DNA from: Sphingobacterium thalpophilum
Lineage (GTDB): Bacteria; Bacteroidota; Bacteroidia; B-17B0; Aurantibacillaceae
Direction of reading: 5' to 3'
Assembly (NCBI GenBank): GCA_943325195.2
Contig: CALPON020000007.1
Span: forward strand, 1-43,535
Length of the DNA: 43,535 bases
The translations under genes and the position numbers were made by a program. Below, one piece after another: positions 1-43,535 of this stretch. The notes beneath the pieces are model-generated. The model was not told the origin of the DNA, did not search any database, and saw only the letters and a list, made by a program, of their open reading frames with translations. The first letter of the stretch is position 1; each line of letters starts with the position of its first letter.

Positions 1-126
1 GTATACAAAGGAACCGGTATCGGCTTGGCCATCTGCAAAAAAATTACAGAAAATCATGGGGGATTGATAATTGCTGAGTCACAGGCAAGCAAAGGTGCTG
101 TCTTTCATGTCTATTTGCCGCTATAA
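1..126 (+). CDS. Sensor histidine kinase, C-terminal end (partial)
   Basis: The first 41 codons are open from the window edge and end in TAA at 124-126. They read as the last part of a HATPase_c (GHKL) domain: the G2 box GTGIGLAI is followed by a helix, the turn HGG and a final strand ending VYLPL, the usual close of two-component sensor kinases. The protein would bind ATP here and phosphorylate a histidine located upstream of the window. The sensory part is not visible, so the signal cannot be named. The gene converges with the membrane-protein gene on the other strand with 2 bp between the stop codons, and there is no room for a separate terminator. Confidence 0.85.
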
Positions 127-128
127 AA

Positions 129-1742
129 TTAATGATAGACTTGAAGGTGCTCTTCAGAAAAGCCCTTCTGTTTAAGCCAGACACGGCGGGTCTCTTCATT
201 CGGTCGGACCCAGTAAGCATCAAAGCCAAGGGGTGCAGTAGCGCTGTAACCGTTTAAGGTCGGAAAGCCAACTTCTTGTCCTGCGAGCATACCGTCAATC
301 TGCAGTATATACTGGAGGTGTTCAAGGGTGTCACTTTCATAGGACAGGATCGTCTCGGAATCTGTGGTCTTAATTTTTTCCACCAATTCCTTAACCCTTG
401 TCTGCGCGCCTTGTTTCGAAACTTTGAAAACACTCCCCGGCACAATCCGATTATCCACTATGAGAAGCAACAGAAGCACTGGAAAAAGGAATTTACTCAG
501 TTTAAACTTCCAAGTAAACAAACAATCAGAAACAAGGCTGAGTGCTGTTGCAAACAAGAGTATATCAATATTTATAATGCGCTGCAGGGCCCGCATAGAT
601 GCAAATCCCGGAAGAAGATGCAAAAGACGATAAAACGAAAACCCATCCATTTGAAGAAAAAACAGGAGCGTCACAGTAAGACTGAGCAGTGTCATGCTTT
701 GCGCTCCGGACAATGGTAGCCAGGCTTTTTGCTTTCGCAGAAAACCATCACGGGTGGCCATGGCAAAGACAATGGCCAAAGATAAAAGCGCGATGCCTCC
801 CGGGAAAATTTTAAAATCCCAAGAATAAGGCAGATCATTCCCGACATTCATCAAAGCATCCCAAAAGCAACTTCCACCTGTACTGAATAAGTATGAACTT
901 AGGGTGGGGAGTGTTGTCATCACCTGCTCGTAGGGATACGGTTTTAGAGTATGGGCGCGCTCTATATAAGGCACCATAAGAATCAGCAGCAATGCTGCAT
1001 TTACCAATAAAGAAACAGAGACTTGAAGCACCCAACGGGAGCTCTTAATGCGCATGCAGTAGGATTGCCAGCGGACAAGGACACCCCCTGTAAATAAAAA
1101 TGCAAGAGGCACCACTAGCATAAAACCAAGGTAAATACCACAATACATTTGATACACCCAGCAGAAGAGGGAGAGAAATAAATACTTGACTTTTAGTTCT
1201 CGGTGATATAAAATTGCCGCCCAAAAGGACAGGGGTATCATAAAACGTGGAAAGGTTTGTGCATGTCCCAGTTGACTTTGCAAAGCAATGGAAAAGGCAA
1301 AGACTATGGCGCCAAGCACTGCTGCCATGGCGTGCTTCGTGAGATGCCGCAAAAAAAGATAAGCACAACTGTAATTGAGTAGGGCCATTAACAGGTACCA
1401 CCATTGGAACGCAGACTCCCGGTCAGCTCCGCACATCCTGAAGAAGGCGTAGAAGGGCGCCGTTCCGAGCAGATTGTCAGAATAGGTAATAACATTCTTT
1501 TCCGGGTACATAAAGGGTGCGGACCAAAAGGAAGCTTCTTTTCCTGTAAAAAAGCGATAGGCATGTTCCAAGAGGTAATTATTAAACCGGGCGTCTCCCA
1601 AATCACCGGGAAAAAAAGAGAAGTCGGAACCCACCGCATTCAAAGCGATGAACCACATGCCTGCCACTAGTCCGGAAAGAAAAATCAGTCCTTCCCGCGC
1701 CCGCTGCTGCCGAAGCAAATTTATATACAGACGTTTAGCCAA
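129..1742 (-). CDS. Polytopic membrane protein, GT-C glycosyltransferase-like
   Basis: This 537-residue protein has about ten hydrophobic segments from residue ~18 onward. The first periplasmic loop carries an acidic motif (PGDLGDARFN, about residues 45-54), as expected of GT-C lipid-linked-sugar glycosyltransferases. A mostly hydrophilic ~90-residue tail contains a second short soluble part ending in TRRVWLKQKGFSEEHL. The fold call is inference from topology and the acidic loop; donor and acceptor are unknown. The start is TTG at 1742; the next in-frame Met (about residue 29) lies inside the first membrane helix. A one-mismatch -7 element (TACTATTG, 1762 down to 1755) lies 12 nt upstream. 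It is separated from the cytochrome oxidase cluster by that cluster's terminator, so it is probably transcribed alone. Confidence 0.6.
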   Translation of the reverse strand: MAKRLYINLLRQQRAREGLIFLSGLVAGMWFIALNAVGSDFSFFPGDLGDARFNNYLLEHAYRFFTGKEASFWSAPFMYPEKNVITYSDNLLGTAPFYAFFRMCGADRESAFQWWYLLMALLNYSCAYLFLRHLTKHAMAAVLGAIVFAFSIALQSQLGHAQTFPRFMIPLSFWAAILYHRELKVKYLFLSLFCWVYQMYCGIYLGFMLVVPLAFLFTGGVLVRWQSYCMRIKSSRWVLQVSVSLLVNAALLLILMVPYIERAHTLKPYPYEQVMTTLPTLSSYLFSTGGSCFWDALMNVGNDLPYSWDFKIFPGGIALLSLAIVFAMATRDGFLRKQKAWLPLSGAQSMTLLSLTVTLLFFLQMDGFSFYRLLHLLPGFASMRALQRIINIDILLFATALSLVSDCLFTWKFKLSKFLFPVLLLLLIVDNRIVPGSVFKVSKQGAQTRVKELVEKIKTTDSETILSYESDTLEHLQYILQIDGMLAGQEVGFPTLNGYSATAPLGFDAYWVRPNEETRRVWLKQKGFSEEHLQVYH

Positions 1743-1754
1743 TTTTTAGAGTAA

Positions 1755-1762
1755 CAATAGTA
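1755..1762 (-). promoter_or_regulatory. Possible -7 promoter element of the GT-C-like gene
   Basis: TACTATTG on the minus strand matches the Bacteroidota TAnnTTTG -7 element with one mismatch and ends 12 nt before the TTG start codon. No convincing -33 TTG was found, so this is weak. Confidence 0.3.
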
Positions 1763-1814
1763 AGGTTCTTATTTTAAAGAATCCAGATCTTTGCGAAGCG
1801 ATTTAAATAGACTC

Positions 1815-1847
1815 AAAAAAAAATCCACTCAAACCATGAGTGGATTT
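1815..1847 (-). terminator. Rho-independent terminator of the cytochrome oxidase cluster
   Basis: A perfect 11-bp stem (1821-1831 paired with 1837-1847) encloses a 5-nt loop. On the minus strand it is followed by a run of nine T (1823 down to 1815). It lies 22 nt beyond the stop codon of the subunit IV gene and closes the minus-strand operon. Confidence 0.92.
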
Positions 1848-1868
1848 ATAAAAACATGTTTAAACTGC

Positions 1869-2354
1869 TTAGTGAGGTGCTTTTTCATGTCCACCCTCGT
1901 GGCTTGCGCCTGCATCATGCGCAGCACCGCCGTGATGACCAGCGCGAAGCATTTCCTGCTGTTGCACATAAATTGGGTCCACACGCGTTTTTTTAGAAGC
2001 TCTGCCAGAATAGACACCTTCTGTCAGGATAACGAAAATTGCGTAGAACATCAGAACTGAATACATTGATAGAATCGCCCATTTAAAGAACTTTGCTTCA
2101 TGTTTAAGGTGCATAAACCACATGACGATGGCCGCAGCCTTTACAATGGTCAGGCTAATAAAAAGAACTTTTAACCAAGTGGTTCCGCTCCAACCCTTTT
2201 CAGGTGCAAGGAAACCAATCACCAGTTCAAATAAAGTGATCAGTAACATCACCCAAAAAACACTCCATAATGTCTTACGGTTTTTCTTTCCCTCTTCTTC
2301 TCCGTGATTAGCCATCACTTCATACTGCGGGTAATTATCGTGGAATTCTGACAT
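1869..2354 (-). CDS. Cytochrome c oxidase subunit IV (prokaryotic COX4 family)
   Basis: 161 residues with three membrane helices (about 30-51, 62-82, 90-112). The pattern KAAAIVMWFMHLKHE between helices 2 and 3 is the hallmark of bacterial COX4/CyoD-type subunits. It is a small accessory subunit of an inner-membrane heme-copper oxidase that helps assembly of the catalytic core. It is last in the run ctaB-subunit III-subunit III-subunit IV, 30 nt after the preceding gene. Unusual is a His/Gly/Ala-rich cytoplasmic tail (last ~22 residues, seven His, beginning AGHHGGAAHD), which could bind metal or simply be disordered. The start is ATG at 2354. Confidence 0.9.
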   Translation of the reverse strand: MSEFHDNYPQYEVMANHGEEEGKKNRKTLWSVFWVMLLITLFELVIGFLAPEKGWSGTTWLKVLFISLTIVKAAAIVMWFMHLKHEAKFFKWAILSMYSVLMFYAIFVILTEGVYSGRASKKTRVDPIYVQQQEMLRAGHHGGAAHDAGASHEGGHEKAPH

Positions 2355-2384
2355 ACGTTTTAATTTTTTATTGAAATATTTAGT

Positions 2385-3110
2385 TTACAACAAGTAGAAG
2401 AAGGTAAATACAAAGACCCACACAAGATCGACAAAGTGCCAGTAAAGACCTACTTTTTCAACCATCTCGTAATGGCCGCGCCGCTCATAAGTACCTTTGA
2501 GTACATTTAAGAAGATGATAAAGTTGAGCACAACACCACTAAATACGTGAGTTCCGTGGAAGCCGGTAATAAAGAAGAAATAATTCGCAAACTGAGGAAC
2601 ACCATATTCGTTGGTCGTCATATTCGCTCCATGCCAGATTTGCTTGATGTAGGTTCCTGTTGCAGGATCCCAGACACTACGCAATGCACCGTCATGTGTT
2701 CCGATAATGAAATGATACCACTCCCAGGCTTGTGATCCAACAAAGGCAAGTCCGCCAATGATGGTCCAAAACATCCAAGTAATAACACCCTTCCGGTCCA
2801 TCCGGTGACCGGCTTCAACTGCCAATACCATGGTAACGGAAGACATAATGAGGATAAAAGTCATCAAACCCACATAAGCCAATGGAATATGCTGCTCAAC
2901 AAAGGGAAAGTGGGTAAAAACGTTTTCCGCTTTTGGCCACACATCCGCGTATTTGTGACGGATAAAACCATAAGACACGAGTAATCCACCAAAGGTGAGC
3001 GCATCCGATACAAGAAAGAACCACATAAAGATCTTTCCATAGCTCAGGCGGAATGGTGATACTCCACCGTTCCAAGCTTCTTTTGAATCTATTTCTACAG
3101 AGTGTGACAT
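2385..3110 (-). CDS. Cytochrome c oxidase subunit III
   Basis: 241 residues. Family signatures are ITGFHGTHVFSG (about residues 181-192) and the closing segment GLYWHFVDLVWVFVFTFFYL, typical of heme-copper oxidase subunit III. Six or so hydrophobic helices are visible, with a longer periplasmic loop around residues 137-168. Subunit III stabilises the O2-reducing subunit I and its proton uptake in the inner membrane. It follows a second, shorter subunit III-like gene by 22 nt and precedes subunit IV by 30 nt, so the three are almost certainly cotranscribed. The start is ATG. Subunits I and II are not encoded in the window. Confidence 0.93.
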   Translation of the reverse strand: MSHSVEIDSKEAWNGGVSPFRLSYGKIFMWFFLVSDALTFGGLLVSYGFIRHKYADVWPKAENVFTHFPFVEQHIPLAYVGLMTFILIMSSVTMVLAVEAGHRMDRKGVITWMFWTIIGGLAFVGSQAWEWYHFIIGTHDGALRSVWDPATGTYIKQIWHGANMTTNEYGVPQFANYFFFITGFHGTHVFSGVVLNFIIFLNVLKGTYERRGHYEMVEKVGLYWHFVDLVWVFVFTFFYLL

Positions 3111-3132
3111 AATCTAAAATTTCGATGCAATA

Positions 3133-3732
3133 TTAACGATAATTATATAAAAACAAAAACAAATATACCCAGAGTAAATCCAAGAAATGCCAGTAAATGG
3201 CCGTTAATTCGATACCCAGTGTATCCTCAGCGGAATATTTTTTCAACAGGCTCTTCGTAAAGGTAACAATCAGGGAGATTACGCCACCGCTCATATGGGC
3301 TAAATGCACCAGGGCGATTAAATAGAGAAAGGAGCCGGAAGCGTTACTATACTTGCCTACGAAAAAGATTTGCTGAGCGGTTAACTGTTTCCAGCCTTCG
3401 ATCTGTGTGAAGAAAAAAGCCAAACCCAATACCAGGGTCAGAAACAAATAAATACTCGTCATGCGGAGATTATTTTTTCTGATCGCCAATTGCGCCCCCA
3501 ACATCGTCAAACTACTTGTAATGATGACGGCTGTGCTGAGAATAGCAATTCCCGGCAACTCAAAAACGAGCCAATTACCGTTATCCGCGCGAACGACATA
3601 GGCGCTGGTCAAGCCCGCAAATAACATAACAATGCTGACCATTCCCACATATAACAGTGGTTTCGCCGTCTTACGCCGGGCTAACCGAAGCTCTTCTTTC
3701 CGTTCTTTTGTATTTAATCTAACTGTATCCAC
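3133..3732 (-). CDS. Heme-copper oxidase subunit III, short paralogue
   Basis: 199 residues with five hydrophobic helices. The C-terminal segment AIYWHFLDLLWVYLFLFLYN and the preceding LVHLAHMSGG are the short-form equivalents of the subunit III signatures seen in the next gene. Paired subunit III genes are common in Bacteroidota oxidase loci. It is likely part of the same aa3-type oxidase, but its exact role next to the longer subunit is inference. The N-terminus has a basic stretch (KERKEELRLARRKTAK) before the first helix. The start is GTG at 3732, 12 nt after the ctaB stop. Confidence 0.88.
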   Translation of the reverse strand: MDTVRLNTKERKEELRLARRKTAKPLLYVGMVSIVMLFAGLTSAYVVRADNGNWLVFELPGIAILSTAVIITSSLTMLGAQLAIRKNNLRMTSIYLFLTLVLGLAFFFTQIEGWKQLTAQQIFFVGKYSNASGSFLYLIALVHLAHMSGGVISLIVTFTKSLLKKYSAEDTLGIELTAIYWHFLDLLWVYLFLFLYNYR

Positions 3733-3744
3733 TTTATTTCGTTT

Positions 3745-4644
3745 TTATGCTTTCGTCATTAATGCCACCTGCACCAGTGGCAGGTAAACAAGGGTAATTA
3801 AAAAAAGTTTCCGTGCCTGCTCATCTGTCGGAAGGCGGTAAAAATTCCAAGCCTGAAGTAACATCGCAAAGCCGCAGATCAGACAGGCCAGGGTGCTGAG
3901 CAGCCCCGTAAAGCCAAATGCAAAAGGAAGCACACTGACAATAATCAGAAAGACCGTGTAAATAAGGATTTGAAATTTTGAAAAATCATCCTTCCCGCCT
4001 CTTGATGGTAACAACTGAAAATTGGCGCGCGCATAATCTTCGCTGTTAAACCAGGCGAGTGCCCAGAAATGTGGAAACTGCCAGACAAACTGAATCATGA
4101 AGAGTAGCAGCGTAAAAAAACTTACACTGCCAAAGCCCTTGGTTGCCGCAACACCACCAATCATTGTCGGTAAGGCGCCTGGGAAAGCGCCTACAAAAAC
4201 AGCGATGGGGCTGCGCTGCTTCAGCGGCGTGTAAACGACTGCATAGAGAATAATAGAAATAAAGCCGATGATGCCGCTCAGAGGATTGGTAAAGACCCAA
4301 AGTAAAATGGTGCCGGTTATACCAGAAAGACTGCAGAAAATAAGGGCTTCGACCGTGCCAAGGACTTCGGTGGGTAGCGGACGGAGACGCGTTCGTTCCA
4401 TCAGTAGATCCAAGTCTTTTTCAATTATCTGATTAAAACCGTTGGCGGCACTGGTTACTAGCAATCCACCTGCTGCTAGGGCGAGTAATTCAGACCAGAC
4501 AAACTGGGTGCAGACCGTCAGGTACGTAATAACGGCGGAGAAAACAACCAGACTCCCCAATCTGAATTTTGTCAGTTTGATGTACCCCGAAATTTTTGAA
4601 TACGGAAGTGTATTTGAAACAATATTAGAAGCGCTGCTCTCCAA
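3745..4644 (-). CDS. ctaB: Protoheme IX farnesyltransferase (heme O synthase)
   Basis: 299 residues of the UbiA prenyltransferase family with about nine membrane helices. The first Asp-rich motif is NGFNQIIEKDLDLLMERTR (about residues 68-86), with the N...D..D metal/diphosphate-binding pattern and following RLRPLP of heme O synthases. The second motif region includes EDYARANFQLLP. The enzyme converts heme B to heme O for the oxidase encoded downstream. It is the first gene of the minus-strand cluster. No ATG or GTG start is available. TTG at 4644 gives a normal family length, and it lies only 5 nt after a perfect -7 element, suggesting a leaderless or near-leaderless message. Confidence 0.93.
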   Translation of the reverse strand: MESSASNIVSNTLPYSKISGYIKLTKFRLGSLVVFSAVITYLTVCTQFVWSELLALAAGGLLVTSAANGFNQIIEKDLDLLMERTRLRPLPTEVLGTVEALIFCSLSGITGTILLWVFTNPLSGIIGFISIILYAVVYTPLKQRSPIAVFVGAFPGALPTMIGGVAATKGFGSVSFFTLLLFMIQFVWQFPHFWALAWFNSEDYARANFQLLPSRGGKDDFSKFQILIYTVFLIIVSVLPFAFGFTGLLSTLACLICGFAMLLQAWNFYRLPTDEQARKLFLITLVYLPLVQVALMTKA

Positions 4645-4649
4645 AACTG

Positions 4650-4657
4650 CAAAGTTA
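4650..4657 (-). promoter_or_regulatory. -7 promoter element of the ctaB-cox cluster
   Basis: TAACTTTG on the minus strand is a perfect TAnnTTTG. The G lies 5 nt from the TTG start codon of ctaB. No -33 TTG at 17-23 nt spacing was found. The rest of the divergent gap to 4816 shows no gene. Confidence 0.6.
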
Positions 4658-4833
4658 GCACATAAACAGATACCGCAGGCCTTTGGCAGACAATTTGCCG
4701 AAATGATTTTTAGCTGGCGCGGGGCAGGTCTATCTTTTGATGTCTTGAACAGGATGAAAAACCCGTAGAGAAGCCGAAAATGTTAATTTTAACATTTGTT
4801 ACCCCTACGTCCCTAATTGTTAAATATATTTTT

Positions 4834-4841
4834 TACTTTTG
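4834..4841 (+). promoter_or_regulatory. -7 promoter element of the TPR/OmpA-like lipoprotein gene
   Basis: TACTTTTG matches TAnnTTTG. A TTG at 4817-4819 is 14 nt upstream, shorter than the usual spacing. The in-frame TTG codon at 4839 lies inside this element, which argues against it as the translation start and for ATG at 4860. Confidence 0.6.
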
Positions 4842-4859
4842 CTCAACAATCATAATCTT

Positions 4860-6599
4860 ATGAAACTTAACCTTCTACGTACAATTGGAGCTGGCCTTTC
4901 AGTCGCAGTTATTTTAACAAGCTGTGACGGACTCGGAAAAATGCTTAAAAAACAAAAAGATTTTAAGTACACCGTCACTCCCAATCCCATTGAAATGCAT
5001 GGAGATAGCGTTCAATTTAGCGTAAGCGGAAAATTTAGCCCGAAATTATTCCAAAAGAAGGTCACTTTGACATTGACGCCGGTGATTAAATATGCCAATG
5101 GTGGCGAGAAAAAATTAAAACCGGTCATCTTAGTGGGTGAAAAAGCAATTGGGAGCGGTCAAAAGATTGCTTTCTCTACTGGCGGAAGTTTCAGCTATAC
5201 CTCAGAGAAGTTTGCATTTGAACCAGCTATGCGCAATGCGACCGTTCAACTGACCGGCGAGGGAACTGTTAAATCCAAAACAAAAGCCTTTGAGCCGGTT
5301 AACCTGGCGGATGGCACAATGGCCACTTCCCTGCTAGTAAGAAATGATGAGAAGCCGCTATCTGCGACCGATAATTTCCAGAAATCGTATCCTGCTAATC
5401 AAAGCACGCATGTTTATTACGCGATGAATCAATCCAACGTTCGCCCGGGTGAAATGACTTCCCAGGAAATGAAGGATATTAAGAGTTTCATCGCTGCCAA
5501 CTTGAGTTCGACCTGGTATGAATTCCAGGGAATCAATGTTTCCGCCTACGCCTCTCCAGATGGTGAGACGGATAAGAACGAAAACCTAGCAATCGATCGC
5601 GCTAAGTCCGCTTCTGCTGCAATGATGAGTGAATTCCAAAAGAATAAAGTTAAGACTGTTACTTTCGGTAAAACCAAGGACCAATTCAAAGTGGGTACCA
5701 CCCGCGAAGATTGGGAAGGTTTTAAGTCGCTGATGGAAAAATCCGCTATGGCAGATAAAGACTTGATTCTTCGCGTTCTCACCATGTACACAGATGCTGA
5801 TCAACGCCGTAAGGAAATTAAAAATCTTTCTAAAACGTACGAAGAACTCGCGAATAAAATACTTCCGCAACTTCGCCGTGCTGAAATCACCATGAATGTG
5901 ATCAAAAAATCACGGACAGATGAGATGCTTTCACGTCTTGCGCTGTCCAATCCTGACAGTCTTTCAGTGGAAGAATTGTTATATGCTGCAACACTTACAA
6001 CGGATCTGAATACAAAAACTCAAATCTATCGCAGCGCATCTAATAGTTTTGGTAGCGACTGGAGAACTTCTAACAACCTCGGCTGTATGCTGCTGGCGCA
6101 GAATAAAGTTAGCGAAGCGGCAGAAGCTTTTAAGCGTGCTGAAAAAGCAGCGCCATCACAGGCAGCAGTTGCCAATAACCTCGGTATCATTGAAGCACGT
6201 AATGGTAACTCTGCCGTTGCTATGGATTACTACAGAAAAGCTGGTGGTGCTCAGGAAACCAAATACAACATGGCCATCATCGAAGTCCGTCAGGGTAAAT
6301 ACACCGAAGCAGTGAGTGATTTCGGGAGCTACAATGGTCACAACAAAGCCTTAGCACAATTAATGTCTGGTAATGCTGGTCAGGCTAAAGAAACCCTGGA
6401 TTCGAGTAACGAAAAAGATATGGCACACAGTCTGTATCTGAAAGCAGTTGCCGCTGCCCGCATGGGAAATACTGCAGATGCGATGACCAACCTGAAAGCA
6501 GCAATCGAAAAAGACAACAGCTTCAAAGCTTACGCGAAAGAAGATGTTGAATTCTTGAAAATGCGTGCTGACAATGGTTTCACTTCTTTGGTTAAGTAA
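4860..6599 (+). CDS. Outer-membrane lipoprotein with OmpA-like and TPR domains
   Basis: 579 residues from ATG 4860. A lipoprotein signal ends in the lipobox LTSC (Cys22). Residues ~30-160 look like a beta-rich Ig-like domain. Residues ~180-345 resemble the OmpA-like module of Bacteroidota surface proteins: SAYASPDGE, then LAIDRAKSASAAMM, an EDWEGF motif and ILPQLRRAEI. Residues ~390-565 hold TPR-type helical repeats (NNLGCMLLAQNKVSEAAEAF, NNLGIIEARNGN, KAVAAARMGNTADAM). A role in envelope integrity or as an assembly scaffold is inference. It is transcribed alone: promoter at 4834, strong terminator at 6621. An upstream in-frame TTG at 4839 falls in the promoter element and is rejected as the start. 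Confidence 0.82.
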   Translation: MKLNLLRTIGAGLSVAVILTSCDGLGKMLKKQKDFKYTVTPNPIEMHGDSVQFSVSGKFSPKLFQKKVTLTLTPVIKYANGGEKKLKPVILVGEKAIGSGQKIAFSTGGSFSYTSEKFAFEPAMRNATVQLTGEGTVKSKTKAFEPVNLADGTMATSLLVRNDEKPLSATDNFQKSYPANQSTHVYYAMNQSNVRPGEMTSQEMKDIKSFIAANLSSTWYEFQGINVSAYASPDGETDKNENLAIDRAKSASAAMMSEFQKNKVKTVTFGKTKDQFKVGTTREDWEGFKSLMEKSAMADKDLILRVLTMYTDADQRRKEIKNLSKTYEELANKILPQLRRAEITMNVIKKSRTDEMLSRLALSNPDSLSVEELLYAATLTTDLNTKTQIYRSASNSFGSDWRTSNNLGCMLLAQNKVSEAAEAFKRAEKAAPSQAAVANNLGIIEARNGNSAVAMDYYRKAGGAQETKYNMAIIEVRQGKYTEAVSDFGSYNGHNKALAQLMSGNAGQAKETLDSSNEKDMAHSLYLKAVAAARMGNTADAMTNLKAAIEKDNSFKAYAKEDVEFLKMRADNGFTSLVK

Positions 6600-6620
6600 T
6601 TTTTTCTGACTTTATATTTT

Positions 6621-6650
6621 AGCCCTTCCAAACCGGAAGGGCTTTTTTTT
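6621..6650 (+). terminator. Rho-independent terminator with a competing longer hairpin
   Basis: A perfect 9-bp stem (6621-6629 with 6635-6643), loop AAACC, followed by a T run to 6650, lies 21 nt after the lipoprotein stop. The same bases can form an alternative larger hairpin, 6625-6668, in which 6625-6635 pairs with 6658-6668 (11 bp) and 6638-6642 pairs with 6651-6655, placing the T run in the loop. The two structures exclude each other. Confidence 0.9.
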
Positions 6651-6696
6651 GCCCTAACGGTTTGGAAGTCTTCTCCCCTGATTTGTCTGTATTCCG

Positions 6697-6704
6697 TATA
6701 TTTG
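6697..6704 (+). promoter_or_regulatory. -7 promoter element of the nucleoside phosphorylase-pyrF operon
   Basis: TATATTTG is a perfect TAnnTTTG located 22 nt before the ATG at 6727. A TTTG at 6682-6685 is only 11 nt upstream, too close for a standard -33 box. Confidence 0.55.
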
Positions 6705-6726
6705 TGATAACCACATCTGCTGAAAC

Positions 6727-7599
6727 ATGCTACAAGAATCTGAACTTATCTTAACACCAGATCATAAACTTTATCACCTGAGAGTGGATGGTAATGACAT
6801 AGCTGACAATATTGTCCTGGTGGGCGATCCGGGCAGAGTGCAGTTAGTCACATCTCTTTTCGACTCAACAGAAACCGCCATCGTCAACAGGGAATTCATT
6901 TCGCAAAGCGGTCAATTTGGCAACAAACGCATCACCGTGATTGGCACTGGTATTGGTACAGACAATATTGACATTGTGCTGAATGAATTGGACGCAGCAG
7001 TCAATATCGATTTGAAGACCCGGCAGGTAAAACAAAATAAAAAATCTCTGAACGTGTTTCGCATCGGCACCTGTGGCGCCTTGCAGGAAAATATACCCGT
7101 GGGTACATGCATTAGTAGTAGTCATGCACTCGGCTTTGACGGCTTGCTAAATTTTTATGCCTCTGCAACCTCCGTTTGCGAAGAGGGTCTTTCACAAGCC
7201 TTCTTGAAACAATGCGCCTGGCCGCACCGCCTCCCTTTTCCTTATGCCGTGGCGGCCGACCCTGAACTCTTAAGTGCTTTTTCAGCCGAAACCCTTTCCG
7301 GTATTACAGCCACTGCCCCGGGTTTTTATGCGCCGCAAGGCCGGCAAATTCGCCTGGCGGCAGAGATACAGGATTTCACAACACAGCTTTCAACGTTCAG
7401 ATATCAAAACACAGCCATCCTTAATTTTGAGATGGAAACCAGTGCTTTGTATGGACTTGGAAGACTGCTCGGCCACCGCTGCTTAACCATCTGCCTAGTA
7501 ATTGCCAACCGCAGCCGTGGTGAATTTCTTTCGGATTATGAGCCTTCCATGGCGCAATTAATTCGATTAACTTTAGACAAAATAACAGAACTGCCATGA
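6727..7599 (+). CDS. Nucleoside phosphorylase (uridine phosphorylase-like)
   Basis: 290 residues of the PNP/UDP phosphorylase family. Visible motifs are the phosphate-binding GDPGR (about residues 33-37), the glycine-rich GTGIGTDN, the core RIGTCGALQ and the base/ribose-binding ILNFEMETSALYGLG (about residues 234-248). The enzyme cleaves a nucleoside with phosphate in the cytosol, returning base and ribose-1-phosphate. Uridine specificity is plausible because of its coupling to pyrF but is not proven by sequence; other purine or pyrimidine nucleosides remain possible. Its stop codon overlaps the pyrF start (ATGA), indicating translational coupling. Confidence 0.85.
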   Translation: MLQESELILTPDHKLYHLRVDGNDIADNIVLVGDPGRVQLVTSLFDSTETAIVNREFISQSGQFGNKRITVIGTGIGTDNIDIVLNELDAAVNIDLKTRQVKQNKKSLNVFRIGTCGALQENIPVGTCISSSHALGFDGLLNFYASATSVCEEGLSQAFLKQCAWPHRLPFPYAVAADPELLSAFSAETLSGITATAPGFYAPQGRQIRLAAEIQDFTTQLSTFRYQNTAILNFEMETSALYGLGRLLGHRCLTICLVIANRSRGEFLSDYEPSMAQLIRLTLDKITELP

Positions 7600-8408
7600 C
7601 GCGTCAGCAACTGATCAAACAGATTCGTGATAAAAAAACATTTCTCTGTGTGGGCCTCGATCCCGATGCGGAAAAACTTCCAAAAGACTTGTTGGAAGAT
7701 GAAGATAATCCCATCTATGAATTTAATAAAGAAATTATTGACGCAACGGCAGATTACTGTGTGGCCTTTAAGCCCAACACTGCATTCTATGAAGCTTATG
7801 GGCTCAATGGCCTGAACAGTCTCGATAAGACCATTCATTACATCAAAACCAATTATCCCGATCACCTCGTGATTGCAGACGCCAAGCGTGGCGACATTGG
7901 CAATACCAGCGCTATGTATGCCCGCGCCTTCTTTAAGCGCTTTAAAGCAGATGCAATTACTGTGGCGCCTTATATGGGGAGAGATAGTATTAAACCTTTT
8001 CTGGACTTTGAAAACAAGTGGACCATTGTGCTGGGATTAACGAGTAATGAAGGTGCGTCTGATTTCCAGCAATTACTGGTGGATGGTCAACCACTCTATA
8101 AACATGTCATAAAAGCCTGCGCAAGCTGGGGCACTCCCGAGAACATGATGTTTGTGGTGGGTGCTACCAAAGCAGAGCAACTAGGGGAAATCCGGCAGTT
8201 GGTTCCAGATCATTTTCTACTCGTCCCCGGTGTCGGTGCCCAAGGAGGTGATTTAAAAGCGGTTTGCGAGCAAGGCCTGAATAAGGACATCGGGCTGCTG
8301 ATTAATTCTAGCCGCGCCATTCTTTACGCTTCCTCCGGTGCAGATTTTGCGCAACGTGCGGGAGAAGAGGCGGCGAAAGTAGCAGCAGAAATGAGCATTT
8401 ATTTTTAA
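7596..8408 (+). CDS. pyrF: Orotidine 5'-phosphate decarboxylase
   Basis: 270 residues, the long (type 2) form of OMP decarboxylase. The catalytic Asp-x-Lys..Asp set is in IADAKRGDIGN (about residues 93-103). VGLDPD near the N-terminus and FKPNTAFYEAYG bind substrate, and VPGVGAQGG near the C-terminus binds phosphate. It makes UMP, the last step of de novo pyrimidine synthesis, in the cytosol. It overlaps the phosphorylase gene by 4 bp, so salvage and synthesis of UMP are coupled in one operon. The small DUF3467 gene follows after 27 nt. Confidence 0.95.
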   Translation: MTRQQLIKQIRDKKTFLCVGLDPDAEKLPKDLLEDEDNPIYEFNKEIIDATADYCVAFKPNTAFYEAYGLNGLNSLDKTIHYIKTNYPDHLVIADAKRGDIGNTSAMYARAFFKRFKADAITVAPYMGRDSIKPFLDFENKWTIVLGLTSNEGASDFQQLLVDGQPLYKHVIKACASWGTPENMMFVVGATKAEQLGEIRQLVPDHFLLVPGVGAQGGDLKAVCEQGLNKDIGLLINSSRAILYASSGADFAQRAGEEAAKVAAEMSIYF

Positions 8409-8435
8409 CAACAAATACCCTTATTAATTTACACC

Positions 8436-8750
8436 ATGGAAGATATTAATAACGAACAACAACCCCATCTCGATATCGAATTAAGCGAAGAAGTCGCTGA
8501 AGGAATTTATTCCAACCTCGCAATCATCACGCATTCACAAAGTGAATTTGTAGTTGATTTTATTAAAATAATGCCGGGTGTTCCCAAGGCCCGCGTTAAA
8601 AGTCGTATTCTGCTGACGCCTCAGCACGCTAAACGCCTTGCCCGTGCCCTGGCTGATAATATTTCTAAGTTTGAGCAGATTCACGGAAAAATCAAGGATA
8701 CCGAGACGGCATTGCCCATGAATTTCGGGGGACCAACTGCACAGGCCTAA
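8436..8750 (+). CDS. DUF3467 family protein
   Basis: 104 residues, soluble, with no signal peptide or membrane segment. The family pattern is clear: EGIYSNLAIITHSQSEFVVD, then DFIKIMPGVPKARVKSRILL and PQHAKRLARALADNI. DUF3467 proteins are widespread, short and uncharacterised. The ordered beta-beta-beta-helix pattern suggests a small partner protein. It is likely cotranscribed with pyrF, 27 nt upstream. No function can be given. The remaining 155 nt up to tex hold no gene. Confidence 0.88.
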   Translation: MEDINNEQQPHLDIELSEEVAEGIYSNLAIITHSQSEFVVDFIKIMPGVPKARVKSRILLTPQHAKRLARALADNISKFEQIHGKIKDTETALPMNFGGPTAQA

Positions 8751-8905
8751 TAACCTGGAATTTGTTTTTTCTTGCGGCCGGCAACTACCGGCATTAATTT
8801 GTATTGCCTCAACAACAGAAGGTCCTAATCCGTACTTGTTGAAAAATCAGGGCAAACGCAAAGAAAGTCCTCATTATTTTTAGCACCAGATATACAGACA
8901 CAGTG

Positions 8906-11152
8906 ATGAACGAAGCACGCCTCCATTTTAAAATTGCAGATTTATTAAACCTTAACTCTAAAGATGTAACTGCCACGGTCCGTCTCCTCGACGAGGGTGG
9001 AACAGTTCCTTTTATTTCACGGTATCGGAAAGAAATGACCGGCAGTCTTGATGAAGTCCAGATTGCTCAAATTCGTGATGAAATCGAACGTCTGCGTCAA
9101 CTCGAACAAAGGCGTGAAACCATTTTAAAATCCATTGAATCTCAGGGAAAATTAACGGAAGAGCTTCGCGATAAAATCACGGAAGCAGAAACGTTGAGTA
9201 AACTGGAAGATTTATATCTGCCTTATAAACCTAAACGTCGCACGAAAGCGACAGTAGCCAGGGAAAAGGGATTGGAACCCCTTGCTCAATTTATTTTTGC
9301 ACAGGGACAACAGGACCCTCTGGCGGAAGCCGAAAAATACATTTCCCTTGAGAAAGAAGTCAACAGTGTGGAAGAAGCATTGCATGGTGCAAGGGACATT
9401 ATAGCAGAAAATATGAGTGAAGATGCTGGCGTCCGAGAAACCATGCGTGAATTATTTAAGCGCACGGCCATCGTTAAAAGTCGGGTCATTAGAGGGAAAG
9501 AGGAAGAAGGTGAAAAATTTTCAGACTATTTTGAATGGGAGGAAAAACTAATGACTTGTCCTTCGCACCGCATGCTAGCAATGCGTCGTGGTGAAAAGGA
9601 AGATGTCTTGATACTAGACGTCACAGTAGATAATGAAGAGGCACAGCAGTTAATCGAACGGAAAATGCTGACAAGCCGAGGTGCCGCAGCGGATCAAATC
9701 CGAGAAGCCATTGCAGATGGGTACAAACGCTTACTACAGCCTGGAATTGAAGCGGAGATGCGCTTAATGACCAAACACTTGGCAGATGAAAAAGCGATTT
9801 CTGTTTTCGCTGATAACCTGCGTGAATTATTACTGGCCTCACCGCTGGGACAAAAAACAATCCTTGCTCTAGATCCTGGTTTTCGCTCTGGCTGTAAAGT
9901 AGTGGCGCTTAATCGGGAAGGAAAATTATTAGAAGAAACTGTCATTTATCCCCATGAACCTCAGCGGAAAGTGACGGAGGCAGAAATGGTGATTCTCGCT
10001 TTTTGCCAGCGTCACGGTATTGAAGCCATAGCAATTGGTAATGGGACCGCTTCGCGGGAGACTGAACAATTTGTGCGTAACATCGATGTCCTTCCCAAAT
10101 CGATTCCGGTCATAGTAGTGAGTGAAGCCGGTGCTTCTGTTTATTCCGCTTCGGATGTGGCCCGAGAAGAGTTTCCTGATAAGGATGTAACCGTTCGGGG
10201 CGCGGTGAGTATTGGAAGACGTCTAGCAGATCCGCTCGCAGAACTGGTGAAGATAGATGCCAAATCAATTGGCGTGGGTCAGTACCAGCATGATGTTGAT
10301 CAGTCATTACTCAAAAATAAATTAGATGTAGTGGTCGGGAGTTGTGTAAATGGTGTTGGTGTTGAACTAAATACGGCATCAAAAGAATTACTTTCCTATG
10401 TCTCAGGAATTGGTCCTACCCTTGCACAAAATATTGTCACTTACCGCAATGAGCATGGCGCCTTTCCTTCAAGAAAATCCTTACTCGAAGTCCCTCGCAT
10501 GGGTGAAAAAGTGTTTGAATTATGTGCGGGATTCTTGCGTGTTCGAAACGGTGTGCATCCGCTTGATAAGAGTGCTGTCCATCCGGAAAGTTATCACATT
10601 GTCGAGAAAATGGCGACTGATCTCCAGTGCAGCATTGATGAACTGATGGAACAAAAAGACCTTCGTAAAAAGATTATTCTCCAGAATTACGTGACGGAAC
10701 AAGTAGGTCTGCCGACTTTAAAAGATATTATGGCTGAACTCGAAAAACCGGGCCGTGATCCCCGTAAGAGTTTTGAAGCATTCAGCTTTGATGAAAATGT
10801 GCATGAAATAAAAGACTTGCGCGAAGGCATGCGTCTGCCAGGCATTGTCACGAATGTGACGAACTTCGGCGCCTTTGTAGATATCGGCGTGCATCAGGAT
10901 GGGCTTGTTCACATCTCTCAGCTGGCGGACCAGTTTGTAGATGATCCCAACAAAGTCGTTAAGGTTGGGCAGCAGGTCTGGGTCAGCGTAACCGAAGTAG
11001 ATCCGAAGCGAAAACGCATTGCTCTCAGCATGAAAGGCGAAATGCAGCAGGTGAAAAAACCGTCGGCAAAACCAAGTTTGAAAGAAGATGCGTATAATCC
11101 AAATGACATGAACAGTGCACTGGCAGCTCTAAAAAATAAATTTGGAAAATAA
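8906..11152 (+). CDS. tex: Tex-family RNA-binding transcription accessory protein
   Basis: 748 residues from ATG 8906; a GTG at 8903 is in frame but the adjacent ATG is preferred. Domain order matches Tex: an N-terminal helical Tex domain with GGTVPFISRYRKEMTG and the DLYLPYKPKRRTKAT motif, a YqgF/RNase H-like fold beginning ILALDPGFRSGCK (about residues 320-333), helix-hairpin-helix repeats around VSGIGPTLAQNIV, and a C-terminal S1 RNA-binding domain (GIVTNVTNFGAFVDIGVHQD). Tex binds RNA and associates with transcription and stress tolerance; its precise action is unsettled. The length is normal for the family. The beta-helix protein gene follows after 39 nt. Confidence 0.95.
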   Translation: MNEARLHFKIADLLNLNSKDVTATVRLLDEGGTVPFISRYRKEMTGSLDEVQIAQIRDEIERLRQLEQRRETILKSIESQGKLTEELRDKITEAETLSKLEDLYLPYKPKRRTKATVAREKGLEPLAQFIFAQGQQDPLAEAEKYISLEKEVNSVEEALHGARDIIAENMSEDAGVRETMRELFKRTAIVKSRVIRGKEEEGEKFSDYFEWEEKLMTCPSHRMLAMRRGEKEDVLILDVTVDNEEAQQLIERKMLTSRGAAADQIREAIADGYKRLLQPGIEAEMRLMTKHLADEKAISVFADNLRELLLASPLGQKTILALDPGFRSGCKVVALNREGKLLEETVIYPHEPQRKVTEAEMVILAFCQRHGIEAIAIGNGTASRETEQFVRNIDVLPKSIPVIVVSEAGASVYSASDVAREEFPDKDVTVRGAVSIGRRLADPLAELVKIDAKSIGVGQYQHDVDQSLLKNKLDVVVGSCVNGVGVELNTASKELLSYVSGIGPTLAQNIVTYRNEHGAFPSRKSLLEVPRMGEKVFELCAGFLRVRNGVHPLDKSAVHPESYHIVEKMATDLQCSIDELMEQKDLRKKIILQNYVTEQVGLPTLKDIMAELEKPGRDPRKSFEAFSFDENVHEIKDLREGMRLPGIVTNVTNFGAFVDIGVHQDGLVHISQLADQFVDDPNKVVKVGQQVWVSVTEVDPKRKRIALSMKGEMQQVKKPSAKPSLKEDAYNPNDMNSALAALKNKFGK

Positions 11153-11191
11153 ACCGCCTTTCGGTAGCTTGAGGAGGAAAATCGGGGCGCT

Positions 11192-12865
11192 ATGAAATCT
11201 GTATTACTGTCGCTAATCTTATGCGCGCATAACTTGTGCGCCATAGTGGTCAGCGGAAACGCCACACTGAACAATCAAACAAATCATGCGGGAATTAAAC
11301 TGCGGTTTATTCAGTCATCGCCCACATCGGTGAGTGACTCGGTCCTCACCGATGCTTCTGGCAACTACAGTATCAATCTTGCTGGAGGACTTTATCAGGC
11401 TGACTTCAGTATGCCAGGCTACCAAAGGATTTATTACAACAACAGTGCCCTGCTGCTAATCAGCACCAATACCATCTTGATTTCACAAGTGCTGCAGACG
11501 GGAGTGAGCGTGCCGGTAAGCGGAAATGTATCTGGTGTATGGCAAGGCACCAATACCTACCAGGTAACTGGTCACCTGGTGGTACCGCTGAATCAGACCT
11601 TGTCTTTGGCCGCTGGTGCAGTCGTCCGTTTCCTTGGGAACTACTCGTTAACGGTTTATGGTACCTTGCTCGCCAACGGCACTGCCGCAAATCCAATTAT
11701 ATTCAGCTCTGCCAACTCAAACAGTCAGAACGCAGACTGGCAGGGTATTTTCGTAGATGCCGGGGCGGAATTAGAAATGCGTTATTGCCTAGTCGAAAAA
11801 TGCACAACAGGTGTGTTTATAGACCATGTCCAGGCAATCATTGAAAATTCTGAGTTCAGATACTTTTCTTCTACGGGCATCTCACTTAATTTGTCCTCTT
11901 CAACGGTTCGTTCTAATGAAATTCATGATTATACTCTGACGCCAGGTACCCGCGGCCTAGTCGCCTACGATGGGCGGCCGACAGTGGAATGCAACACCTT
12001 TTATAACGGCTCCGGAAGCGGTATCAATTGTCAGTCGGATGGCATTTTCAAAAACAACATCCTGCATCACCTCAACCTCGGCTTTAGCTGCAGTGGTAAC
12101 ACCTCCGCTAAAATTTCGAATAATTACATTCATAACTGTAATTGGGGCATAAGGGTGGGCGAAAGCGTGCAGACCATTGTAGAACCAGTAATTACCAATA
12201 ACACACTGTGGCGAAACCAGACGGGAATCATGATTCCCACCTTTTATGCCAAACCAGTAATTGTGAACAACACCATCGCCGAAAACACAGTCGGAATCAA
12301 TCAATTCAACTGCGCAACGTGTGTCAATACTCCAAGTGTGCTGACCCATAATAACCTGTGGAACAACAGCGGTGGAAATTATATAGGCCTTCCCATTCCG
12401 GGACTGGGTCAGTCCGTTTCACAAAACAGCAATGGGACGCCCGTTGATCCTTATTTCAATATTTCTGCCGATCCGCAATTTATAAATGCAGTCGCGCCTA
12501 ATACCAGCGCACTTTCTCCTTGTACAGGCGCGGGTGCCAGCGCTTATAGCAGCTGTATCGGATTTGAAGCGTTCAAGCTCTGTAAGGGTTTGGTCACTGC
12601 TCAGTCCACTCATTCAACCCAACGAGAATTCCGCGTCTTTCCTAATCCCTTCACTGACGAGATTAATCTTGAAATGACGGCAGGTAGTGTCAGCCTTATT
12701 CGTCTGCATGACCTAAATGGCCGCTTGCTTCAACAGTGGCTGAATCCTGCAGAGTCCCTTCTGCTGGATATTGGAAAACTGGAACTTGAACCTGGTTTCT
12801 ACCTATTAAAAATCAGTGACTGTTCAGGTGGCAACTCCACTATTAAGCTCATTAAAGAAAACTAA
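11192..12865 (+). CDS. Secreted beta-helix protein with T9SS type A sorting domain
   Basis: 557 residues. A signal peptide ends near LCAHNLCA. Residues ~18-85 form a regulatory-like beta-sandwich (TDASGNYSINLAGGLYQADF). Residues ~105-440 show the short repeats of a right-handed parallel beta-helix, with rungs such as AGAELEMRYCLVEKC, IIENSEFRYF and PVIVNNTIAENT, as in Pbl/NosD-type proteins. The last ~75 residues are a type A T9SS C-terminal domain (FRVFPNPFTDEINLEM, then LHDLNGRLL, GFYLLKI), which routes the protein across the outer membrane. Substrate, if any, is unknown; polysaccharide binding is inference. A GAGGAGG at 11171-11177 is an unusual SD-like sequence for this genome, but it sits 14 nt before the ATG. 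Confidence 0.85.
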   Translation: MKSVLLSLILCAHNLCAIVVSGNATLNNQTNHAGIKLRFIQSSPTSVSDSVLTDASGNYSINLAGGLYQADFSMPGYQRIYYNNSALLLISTNTILISQVLQTGVSVPVSGNVSGVWQGTNTYQVTGHLVVPLNQTLSLAAGAVVRFLGNYSLTVYGTLLANGTAANPIIFSSANSNSQNADWQGIFVDAGAELEMRYCLVEKCTTGVFIDHVQAIIENSEFRYFSSTGISLNLSSSTVRSNEIHDYTLTPGTRGLVAYDGRPTVECNTFYNGSGSGINCQSDGIFKNNILHHLNLGFSCSGNTSAKISNNYIHNCNWGIRVGESVQTIVEPVITNNTLWRNQTGIMIPTFYAKPVIVNNTIAENTVGINQFNCATCVNTPSVLTHNNLWNNSGGNYIGLPIPGLGQSVSQNSNGTPVDPYFNISADPQFINAVAPNTSALSPCTGAGASAYSSCIGFEAFKLCKGLVTAQSTHSTQREFRVFPNPFTDEINLEMTAGSVSLIRLHDLNGRLLQQWLNPAESLLLDIGKLELEPGFYLLKISDCSGGNSTIKLIKEN

Positions 12866-12870
12866 AACGC

Positions 12871-13614
12871 ATGCGGAAATATGGTCTGTTAGGGAAATCA
12901 CTTCAGCACTCCTTTTCAAAAAAATACTTCGAAAAAAAATTCTCTGACTTACACCTAAGTCATTACCAATACGAGAACTATGAATTGCAGGACCTTAGTG
13001 AACTGCAGAACCTTTTTCAGACCGAAAATCTGAGCGGACTGAATGTGACCATTCCTTACAAGGAACAGATTCTGAAACACCTCGATGAGCTCGATCCACT
13101 TGCCCTGGAAGTGGGTGCCGTCAATTGTATCACATTGAAGAATGGCAAAACAAAGGGCTATAATACAGATATTTACGGCTTTTCACAGAGCATCAAACCA
13201 TTTCTAGATGTTAATCACGAAAGGGTTCTCCTGCTTGGGACTGGCGGCGCATCTAAGGCTGTGGCTTATGCCTTAAAAAAAATAGGCGTGCAGACTTTTT
13301 TCGTAAGTTCCGATGCCGCAAAAAAAAGCGAAAACATATTTTTATACACCGATCTTAATAAACAGATTATGAGCGCTTTCAGACTCATCGTCAACACCAC
13401 GCCGCTTGGTACCTTCCCTGATCTCACTGAATGTCCAGACCTGCCTTATGAGCAGTTGACTGCCAGCCATTTTGTATACGATTTGATTTATAATCCCTCG
13501 GAAACGCTCTTACTACAGAAGGCCAAACAACAGGGAGCCACAGTAATGAACGGTCTCAGTATGCTACAGCTACAAGCTGAAAAAAGTTGGGAAATCTGGC
13601 AGACTGCACTTTAA
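12871..13614 (+). CDS. aroE: Shikimate dehydrogenase
   Basis: 247 residues, slightly short but complete. The substrate-binding motif is GLLGKSLQHSFSKKYF at the N-terminus. The catalytic Lys is in NVTIPYKE, the catalytic Asp in GYNTDIYGF, and the NADP-binding loop is LLLGTGGASKAV (about residues 120-131), followed by VNTTPLG. It reduces 3-dehydroshikimate to shikimate in aromatic amino acid synthesis, in the cytosol. The ATG begins 5 nt after the stop of the beta-helix gene, so it may be cotranscribed from upstream, although the functions look unrelated. Confidence 0.95.
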   Translation: MRKYGLLGKSLQHSFSKKYFEKKFSDLHLSHYQYENYELQDLSELQNLFQTENLSGLNVTIPYKEQILKHLDELDPLALEVGAVNCITLKNGKTKGYNTDIYGFSQSIKPFLDVNHERVLLLGTGGASKAVAYALKKIGVQTFFVSSDAAKKSENIFLYTDLNKQIMSAFRLIVNTTPLGTFPDLTECPDLPYEQLTASHFVYDLIYNPSETLLLQKAKQQGATVMNGLSMLQLQAEKSWEIWQTAL

Positions 13615-13620
13615 AGTAGG

Positions 13621-13642
13621 AAAAAACAGCGCGCCACTGTTT
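13621..13642 (-). terminator. Weak terminator between convergent genes
   Basis: A 6-bp stem (13624-13629 with 13637-13642) with a 7-nt loop is followed on the minus strand by a run of six T (13626 down to 13621). It would end the regulatory-like-domain gene transcript just before aroE. The stem is short and partly AT. Confidence 0.45.
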
Positions 13643-13675
13643 AGGTCAAAGAAGAGGGCTGACTGCATAATCATG

Positions 13676-14407
13676 CTACTGTTCCCTCTGTGTTTCGCGC
13701 AGGCGAAGGGGACGGTCACGCCCTTCATTTTTATAATTGCGATAACAATCCATCACCTTGCTGTAGAGCTCCACTCCGTCGTGATGGATGATATAGTAAT
13801 CGCTGAGGTAATAACAATATTTGCGGAAAGCTTGATAGTCAACCGACTCGTCCTGTGTGAGCCGGACTAAGATTTCACGACTTAACTTTTTCTGAACCTG
13901 TTCTTCAATTAGAAGTTGTTCGAAGATTTGGGAGAGTTTACGAATCTGTTTTCCCTCTTTGCTATAACGCATGTAAAGTGCCGTAACGGGACTGGTTGCG
14001 TAATCCATTCTTCGCAATGTGCTCTTTTCAATTATGTCGTTCATGTAGTCCCGTTCATAGGGCTTGATGATAAATGCAGAGATTGTTATTGGTGCCAGTT
14101 CAAGCGGAAGGGCAATCATAGTAATAATGACGTGTGACAAATTTCCAGCACCGAGACGTTTCACCGGTACATATGTTTTGAGAAAACCAGTATAAGAAAA
14201 CAGCAGGGTATCATTCGCGCCCGCAACAATTGAAAAGCGCCCCAGGTGATCACTCATGGTGCCGGCCCCCGTGTTTTTGACGATGACATAAGTAAAAGGC
14301 AGAACTGTAGTGCTGTCTTTTTCCGTCACAAGACCCCTAATACTCACCTGAGCCTTGAAGGTGAAGGTAAAAACGAGAAAAGCTGATATAAAGACTTTAA
14401 CGCTCAC
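13676..14407 (-). CDS. Secreted protein with carboxypeptidase regulatory-like domain
   Basis: 243 residues. A signal peptide ends near FTFTFKAQ. Residues ~22-100 are a CarboxypepD_reg-like beta-sandwich (IRGLVTEKDSTTVLPFTYV, DHLGRFSIVAG, DTLLFSYTGF), common at the N-terminus of Bacteroidota outer-membrane proteins. The remaining ~140 residues are helical and charged (YMRYSKEGKQIRKLSQIF) with no family I recognise. No barrel or sorting domain follows, so it probably stays in the periplasm. The start is GTG at 14407, and a near-perfect promoter lies 4 nt upstream. Function unknown. Confidence 0.75.
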   Translation of the reverse strand: MSVKVFISAFLVFTFTFKAQVSIRGLVTEKDSTTVLPFTYVIVKNTGAGTMSDHLGRFSIVAGANDTLLFSYTGFLKTYVPVKRLGAGNLSHVIITMIALPLELAPITISAFIIKPYERDYMNDIIEKSTLRRMDYATSPVTALYMRYSKEGKQIRKLSQIFEQLLIEEQVQKKLSREILVRLTQDESVDYQAFRKYCYYLSDYYIIHHDGVELYSKVMDCYRNYKNEGRDRPLRLRETQREQ

Positions 14408-14411
14408 TTGC

Positions 14412-14419
14412 TAAAAGTA
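14412..14419 (-). promoter_or_regulatory. Promoter of the regulatory-like-domain gene
   Basis: The minus-strand TACTTTTA (one mismatch to TAnnTTTG) has a TTG 23 nt further upstream, within the reported Bacteroidota spacing. It ends 4 nt before the GTG start codon, which implies a leaderless or near-leaderless message. Confidence 0.5.
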
Positions 14420-14478
14420 GGATTCTGCCGAAGACTTATAAACAATCCGTTGATAATTTAACCTTTTTTAGTCCCTAA

Positions 14479-14486
14479 TAAGTTTG
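14479..14486 (+). promoter_or_regulatory. -7 promoter element of the dnaX-M16-proline dehydrogenase run
   Basis: TAAGTTTG is a perfect TAnnTTTG, 39 nt before the dnaX ATG. A TTG at 14450-14452 is 26 nt upstream, a little far. Confidence 0.55.
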
Positions 14487-14525
14487 GCTTAAAATGCCCT
14501 AAAAACGTAGCTTTAAGAACTTAAA

Positions 14526-16235
14526 ATGGACAATTTTATTGTATCGGCGAGAAAGTACAGACCTCAACATTTCAACACGGTTGTGGGGCAGGCGCATATT
14601 ACCAATACGTTGAAAAATGCCATTGTTTCGCAGCAATTAGCACAAGCTTACTTGTTCTGTGGACCGCGGGGAGTGGGCAAGACAACTTGTGCAAGGATAT
14701 TTGCCAAAACCATTAATTGCACAAACATCAATACGAATGGAGAGGCCTGTGATCAGTGTGAATCCTGTCTTTCTTTTAATTCCGGTGCTTCTCTCAACGT
14801 CTATGAATTAGACGCAGCAAGTAACAACTCGGTAGATGATATCCGAAACCTGGTCGACCAGGTGCGCATTGCGCCGCAGCTGGGACAGTTCAAGGTTTAT
14901 ATCATTGATGAGGTACACATGCTGAGTGCAGCTGCATTTAACGCCTTTCTGAAAACATTAGAAGAGCCGCCGCGTCACGCAAAGTTTATTCTGGCGACCA
15001 CAGAGAAACATAAAATTATCCCAACTATTTTATCCCGTTGTCAAGTATTTAGCTTTAACCGGATTAAAACAGAAGACATTACGCATCACCTGAAATATCT
15101 GGCTGAACAAGAAAACGTAACGGCGGAAGTGGAAGCCTTGGATATTATTGCCCAGAAGGCGGACGGCGGCTTACGTGATGCCTGTTCCCTTTTTGACCAG
15201 ATGGTCGCCTTCACCGGTGGTCACCTCACCTATAAACAGGTGGTTGAGAATCTGAACGTACTCGATTACGACTATTATTTTACAATTACAGAAGCTTTTC
15301 TGGGACAGAAGTTGGCACAAATCATGCTGACGTTTGACGAGATTTTAAAGAAAGGCTTTGATGCCCATAACTTCATCATTGGTGTGGGAGAGCATTTGCG
15401 GAATATTCTGGTGAGCAAAGACCCACAAACCTTGTCCTTATTGGAGGTTTCCGACAAACTTAAACAGCGCTATAGCATGCAGGCGCAGCAGTGCAATCAG
15501 AACTTTCTCATGCGCGCGCTAGCGCTAATCAGCAAGACGGACGTTAATTACCGAAGCGCAAAAAACCAACGACTCTTAGTCGAAATGACGCTGATGCAGC
15601 TCACTTTTTTAACCGCTTCCATGGATGCGGAAAAAAAAAATGACGAGCCAGAACTAAAATCGTCCACACCAGGTCCGGTCGCTCCCATGCTTGCCAGCAT
15701 AAGCAGCGAATTAAAGGAACCGGAAACAAAATTTGCCAGCAGACCCAGCATCCCCTTCGAATCATTAAAAATCGCCAGCCGCTTTAGTATTCAGGAACTA
15801 AAAGCCAGTCAAGCGCCAGCAAGCGCTCAAGTAGTAGCAACGGTCGTCCCTCTCGCCGAGCCACAAAATCAACCAATCACGGAAGAAACGGTGCGGCAGG
15901 CTATCTTGCAGTATGCAGAAGAAAAAATGACCCAAGGCTCCCGACAAGTTGGTACGATTTTAAAAACAGCAGCCATCCGACTCACCGATATGACTATTCT
16001 GCTCACACTTCAGAACGAGACGCAGAAAGAGCAAATGGGACTGGTACGTCAGGAATTTATTAATGAACTGCGCAGCCGACTGCGCAACACGTCGCTGGCA
16101 CTCGAACTAGCATTATCGGAAGTGGAATACCAAAGCAAAGCTTTTAAGCCGATGGATATATTCAAGGCCATGTCAGAAAGAAACCCAGCCTTATTAGAAC
16201 TTAAAAAACGTTTTGATCTTGAAATTGATTATTAA
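14526..16235 (+). CDS. dnaX: DNA polymerase III subunit gamma/tau
   Basis: 569 residues. The AAA+ clamp-loader ATPase has Walker A GPRGVGKT (46-53), a zinc-binding set of four Cys (65, 75, 78, 81), Walker B VYIIDEVHM (about 124-132), sensor ATTEKHKI and arginine finger ILSRCQ. Residues ~370-455 are a low-complexity linker, and the C-terminal ~110 residues form the tau-like part that contacts the polymerase. It loads the sliding clamp at replication forks. An A9 run at 15632-15640 lies in the linker; slippage there could give a shorter gamma form, but nothing shows that it does. The M16 peptidase gene starts 3 nt after the stop. Confidence 0.96.
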   Translation: MDNFIVSARKYRPQHFNTVVGQAHITNTLKNAIVSQQLAQAYLFCGPRGVGKTTCARIFAKTINCTNINTNGEACDQCESCLSFNSGASLNVYELDAASNNSVDDIRNLVDQVRIAPQLGQFKVYIIDEVHMLSAAAFNAFLKTLEEPPRHAKFILATTEKHKIIPTILSRCQVFSFNRIKTEDITHHLKYLAEQENVTAEVEALDIIAQKADGGLRDACSLFDQMVAFTGGHLTYKQVVENLNVLDYDYYFTITEAFLGQKLAQIMLTFDEILKKGFDAHNFIIGVGEHLRNILVSKDPQTLSLLEVSDKLKQRYSMQAQQCNQNFLMRALALISKTDVNYRSAKNQRLLVEMTLMQLTFLTASMDAEKKNDEPELKSSTPGPVAPMLASISSELKEPETKFASRPSIPFESLKIASRFSIQELKASQAPASAQVVATVVPLAEPQNQPITEETVRQAILQYAEEKMTQGSRQVGTILKTAAIRLTDMTILLTLQNETQKEQMGLVRQEFINELRSRLRNTSLALELALSEVEYQSKAFKPMDIFKAMSERNPALLELKKRFDLEIDY

Positions 16236-16238
16236 TAC

Positions 16239-19211
16239 ATGTATAAAATGAAAAAAATTGCAGTTCTTTTTCTGCCCGCCTTGCTGTGTTCAGCTATCGA
16301 CTTGTCCGCTCAAGTTAAACCCGCTGCCAAATCTAACGCACAGGCTAATTCTGCCACCAATGGTTTGGCAGACAATGCTGTTAATTATGAATACGCTTCA
16401 AATGATCCGCTCAATGCGCGGATTTATACTTTAAAAAACGGGATGAAGGTGTACCTCTCCGTATACAAAAACGCACCACGCATTCAAACCTACATTGCTG
16501 TAAAGGCAGGAAGTAAAAATGACCCAGCCAACGCTACAGGACTGGCGCATTACCTCGAACACATGGTGTTTAAAGGGACGGACGTCTTCGGGACAAAAGA
16601 CTTTAAGAAGGAAAGTACTGAAATTAAAAAAATAGAAAATCTGTATGAAAAGTACAGACAAACCACCAACCCTGTTGATCGCAAAAAGATTTATCATGAA
16701 ATTGACAGTATCAGTGGAGTAGCTGCTCAGCTGGCCATTGCCAACGAGTATGATAAAATGCTCGCAGGTCTAGGTGCAACCGGAACAAATGCTTATACCT
16801 CCTTTGACCAGACCGTGTATGTTAATGAAATTCCCTCTAACCAGATTGATAACTGGTTAAAAATTGAAGCAGAGCGCTTTCGCAAGCCCGTCCTTCGTCT
16901 CTTTCACACGGAACTGGAAGCTGTTTATGAAGAAAAGAACAGAGGACTTGATAGTGATGATAATAAAGTTTGGGAAACCGTCTTTGCTTCTTTGTTCAAG
17001 AAACATACTTACGGAACACAAACAACCATTGGCACAATTGAACACCTGAAAAACCCAAGTATGGTGGAAATTAACCGATACTACAACAAGCATTATGTCC
17101 CCAACAACATGGCCATCGTTATGAGTGGTGATTTTGATCCAGACAAAGTGATAGCGGCGATTGAGAAAAATTTTGCTTCCTACGCCACCAAGCCGGTAGA
17201 GAAATACAAGACCCAGGAAGAAAGTCCACTGACGGCAAAAATCAGCAGGACCGTTGTAGGTCCCAATCCCGCCAGTATCGTCATGGCATACCGCGTAGGA
17301 GGTGAGGGTTCAAAAGATGCAGACATTTGTACTTTACTGTCGGGCATGCTGAATAATGGTACCGCTGGGTTGATGGATATAAATTTAAATCAGGCGCAAA
17401 AGGTCCTCAACAGCAATAACTTTTATTATCCCTTGAAAGATCATGGCATCTTTGCCTTCAGCGCTGAACCAAAGGAGGGACAAAGCTTGGAAGAGGTGGA
17501 GAAACTTTTATACAGTCAGGTTGATCTCATCAAAAAAGGCGATTTTCAGCCCTGGTTGATGGAGGCAGTAGTAACAGACCTGCGTCTCCGCAAAACGAAA
17601 GAACTTGAAAAAAACAGTTCGCGTGCCGATGCTTTGCTCAATGCGTTTGTCAATGAACAGAAGTGGCAATACAGTGTAAATATGCTGGACCGTCTCTCAA
17701 AAATTTCTAAACAGGAACTAATGTTTTTTGCAAATAAAACATTTAATGATCACAACTACGCCGTGGTCTATAAACGCACCGGAACCGACTCCACGATTGT
17801 AAAAGTTGAAAAACCAGCTATTACCCCTGTTGAAGTAGATCGCGACAACAGCTCACAATTTGTAAAGGATATTCAGAAAAATACACCTGATCCTATCGCG
17901 CCGAAATTTTTGGATTATGACAAAGATATTGTCCGCAGCACCTTTGAATCACTCCCTTTACTTTATAATAAGAACACGGAAAACAAACTCTTCGAATTAT
18001 ATTACAAGTTTGACATGGGCAGTATCAATAATAAAAAGTTGCCCATTGCCATAAAATACATCCCCTACCTGTCAACTAGCGGTATGACCGCAGCGCAAGT
18101 GAAAGAAGAATTGTATAAACTAGGTTGCAGTTTTAATGTTTTTTCAGACAATGAAAACACCTGGGTTAGTCTCTCCGGCCTAGCCGACAACTTTGAAAAA
18201 GCCGCCACTTTATTTGAGAAATTGCTTTCGAAGCCGGTAGTCGAAGAATCGGTTTTAAAAAGTCTCATCGCTGACCTTCAGAAAGAGCGCGCGGACAGCA
18301 AACTACAAAAACGTTTGATTTTGAATAAAGCCATGAGTAACTATGCCCGCTACGGTGCACTCAATCCCTTCTCTTACGTGTTGACTAATGAAGAACTCGA
18401 TAAAATTAGCGCCAATGAAATCCGCGAAATCATCCAATCCCTCTCGGGTTTCCAGCACAAGATATTATTCTATGGCCCCCAGGAACTAGAGAAAGTAAAA
18501 GAAGGTTTAACCGCTTTTCATACGCTACCCTCCCTCCTCAAACCGGTGCCCGTGCCCATGAAATTTGAAGAACGGAAAATGGATCAGTCCGTTTATGTGG
18601 TGGACTATGATATGAAACAGGCGGAAATCGTCATGCTCTCCAATGGTGACAATTACCGTCCGGATCAAGTTCCTGTTATTACTCTTTACAATAATTATTT
18701 TGGCGGAGGCATGAGCAGTATTTTATTTCAGGATTTACGGGAATCTAAGGCATTGGCTTATTCTACCTTCTCCCGCTATAATCAACCAAACAAACTCGGC
18801 AAGACTTATTTTAATTTTTCATATATCGGTTCACAAGCTGACAAACTCGAAGAAGCCTTAAAAGGTCTGAGCGATTTGCTCAATGAAATGCCAAAGGCTG
18901 AAGGAAGCTTCTCTTCTGCGCGGGAATTGATTTTACAGGAAATGTGCAGCCAGCGAATCACAAAAGCAGATGTGATTTTTAATTACCTAGATGCAGAACA
19001 GTTGGGCCTCTCTGCTGATATTCGTAGGGACATTTATGAAAAAGTTCAGAAATGTAGCTTTGAAGATATTGCAACCTTCCATAAAAACAATATCAAAGGC
19101 AAACCGGTGACTACCCTCGTCTTAGGTAAAAAAGAAAATCTGAATACTAAAATTCTCGAAAAATACGGTCCTGTTAAATACCTCAGCCTGACCGAAATTT
19201 TTGGATACTAA
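16239..19211 (+). CDS. M16 family zinc metallopeptidase, periplasmic
   Basis: 990 residues with a signal peptide ending DLSAQ. The inverted zinc motif HYLEH (His104, Glu107, His108) sits in the first M16 domain, and the downstream zinc ligand lies in ELEAVYEEKNRG about 77 residues later. Four M16-type domains are expected from the length; the second half lacks the zinc motif, as usual for inactive partner domains (LADNFEKAATLFEKLL, YFNFSYIGSQADKLEEA). It is probably a periplasmic oligopeptidase. The first ATG is at 16239, 3 nt after dnaX; ATG 16248 (MKKIAVLF) gives a more typical signal peptide and is equally likely. Confidence 0.92.
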   Translation: MYKMKKIAVLFLPALLCSAIDLSAQVKPAAKSNAQANSATNGLADNAVNYEYASNDPLNARIYTLKNGMKVYLSVYKNAPRIQTYIAVKAGSKNDPANATGLAHYLEHMVFKGTDVFGTKDFKKESTEIKKIENLYEKYRQTTNPVDRKKIYHEIDSISGVAAQLAIANEYDKMLAGLGATGTNAYTSFDQTVYVNEIPSNQIDNWLKIEAERFRKPVLRLFHTELEAVYEEKNRGLDSDDNKVWETVFASLFKKHTYGTQTTIGTIEHLKNPSMVEINRYYNKHYVPNNMAIVMSGDFDPDKVIAAIEKNFASYATKPVEKYKTQEESPLTAKISRTVVGPNPASIVMAYRVGGEGSKDADICTLLSGMLNNGTAGLMDINLNQAQKVLNSNNFYYPLKDHGIFAFSAEPKEGQSLEEVEKLLYSQVDLIKKGDFQPWLMEAVVTDLRLRKTKELEKNSSRADALLNAFVNEQKWQYSVNMLDRLSKISKQELMFFANKTFNDHNYAVVYKRTGTDSTIVKVEKPAITPVEVDRDNSSQFVKDIQKNTPDPIAPKFLDYDKDIVRSTFESLPLLYNKNTENKLFELYYKFDMGSINNKKLPIAIKYIPYLSTSGMTAAQVKEELYKLGCSFNVFSDNENTWVSLSGLADNFEKAATLFEKLLSKPVVEESVLKSLIADLQKERADSKLQKRLILNKAMSNYARYGALNPFSYVLTNEELDKISANEIREIIQSLSGFQHKILFYGPQELEKVKEGLTAFHTLPSLLKPVPVPMKFEERKMDQSVYVVDYDMKQAEIVMLSNGDNYRPDQVPVITLYNNYFGGGMSSILFQDLRESKALAYSTFSRYNQPNKLGKTYFNFSYIGSQADKLEEALKGLSDLLNEMPKAEGSFSSARELILQEMCSQRITKADVIFNYLDAEQLGLSADIRRDIYEKVQKCSFEDIATFHKNNIKGKPVTTLVLGKKENLNTKILEKYGPVKYLSLTEIFGY

Positions 19212-19220
19212 TCATTCGTT

Positions 19221-20381
19221 ATGATATCATTTGAAAATACAGAAAACGCATTTAAATCAAAGTCAGACGCGGATCTTAACCGCTCTTACTGGCTTTTTAA
19301 ATTAATTGGAAATCCACTGCTAGTTGCAGCCGGTGCGGCATTTGGACCTCTTGCATTAAAAGTTGGTTTTAAAGGCTTGATCAAGGCCACCATCTTTCGC
19401 CAGTTTGTGGGAGGTGAAAATATTAATGATTGTTCGCAAACCATCGATCACTTGGCAAAATTTAATATCGGGACCATTCTAGATTACAGTGTAGAGGGGA
19501 AAGAAAGCGAGGAAGACTTTGAACATTGTGTCCAAGAAACCATCGGGGCCATTGAAAAAGCCAAGGGTAATGTAAACATTCCTTTTTGCGTCTTTAAGGT
19601 CACCGGCTTAGCACGCTTCGCCATTTTGGAAAAAGTTAGTGCCGAAAACCCGCTGAGTTCCCAGGAACAAGCAGAATGGGAAAGGGTGCGTGCCCGCGTA
19701 CGCAAAATTTCTTCCGCTGCTGCACAAGCAGCACAGCCGCTGTTTGTGGATGCAGAAGAGAGCTGGATTCAGCCTGCCATCGACGCGCTGGCTAATGAAA
19801 ATATGGCAGAGTTCAACAAAAACTCGGTCGTAGTTTACAATACCTATCAACTCTATCGTCACGACCGCCTGCAGTACCTCATCACTTCCTTTGAAAAGGC
19901 ACAGAGCGGTGCTTATCATTTGGGCGCAAAACTTGTGCGGGGGGCTTATATGGAGAAAGAACGCGCACGGGCACTGTCAAATAACTATCCTTCACCCATA
20001 CAGACAAGTAAAGAAAAAACAGATTCAGATTATGATACCGCTTTAAAATTCTGCATCGATCACCTGGACCGGATGGCCGTCTGTGCCGGCACACATAATG
20101 AAAAAAGTAGTGCCTACCTCGTAAAACTGCTCAATGAAAAAGGGATTTCCACGAATGATAAGAGAGTCTGTTTTTCACAACTATTAGGCATGAGTGACCA
20201 CATCAGTTTTAATTTATCCCTCAGCGCTTATAATGTGGCGAAATACGTGCCTTACGGTCCCGTTGCCGAAGTACTACCCTACCTGATCAGAAGGGCAAGG
20301 GAAAACACTAGTGTGAAGGGGCAAACAGGACGTGAACTAAGCCTAATCATGAAAGAGAAAAAAAGAAGAGCTGCCCTTTAG
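19221..20381 (+). CDS. Proline dehydrogenase
   Basis: 386 residues of the monofunctional, FAD-dependent ProDH family. The TIM-barrel pattern shows LGAKLVRGAYMEKER (about residues 235-249), AGTHNEKS, and the closing signature EVLPYLIRRARENTSV that binds the substrate carboxylate. It oxidises proline to pyrroline-5-carboxylate at the membrane surface, passing electrons to the quinone pool. No P5C dehydrogenase domain is fused and none lies nearby. The start is ATG, 9 nt after the M16 gene, so it is likely cotranscribed with dnaX. Confidence 0.95.
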   Translation: MISFENTENAFKSKSDADLNRSYWLFKLIGNPLLVAAGAAFGPLALKVGFKGLIKATIFRQFVGGENINDCSQTIDHLAKFNIGTILDYSVEGKESEEDFEHCVQETIGAIEKAKGNVNIPFCVFKVTGLARFAILEKVSAENPLSSQEQAEWERVRARVRKISSAAAQAAQPLFVDAEESWIQPAIDALANENMAEFNKNSVVVYNTYQLYRHDRLQYLITSFEKAQSGAYHLGAKLVRGAYMEKERARALSNNYPSPIQTSKEKTDSDYDTALKFCIDHLDRMAVCAGTHNEKSSAYLVKLLNEKGISTNDKRVCFSQLLGMSDHISFNLSLSAYNVAKYVPYGPVAEVLPYLIRRARENTSVKGQTGRELSLIMKEKKRRAAL

Positions 20382-20401
20382 AAAGGTACCTCAGCTTCTG
20401 T

Positions 20402-20620
20402 TCAGATGATATCGCGGTAAGGACGGTTTTGGCTGTTTCTGATGTGATCCGCCCCCTCGGAATTTGTGTCGAAGTTAAACTCATTTGTCGCTTCTACCTT
20501 GATTAGCAGAAACTTGTTGGTACCTTTGGCCGTGCTGTTAGTGCTTTTACTTTCACAGTCTTACGGCTTATTGAAATCCACGGTCTTCATGCTGCCGCAG
20601 CCAGCAGATGTAGTCGTTTC
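20402..20620 (-). pseudogene. Eroded small ORF, possibly a lipoprotein remnant
   Basis: The minus strand reads as protein-like sequence for 72 codons, broken by one in-frame TAA (20561-20563) and preceded by TAG (20621-20623). It begins near a lipobox-like SAGCGSMKTVDFNKP, then after the stop continues DCESKSTNSTAKGTN, KFLLIKVEATNEFNFDTNSE and ends RNSQNRPYRDII with TGA at 20402. The alternation of hydrophobic and polar residues looks coding. In another frame just upstream there is LHLLAAAA, which could be the damaged signal peptide. I do not recognise the family. A chance reading frame cannot be excluded. Confidence 0.4.
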
Positions 20621-20623
20621 CTA

Positions 20624-20777
20624 GGTTTGGCTTTTTTGGTTAACAAGCGAGCTAAGTATCATTATATACCTGCAGCCCATCGGCACTTTTAAATTATTTA
20701 AATAATTCTCCCCTATACACAAAAAAGCCCTATCAAACTGAAGGCTGCCTTGGTCTTAAAATCGTAATTTAGCCTCT
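20624..20777. other. Gene-free upstream region of cca
   Basis: This AT-rich part of the 396-bp gap holds a perfect 16-bp palindrome (20692-20707) and a weak minus-strand hairpin with a T6 tail (20721-20745). No clear TAnnTTTG promoter was seen for cca and no gene is visible. Confidence 0.5.
20692..20707. promoter_or_regulatory. 16-bp perfect AT palindrome upstream of cca
   Basis: AATTATTTAAATAATT reads the same on both strands and lies 70 nt before the cca ATG. It could be an operator for a dimeric regulator or simply AT-rich sequence. Confidence 0.35.
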
Positions 20778-22181
20778 ATGTTTCCCTTTCTTGAAGAAGA
20801 TATTTTTAAACACATAAAAAGTTCAGCAGATGAGCTGGGACTGGATGCCTATGCTATTGGCGGCTACGTCCGTGATTACTACCTGAAACGTCCCTGCAAG
20901 GACATTGATGTGGTGACCATCGGAAAAGGAATTGATCTTGCCGAAAAACTACAGCAAAAACTGGGGGAAGGTGCTCATTTGTCCGTATTCCGCAACTTTG
21001 GCACGGCACAGGTCAAATTTCAGGATCTTGAAATCGAATTTGTGGGTGCCCGCCGTGAAAGCTACAATCGCGATTCGCGAAAGCCCGTCGTAGAAGATGG
21101 AACGCTGCAGGATGACCAAAACAGGCGGGATTTCACGGTCAATGCATTAGCTATAGGTCTTTCCCACCATAATTTCGGAAAGTTGCTAGATCCTTTTTCG
21201 GGAATGGAAGATTTACAGAACAAAATACTGCGCACCCCGCTGGATCCCGATGTGACTTATAGCGACGATCCCCTTCGTATGATGCGCGCCATCCGGTTTT
21301 CTGCCCAGTTAAATTTCACGATTGAACCTGATTCACTCAGCGCCATAAGCCGCAATAAAGAGCGCGTCACCATCGTCAGCAAGGAACGTATCGCAGATGA
21401 ACTGAATAAAATGATTCTCGCACCGGTGCCTTCCATTGCTTTTAAATTACTTTTTGATACAGGTCTACTGCATCTCATCTTCCCTGAAATGGTGAAGTTG
21501 CAGGGCACCGAAACCATTAACGGACTCTCACATAAAGATAATTTTTACCACACACTGGAAGTACTGGATAATGTAGCCAAACGAAGCGAAGATTTATGGT
21601 TGCGATGGGCTGCTATTCTGCATGACATCGCCAAACCCGCTACGAAGCGTTTTGAGGAAGGCAAAGGATTTACTTTTCACGGGCATGAGGATCGGGGCGC
21701 CAGAATGGTCCCTAAAATTTTCTCCAATCTCAAATTGCCCTTGAATGAAAAAATGAAATTCGTTCAAAAATTAGTAGAACTGCACCTGCGCCCTATTGTG
21801 CTGGCAAAAACGGAAGTGAGCGATAGTGCTGTGCGCCGCCTGCTTTTTGAGGCGGGGGATGATATTGACGCGTTAATGCTTTTATGTGAAAGTGATATCA
21901 CCACTAAAAATCCGAACAAGGTCAAACGCTACATGCTCAACTTCGAGCTTGTCAGAGAAAAATTAGTGGAGCTGGAAGAAAAAGATAAACTTCGAAACTG
22001 GCAGCCACCCATCAAAGGCGAAGAGATCATGCGGCTCTACGACCTGCCGCCTGGACGTGAAATTGGCATCCTTAAAAACGCACTAAAAGAGGCCATTCTG
22101 GAAGGAGAAGTAACAAACAACTTTGAAAGCGCAAAGGCCTTTTTGGACCAAAAATTTGCGGCATTAAAAGGCGAAGCATGA
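20778..22181 (+). CDS. cca: CCA-adding tRNA nucleotidyltransferase
   Basis: 467 residues of the class II nucleotidyltransferase family. The head has GGYVRDYYLKRPCKDIDVV (about residues 28-46), with the GG and DxD metal-binding pattern, then RRDFTVNALAI and MRAIRFSAQLNFTIEP for nucleotide and tRNA binding. A C-terminal HD domain is visible (ILHDIAKP, then FHGHEDRGARM). It could be the CCA-adding enzyme or a poly(A)-type relative; CCA addition is the expected core function. Its TGA overlaps the ATG of the GSCFA gene (ATGA). Confidence 0.93.
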   Translation: MFPFLEEDIFKHIKSSADELGLDAYAIGGYVRDYYLKRPCKDIDVVTIGKGIDLAEKLQQKLGEGAHLSVFRNFGTAQVKFQDLEIEFVGARRESYNRDSRKPVVEDGTLQDDQNRRDFTVNALAIGLSHHNFGKLLDPFSGMEDLQNKILRTPLDPDVTYSDDPLRMMRAIRFSAQLNFTIEPDSLSAISRNKERVTIVSKERIADELNKMILAPVPSIAFKLLFDTGLLHLIFPEMVKLQGTETINGLSHKDNFYHTLEVLDNVAKRSEDLWLRWAAILHDIAKPATKRFEEGKGFTFHGHEDRGARMVPKIFSNLKLPLNEKMKFVQKLVELHLRPIVLAKTEVSDSAVRRLLFEAGDDIDALMLLCESDITTKNPNKVKRYMLNFELVREKLVELEEKDKLRNWQPPIKGEEIMRLYDLPPGREIGILKNALKEAILEGEVTNNFESAKAFLDQKFAALKGEA

Positions 22182-23122
22182 AACTACACCTGGATCTAAA
22201 TCCTGAAAAACCGGCAACTGCGATCACACATCGCGATAAATTATTTCTCAGTGGCTCCTGCTTTACAGCACATATGTCTCTGCGTTTGCAGGATGCTGGC
22301 TTTGACATTGCCTGTAATCCGGCGGGAACGGTTTTTAATCCACATTCAATTGCTGACGAACTGATGACAATTATCGTAGGAAAGCCGCCAGAATCAAAGT
22401 ATATCATTAAACGGGACGACCGCTATCTGAGTTTCCAAGCGCACTCCGATATTTCAGCCAGTACAGAAGGTGAATTAATTAAAAAAATGAGTTCGCTTCA
22501 AGCGAAGGCAGCACAAGACTTGCAGCGGAGCACATATCTTTTGATCACCCTTGGCTCGGCTTTTTATTATGAACACATTCAGCTAAAAACGGTGGTGGCA
22601 AACTGTCACAAACAAACGGCGATTAGTTTTGAAAAAAAACTGGCCTCGCCAGAGGAAATTGTAAAGCAATTCGATTCCGTTGTCACTGCGCTGCAAACCT
22701 TTAATCCCGACATCAAAATCATTTTCACGGTATCACCGGTCCGGCATCTGCGAGACGGGGTGGTGGAAAATAACCTCAGTAAAAGTATTCTGCGTTATGC
22801 CATCCACCTGCTCTGCAGCCACCACCAGAACTGCGCTTATTTTCCGGCCTATGAGCTGATAAATGACGATTTAAAGGATTACCGATTTTATAGGGAAGAT
22901 TTGGCGCATCCCACGCCTCAAGCCATCGATTATGTGTGGGCAAAACTTACGCAGACCTGGTTCGATGCCCCTACCCTGCAACTCGCCGGACTTTATGAAG
23001 AGAAATGCCGTGCTCTTGCGCACCGTCAAAAAGAAGGAGACACAGCAGATGCGGCATTCCTGCGACATCTGCAGAAACTGGAAGAAAAAATAAACGTGCT
23101 TCAGGAACGGACAAATAGCTAA
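22178..23122 (+). CDS. GSCFA domain protein
   Basis: 314 residues. The family motif appears as LSGSCFTAHMSLRLQ (about residues 22-36), followed by NPAGTVFNPHSIADEL, a central YLLITLGSAFYYE and the C-terminal FTVSPVRHLRDG. These features resemble SGNH/GDSL-type hydrolase blocks (Ser in the first block; YREDLAHPT near the end could supply Asp and His). The biochemical activity is unknown, and the hydrolase assignment is inference. It is translationally coupled to cca. An unrelated imperfect hairpin (23136-23160) follows the stop without a clear T run. Confidence 0.85.
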   Translation: MKLHLDLNPEKPATAITHRDKLFLSGSCFTAHMSLRLQDAGFDIACNPAGTVFNPHSIADELMTIIVGKPPESKYIIKRDDRYLSFQAHSDISASTEGELIKKMSSLQAKAAQDLQRSTYLLITLGSAFYYEHIQLKTVVANCHKQTAISFEKKLASPEEIVKQFDSVVTALQTFNPDIKIIFTVSPVRHLRDGVVENNLSKSILRYAIHLLCSHHQNCAYFPAYELINDDLKDYRFYREDLAHPTPQAIDYVWAKLTQTWFDAPTLQLAGLYEEKCRALAHRQKEGDTADAAFLRHLQKLEEKINVLQERTNS

Positions 23123-23193
23123 TCTCACCCTTTTACTAGTTGGCCAGCCGTGATAACTAGATGATTTCGATCTTCCTTTTTTATACCCTAATT

Positions 23194-23223
23194 TTTGCAG
23201 GTTTTATTAACTTTATAGTTTTA
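23194..23223 (+). promoter_or_regulatory. Promoter of aspS
   Basis: TTTG at 23194-23197 is followed after 18 nt by TAGTTTTA (23216-23223), one mismatch from TAnnTTTG. The aspS ATG is 7 nt downstream. This is the best two-part match to the Bacteroidota promoter in the window. Confidence 0.6.
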
Positions 23224-23230
23224 TAATCAC

Positions 23231-25009
23231 ATGCTACGATCACATACCTGCGGAGAATTAAGAGTAGAACATACCGGTGCAGAAGTTACCCTGTGCGGCT
23301 GGATCCAGAAAGCGCGCAAATTAGGCGGTGCGACCTTTATTGATTTGCGTGACCGATACGGTATCACTCAGTTAATCTTCACCGAAGATAATACCATTGG
23401 TCAGGAATTAGCAAAAGAAGCCTTTTCCCGCGAAATGGTGATACAAGCGCGAGGCACAGTTATCACTCGCGAAAGCAAGAATAAAAATATTCCGACCGGA
23501 GATATCGAAATTCGTCTCTCTGACATCCGCATTTTAAACAAAGCCATCACTCCGCCTTTTACGATAGAAGATGAGACAGACGGAGGGGATGAACTACGGA
23601 TGAAGTACCGGTACCTAGACCTACGCCGCTCCGTTGTTCGGAAAAATCTCGAATTGCGCCACCGTATGGCAATTGAGACGCGCAATTATCTTGACAATTT
23701 GCAATTTTTGGAAGTGGAAACTCCTGTCCTCATAAAGTCCACACCAGAGGGCGCACGTGATTTTGTTGTGCCAAGTCGCATGAATCCAAATCAGTTTTAT
23801 GCCCTCCCGCAAAGTCCACAAACCTTCAAACAACTTTTAATGGTCAGTGGTTTCGATCGGTATTATCAGATTGTTAAGTGTTTTCGTGATGAGGATTTGC
23901 GGGCAGATCGTCAGCCGGAATTTACTCAGATTGACTGTGAAATGAGTTTTGTGGAACAAGAAGATATCCTGCAGACATTTGAAGGCCTCACGCGTCATCT
24001 CTTTAAAAAAGTAAAAGGGATCGACATGGCAGAAGTACCTCGCATGTCGTATGCCGATGCCATGAAGTATTATGGTAATGATAAACCGGACACGCGTTTT
24101 GATATGCGGATTGCTGATCTGGGCGAGGCAGTGAAAGGGCATAACTTTAAAGTGTTTGACGATGCCGAGAGTATTCTGGCTATCTGCGCAACTGGCGCTG
24201 CCGAATACACGCGCAAACAAATCGATGAATTAACGGAATGGGTGAAACGTCCACAGATCGGGGCTACCGGGCTGGTTTACGCCCGCGTGAATGCAGATGG
24301 TTCGGTGAAGTCCAGTGTAGATAAATTTTACAACGAAATAGAACTGAAAAAGTGGGCGGCCAAGACCTCCGCGCAGGCAGGAGATTTGATCTTAATTCTT
24401 GCAGGTGCTGAAGACCGAACAAGAAAAGCAATCAGTGAACTGCGACTAGAAATGGGTCAGCGCCTAGGACTTCGTGACAAAAATAAATTTTCATGCCTTT
24501 GGATTGTCGATTTTCCGCTACTGGAATGGAACGAAGGGGATCCCAATTTACTAGCTTCATTGGCTGGCCGCTGGCATGCCAAACACCATCCTTTCACCTC
24601 CCCTAAACCGGAAGATATTGCCATGCTGGATACCGACCCTGCTGCGGTCCGCGCCAATGCTTACGATTTGGTTATAAACGGAGTGGAAGTTGGAGGTGGC
24701 AGCATTCGCATTCACGACCGAGAACTGCAGGCCAAAATGTTTGAAACACTTGGTTTTACAAAAGAGGAAGCGCAAAAACAATTTGGTTTCCTGATGACCG
24801 CTTTCGAATTCGGCGCTCCTCCCCATGGCGGTATTGCTTTTGGATTTGATCGACTGTGCTCGTTGTTTGGTGGAGCAGATAGTATCCGCGATTTTATCGC
24901 GTTCCCTAAAAATAATTCTGGAAGGGATGTGATGATTGATGCCCCCTCTGAAATCAGTGATGAACAATTAAATGAACTAGCTATTAAAATTGTAAAAGCA
25001 GAAGCTTGA
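23231..25009 (+). CDS. aspS: Aspartyl-tRNA synthetase
   Basis: 592 residues, bacterial-type class II synthetase. The N-terminal OB fold binds the anticodon ([20 protein letters not shown]). Motif 2 is [17 protein letters not shown] (about residues 217-233). The bacterial GAD insertion follows, and motif 3 is [15 protein letters not shown] near the C-terminus. [11 protein letters not shown] and the aspartate-binding GGGSIRIHD are intact. It charges tRNA-Asp in the cytosol; whether it is discriminating or also charges tRNA-Asn cannot be told here. The TauE-like gene starts inside its stop codon. Confidence 0.96.
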
Positions 25010-25815
25010 CAATTATCGGCTATATCTGCTTTCTGATTATCGGACTGATACTCGGACTGATCGGAGGAGGTGGCTCCATCCTGGGGGTACCCGTACTAGT
25101 GTACATCATGTCTTGCAATGCTGAAGAAGCCACTGCTTATTCGCTTTTTATTGTGGGACTGACCTCTCTTATTGGTGCCATTGCCTATTTAAAAAAAGGG
25201 GAGATAAGTGCCGAAGCCCTCATTCAATTTGCAATCGCTTCTCTGGTCACCGTCTTTTGCATGCGACGCTTTGTCATTCCCGCTATACCAACTGAATTTA
25301 ATCTCCTTGGCATTCATACCTCCAAGCACACATTAATTATGCTGACTTTTAGTTTGCTTATTGTGGCATCCGCCATGAGCATGATCAGAAAGCGAAAACA
25401 AAACCGCGTGACGCAGGCAAAATGGGATGAATTTGCAAAGACACCTTTTGGGCTGCCATTTGTAATTCTGCTTGGCATCTGTGTTGGCGTTATTACGGGC
25501 TTTGTAGGGGCTGGTGGAGGATTCATCATCGTTCCTGTGCTGATATTTTTTGTTCGCCTCAATTTTAAAAAAGCAATTGGCACGTCCCTTTGCATCATTG
25601 CACTTAACTCACTGATTGGCTTTACTGGCAACCTAGGAACTCTGCCAGTGGACTGGACATTCTTGCTTTCCATTTCCACTTTCGCTATTGCAGGCATCCT
25701 GATTGGCAGTCAGCTAGCAGGTAAAATTCCCGCCCAAAAACTAAAACCAGCGTTTGGCTGGTTTACGCTCATGGTTGGGGTTTTTGTCTTGCTGAAAGAA
25801 ACTATTTTTGTTTAG
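25006..25815 (+). CDS. TauE/SafE family membrane transporter
   Basis: 269 residues with about eight membrane helices arranged as two related halves. Each half begins with a glycine-rich motif: [17 protein letters not shown] (about residues 18-34) and [15 protein letters not shown] (about 165-179). The family exports sulfite, sulfoacetate or related anions; the substrate here is unknown. The start is TTG at 25006 overlapping the aspS stop (TTGA); the next Met (in YIMSC) would remove the first motif. The last 14 bp overlap the 3' end of the convergent ArsC-like gene. Confidence 0.88.
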
Positions 25816-26158
25816 AAGATTTTAGTAGCAGATTAAGAACGAGAGCCGGAGGTCGGCCGATAACAGCCCGATTACCGGAAATAACAATGGGACGCTGAAT
25901 CAGCAGAGGGTGTTTTACCATCAATTTTAGAGCCTGTAGTTCGCTGAGTTTCTTGTCATGAAACGGCAGAAAAACTTCTTCCTCTTTTCGGATAAGCTGC
26001 TCCGCCTTGCAGCCAAGCAGTTTGACCAATTGCTGCAGCTCTGCCAGCGTCGGAATCTCCTTTAAATAATTCCTGATTTCCACCTCACATCCTTCGTCTT
26101 GAAGTAAAGAAAGCGCTTCGCGACATTTTCTGCAGCGGCTGTTATAATAAATGATCAT
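25802..26158 (-). CDS. ArsC/Spx-family thioredoxin-fold protein
   Basis: 118 residues. The N-terminal motif is YYNSRCRKCREAL, with the active-site Cys in CRKC, and the C-terminal block is IQRPIVISGNRAVIGRPP, where the conserved Arg-Pro follows the ArsC pattern. It is a member of the arsenate reductase-like family. Whether it reduces arsenate or is a YffB-type relative cannot be decided, and no ars genes are nearby. It is the third gene of an operon with ATGA overlaps and its end overlaps the TauE-like gene by 14 bp on the opposite strand. Confidence 0.85.
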   Translation of the reverse strand: MIIYYNSRCRKCREALSLLQDEGCEVEIRNYLKEIPTLAELQQLVKLLGCKAEQLIRKEEEVFLPFHDKKLSELQALKLMVKHPLLIQRPIVISGNRAVIGRPPALVLNLLLKSSKQK

Positions 26159-26388
26159 GCCTGCACACTTTGCATCTGAAGAAACATCTCATTAAAACGT
26201 TTCCGTGTGTTCTCGATGAAATCCGAACTGATAAGTGTTTTCAGGCGATCAACACTGCCCACCTCCGCGATAAAAAACTTAAAGCACTGCTCCATCGGCC
26301 CCGCTTCAAAACGCACCGTGTATTTATCATTCATCTGAAAAATACTAATGGTCATACTTTCATGGGGAATTGAATCGATAATTCTCAT
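26155..26388 (-). CDS. Small uncharacterised protein
   Basis: 77 residues, with no signal peptide and no membrane segment. A beta hairpin-like N-terminal half (MTISIFQMNDKYTVRFEAG) is followed by helices (CFKFFIAEVGSVDRLKTLIS, then NTRKRFNEMFLQMQ). I do not recognise the family. It overlaps the upstream helical-repeat gene and the downstream ArsC-like gene by 4 bp each (ATGA), so the three proteins are probably made together. Function unknown. Confidence 0.7.
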   Translation of the reverse strand: MRIIDSIPHESMTISIFQMNDKYTVRFEAGPMEQCFKFFIAEVGSVDRLKTLISSDFIENTRKRFNEMFLQMQSVQA

Positions 26389-26831
26389 TCTTCTTTTTTA
26401 AATGCTTTTTTAAAATTCAGCATGTTTTTTAAGGCGCCAATAGGACTAACATTGCGGTCCCCGTCCTGATGTATCCGCATCTGAATAGCATGGGCCAACA
26501 GGACATAATTTTCTTTATTTGCCTTTTTCAAAAACTCTTCTGCCTGTGGATCCCCATTAATAATATTCGCACAGGCGGCCCATTCAAAAGCTTTGGCTTT
26601 CATTAAAAAGCGAAACGCTTCTTCATCATCCCAGATGGCATTGACAAAGGCGGCAAGAATAATGTGCTTATTGTTCATGAGGAATTGAAACGCTTTTTTA
26701 TCATCTCGGATGGCATCCAGCGTGGCGATAAATTCCTTGTATCCATTATTCATCAGCCAGTTGAAACTGGCCGTGTCACCCAGTGTGTATTTGCTAAAAT
26801 GGCCAATAGAAACAAGCGAGTACTTCTTCAT
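26385..26831 (-). CDS. Small protein with four 25-residue helical repeats
   Basis: 148 residues, no signal peptide. Residues 21-121 consist of four similar units of about 25 residues, each starting with an Ala-Phe-x-Phe-Leu-Met-like helix and ending in Ala-Ile followed by Asp-rich turns: ASFNWLMNNG at 21, AFQFLMNNKH at 47, AFRFLMKAKA at 72 and AEEFLKKANK at 97. Such arrays form a solenoid that usually binds another protein. The C-terminus is basic (ALKNMLNFKKAFKKEE). I do not recognise the family. It heads an operon with the 77-residue protein and the ArsC-like protein. Its perfect promoter ends 4 nt before the ATG and adjoins the terminator of the preceding gene. Confidence 0.75.
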   Translation of the reverse strand: MKKYSLVSIGHFSKYTLGDTASFNWLMNNGYKEFIATLDAIRDDKKAFQFLMNNKHIILAAFVNAIWDDEEAFRFLMKAKAFEWAACANIINGDPQAEEFLKKANKENYVLLAHAIQMRIHQDGDRNVSPIGALKNMLNFKKAFKKEE

Positions 26832-26835
26832 TATT

Positions 26836-26843
26836 CAAAATTA
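26836..26843 (-). promoter_or_regulatory. -7 promoter element of the helical-repeat/ArsC-like operon
   Basis: The minus-strand TAATTTTG is a perfect TAnnTTTG, 4 nt before the ATG, and directly follows the T run of the acyl-CoA dehydrogenase terminator. The message would be leaderless or nearly so. Confidence 0.6.
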
Positions 26844-26846
26844 AAT

Positions 26847-26873
26847 AAAAAAACCGCCTTCTGCTGAAGGCGG
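26847..26873 (-). terminator. Terminator of the apt-acyl-CoA dehydrogenase operon
   Basis: A perfect 8-bp GC-rich stem (26854-26861 with 26866-26873) with a 4-nt loop is followed on the minus strand by seven T (26853 down to 26847). It lies 33 nt after the acyl-CoA dehydrogenase stop. Confidence 0.93.
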
Positions 26874-26906
26874 CTTACTTTTTACATTCTTTTAGTTTTT
26901 ATGCCA

Positions 26907-28046
26907 TTACTTCAATAATTCGCGGGCAATGACCAACTTTTGAATCTCACTAGTTCCTTCACCAATGGTGCACAATTTACTATCACGGTAAAATTTCTCC
27001 ACCGGGAAGTCTTTGGTATAGCCATAGCCGCCAAAAATCTGGACAGCTTCTGTACTCACCTTCACTGCTACTTCGCTAGCATAGTATTTTGCAATGGCAC
27101 TTTCTTTGGTGACTTTTAATCCTTTATTTTTCATGTCCGCTGCCTGCATGGTCAGCAGCTCTGCGGCTTCAAATTCAGTTGCCATATCCGCCAATTTAAA
27201 TCCAATTCCCTGGAAATTCGCAATGGGCTGACCGAACTGCTGACGCTCTTTGGCATATTTAAGACTTGCATTCAAAGCCCCTTTGGCAATACCAAGACTG
27301 AGCGCTGCAATACTAATACGGCCGCCATCGAGCACCTTCATGGCCTGTACAAAGCCATCACCCACTTTACCTAAAACTTGGGACTCGTGCACACGGCAGT
27401 TTTCGAAAATTAATTCAGCTGTTTCGCTGGCACGCATACCCAGTTTATTTTCTTTCTTGCCCCCACGGAAACCCTCTGCGGTGCGCTCTACAATGAAAGC
27501 AGTAATGCCGTGACTATCCAGCAAATCGCCGGTGCGGGCAAGTACCACCGCCACATTGCCGGTAATGCCATGCGTAATCCAGTTTTTAGTTCCGTTTAAA
27601 ACCCAATGCTCTCCGTCTTTCACCGCAACACACTGCATACGCATAGCATCACTTCCGGTATTTGCTTCGGTCAATCCCCAAGCACCAATCCATTCTGCTG
27701 TTGCTAGCTTAGGCAAATATTTTTTCTTTTGCTCCTCATTCCCAAATTGAAGAATATGGCCGGTACAGAGACTATTGTGCGCTGCCATGGATAAAGCAAT
27801 CGAACCGCAAATACAACCCAGTTCGGTAATAGCAGTGACGTATTCACTATAACCAAATCCGGAACCTCCGTATTCAGTCGGGACAAGCACGCCCATTAAA
27901 CCTAATTCACCAAGTTTTTTAAAAACCTCCACGGGAAATTCTTGGGACTCATCCCACTCCATCATTTTTGGCAAGATATGTTCTTTACCAAATTTTCGAA
28001 TCATATCAGCAATCATCTGCTGATTCTCACTAAGCTGGAAATTCAT
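26907..28046 (-). CDS. Acyl-CoA dehydrogenase
   Basis: 379 residues from ATG 28046 (MNFQLSENQQ), the usual family start. An in-frame ATG at 28079 would overlap apt and add 11 atypical residues. The FAD/substrate motif is GAWGLTEANTGSDAMRMQ; the catalytic-base region is CTIGEGTSEIQKLVIAREL near the C-terminus, where Glu precedes GTSE, as in short/medium-chain enzymes; FGGYGYTKDFPVEKFYRD is intact. It performs the first oxidation of fatty acyl-CoA (or branched-chain acyl-CoA) and passes electrons to ETF. Chain-length preference is not clear from sequence. It follows apt by 14 nt and shares its terminator. Confidence 0.94.
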   Translation of the reverse strand: MNFQLSENQQMIADMIRKFGKEHILPKMMEWDESQEFPVEVFKKLGELGLMGVLVPTEYGGSGFGYSEYVTAITELGCICGSIALSMAAHNSLCTGHILQFGNEEQKKKYLPKLATAEWIGAWGLTEANTGSDAMRMQCVAVKDGEHWVLNGTKNWITHGITGNVAVVLARTGDLLDSHGITAFIVERTAEGFRGGKKENKLGMRASETAELIFENCRVHESQVLGKVGDGFVQAMKVLDGGRISIAALSLGIAKGALNASLKYAKERQQFGQPIANFQGIGFKLADMATEFEAAELLTMQAADMKNKGLKVTKESAIAKYYASEVAVKVSTEAVQIFGGYGYTKDFPVEKFYRDSKLCTIGEGTSEIQKLVIARELLK

Positions 28047-28060
28047 TCCCATACCGTTCT

Positions 28061-28588
28061 CTAATAATGTGCCAGACATGTTATGTTTTTTGTATGTTTT
28101 ATGAGTTTATTTTTTCCTTCTAAAAAATCGAGTCCAATTACAAAATTAAAACCAGAGACCTGCGCGCCCGCTTCTTTTACCAGTCTGGCTGCCGCTTCCG
28201 CCGTACCCCCAGTTGCCAGTAAATCGTCATGTATCAGCACATTCCAACCGGAGCGAATCGCGTCTTCATGTATTTCAATCGTCGCAGTGCCATACTCCAG
28301 CTCATAATTCACACTCCTTTTGAGATAGGGTAATTTGCCTTGCTTGCGCACAAGGATAAAAGGTACATCCAGTCGATTGGCCACCATAAATCCAAACAAA
28401 AAGCCGCGACTTTCAATACCAATCACTGCATCCGGTTTTTCAGAAAGCGCCGCAACAAAGCCATCAACAATTAAACTGCAAAGCTGTTGATCATAAAAAA
28501 TAGGCGTAACGTCCTTAAACATAATCCCGGGTTTGGGAAAATCAGGAACATCACGAATGACATTTTTTATGGCTCCTTCCAGGTTCAT
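28061..28588 (-). CDS. apt: Adenine phosphoribosyltransferase
   Basis: 175 residues from ATG 28588 (MNLEGAIKNVIRDVPDFPKP). An in-frame GTG at 28597 is too close to the -7 element to be the start. The PRPP-binding loop is VLIHDDLLATGGTAEAA (about residues 117-133), and GIESRGFLFG and RKQGKLPY bind substrate, all as in APT. It makes AMP from adenine and PRPP in the cytosol. It is cotranscribed with the acyl-CoA dehydrogenase. Confidence 0.95.
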   Translation of the reverse strand: MNLEGAIKNVIRDVPDFPKPGIMFKDVTPIFYDQQLCSLIVDGFVAALSEKPDAVIGIESRGFLFGFMVANRLDVPFILVRKQGKLPYLKRSVNYELEYGTATIEIHEDAIRSGWNVLIHDDLLATGGTAEAAARLVKEAGAQVSGFNFVIGLDFLEGKNKLIKHTKNITCLAHY

Positions 28589-28599
28589 TGAATGCACCG

Positions 28600-28607
28600 T
28601 AAAGATA
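28600..28607 (-). promoter_or_regulatory. -7 promoter element of apt
   Basis: Minus-strand TATCTTTA has one mismatch to TAnnTTTG and ends 11 nt before ATG 28588. No -33 TTG at the right distance was seen. Confidence 0.45.
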
Positions 28608-28707
28608 GCGTTTTTGAGCTGATAGGGCTGGTCTCTGAGGGATATTAACCCGCCATTAGCAAACTTTATCCGCTTAGGTGCGAATCCTGGCCGACTGCCA
28701 ACTAGGC

Positions 28708-29181
28708 TTAACCCTCTACTAAAATACCTTTTGCGATAAAGCGGATTTCCTTTTTGGGACTGCTGATTGCATCAATTTCCGACTGAGGCTTTTTGGCATC
28801 CTCCGCATAATGTTTTTGATCTTCAACCGAAGTGGTTTTCATGAAAGATTTACCATCCAGAATGACTGTTTTGCCTATCAAATCCGTAGGGACAAAAAAA
28901 TCATAATCCTTCATTTTTACAAAAGCTTCCTGACTATCATTCACCTTAAAAGTCAGCCAGCAGCCTTTGGCAGAGCAGACATCCAGCACTTTGGCTCTGA
29001 TTTTTGTTTCCACTGTATCTTTTTTTGCTAGCAGCGCCGCTAATTCAGAAGCAGCCAGCGCATTCTCTTTGGTGGTGGCAGCACCATATACTGTTCCTTT
29101 GGTAGCCTTACCCTTTGGCGGCTGAGCGCTTAAAGAGAATCCGATTAAAATAAAAGCGACTAGCGCTGAAAAGTGTTTCAT
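28708..29181 (-). CDS. DUF4920 family secreted protein
   Basis: 157 residues from ATG 29181 (MKHFSALVAF). A signal peptide ends at LSAQ. The family core is KVLDVCSAKGCWLTFKV (about residues 62-78), with two Cys that may form a disulphide or bind metal, followed by AFVKMKDYDFFVPTDLIGK. The likely location is periplasm. Function is unknown; the domain resembles small OB-like periplasmic proteins. The in-frame TTG at 29202 lies inside the -7 element and is rejected. The GAPDH terminator isolates it from the gene downstream of it on the map, so it has its own promoter. Confidence 0.85.
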   Translation of the reverse strand: MKHFSALVAFILIGFSLSAQPPKGKATKGTVYGAATTKENALAASELAALLAKKDTVETKIRAKVLDVCSAKGCWLTFKVNDSQEAFVKMKDYDFFVPTDLIGKTVILDGKSFMKTTSVEDQKHYAEDAKKPQSEIDAISSPKKEIRFIAKGILVEG

Positions 29182-29199
29182 CTTAGTTTTTTTGGTTCT

Positions 29200-29207
29200 C
29201 AAAGATA
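29200..29207 (-). promoter_or_regulatory. -7 promoter element of the DUF4920 gene
   Basis: Minus-strand TATCTTTG is a perfect TAnnTTTG, 18 nt before ATG 29181. It lies immediately beyond the T run of the GAPDH terminator. Confidence 0.6.
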
Positions 29208-29213
29208 GAAAAT

Positions 29214-29242
29214 AAAAAAGGGAAACCGAAGCCTCCCCTTTT
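29214..29242 (-). terminator. GAPDH terminator with UUCG tetraloop
   Basis: On the minus strand, 29242 down to 29231 pairs with 29226 down to 29215 or so (12 bp including three G-U pairs) around a C(UUCG)G loop, and the 3' arm runs into six T (29219 down to 29214). It lies 22 nt after the GAPDH stop. Confidence 0.88.
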
Positions 29243-29263
29243 GTTAATAAAGGTTTTCAAAAA

Positions 29264-30727
29264 CTAGTAATAAACAGGACGGCGAACTTCACTGATGTGC
29301 TTACTGAAGCGAATCACTTGTCGTGTATAACCATATTCATTGTCGTACCAAACGTAAAGGATTGCACTTTTTTTGTCCGGTGAAACAATCGTCGCCTGAC
29401 TGTCGAACACGCTTGGACAGGGATTGCCAATCACATCCGTACTCACCAGTTCATTACTGAATGCATACTGAATCTGCTCAATCAATGCGCCCTCTAAAGC
29501 GTATTTGCGAATCATTTCATTCACATCTTCGCGGGTCACCGATTTGTTTAAATTTAGATTTAAGATTGCGAGACTCACGTTTGGTGTTGGCACCCGCACC
29601 GAGTTCGCTGTAAATTTTCCGCTCAAATGCGGAAGAACTTTCTTAAGGGCACTTTCTGCTCCTGTTTCTGTAATGACCATGTTTAATGCTGCAGAGCGGC
29701 CACGACGGTATTTTTTATGATAATTGTCCAGTAAATTCTGGTCGTTGGTGTAAGAGTGAACGGTTTCTATATGTCCTTTCTCAATACCGAACTCTTTATC
29801 CATCACATAGAGGATTGGCATGATGGCATTGGTGGTGCAACTTGCTGCAGAAAAGATGCGGTTCTTTTTCAAGTCCACTGTTTCATGATTCACACCATGC
29901 ACCACATTTGGCACATCGCCTTTTGCAGGCGCAGTGAGTAATACCTTGTCTATACCTTTAGCCTGTAAGTGACGACTCAGTTCTTTATCATCTCTAAAAA
30001 CGCCTGTATTATCAATCAGCAAAGCATTGTTAATGCCGTAAGCTGTATAATCGACATCCTCCGGGTTCTTTGCGTCAATCATGTGGACGGTGTGCCCATT
30101 AATGATCAGACATTTGTTTTCCAAATCTTCGATGACTGTGCCAGGAAACGTGCCGTGAACTGAATCTGTGCGTAACAAGTCTGCACGCTTCACAATTTCT
30201 TCAGCACTATTTCCACGGGTAACGATGGCGCGAAGACGAAGTTGTTCGCCTTTTCCAGCCAGCGTAATAATTTCACGTGCAGCCAGACGGCCGATACGAC
30301 CAAAACCGTATAATACCACATCTTTTGGCGTAATGCTGTTTACATTACCCATCAGATCTTTTAATTTATCGCCAATAAATTCGGCTTTGCTTGCATATTT
30401 ACTCTGTTCCTGGTACCATTCGAATGCAAGTTTACCAATATCAATCCGCGCGGGACCTGTCTCCGAATTCAGGATTTCGGTCGCCAGAGCAACTGTGTCA
30501 TAAACAGTGATCGGTTTCTTTACAATGTTCTTTGCATACAGGTGCAGATTTAAAATTTCACTAGCACTTCTATCCACCAACTGATTATGAAAAAGGATCA
30601 ATTCAATTGATTTTTCAAACCACAGTTTGCCAACCACATTGATAAGATCCAAGGCCGCTTTTTCATCCTCAATCCAGTCGTTTAACTGCCTCTGATAATC
30701 ACCCTGTACATTTTCAAGAGTCTTCAT
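29264..30727 (-). CDS. Glyceraldehyde-3-phosphate dehydrogenase, long form
   Basis: 487 residues, about 150 more than a standard GAPDH. The NAD-binding GFGRIG is at 141-146 and the catalytic Cys297 in SAASCTTNAI; SYTNDQNLLD and WYDNEYGY are intact. The extra ~135 residues at the N-terminus are helical and have no motif I recognise (for example IELILFHNQLVDRSASEILN). Long GAPDHs of this type are known in Bacteroidota and other groups. The enzyme interconverts glyceraldehyde-3-phosphate and 1,3-bisphosphoglycerate; catabolic or gluconeogenic preference is not evident. It has its own promoter and a strong terminator. The start is ATG. Confidence 0.93.
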   Translation of the reverse strand: MKTLENVQGDYQRQLNDWIEDEKAALDLINVVGKLWFEKSIELILFHNQLVDRSASEILNLHLYAKNIVKKPITVYDTVALATEILNSETGPARIDIGKLAFEWYQEQSKYASKAEFIGDKLKDLMGNVNSITPKDVVLYGFGRIGRLAAREIITLAGKGEQLRLRAIVTRGNSAEEIVKRADLLRTDSVHGTFPGTVIEDLENKCLIINGHTVHMIDAKNPEDVDYTAYGINNALLIDNTGVFRDDKELSRHLQAKGIDKVLLTAPAKGDVPNVVHGVNHETVDLKKNRIFSAASCTTNAIMPILYVMDKEFGIEKGHIETVHSYTNDQNLLDNYHKKYRRGRSAALNMVITETGAESALKKVLPHLSGKFTANSVRVPTPNVSLAILNLNLNKSVTREDVNEMIRKYALEGALIEQIQYAFSNELVSTDVIGNPCPSVFDSQATIVSPDKKSAILYVWYDNEYGYTRQVIRFSKHISEVRRPVYY

Positions 30728-30753
30728 GCTTTTATTCCGATTTAAAATTTGCG

Positions 30754-30761
30754 CAAAAGTA
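30754..30761 (-). promoter_or_regulatory. -7 promoter element of the GAPDH gene
   Basis: Minus-strand TACTTTTG is a perfect TAnnTTTG with a TTG 15 nt upstream, 26 nt before the ATG. Confidence 0.6.
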
Positions 30762-30877
30762 TTGAAAATTGATGGACAATTAGTGAGCTTAAGGCTGGAT
30801 TATTGCAAAAACTCCTTAAAATCAGAAAATTCTATAGGATTTAAAAAACCCGACCATCCCCACCTTGTCCCTTTTCT

Positions 30878-30885
30878 TACCTTTG
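30878..30885 (+). promoter_or_regulatory. -7 promoter element of the DUF4834-like gene
   Basis: TACCTTTG is a perfect TAnnTTTG, 11 nt before the ATG at 30897. A TTG at 30865-30867 is only 10 nt upstream. Confidence 0.55.
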
Positions 30886-30896
30886 TGTTGTAATTT

Positions 30897-31091
30897 ATGA
30901 GAGACCTCATTTGGACCATTATTTTAATCTGGCTGGCATATCGCATTGTCAGTGCTTTTCGCAATATCAGCTCCAAAAAACAGGAAACAGTGCGGAATGA
31001 GGCGTCAGAAACGGGGAAACGGGAAAAACAGGATTACGAAAAAGCCCTCAACAAGGAGGGCGATTACGTGGATTTTGAAGATCTCGGGTAA
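30897..31091 (+). CDS. DUF4834-like small membrane protein
   Basis: 64 residues. One N-terminal membrane helix (LIWTIILIWLAYRIVSAF, residues 4-21) is followed by a charged cytoplasmic tail ending DYVDFEDLG, the layout of DUF4834 proteins of Bacteroidota. Its function is unknown. It has its own promoter. Its stop lies 2 bp from the stop of the convergent carA gene, and the carA terminator hairpin is encoded inside its last 20 codons, so the two transcripts overlap antisense. Confidence 0.75.
   Translation: MRDLIWTIILIWLAYRIVSAFRNISSKKQETVRNEASETGKREKQDYEKALNKEGDYVDFEDLG
31039..31061 (-). terminator. carA terminator inside the DUF4834-like gene
   Basis: On the minus strand GCCCTC (31061 down to 31056) pairs with GAGGGC (31049 down to 31044) around a 6-nt loop, followed by five T (31043 down to 31039). 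It lies 33 nt past the carA stop and within the coding sequence of the opposing gene. Confidence 0.65.
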
Positions 31092-31093
31092 TT

Positions 31094-32209
31094 TTAGTTT
31101 TTAGATTTCTGAATATTTGCCACAAAATCATCAAACAGATAACGGCTGTCGTATGGACCTGGATTAGCTTCCGGATGATACTGCACCGAAAAGGCCAGAC
31201 GATCTTTCAGGCGAATGCCTTCAATTGTTTTATCATTTAGGTTCACATGAGTGATTTCAATATTCGCATTGCCATTAATATCTTTTTCATCCACGGTAAA
31301 GCCGTGATTTTGTGAAGTAATTTCACTTTTTCCAGTGATTACATTTAAAACTGGATGGTTGATGCCCCGGTGTCCGGTATGCATCTTATACGTCTTTATG
31401 CCTTGAGATTGCGCAAGCAATTGATGGCCGAGACAAATACCAAACACAGGTTTTCCAGTGCTGACAATGGCTTTCACCACTTCAATCTCTTTTCGCATGA
31501 CAGCGGGATCCCCAGGACCATTGCTCAGCATAATGCCATCGGGAGAAAAAGCAAGGACTTCTTCCGCTGTTGCCGTCATTGGGAAAACCTTCAGGTAAAG
31601 CCCACGGTCAGACAAAGAACGAAGAATGTTTGTTTTTGCACCATAGTCCATGACAGCAACCTTGTAGGGAGCCTGTTCACTACCAAAATAATAAGCCTCT
31701 TTTGTACTGACGCGGGAGGACAATTCAAGCCCTTCCATACTGGGCACCTTTTTCAGCTGTTCTTTGAGGAGCTCAACATCCAGCACTTCAGACGAAATAA
31801 TGGCATTCATTGCGCCTTTATCCCGGATGTGTCGCACAAGTGCGCGCGTATCCACATCACTAATAGAGACGATATTGGATTCCTCAAACCAGGCTTGCAA
31901 ACTCTTCTGCGCGCGCGGGCGGGAGTAGCCCTGATTGAATTTTTTGCAGACCATCCCTGCAATTTTTATCGAATTACTCTCGGTTTCAGACGCTTCAACA
32001 CCATAATTACCGATGTGAGAATTGGTCATGACAACTAATTGTCCAAAGTAAGAAGGATCCGTGTAAATCTCCTGATACCCGGACATACCGGTGTTGAAAC
32101 AAATTTCTCCCGATGTGGTGCCGATCTTACCGGCTGCTTTTCCTTCAAAGACTTTCCCGTCTTCCAGCACCAGTATAGCCTTGGGCCGGGGAGCATATTT
32201 TAATTGCAT
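31094..32209 (-). CDS. carA: Carbamoyl-phosphate synthase small subunit
   Basis: 371 residues. The N-terminal CPSase domain has CFNTGMSGYQEIYTDPSY (about 37-54). The C-terminal class I glutamine amidotransferase has the nucleophile Cys259 in VFGICLGHQ and His345/Glu347 in QYHPEANPGP, so the triad is complete. It supplies ammonia from glutamine to the large subunit (carB, not in this window) for pyrimidine and arginine synthesis. It starts with ATG; its promoter has an inverted repeat between the -7 element and the start codon. The terminator lies in the opposing gene. Confidence 0.96.
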   Translation of the reverse strand: MQLKYAPRPKAILVLEDGKVFEGKAAGKIGTTSGEICFNTGMSGYQEIYTDPSYFGQLVVMTNSHIGNYGVEASETESNSIKIAGMVCKKFNQGYSRPRAQKSLQAWFEESNIVSISDVDTRALVRHIRDKGAMNAIISSEVLDVELLKEQLKKVPSMEGLELSSRVSTKEAYYFGSEQAPYKVAVMDYGAKTNILRSLSDRGLYLKVFPMTATAEEVLAFSPDGIMLSNGPGDPAVMRKEIEVVKAIVSTGKPVFGICLGHQLLAQSQGIKTYKMHTGHRGINHPVLNVITGKSEITSQNHGFTVDEKDINGNANIEITHVNLNDKTIEGIRLKDRLAFSVQYHPEANPGPYDSRYLFDDFVANIQKSKN

Positions 32210-32214
32210 AATTT

Positions 32215-32235
32215 TTTAGAATAACGTGTTCTAAA
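32215..32235 (-). promoter_or_regulatory. Inverted repeat in the carA leader
   Basis: TTTAGAA (32215-32221) and TTCTAAA (32229-32235) are perfect 7-bp inverted repeats separated by 7 nt. They lie between the -7 element and the carA ATG, in the 5' leader. They could be an operator or a small leader hairpin. Confidence 0.5.
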
Positions 32236-32238
32236 GCG

Positions 32239-32246
32239 CAAAAGTA
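32239..32246 (-). promoter_or_regulatory. -7 promoter element of carA
   Basis: Minus-strand TACTTTTG is a perfect TAnnTTTG, 29 nt before the ATG. No -33 TTG was found at the expected spacing. Confidence 0.6.
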
Positions 32247-32505
32247 CGGGTATTATTCATGCGGTACTGCTTTGTTCATTGTTTTTTAATAATATTGATT
32301 GAGGAGGGTACTAAAGAGTGCCTTGGATTATGCGGAGCTCGATAAACTTGCGGTGACAAGTGAAAGAGGCGGATGGAGGGCCAAAACCTCTGCCTTTGGC
32401 GCAAAGAGTGGTATTTGCGAATATAAAATACTCTGTTTATATTTACGAGTTATTGAACTCCGCTTGCAAATGAGTGAACAAATGTTTCAGCGTAAACAAA
32501 TTACA
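32247..32505. other. Gene-free stretch between carA and the adhesin gene
   Basis: The adhesin frame is open back to a TTG at 32299, but this upstream part has no signal peptide and is not protein-like, so I do not annotate it as coding. It contains a 6-bp hairpin (32380-32385 with 32395-32400) and a GAGGAGG at 32301-32307. Nothing else is recognisable. Confidence 0.5.
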
Positions 32506-32513
32506 TACTTTAG
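32506..32513 (+). promoter_or_regulatory. Possible -7 promoter element of the adhesin-porP operon
   Basis: TACTTTAG has one mismatch to TAnnTTTG and lies 19 nt before the ATG at 32533. The upstream TTTC at 32485-32488 is a poor -33 box. Confidence 0.3.
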
Positions 32514-32532
32514 CAATATCAATTTTTCTATT

Positions 32533-35500
32533 ATGAAGAGAATACTCTATTCTTCGTTTCTACTGATTTTTGTTTTGTTTTTTAGCAATCAGGCTGCTGC
32601 GCAGGTAACTCAGGTTTCCGTGACCCCTCAGTCACAGTGCTATAATTCGACGGGAATTTATACGATTAACGCAGGTATTTTCCAGCCTGTTGTAACGGCT
32701 GTTACCTATTCATGGAACATTGCCGGGCCTTATACGCCGGTATCGTATACAAACGGCCAGCATCCAGTCCCAACCCCCGTTTCTTCCGGCTCGCAAGTCG
32801 CAATTACAGCGACCGCCTGCGGCATTTACACATTGACAATTTTTCCATTTGCCTTCAGCGGTCCTACCCCCATTCTGATTCCAGGGGGTGTAGCCTCCAC
32901 TACGTTTGAAATCATCTGTGCCAGTAGTGGAAGTGTAGCAATCAGTAATACCGCTATCTGCCTGGGCAATAACGTGGTATTTTCTGGTTCGGGAGGTGCA
33001 GCACCTTCCTCTTATACGTGGAACATTAATGGAAATTCCCAGGTTGGTAATCCCATCATCCTCACTCCGACAGTCAACACCTGCATCAACTATACAGCAA
33101 CATCTCCTCAGGGATGTACCTTGACGCCAACTGCACCGGGCTGCGTATCGGTGCAGGCCATTTCAGGAACTGTTTCTCCAGCTTCACAGACGATTTGCGC
33201 TAATTCACCAATTTGTTTGAATGTAACGGGGCAGGTGACCTCGGGCTCAAATGTCCTGCCGGGAACTGTTATTACTAATACTGCTTGGCTCGCTCCAGGA
33301 GGTCTTGCTATTGCTTCAAGCTGCACTACTAGTGCGGCTGCAGGTACTTACAGCGCGGTACTAACGCACACAGGAGCGGCCGGAAGCTGCAGTGTAATTG
33401 CCACCTCTTCTGTTGTGACTTCTAACAGTATTTCAGTCCTAGCAAGTGCCAGCGCTCCCTCTGTATGCCCCAGTGCAACCGTTCAGTTGAGCGCTACCTC
33501 TATTCAAACCGCAGCCACGCAGTACACGTGGACCATTCCCTCTTTTCCATTCAATATTACCCAAATCGGCGCACCCATAACAAGGACAAATAATATCGCA
33601 ACCTTGACCAATCCAATGGTCTATACGGTCAATACGAGTTATTTTGGTTGTCCGGGTTCCGCTACCGTTGCAGTCGGATATCTGACAATTACGCCGACAC
33701 TCACGCCCTCTTCTTTTTCCATCTGTGCAGGAACACAATTAACTTTATCAGCATCGGGCGGATCACTCTATACCTTCCGTTACTGGAATAATTCCATCAC
33801 GCCGGCCACCAATACAATTATCGGTACCGGCAATTCGCCGACTTTCTCAAGGGTCGCCACACCTTCGCTGACCATACCCTTTCCTCATTACTATTCCGTC
33901 AGTACGACCAGCAATGGTTGTAGTGGTTCAACAACGATTACGGTCAGTGAGCGAACCTTGTTTCCAACTATAATACCCTCTTCTGCGTCCGTTTGTCCGG
34001 GCACCCAATTTACCCTCAGTGCAGGGAATGTGGGTACCGGCTCATTCACCTTTGCCGCATCTTACAGCGCCAATATCGGCTCGCCTACCCGTTCTGTGAC
34101 ACATGTCCCACCTACCCTCAACCCGATACCACAGAGTTACACGCTTACAGCAGACAGTGCGGGCTGCAGAGGAACAGCAACAATTACAATTAACCGTTTA
34201 ACTTTACCGACCACCATTGCCGCCTCCTCCCAGTCTATTTGCGCAGGAACCGGCATTAGCTTTACTGTAAGCGGGGGAATGGACACCAAGGATACTTTAT
34301 TTGGGCCTCCAGGCACTCCTCCAGGCGTTCTGGCTACTGCCATTTCAGGGACTGTAAAAGCCGTTTTTAATTTCACGCCCGTATCGACGCCCCTCTTACC
34401 GCATGTCTATACCGTGAATGCCGACAGTGCAGGCTGTAAAGGAGTAGCGACTATCACCATTGGCTTGCTGAATCTGGGACCTAAAATCAATGTTAGCCCT
34501 TCGACTGCTTCTGTTTGTCCGAACCGCCAATTCACACTGAATGCCAGTACGCCATCCGGTTCATCGACATTTACCTATAATTTTTATGGTCCGGGTGGAA
34601 GCCAGTTGAGCACCACCACAGCAACAGCCGTTACCCAATCCAGCATTCTGCCGGTGACTTATACGGTCACAGCTGATAGCTCATCCTGCTCTGGCTTTAC
34701 TACCATTACAATTTTTCGGAAGGTTCTAAATCCAGTTCTACTGTCCTCACAATCTTTAGTGTGCGCAAACAGTCTTTCGCCGGCATTGACAATTACCGCA
34801 ACGAACGTCGGCTATAGCACCTCCAACTCTTATACATTTGGGACTTTGTCGCCGGTGACCGGATCACTCGCCACTGGTAACTTTAGTTTTATCACTCATT
34901 CCCCTTCGGTTCAGACCGTTTATACAGTTTTAGTGGATAGTGCCGGCTGTACCAACAACCTCCTTTCGCCGCCTAGCCTAACCGTCTTCATGAGGCCTGA
35001 TCTTGCTCTTACACCGGCAGCGAGTGCTGCTTCCGTTTGTCCAGGTACCTCTGCCACGATTGCTGTGACTAGTCCGGCATATGTCACTTGGCCGGTGACC
35101 TACACCTGGAGTCAGACGACTGGAAGTGGCTCTATTTCGCCGCCAGTAATTTCCCCATCCGTTGTTGTCTTTCCTTTTTCAAATTCCGTCTATTCGGTGA
35201 CTGCAAAAGATAGTCTGGGTTGTGTAGGACATACCGTTATTAGTGTTGGCATTGATCCAACCATCAGCTTCCCGCTGGCACTGTCCTCTTCCGGCTCTAC
35301 AATATGCGCCGGACAGACCATGACACTATCCGCAACAGCAACAATTTCAACCTTTGGAACCCCTCCAATAACCTATAGCTGGGTGCCATCATCAGGAACA
35401 GTTGCAGCCCTCGGCAATATTATTGTCTCCCCAAGTATCACCACCATTTATACAGTAATTGCTGCCAATCAATACGGCTGTGTCGCTGGAAGGACCATTA

Positions 35501-37434
35501 CCGTTCCTGTCGGCACTTATCCAAGTACAGTGAATGCTGTTCTGGCCACTGCAACGGCCGTTTGTACAGGCTTTACTAGCACACTAACTGCCTTTAATGC
35601 GAATAGTTACATGTGGACCGGTACCACTTTTACCAATTCCATCTCACAACAATCTATTTCGGTTGGTCCAGGCGTCTACACCGTGGTGCTCTCCAATGGA
35701 GGAACGTGTACCTCTACGGTGACGATTCCAATCAACACCCTGCAACCTATTCCCATTAACATTTCAACTACCACTTATACCACTTGTATCGAAAGTAATT
35801 TTCCTAAATTTTCGAAAGCAGTGAAATTGAATGCAAGTGGAGCCGCTAGTTATGTCTGGTCACCTTATAATCCGCTAAACATGACCTATTCCTTGGGCCC
35901 AAATACCGATGTGCGCCCAAGTGCTACGACTATCTACACTGTTGTTGGAAGCACCGCTATCTGCGCTAACTCCAAGACCATCAGTATAACCGTTATTCCG
36001 CAATTCACCATGAACGTGGTACCACCATTGCCAGCGATGTGTATCGGTGATTCACTGAAGTTGATCATCGCCAATATCAGTACATTGGCAGTTGGTCCCG
36101 TCTCTGCATTCACTTATAGCTGGTCTGATCCAGGCAGTGCACCACCAATTAGTTTGAGTAATAATCTGTCGCCGACCGTGGTAGCTTTCCCTCAAAACAC
36201 TTCAACCTATTCCGTAGAAGTAAAAGATAGCCGTCAATGTATCTCGCTGCCGCGACTGGTGACGCTGACGGTTTTACCAAGACCGCTGACCAGCATTGCG
36301 GTTCCCACGATTAACAGTGTGGCCACAAATAGTATTTGTTATGTCGGTTTAAATCCGGGTGCAAAAGATGTGACCATTGATTTGCTTGGTGTTAACCAAA
36401 ATCAGGGACTGCAATTTGGCGTTGTGCCCACCTATACCTGGCTGCAGCCATACAAAGCGCAATATAATTCGATTCTGACACCAAGCAATAGCGCAGGAGT
36501 GACGGTGTCTGCCCCAGTTAAATTGCCGAGTGTGGTTGTCTATACCCTCATTTCCGGTTATAATGGGATTGCGGGCTGTAAGCGAATTGACACCGTAAGT
36601 GTGCGTGTGGTAGACTGTCGTCCCGTTCGAAATGTGGTCTTTACCACGACAGAAATCAATGATACCATTTGTGCCCGTAACTGTATTACCTTCCAGAATT
36701 TGACCGACACCATGGCGGGAGGTCCGCAGAAATTAAACTGGCAATTCCCTGGTGGATCGCCTGCTACTTCTACGCTTCAGATACCGACTATCTGTTATAA
36801 CCTTCCTGGTAAGTATAACGTTATTCTGGGCGTATCTAATCCTTATCCAATTTCTTCCGGTGGATCCTCTCTCACTATTGGTCAGTTAGGCTTTGTGAAG
36901 GTGGTGGATGTGCCGAATGTGACGATTATCGACCCAGGCCAGGAGCGCAGCGATACAACAGTGAGGTTTGGAACAGCGATTAGACTTTCTGGTAAAGGTG
37001 CGCTGACTTATGAATGGTCGCCGAACTATAACATTACGTCTTTAACCAATCCAAATGTGACAGTTAATCCGTTTAAAACAACACAGTACATCTTGAACGG
37101 ATATAATAGCAAACGCTGTACCTCAAGCGATACTATCAATGTGATTGTGATTGCGGATTGTGGTGAAATGTATGTGCCAAATGCCTTTACACCAAACAAT
37201 GATGGTGCTAACGATGTGCTATATGTGCGCGGCATTTGTCTAGAGTCCCTCACCTTTATGGTCTTTAACCGTTGGGGCGAGAAAGTCTTTGAAACCTCTG
37301 ATCAACGTGTTGGCTGGGATGGTTCTTATAAAGGAGACGATCTCAATACCGGTGTATTTGTCTATCGACTCGAGGGGAAAACCTATGATGGCGTAGGATT
37401 TAGTCTCAAAGGGAACGTTACATTAATTAGATAG
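32533..37434 (+). CDS. Giant repeat adhesin with T9SS type B (gliding-associated) sorting domain
   Basis: 1633 residues from ATG 32533. The signal peptide is KRILYSSFLLIFVLFFSNQ ending AAAQ. The body is about thirteen Ig-like repeats of roughly 80-110 residues, each opening with a Cys-Ala/Pro-Gly motif such as SVCPGTQFTLSAG or SICAGTQLTLSASGG and closing YTVTADSAGC-like. A PKD-like domain (ICARNCITFQNLTD to YNLPGKYNVILGVSN) precedes the C-terminal type B domain: YVPNAFTPNNDGANDVLYV, then FNRWGEKVFET, and FVYRLEGKTYDG. Type B proteins are exported by T9SS with a PorP/SprF partner, which is the next gene, 6 nt downstream. A SprB-like surface adhesin or gliding component is likely; the ligand is unknown. 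The reading frame extends upstream to 32299 without a signal peptide and is not used. Confidence 0.88.
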   Translation: MKRILYSSFLLIFVLFFSNQAAAQVTQVSVTPQSQCYNSTGIYTINAGIFQPVVTAVTYSWNIAGPYTPVSYTNGQHPVPTPVSSGSQVAITATACGIYTLTIFPFAFSGPTPILIPGGVASTTFEIICASSGSVAISNTAICLGNNVVFSGSGGAAPSSYTWNINGNSQVGNPIILTPTVNTCINYTATSPQGCTLTPTAPGCVSVQAISGTVSPASQTICANSPICLNVTGQVTSGSNVLPGTVITNTAWLAPGGLAIASSCTTSAAAGTYSAVLTHTGAAGSCSVIATSSVVTSNSISVLASASAPSVCPSATVQLSATSIQTAATQYTWTIPSFPFNITQIGAPITRTNNIATLTNPMVYTVNTSYFGCPGSATVAVGYLTITPTLTPSSFSICAGTQLTLSASGGSLYTFRYWNNSITPATNTIIGTGNSPTFSRVATPSLTIPFPHYYSVSTTSNGCSGSTTITVSERTLFPTIIPSSASVCPGTQFTLSAGNVGTGSFTFAASYSANIGSPTRSVTHVPPTLNPIPQSYTLTADSAGCRGTATITINRLTLPTTIAASSQSICAGTGISFTVSGGMDTKDTLFGPPGTPPGVLATAISGTVKAVFNFTPVSTPLLPHVYTVNADSAGCKGVATITIGLLNLGPKINVSPSTASVCPNRQFTLNASTPSGSSTFTYNFYGPGGSQLSTTTATAVTQSSILPVTYTVTADSSSCSGFTTITIFRKVLNPVLLSSQSLVCANSLSPALTITATNVGYSTSNSYTFGTLSPVTGSLATGNFSFITHSPSVQTVYTVLVDSAGCTNNLLSPPSLTVFMRPDLALTPAASAASVCPGTSATIAVTSPAYVTWPVTYTWSQTTGSGSISPPVISPSVVVFPFSNSVYSVTAKDSLGCVGHTVISVGIDPTISFPLALSSSGSTICAGQTMTLSATATISTFGTPPITYSWVPSSGTVAALGNIIVSPSITTIYTVIAANQYGCVAGRTITVPVGTYPSTVNAVLATATAVCTGFTSTLTAFNANSYMWTGTTFTNSISQQSISVGPGVYTVVLSNGGTCTSTVTIPINTLQPIPINISTTTYTTCIESNFPKFSKAVKLNASGAASYVWSPYNPLNMTYSLGPNTDVRPSATTIYTVVGSTAICANSKTISITVIPQFTMNVVPPLPAMCIGDSLKLIIANISTLAVGPVSAFTYSWSDPGSAPPISLSNNLSPTVVAFPQNTSTYSVEVKDSRQCISLPRLVTLTVLPRPLTSIAVPTINSVATNSICYVGLNPGAKDVTIDLLGVNQNQGLQFGVVPTYTWLQPYKAQYNSILTPSNSAGVTVSAPVKLPSVVVYTLISGYNGIAGCKRIDTVSVRVVDCRPVRNVVFTTTEINDTICARNCITFQNLTDTMAGGPQKLNWQFPGGSPATSTLQIPTICYNLPGKYNVILGVSNPYPISSGGSSLTIGQLGFVKVVDVPNVTIIDPGQERSDTTVRFGTAIRLSGKGALTYEWSPNYNITSLTNPNVTVNPFKTTQYILNGYNSKRCTSSDTINVIVIADCGEMYVPNAFTPNNDGANDVLYVRGICLESLTFMVFNRWGEKVFETSDQRVGWDGSYKGDDLNTGVFVYRLEGKTYDGVGFSLKGNVTLIR

Positions 37435-37440
37435 TGAATT

Positions 37441-38496
37441 ATGAAAGCTAAGTATATAGTACCTTCTTTTATTGCGTTTTTAGGTTTGATGGGCTCACTT
37501 ATGGCACAGGATGTCCATTTTTCAATGTATACTGAAACGCCGAGTGCCATCAATCCCGCGCTAGCTGGTGTTACCTACGAAACGCGTGTTTCAGCAAATT
37601 ACAAATCGCAGTGGTCTTCAGTAGCGAATAAATACGAGACCATGGCTATTTCCTTTGATCGGACCATCAAGCATAAAAAATTAAAGGATAATTATTTTGC
37701 CATTGCTGCTAATATATACAAGGATGTGGCGGGAGATGCCAAAATGGGCTTGTTAAATCCAAACCTTGGGATTGCTTACCTTCAGAAAGTCAGCAAGAAA
37801 ATGAAACTGTCCGGCGGTATTCAGTCTGGTTTCTTTTACCGCACCCTCGATGCCAGCAATCTGCGCTATGATGGTAATTATAATGGTTATAACTATGACC
37901 CGACGCGTCCAAGCGGTGAGCCTAATCCGCCTCGTTCGGGATTTAGTGCGTTTGATCTTGGTGGAGGGGTTAATTTGAATTTTGTGCAGAGTGATAAATA
38001 TATCAGCGCAAAAAACGCAGCAAAAATCGATGTCGGCCTATCCGCCTATCATTACAGTCTCGGCAAAACATCTTTTCTTACGACAGACGAAAAATTGAAG
38101 ACGAGAATTTGTGCATATTTTAATGGCGATTTTAATATCCCCAACACGAAAAACGCAATTTTACCTACGTTTTTGTATATGCGTCAGGGACCAAGCAGTG
38201 AATTTATTGCGGGTGCTATGTTTAAATTTATACTTGGAGACGCCTCTACATACACTGCTCTGAAAAAGCCACGTGCCTTGGCAATCGGTGGCTATTACCG
38301 CTTTAAGGATGCGATTGTCCCAAGTCTGTTATTTCAATACAATACCTACGCTATAGGTATAGCCTATGACATCAATGTGTCTGCATTGACACCAGCCTCT
38401 AAGCGAAACGGAGGAATGGAGATTATGCTGCGTTACAATGTTTTTGGCGGTTATGGGGTCAATCTGGGAAGAACCGATACGAAACCCTCTTATTAA
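37441..38496 (+). CDS. PorP/SprF family T9SS outer-membrane protein
   Basis: 351 residues. A signal peptide ends LMGSLMAQ; the mature N-terminus DVHFSMYTETPSAINPALAG is the PorP/SprF signature (here with PS-x-NPA-AG). The rest is a beta-barrel of alternating strands ending LGRTDTKPSY. Such proteins accept and anchor one type B substrate, here the adhesin encoded 6 nt upstream, and couple it to the T9SS translocon and gliding machinery. The pair is closed by a strong terminator at 38504. Confidence 0.93.
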   Translation: MKAKYIVPSFIAFLGLMGSLMAQDVHFSMYTETPSAINPALAGVTYETRVSANYKSQWSSVANKYETMAISFDRTIKHKKLKDNYFAIAANIYKDVAGDAKMGLLNPNLGIAYLQKVSKKMKLSGGIQSGFFYRTLDASNLRYDGNYNGYNYDPTRPSGEPNPPRSGFSAFDLGGGVNLNFVQSDKYISAKNAAKIDVGLSAYHYSLGKTSFLTTDEKLKTRICAYFNGDFNIPNTKNAILPTFLYMRQGPSSEFIAGAMFKFILGDASTYTALKKPRALAIGGYYRFKDAIVPSLLFQYNTYAIGIAYDINVSALTPASKRNGGMEIMLRYNVFGGYGVNLGRTDTKPSY

Positions 38497-38503
38497 TTGC
38501 AGA

Positions 38504-38530
38504 AGCGTTAGGAAACTAACGCTTTTTTTT
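38504..38530 (+). terminator. Terminator of the adhesin-porP operon, GAAA tetraloop
   Basis: A perfect 8-bp stem (38504-38511 with 38516-38523) with the tetraloop GAAA is followed by eight T (38523-38530). It lies 7 nt after the porP stop and 36 nt before the methyltransferase start. Confidence 0.95.
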
Positions 38531-38565
38531 TGTGGTTTATTAGTGCTCTTAATTCATAATGAGGT

Positions 38566-39282
38566 ATGCCGAATGATTTTTTTGAATTTAAGCAGTTTAG
38601 AATTAAGCAGGACAAATGTGCCATGCGCGTCAGTACCGATGCCGTGCTACTTGGAGCCTGGGTAGTTCCTAATGGAAGCAAAACCATCTTGGATATTGGA
38701 ACTGGTACCGGCGTCATAGCTCTCATGCTGGCGCAAAAATCGTCCGCTACCATCACTGCCATTGACATCGACAAAGAAAGTACGGAGCAAGCACGCGATA
38801 ACGCAAACAATAGTCCTTTCAAAAACAATGTCACCGTTTATCATCAATCCTTTCAGGATCTCAGTCTGCAGTGCTCTGATAAATTTGATTTGATTGTCAC
38901 GAATCCACCTTACTTCATCGATTCCCTCAAGAACAGCAGTGATACACGTACACATGCGCGTCACACAGACTCCTTAAGTTTTTCAGATCTGCTCTGCGGT
39001 GTTAAAAAACTATTGAGTGAAAAAGGAAAATTTTGTCTGATTCTTCCCACAAAAGAAGCTGCCCTATTTAGGGACCTAGCCCAAAGCAAAGGCCTCTATC
39101 TCTCGAAGTTATTGCGTATCAGAACCCGTCTTGAAAAAGATACTGAGAAACGGCACCTCATGCAATTTGAATTTAAGGAGACCGAATTTTCAGAAGCTAC
39201 TTTGGTAATTGAAGCCGACAGTCATCGCAATTATACAGCTGAGTACAAGGACCTCACAAAAGACTATTACCTGAACTTTTAA
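38566..39282 (+). CDS. tRNA1(Val) (adenine-37-N6)-methyltransferase-like
   Basis: 238 residues of the YfiC/TrmN6 family. The N-terminal FKQFRIKQDKCAMRVSTDAV is the family block, the SAM loop is LDIGTGTGVIALMLAQ (about residues 43-58), and the catalytic NPPYF follows LIVTNPPYF. It methylates N6 of A37 in tRNA-Val in enterobacteria; other Bacteroidota members are less studied. It lies just past the porP terminator and I see no clear promoter, so read-through or an unusual promoter may drive it. The start is ATG. Confidence 0.9.
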   Translation: MPNDFFEFKQFRIKQDKCAMRVSTDAVLLGAWVVPNGSKTILDIGTGTGVIALMLAQKSSATITAIDIDKESTEQARDNANNSPFKNNVTVYHQSFQDLSLQCSDKFDLIVTNPPYFIDSLKNSSDTRTHARHTDSLSFSDLLCGVKKLLSEKGKFCLILPTKEAALFRDLAQSKGLYLSKLLRIRTRLEKDTEKRHLMQFEFKETEFSEATLVIEADSHRNYTAEYKDLTKDYYLNF

Positions 39283-39306
39283 AATCCCATCTCAGCAAGT
39301 ATCCAC

Positions 39307-39477
39307 TTAAAAAGTAAAATCTTGGAGTGTCCCTTTCAGCGCGTCATTTATGATATTGGACGGTGCTGAAACGGTCGGGCCCACACTACTCGTTTTCTGC
39401 AAGCTGTTGTTGTGCAACATGGCGGGCCTGCAGAAGCGCTCAAACAGGCCGCTTGGTCCCTCACGCAGCCAAGCCCA
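39307..39477 (-). pseudogene. Protein-like ORF relic in a GC-rich gap
   Basis: The minus strand reads without stops for 56 codons to TAA at 39307-39309 (for example GPSGLFERFCRPAMLHNNS, then QKTSSVGPTVSAPSNIINDA, then LKGTLQDFTF), after a TGA at 39478-39480. A Met in it would leave 37 residues. The composition looks coding, and its GC content is higher than the flanks. No family is recognised. The same bases form several perfect stems, so it may instead be a structured RNA or a repeat remnant. Confidence 0.35.
39395..39474. other. Cluster of perfect stems, possible structured RNA
   Basis: TTCTGCA (39395-39401) pairs with TGCAGAA (39429-39435); nested inside, TGTTG (39405-39409) pairs with CAACA (39415-39419). 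A second stem GCTTGG (39451-39456) pairs with CCAAGC (39469-39474). The cluster sits in a 406-bp gap between the methyltransferase and the next surface protein. The remaining gap (39478-39675) shows no gene. Confidence 0.35.
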
Positions 39478-39675
39478 TCATTGATAGTGCAAAACTGAAG
39501 TAAAATCTATCTGCTTTAAATGACACTGTTAAAAGGTAATGCGAGTATTGCCACTTCTAATAGCTCCAAACGCAAAAAATATCTTGTTATGAAAGAATGA
39601 ACCTCCACAGAGAATAGTAACTCTCGCGTACATTTAAGAAGCTTCATTTTAACTTTTTTAAGCGCTATTTATTTT

Positions 39676-39683
39676 TATATTTG
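39676..39683 (+). promoter_or_regulatory. -7 promoter element of the type A surface protein gene
   Basis: TATATTTG is a perfect TAnnTTTG that ends 5 nt before the ATG at 39689, implying a leaderless or near-leaderless message. No clear -33 TTG was found. Confidence 0.6.
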
Positions 39684-39688
39684 TTATA

Positions 39689-42600
39689 ATGAGAAAGTTT
39701 ACCCTTATCAGCTGCTGGGTTTTCTGCATTTTGATTAATCAGGGCATTGCGCAAAACGAAGCTCGTATCTGGTATTTTGGAAATGGTTTAGGCTTGGATT
39801 TTTCTTCTGCGACACCCAGCCTACTAACTAACGGATCAACCGCAACAAGCTTAGGTTGCGCTGGTGTCTGCAGTAGTTCAGGATCTCTTCTTTTTTACAC
39901 TGATGGTGTTACAGTATGGAACCAGACTCATTCAGTTATGGCAAATGGCACTGGGCTTTTCGGAGATCCTGGTGCACAAACTTGTGTTATTGTCAAAAAA
40001 CCTTTATCGCCGAACCTATATTATGTCTTTACAGTTCAGGGAGGGGGTGGCTCTGCGGGTCTCTGTTATTCGATTGTTGATATGGCTCTGGCAGGAGGTA
40101 ATGGGTCGGTGACGGCCAAAAACGTTCCTCTGCATTCAACACCTTGCGAAGAAAAAATAAGTGCAACCAAACATTGTAATCAGACTGACGCTTGGGTCAT
40201 GGTGCATGAAATGAACACGCAAAATTTTCAGGCTTTTGCGCTTACTGCAAGCGGTATCGGAACTATGGTAACATCTTCCTTTTCGCCCCAGCCATTTCCT
40301 ATTACCACAATCAGCACTCACACTGGCTATTCTCCCAGAGGCACTATGAAATTTTCTCCCAACGGAAGGAAGCTGGCTGAAGTGTTTACTGTTTCCAGTG
40401 CTACTACCCCCATCGGAAATGGAGGTGTTGGAAGTGCGGTATTTGAAATCTGCGATTTCAACAACAGTAGCGGGTTATTATCAAACATTCAAATTGCCAG
40501 CGGCTTTGGTGGAGGTTTTTCAATATTAAGCTGGGCATACGGTACTGAATTTTCTCCGGATGGTACTAAACTTTATTTTGCAACAACCTCAGGAATGTTG
40601 GCGCAGATTAATCACTGTGTTTTTCCATCTACCAGTACTTGGGGAATCCCGTTTACAGGGGATTCCCCACCTGTTAACAGCCGCGCGGCCTCTCTGCAGC
40701 TGGGTCCTGATGGAAAAATTTATGTAGCAGTTGCTGGCTCAAATTCGATAGGTGTAATTAATAATCCTAACCTACCTACTCCTTCCTGTAATTATGTGCC
40801 AGGAGCCATCTCTCTTGGCACCGCAGTGTGTGGTCTCGGTCTTCCTAATTTTTATACGCCTTATTTTGAAAACACGTCGCAAACCTTTACAGCGGCTCAA
40901 ATTCCCGGGTCTGATTGTCGCAATTATAATTTTTTTGTTCCGATAAAATGTGCGGTTGCTCCAAACAATCCAAATAGTCAAATTCCCTTTTCAGGGTATA
41001 TTATCAACAATTACAGCTGGAATTTCGGTGATCCTCTTTCGGGAAGTGCTAATACATCAACAATTTCTAGCCCAAGTCACTATTTTAGCGCGGCCGGCTC
41101 ATATACAGTGCAACTTGTCTTGTCCTATCTATGCGGACGTAATGACACTCTGCGGCAGACCCTTGTTGTTCCGAATACAGCAACAATTAGTGTCGTCACC
41201 CCCTCTCTAAGCTGTGGATTTGCTTCTGCCACAGTTATACCAAGTGGCGCTCTGGGTCCTTGCTCCTATACTTGGCAACCAACAAACATCAACAATGCAG
41301 TTGCCAATAATCTCAGTCCGGGAGTCTATACTGTTTTTACAAAGGATGCAGGTACTGGTTGCTCTTACATTACTACATTGTCCATTGGTCCGACTGTAAT
41401 AAGCAGTTCGGTCAATGCCGCGGCAGCCTGCGCCGGTGTAAACACCGGAACTGCATTAGTACTCACTTCCGGGGGCTCTGGTAGTTACACCTATTCATGG
41501 ACGGGAACATCTTCCACTTCCACGTTAGTAAGTGGCCTTCCGCTTGGCACCAATAGTGTCATCATCAGTGATCTTGCTAATAATTGTGTGCTCACTAGTA
41601 CTTTTCAGATTAATCAGTCACCGCCCCTTCTTTTCAATATCAGCGCCAACATTAACAACGCACTTTGTACAGGCAATTCTTTGGTGCTATCGGGAATTTG
41701 CACCGGTGGTGCGCCCCCTTACGCTTATTCATGGATAGGTGGTAGCAACACTTCTTCAATTGCCATAACGCACAATCTCTCCGGCAGCTACACTTACACC
41801 TGTAATGTTCTAGATGCCCTGAATTGCAGCGCCAGCAAAACTTACCAGGTAATTTACATACAAACGCCCACCTTAGCGGCATCAAACGTCAGCCTATGTT
41901 CCGGTCAATCAGCAACGCTAGTGGCAAGCGGAGCTTCCACATACTATTGGTTACCTGTTAACACTAATGCCAACCCCTGCGTCATTAATCCATCAGTTTC
42001 CGGAACTTATACGCTTATTGGTAACACGGGGCCCTGTGGGACTACCAAAACAATCAGCGTTATAGTTACGCCTTCTCCAATACTCACGCTCACTTCTAAT
42101 GCCCCGGTTTGTTCAGGCGGACTGCTTAGCTTATTTGGCAATGGATCTGCCGTATATTCCTGGTTGGGACCATTGGGATTCTCATCACCATTACAAAACG
42201 CAACTATCAGTCCAATTGCTTTAGCCGCGGGGGGAATATATTCTTTAACAGGAACGGGAGCTAGCGGTTGTGCATCGACATCAACATTGTCAATAACTGT
42301 ATTACCTTCCCCCTTATCTCAAATCACAGGGAACACCAATCTGTGTGCTGGTCAGCTGCTGAGTTTAAGCAGTGCTACTGCCGCGCAGTACAATTGGTCG
42401 GGGCCGCTCGGCTTTTCAGCAACTACACAGAGTATCCTTTTAAACGGTTTAATAACAAATCAAAGCGGTGTTTACTCAATATCAATAACCGCAACAAACC
42501 TTTGTGCAGCCGCTTCATCAGTTAGCGTTCAGGTGAATTCAAACCCGACGATTATGATTTCGGGACCAAACATGCTTTGTTTAGGGCAACAGGCCACACT

Positions 42601-43012
42601 CACTGCATCAGGAGGAAGTACTTACTTTTGGAACAACGGTGGAAATACAAGTACCTTGATAATAACTCCTAATTTTTCTACTGTTTACACGGCAACTGGA
42701 ACATTGAATGGCTGCACTTCTGTATCACAATTTAAGATCGGCGTTTCAGACTGTGTGGGATTAAACGAAGAATTACCTGAATTAAACATGAGCTACTTTC
42801 CGAATCCCACTAAAACCAACTTAACTTTAATTTGTGAACTACCAATGGACGTGTTACTGTTTGATGCAAGGGGCAGAATCGTTGTAAGTTGCCATCTTGA
42901 AAAGGGCAGGCAACTGATTGCAATGGAGCACTTGGCTTCCGGAATTTACTTCCTAAATGCAAGGGCAGGTGCTTATCAGCAAAAACACTTCAAGATCGTG
43001 AAGGAGGACTAA
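39689..43012 (+). CDS. Large repeat-rich surface protein with T9SS type A sorting domain
   Basis: 1107 residues; signal peptide ends INQGIAQ. The N-terminal ~350 residues have a repeating propeller-like pattern (WYFGNGLGLDFSS, LLFYTDGVTVWNQTHSVM, MKFSPNGRKLAEVF, EFSPDGTKLYFA), as in gliding-motility associated proteins. A PKD-type domain follows (SWNFGDPLSG to YFSAAGSYTVQLVL). Then come six or so SprB-like/Ig repeats with Cys-x-Gly openings (SLCSGQSATLVASGAS, NLCAGQLLSLSSAT, MLCLGQQATLTASGGS). The end is a type A sorting domain (YFPNPTKTNLTLIC, LLFDARGRIVV, GIYFLNARAGAYQQKHFKIV), unlike the type B end of the other adhesin. No PorP partner follows it. A surface adhesin role is inference. Confidence 0.88.
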   Translation: MRKFTLISCWVFCILINQGIAQNEARIWYFGNGLGLDFSSATPSLLTNGSTATSLGCAGVCSSSGSLLFYTDGVTVWNQTHSVMANGTGLFGDPGAQTCVIVKKPLSPNLYYVFTVQGGGGSAGLCYSIVDMALAGGNGSVTAKNVPLHSTPCEEKISATKHCNQTDAWVMVHEMNTQNFQAFALTASGIGTMVTSSFSPQPFPITTISTHTGYSPRGTMKFSPNGRKLAEVFTVSSATTPIGNGGVGSAVFEICDFNNSSGLLSNIQIASGFGGGFSILSWAYGTEFSPDGTKLYFATTSGMLAQINHCVFPSTSTWGIPFTGDSPPVNSRAASLQLGPDGKIYVAVAGSNSIGVINNPNLPTPSCNYVPGAISLGTAVCGLGLPNFYTPYFENTSQTFTAAQIPGSDCRNYNFFVPIKCAVAPNNPNSQIPFSGYIINNYSWNFGDPLSGSANTSTISSPSHYFSAAGSYTVQLVLSYLCGRNDTLRQTLVVPNTATISVVTPSLSCGFASATVIPSGALGPCSYTWQPTNINNAVANNLSPGVYTVFTKDAGTGCSYITTLSIGPTVISSSVNAAAACAGVNTGTALVLTSGGSGSYTYSWTGTSSTSTLVSGLPLGTNSVIISDLANNCVLTSTFQINQSPPLLFNISANINNALCTGNSLVLSGICTGGAPPYAYSWIGGSNTSSIAITHNLSGSYTYTCNVLDALNCSASKTYQVIYIQTPTLAASNVSLCSGQSATLVASGASTYYWLPVNTNANPCVINPSVSGTYTLIGNTGPCGTTKTISVIVTPSPILTLTSNAPVCSGGLLSLFGNGSAVYSWLGPLGFSSPLQNATISPIALAAGGIYSLTGTGASGCASTSTLSITVLPSPLSQITGNTNLCAGQLLSLSSATAAQYNWSGPLGFSATTQSILLNGLITNQSGVYSISITATNLCAAASSVSVQVNSNPTIMISGPNMLCLGQQATLTASGGSTYFWNNGGNTSTLIITPNFSTVYTATGTLNGCTSVSQFKIGVSDCVGLNEELPELNMSYFPNPTKTNLTLICELPMDVLLFDARGRIVVSCHLEKGRQLIAMEHLASGIYFLNARAGAYQQKHFKIVKED

Positions 43013-43166
43013 GGCTACTTACTAATACCGACCTAAAAGATTGCCAAGCCTCTCATCCTTCTACCCTAATTTACCTATAGCATAAATGCAATGTATGCTT
43101 CTCTTTCAAATAAGTCTTACTGGAAATATAAAGAGCATTAACCTGATCTAAGACTTTCTTAACTTT
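43013..43166. other. Gene-free stretch after the surface protein gene
   Basis: A 154-bp AT-rich stretch with no coding signal and no clear terminator for the upstream gene. A long minus-strand reading frame runs through it and both repeats but is not a gene. Confidence 0.5.
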
Positions 43167-43314
43167 TAAAATTGGCTTGCCATTGCATCTTTTAAGGGCG
43201 AAGGGAGCGTCCCGCTCGGAGTTTAGCGCAGTATTAGGAGAAAGGCTTGGACTACGTTCGGCACAGGTCGCGAAAGTAAAAAAACAAAAAACCAAATTAT
43301 TAATTGAAGGTTTC
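43167..43314 (-). repeat. Tandem degenerate repeat, copy 1
   Basis: 148 bp, beginning on the plus strand with TAAAATTGG and ending with GGTTTC, as does copy 2. Read on the minus strand it starts with a hairpin plus T run (43314 down to 43286) and then a ~90-nt GC-richer block whose translation includes SPSLSPNTALNSERDAPFAL and CNGKPIL. Copy 2 gives a similar peptide in a different frame. DNA similarity between the copies is roughly two thirds by eye. Confidence 0.7.
43286..43314 (-). terminator. Terminator-like hairpin in repeat copy 1
   Basis: On the minus strand AAACC and AATT pair with GGTTT and AATT around a short AT loop, followed by a T-rich run. It occupies the same place in the repeat as the hairpin of copy 2. 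Confidence 0.5.
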
Positions 43315-43318
43315 TTTC

Positions 43319-43470
43319 TAAAATTGGCATGCCAGAGCAGGACATAGCACCGAAGGGAACTTCCTGATCGGAGTGCAGTGCAGTTTTGGGAGACAGGTTT
43401 GGGCTGCAGGCGCGTCAAGTACGGAAGGACAATAAAAATAAAAAACCCCAACTTTTCAGTTGAGGGTTTC
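43319..43470 (-). repeat. Tandem degenerate repeat, copy 2
   Basis: 152 bp with the same ends as copy 1 (TAAAATTGG, GGTTTC) and 4 nt away from it. Minus-strand translation gives SPNLSPKTALHSDQEVPFGA followed by CSGMPIL, matching copy 1 in order but lying in another frame of the long reading frame. The repeat may continue beyond the window. Confidence 0.7.
43441..43470 (-). terminator. Terminator-like hairpin in repeat copy 2
   Basis: On the minus strand AACCC, a bulged T and CAACT pair with AGTTG and GGGTT around GAAA, followed by six T. A minus-strand transcript entering from the right edge would stop here. Confidence 0.65.
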
Positions 43471-43535
43471 TGATGGTGAGTTAAGAATGAAGCGTTGGGA
43501 CTTGTATAAATGCAAAAAGCCTCGCATTGCTGCAA

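Follow-up and report, generated by a model that had tools for sequence, protein, structure and literature searches.

The window, meaning the whole stretch of DNA that was analysed, comprised 43,535 bases and was the entire contig 7. Close to its right-hand end two adjacent direct repeats, copies A and B, face the end of a surface-protein gene, and the locus raises the question whether they are a gene, members of a dispersed repeat family, a stack of terminators or the remains of something else.

The repeat pair and its coding potential

43165-43316, minus strand: copy A, a probable decayed 5S-tail unit with its preceding degenerate terminator, 152 bp (minus-strand core 43257-43165)
43317-43473, minus strand: copy B, a probable decayed 5S-tail unit with its preceding terminator, 157 bp (minus-strand core 43409-43317)

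The copies had a spacing of 152 and kept the same internal order. Their alignment spanned the whole length with 105 of 152 aligned bases identical, and the local alignment score was 70, compared with a mean of 16.6 and a maximum of 29 in 2000 dinucleotide-preserving shuffles. When the A/T-rich terminator part was excluded, the first 110 bases of each copy still scored 54 against a shuffle maximum of 32. The pair was not reported by TRF. Overall, the lengths and the shuffle test bore out the original prediction of two tandem repeats of about 150 bp with a shared order.

Translation of the minus strand confirmed that the block S-P-x-L-S-P-x-T-A-L-x-S is common to both copies in different frames (SPSLSPNTALNS and SPNLSPKTALHS), as had been noticed earlier. 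Identical residues between A and B numbered 16 of 30 in the frame of the block and 17 of 31 on the opposite strand, and the A/B mismatches by codon position were 5, 9 and 12 (p=0.24), with no clear preference. The 154-aa frame through the repeats had no Pfam match at E 1. Since the opposite strand was equally conserved, codon-position bias was unclear and Pfam gave no match, the block is poor evidence of a protein, and as far as these comparisons go its peptide likeness is a mirror of the DNA likeness. The earlier view that the long frame is no gene was supported by the same Pfam and codon-position results; neither copy showed a conserved frame with a codon-position bias. A peptide search at E 10 produced matches in 6 of 60 genomes, including the window's own; the seven matches in the five relatives were dropped after reading, the DNA there being by eye unlike A and B. 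A short protein-coding gene or a pair of gene fragments on the minus strand would agree with the 16 identical residues, but with the other strand equally alike, the frames differing, no clear codon-position bias, no Pfam match and peptide matches in relatives that lack DNA likeness to A and B by eye, such a gene is extremely improbable.

Search for further copies

A dispersed repeat family had been proposed for the pair. The core pattern with up to 3 mismatches was found in 1 of 100 genomes, which was the window's own, and neither the core pattern nor R1, a sequence profile built from A and B alone and blind to place, found a third copy in G000, an incomplete assembly of 217 contigs. No exact match to the core pattern was found in viral contigs. 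When the whole repeat served as a DNA query against its own genome, 31 matches were returned at E 10, 30 of them other short matches, of which the best was 22 bp long (E 4e-4) in the A/T-rich terminator part. The same search of the 100 genomes gave 72 matches at E 0.1, the window's own included; among the matches listed the best outside the window had E 1.2e-6, and most lay where the query has its A/T-rich terminator parts, some over its tail-like ends. Many copies at unrelated places were thus not seen in G000, and a dispersed family of A and B is left without support, since the core pattern and R1 yielded only the window's two copies there. The original prediction had also held that a lack of further copies would leave a local duplication; this describes the pair itself, but the duplicated unit, an rRNA-operon tail, has relatives elsewhere.

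In the 87 family genomes R1 produced one non-window hit below E 0.05, on contig 165 of G013 (18.7 bits), with an E-value of 0.0048 that applies per genome; over all 87, about 0.4 such hits would be expected. At its start that contig carries the 3' part of a 5S gene, 128 bp before the match, and because R1 is blind to position it was the place of this match and not its score that pointed to rRNA. Weaker R1 hits of 14.8 bits and below in five genomes were judged to be chance after L063 and L064 were read and four were aligned.

The contig end and the neighbouring genes

37441-38496, plus strand: PorP/SprF gene, with homologues on 5S-bearing contigs of several relatives
38566-39282, plus strand: methyltransferase gene, with homologues on 5S-bearing contigs of several relatives
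39689-43012, plus strand: convergent surface-protein gene with PKD domains and a T9SS sorting domain, the homologue of which faces 5S in L162
43504-43535, minus strand: 3' part of a presumed rRNA-operon (5S) terminator, cut at the contig end (L158 match, motif survey)

The minus strand of the window starts with TTGCAGCAATGCGAGGCTTTTTGCATTTATAC. The last 32 bases of the window were identical at 31 of 32 positions to the 5S terminator of L158, whose start lies 15 nt downstream of the tail motif GATGCCAATTTT, and a 5S tail of the window is predicted about 15 nt beyond the contig end. The motif GGCTTTTTGCNTTTATA had 12 matches in 11 of the 40 genus genomes, one of them the window's. Seven of the 11 other matches followed a 5S gene, or the 3' part of one at a contig start, at a distance of no more than about 210 bp; one, also at a contig start, came after two 5S-tail units, and three, with no link to 5S, lay elsewhere (G025:C76, G012:C25 and G037:C58).

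The window tail (523 nt) was also compared with the 450 nt behind 60 named 5S tails, and the best 12 scores consisted of 11 at 38-60 and a twelfth at 35, while no score above 35 was seen among 1124 control segments taken from parts of these loci away from 5S; these controls were masked, an earlier background (n 1154, maximum 60) having still contained 5S places.

Gene order was preserved in L162, which is identical to contig 18 of G017: a partial PorP, a methyltransferase and a surface protein follow one another there as in the window, and one unit separates them from the 5S tail that they face; the surface protein there had 55% identity over 1087 residues to that of the window. Methyltransferase homologues with 68-80% identity were present on the 5S-bearing named contigs L144, L128, L114, L116 and L157. 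Based on the L158 terminator match, the likeness of the tail to 5S-trailing regions and the L162 synteny, the repeats very probably stand directly behind an rRNA operon whose 5S gene itself lies past the contig edge. The position downstream of 5S is therefore reached indirectly, from the 5S-type terminator at the contig end and the synteny with L162, and the contig edge is indicated as an rRNA-operon end.

5S-tail-like sequence and terminators in the two copies

43165-43178, minus strand: 5S rRNA 3'-tail-like end of copy A, AAGCCAATTTTAAA (GCCAATTTTA at both copy ends)
43285-43314, minus strand: degenerate terminator between B and A, GAAACC...GGTTTTTTG (folding, alignment)
43319-43330, minus strand: 5S rRNA 3'-tail-like end of copy B, ATGCCAATTTTA (identical to the genus 5S tail and flank at 12 of 12 positions)
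43436-43465, minus strand: terminator before copy B with an 8-pair stem (43465-43446), a loop of 4 and a T run (terminator scan, likeness to L141)

The sequence GCCAATTTTA marked the end of each copy and occurred nowhere else in the window on either strand. The 5S gene on contig 97 of the same genome ends ...GTATGTCGATGCCAATTTTAAAG, and no such unit was seen in the region behind it. Against a 56-nt 5S tail reference, the window tail reached a score that none of 300 shuffles reached. This test began with 38 5S tails, of which L085, L086 and L105 were unrecognised and G023 was too short, leaving 34 and the window. The clear 5S sequence in A and B amounted to some 10-12 nt only, which falls short of a high similarity to 5S. 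The Rfam 5S model RF00001 had no match to A or B at E 5, and the whole window had 0 matches at Rfam gathering scores.

The terminator before copy B was near-identical to the 5S terminator of L141, from which it differed over 36 aligned columns by one mismatch and one gap. A terminator scan of 42900-43535 found 1 terminator, the one before B, where 0.7 were expected in shuffles, and did not detect the hairpin between B and A. The two copies thus differ: B is preceded by a terminator found in the scan, while the one before A is degenerate and scan-negative, so that a terminator hairpin with a T run, which the original prediction had given to each copy, is retained before B and is a degenerate hairpin before A. 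The related proposal of a terminator stack facing the convergent surface-protein gene likewise stands for at least one terminator, the second being degenerate. In addition, an Rfam scan of the window tail at E 5 produced one sub-threshold match, ctRNA_p42d (18.7 vs 50 bits), which at 43433-43471 overlies the terminator hairpin.

Units behind the 5S genes of relatives

At the same place relatives showed clearer units composed of a 5S tail, often a two-hairpin insert, and a terminator. Alignment showed that 49 nt of 5S-like sequence were retained in L170 and 30 nt in L128. Two extra units each were present in L128 and L136, with a period of 158 bp in L136, and one unit each in L117, L141, L161, L131, L162, L139 and L170. 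Read by tail and T run, a unit was present at 9 of 58 loci (L117, L128, L131, L136, L139, L141, L161, L162 and L170), L134 and L165 being too short for this tail-motif count. ATGCC of some kind was present at 23 of the 58 loci, and L116, L126, L132, L146, L149 and L152 had ATGCC and a T run yet stand outside the unit count.

In the shuffle test for remnants, 6 of 59 named loci were at the floor (none of 200 shuffles), L134 being too short, and in the test with the 56-nt reference 7 of 34 genus sites were at the floor, including the discounted G029b (+474); the 60 named loci overlap the loci with G handles, so that the genus-site and named-locus counts are not independent. Exact ATGCCAATTTT was found 50-450 nt behind 5S at 5 of 58 loci and in 1 of 1270 control segments, drawn from these loci after the neighbourhood of 5S had been masked; an earlier control (16 of 1138) still held real 5S genes.

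Two further observations were made in these regions. Short palindromes of the type TCCCGAT..ATCGGGA were present in L136, L128, L139 and L131 at several points of the rRNA tails, namely after the 5S tail, within the remnants and between GATGCC and the A/T stretch. L206, a contig end (G036:C21), carried units repeated in tandem that share this terminator and spacer (GATGCCAATTTTAGAAACCTCG...), and is probably another rRNA-operon end.

The two-hairpin insert

In L136 (twice), L141 and L161 two hairpins interrupt the tail between GTC and GATGCC, and related forms of this insert were present in L131, L162 and L139. The consensus structure had 94.9% of its cells paired, a flattering value because the structure was derived from the same seven sequences as were tested. 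In hairpin 2, 9 of 18 pairs were changed on both sides, and its covariation score was reached by 0 of 500 shuffles.

R2, a covariance model of the units of 7 relatives with the window left out, ranked A and B first and second in the last 736 bases of the window (9.6 and 8.9 bits; next 3.3), with E-values of 0.013 and 0.02 for these 736 bases under a rough calibration. It aligned to both copies in register, with hairpin 1 and the GCCAATTTT tail in place. Of the 7 pairs of hairpin 1, 2 in A and 3 in B were non-standard, and hairpin 2 was unrecognisable in either copy and left unaligned by R2. A whole-genome search of G000 with R2 returned nothing at E 0.1, which makes the support from R2 modest and local.

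In the 40 genus genomes R2 gave 32 rows in 17 genomes: 19 at rRNA tails or 5S-tail arrays, a number that includes the model's own 6 sequences and several rows that are the opposite strand of another, 6 after groL-like genes, 1 elsewhere (G008:C4) and 6 unclassified. Hence rRNA ends are not the only places with the insert: the clearest related units of relatives stand behind 5S rRNA, though their hairpin insert also occurs elsewhere. A REP- or MITE-like family of dispersed palindromic repeats that includes A and B, with an incidental rRNA neighbourhood, would account for the two-hairpin element after groL-like genes in six genomes and at one other place. Such a family is nevertheless very unlikely to include A and B, as G000 holds no third copy, R2 was blank there at E 0.1 and the 5S tail ends both copies.

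The R2-like two-hairpin element in L207, L208, L211, L213, L214 and L224 stands directly after the stop codon of the groL-like gene, at about locus position 1501. The groL-like products of these six genomes all had a C-terminal GGMGGMM (6 of 6), and that of L208 matched Pfam Cpn60_TCP1. At the contig ends L209 (G003:C85) and L221 (G003:C94), a hairpin like hairpin 2 precedes the 5S sequence CTTGGCCTAAAGCCC; G003 had no match to the 5S pattern GAACAGAGAAGTTAAGCCC, and these ends may be an expanded 5S rRNA or a remnant.

These findings point to a covarying two-hairpin insert at strongly expressed operon ends. Speculatively, the 3' ends of rRNA and groL operons, which are very highly transcribed, could recurrently gain this element in the clade, and behind rRNA it could multiply as tandem [terminator - hairpins - 5S tail] units, either as a selected insulator against convergent genes or as a selfish element that targets a single 5S site, GTC^GATGCC.

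RNA folding of the copies

The plus strand of copy B (43320-43468) folded better than shuffles (z -3.0, 0 of 200). Copy A folded no better than shuffles on the two strands (z +1.3 and +1.0), nor did the minus strand of copy B (z -0.7), and the consensus folds of A and B were weak, at about -15 kcal/mol on either strand. The promoter scan showed no sigma-70-like promoter, under a model that does not extend to Bacteroidota-type promoters. The plus-strand fold of copy B was treated as unexplained and not as an RNA gene. A family of small structured RNAs in tandem, with terminators of their own and a function of their own in a plus-strand transcript or an rRNA-operon trailer, could draw on this fold and on the covarying hairpin 2 of the relatives' inserts. 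With copy A on both strands and the minus strand of copy B folding no better than shuffles, weak consensus folds, hairpin 2 unrecognisable in A and B and no sigma-70-like promoter in the scan, an RNA family of this kind is decidedly unlikely.

Origin of the repeats

Overall, copies A and B are probably decayed 5S-tail/terminator units behind an rRNA operon and at most back-up terminators, a reading drawn from sequence comparison. We infer that the 5S gene stands immediately beyond the contig edge and that A and B derive from units of this kind. Duplication of the operon end would first have given a [terminator - spacer - 5S tail] unit, which would then have taken up the hairpin insert between ...GTC and GATGCC... 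and been duplicated again to give A and B. Decay would have left one terminator intact, one degenerate and the insert as remains. The only remaining role of A and B would probably be that of back-up terminators, which stop rRNA transcription in front of the convergent surface-protein gene.

The points against a decayed 5S origin are the scant 5S sequence, the low R2 scores, the one weak terminator and the bare 5S gene of contig 97. Plain tandem terminators with a local duplication, in which the shared tail would be chance and no 5S descent is involved, fit the fact that the clear 5S tail is 10-12 nt only and lies in an A/T-rich motif. This is unlikely, as the tail stands at the same place in A, B and the units of relatives, ATGCCAATTTT is enriched behind 5S, the window tail resembles 5S-trailing regions and the R1 and R2 results point the same way. 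Descent from 5S-tail units would account for a stretch that is open to misannotation as a hypothetical protein. Most likely, A and B are largely a known kind of leftover, and neither a novel gene nor a family of dispersed repeats.

Comparison with known systems

Tandem intrinsic terminators occur at the ends of rRNA operons. As in that arrangement, more than one terminator stands in a row behind 5S here; unlike plain tandem rRNA terminators, these are accompanied by a piece of 5S tail and a remnant of the insert. REP, BIME and MITE elements are palindromic repeats, and the insert of the relatives is like them in being a two-hairpin palindromic element that also follows groL, whereas A and B differ from them in that they were not found dispersed in G000.

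The closest counterparts are the 5S rRNA remnants behind a normal 5S gene described in other phyla by Stepanov & Fox 2021 (PMC7812874). Those remnants lack terminal parts, contain inserts, are sometimes multiple and each follow a putative terminator, and the genera include Desulfitobacterium, Desulfosporosinus, Desulfotomaculum and Pseudoalteromonas; the string 'bacteroid' has 0 occurrences in its main text. Among the papers listed in searches of the open-access literature, no report of 5S-remnant arrays in Bacteroidota was seen. Measured against that description, the units of the relatives fit well, and A and B are alike in place, number and loss of most of the 5S sequence. They differ from the remnants so described in their Bacteroidota host and in having lost nearly all of the 5S core, with no 'high similarity' to 5S. 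Because this similarity is lacking (RF00001 was blank at E 5), A and B are filed as a decayed Bacteroidota variant and not as full remnants, and together with the clearer units of their relatives they would extend 5S-remnant arrays to a clade of uncultured Bacteroidota.
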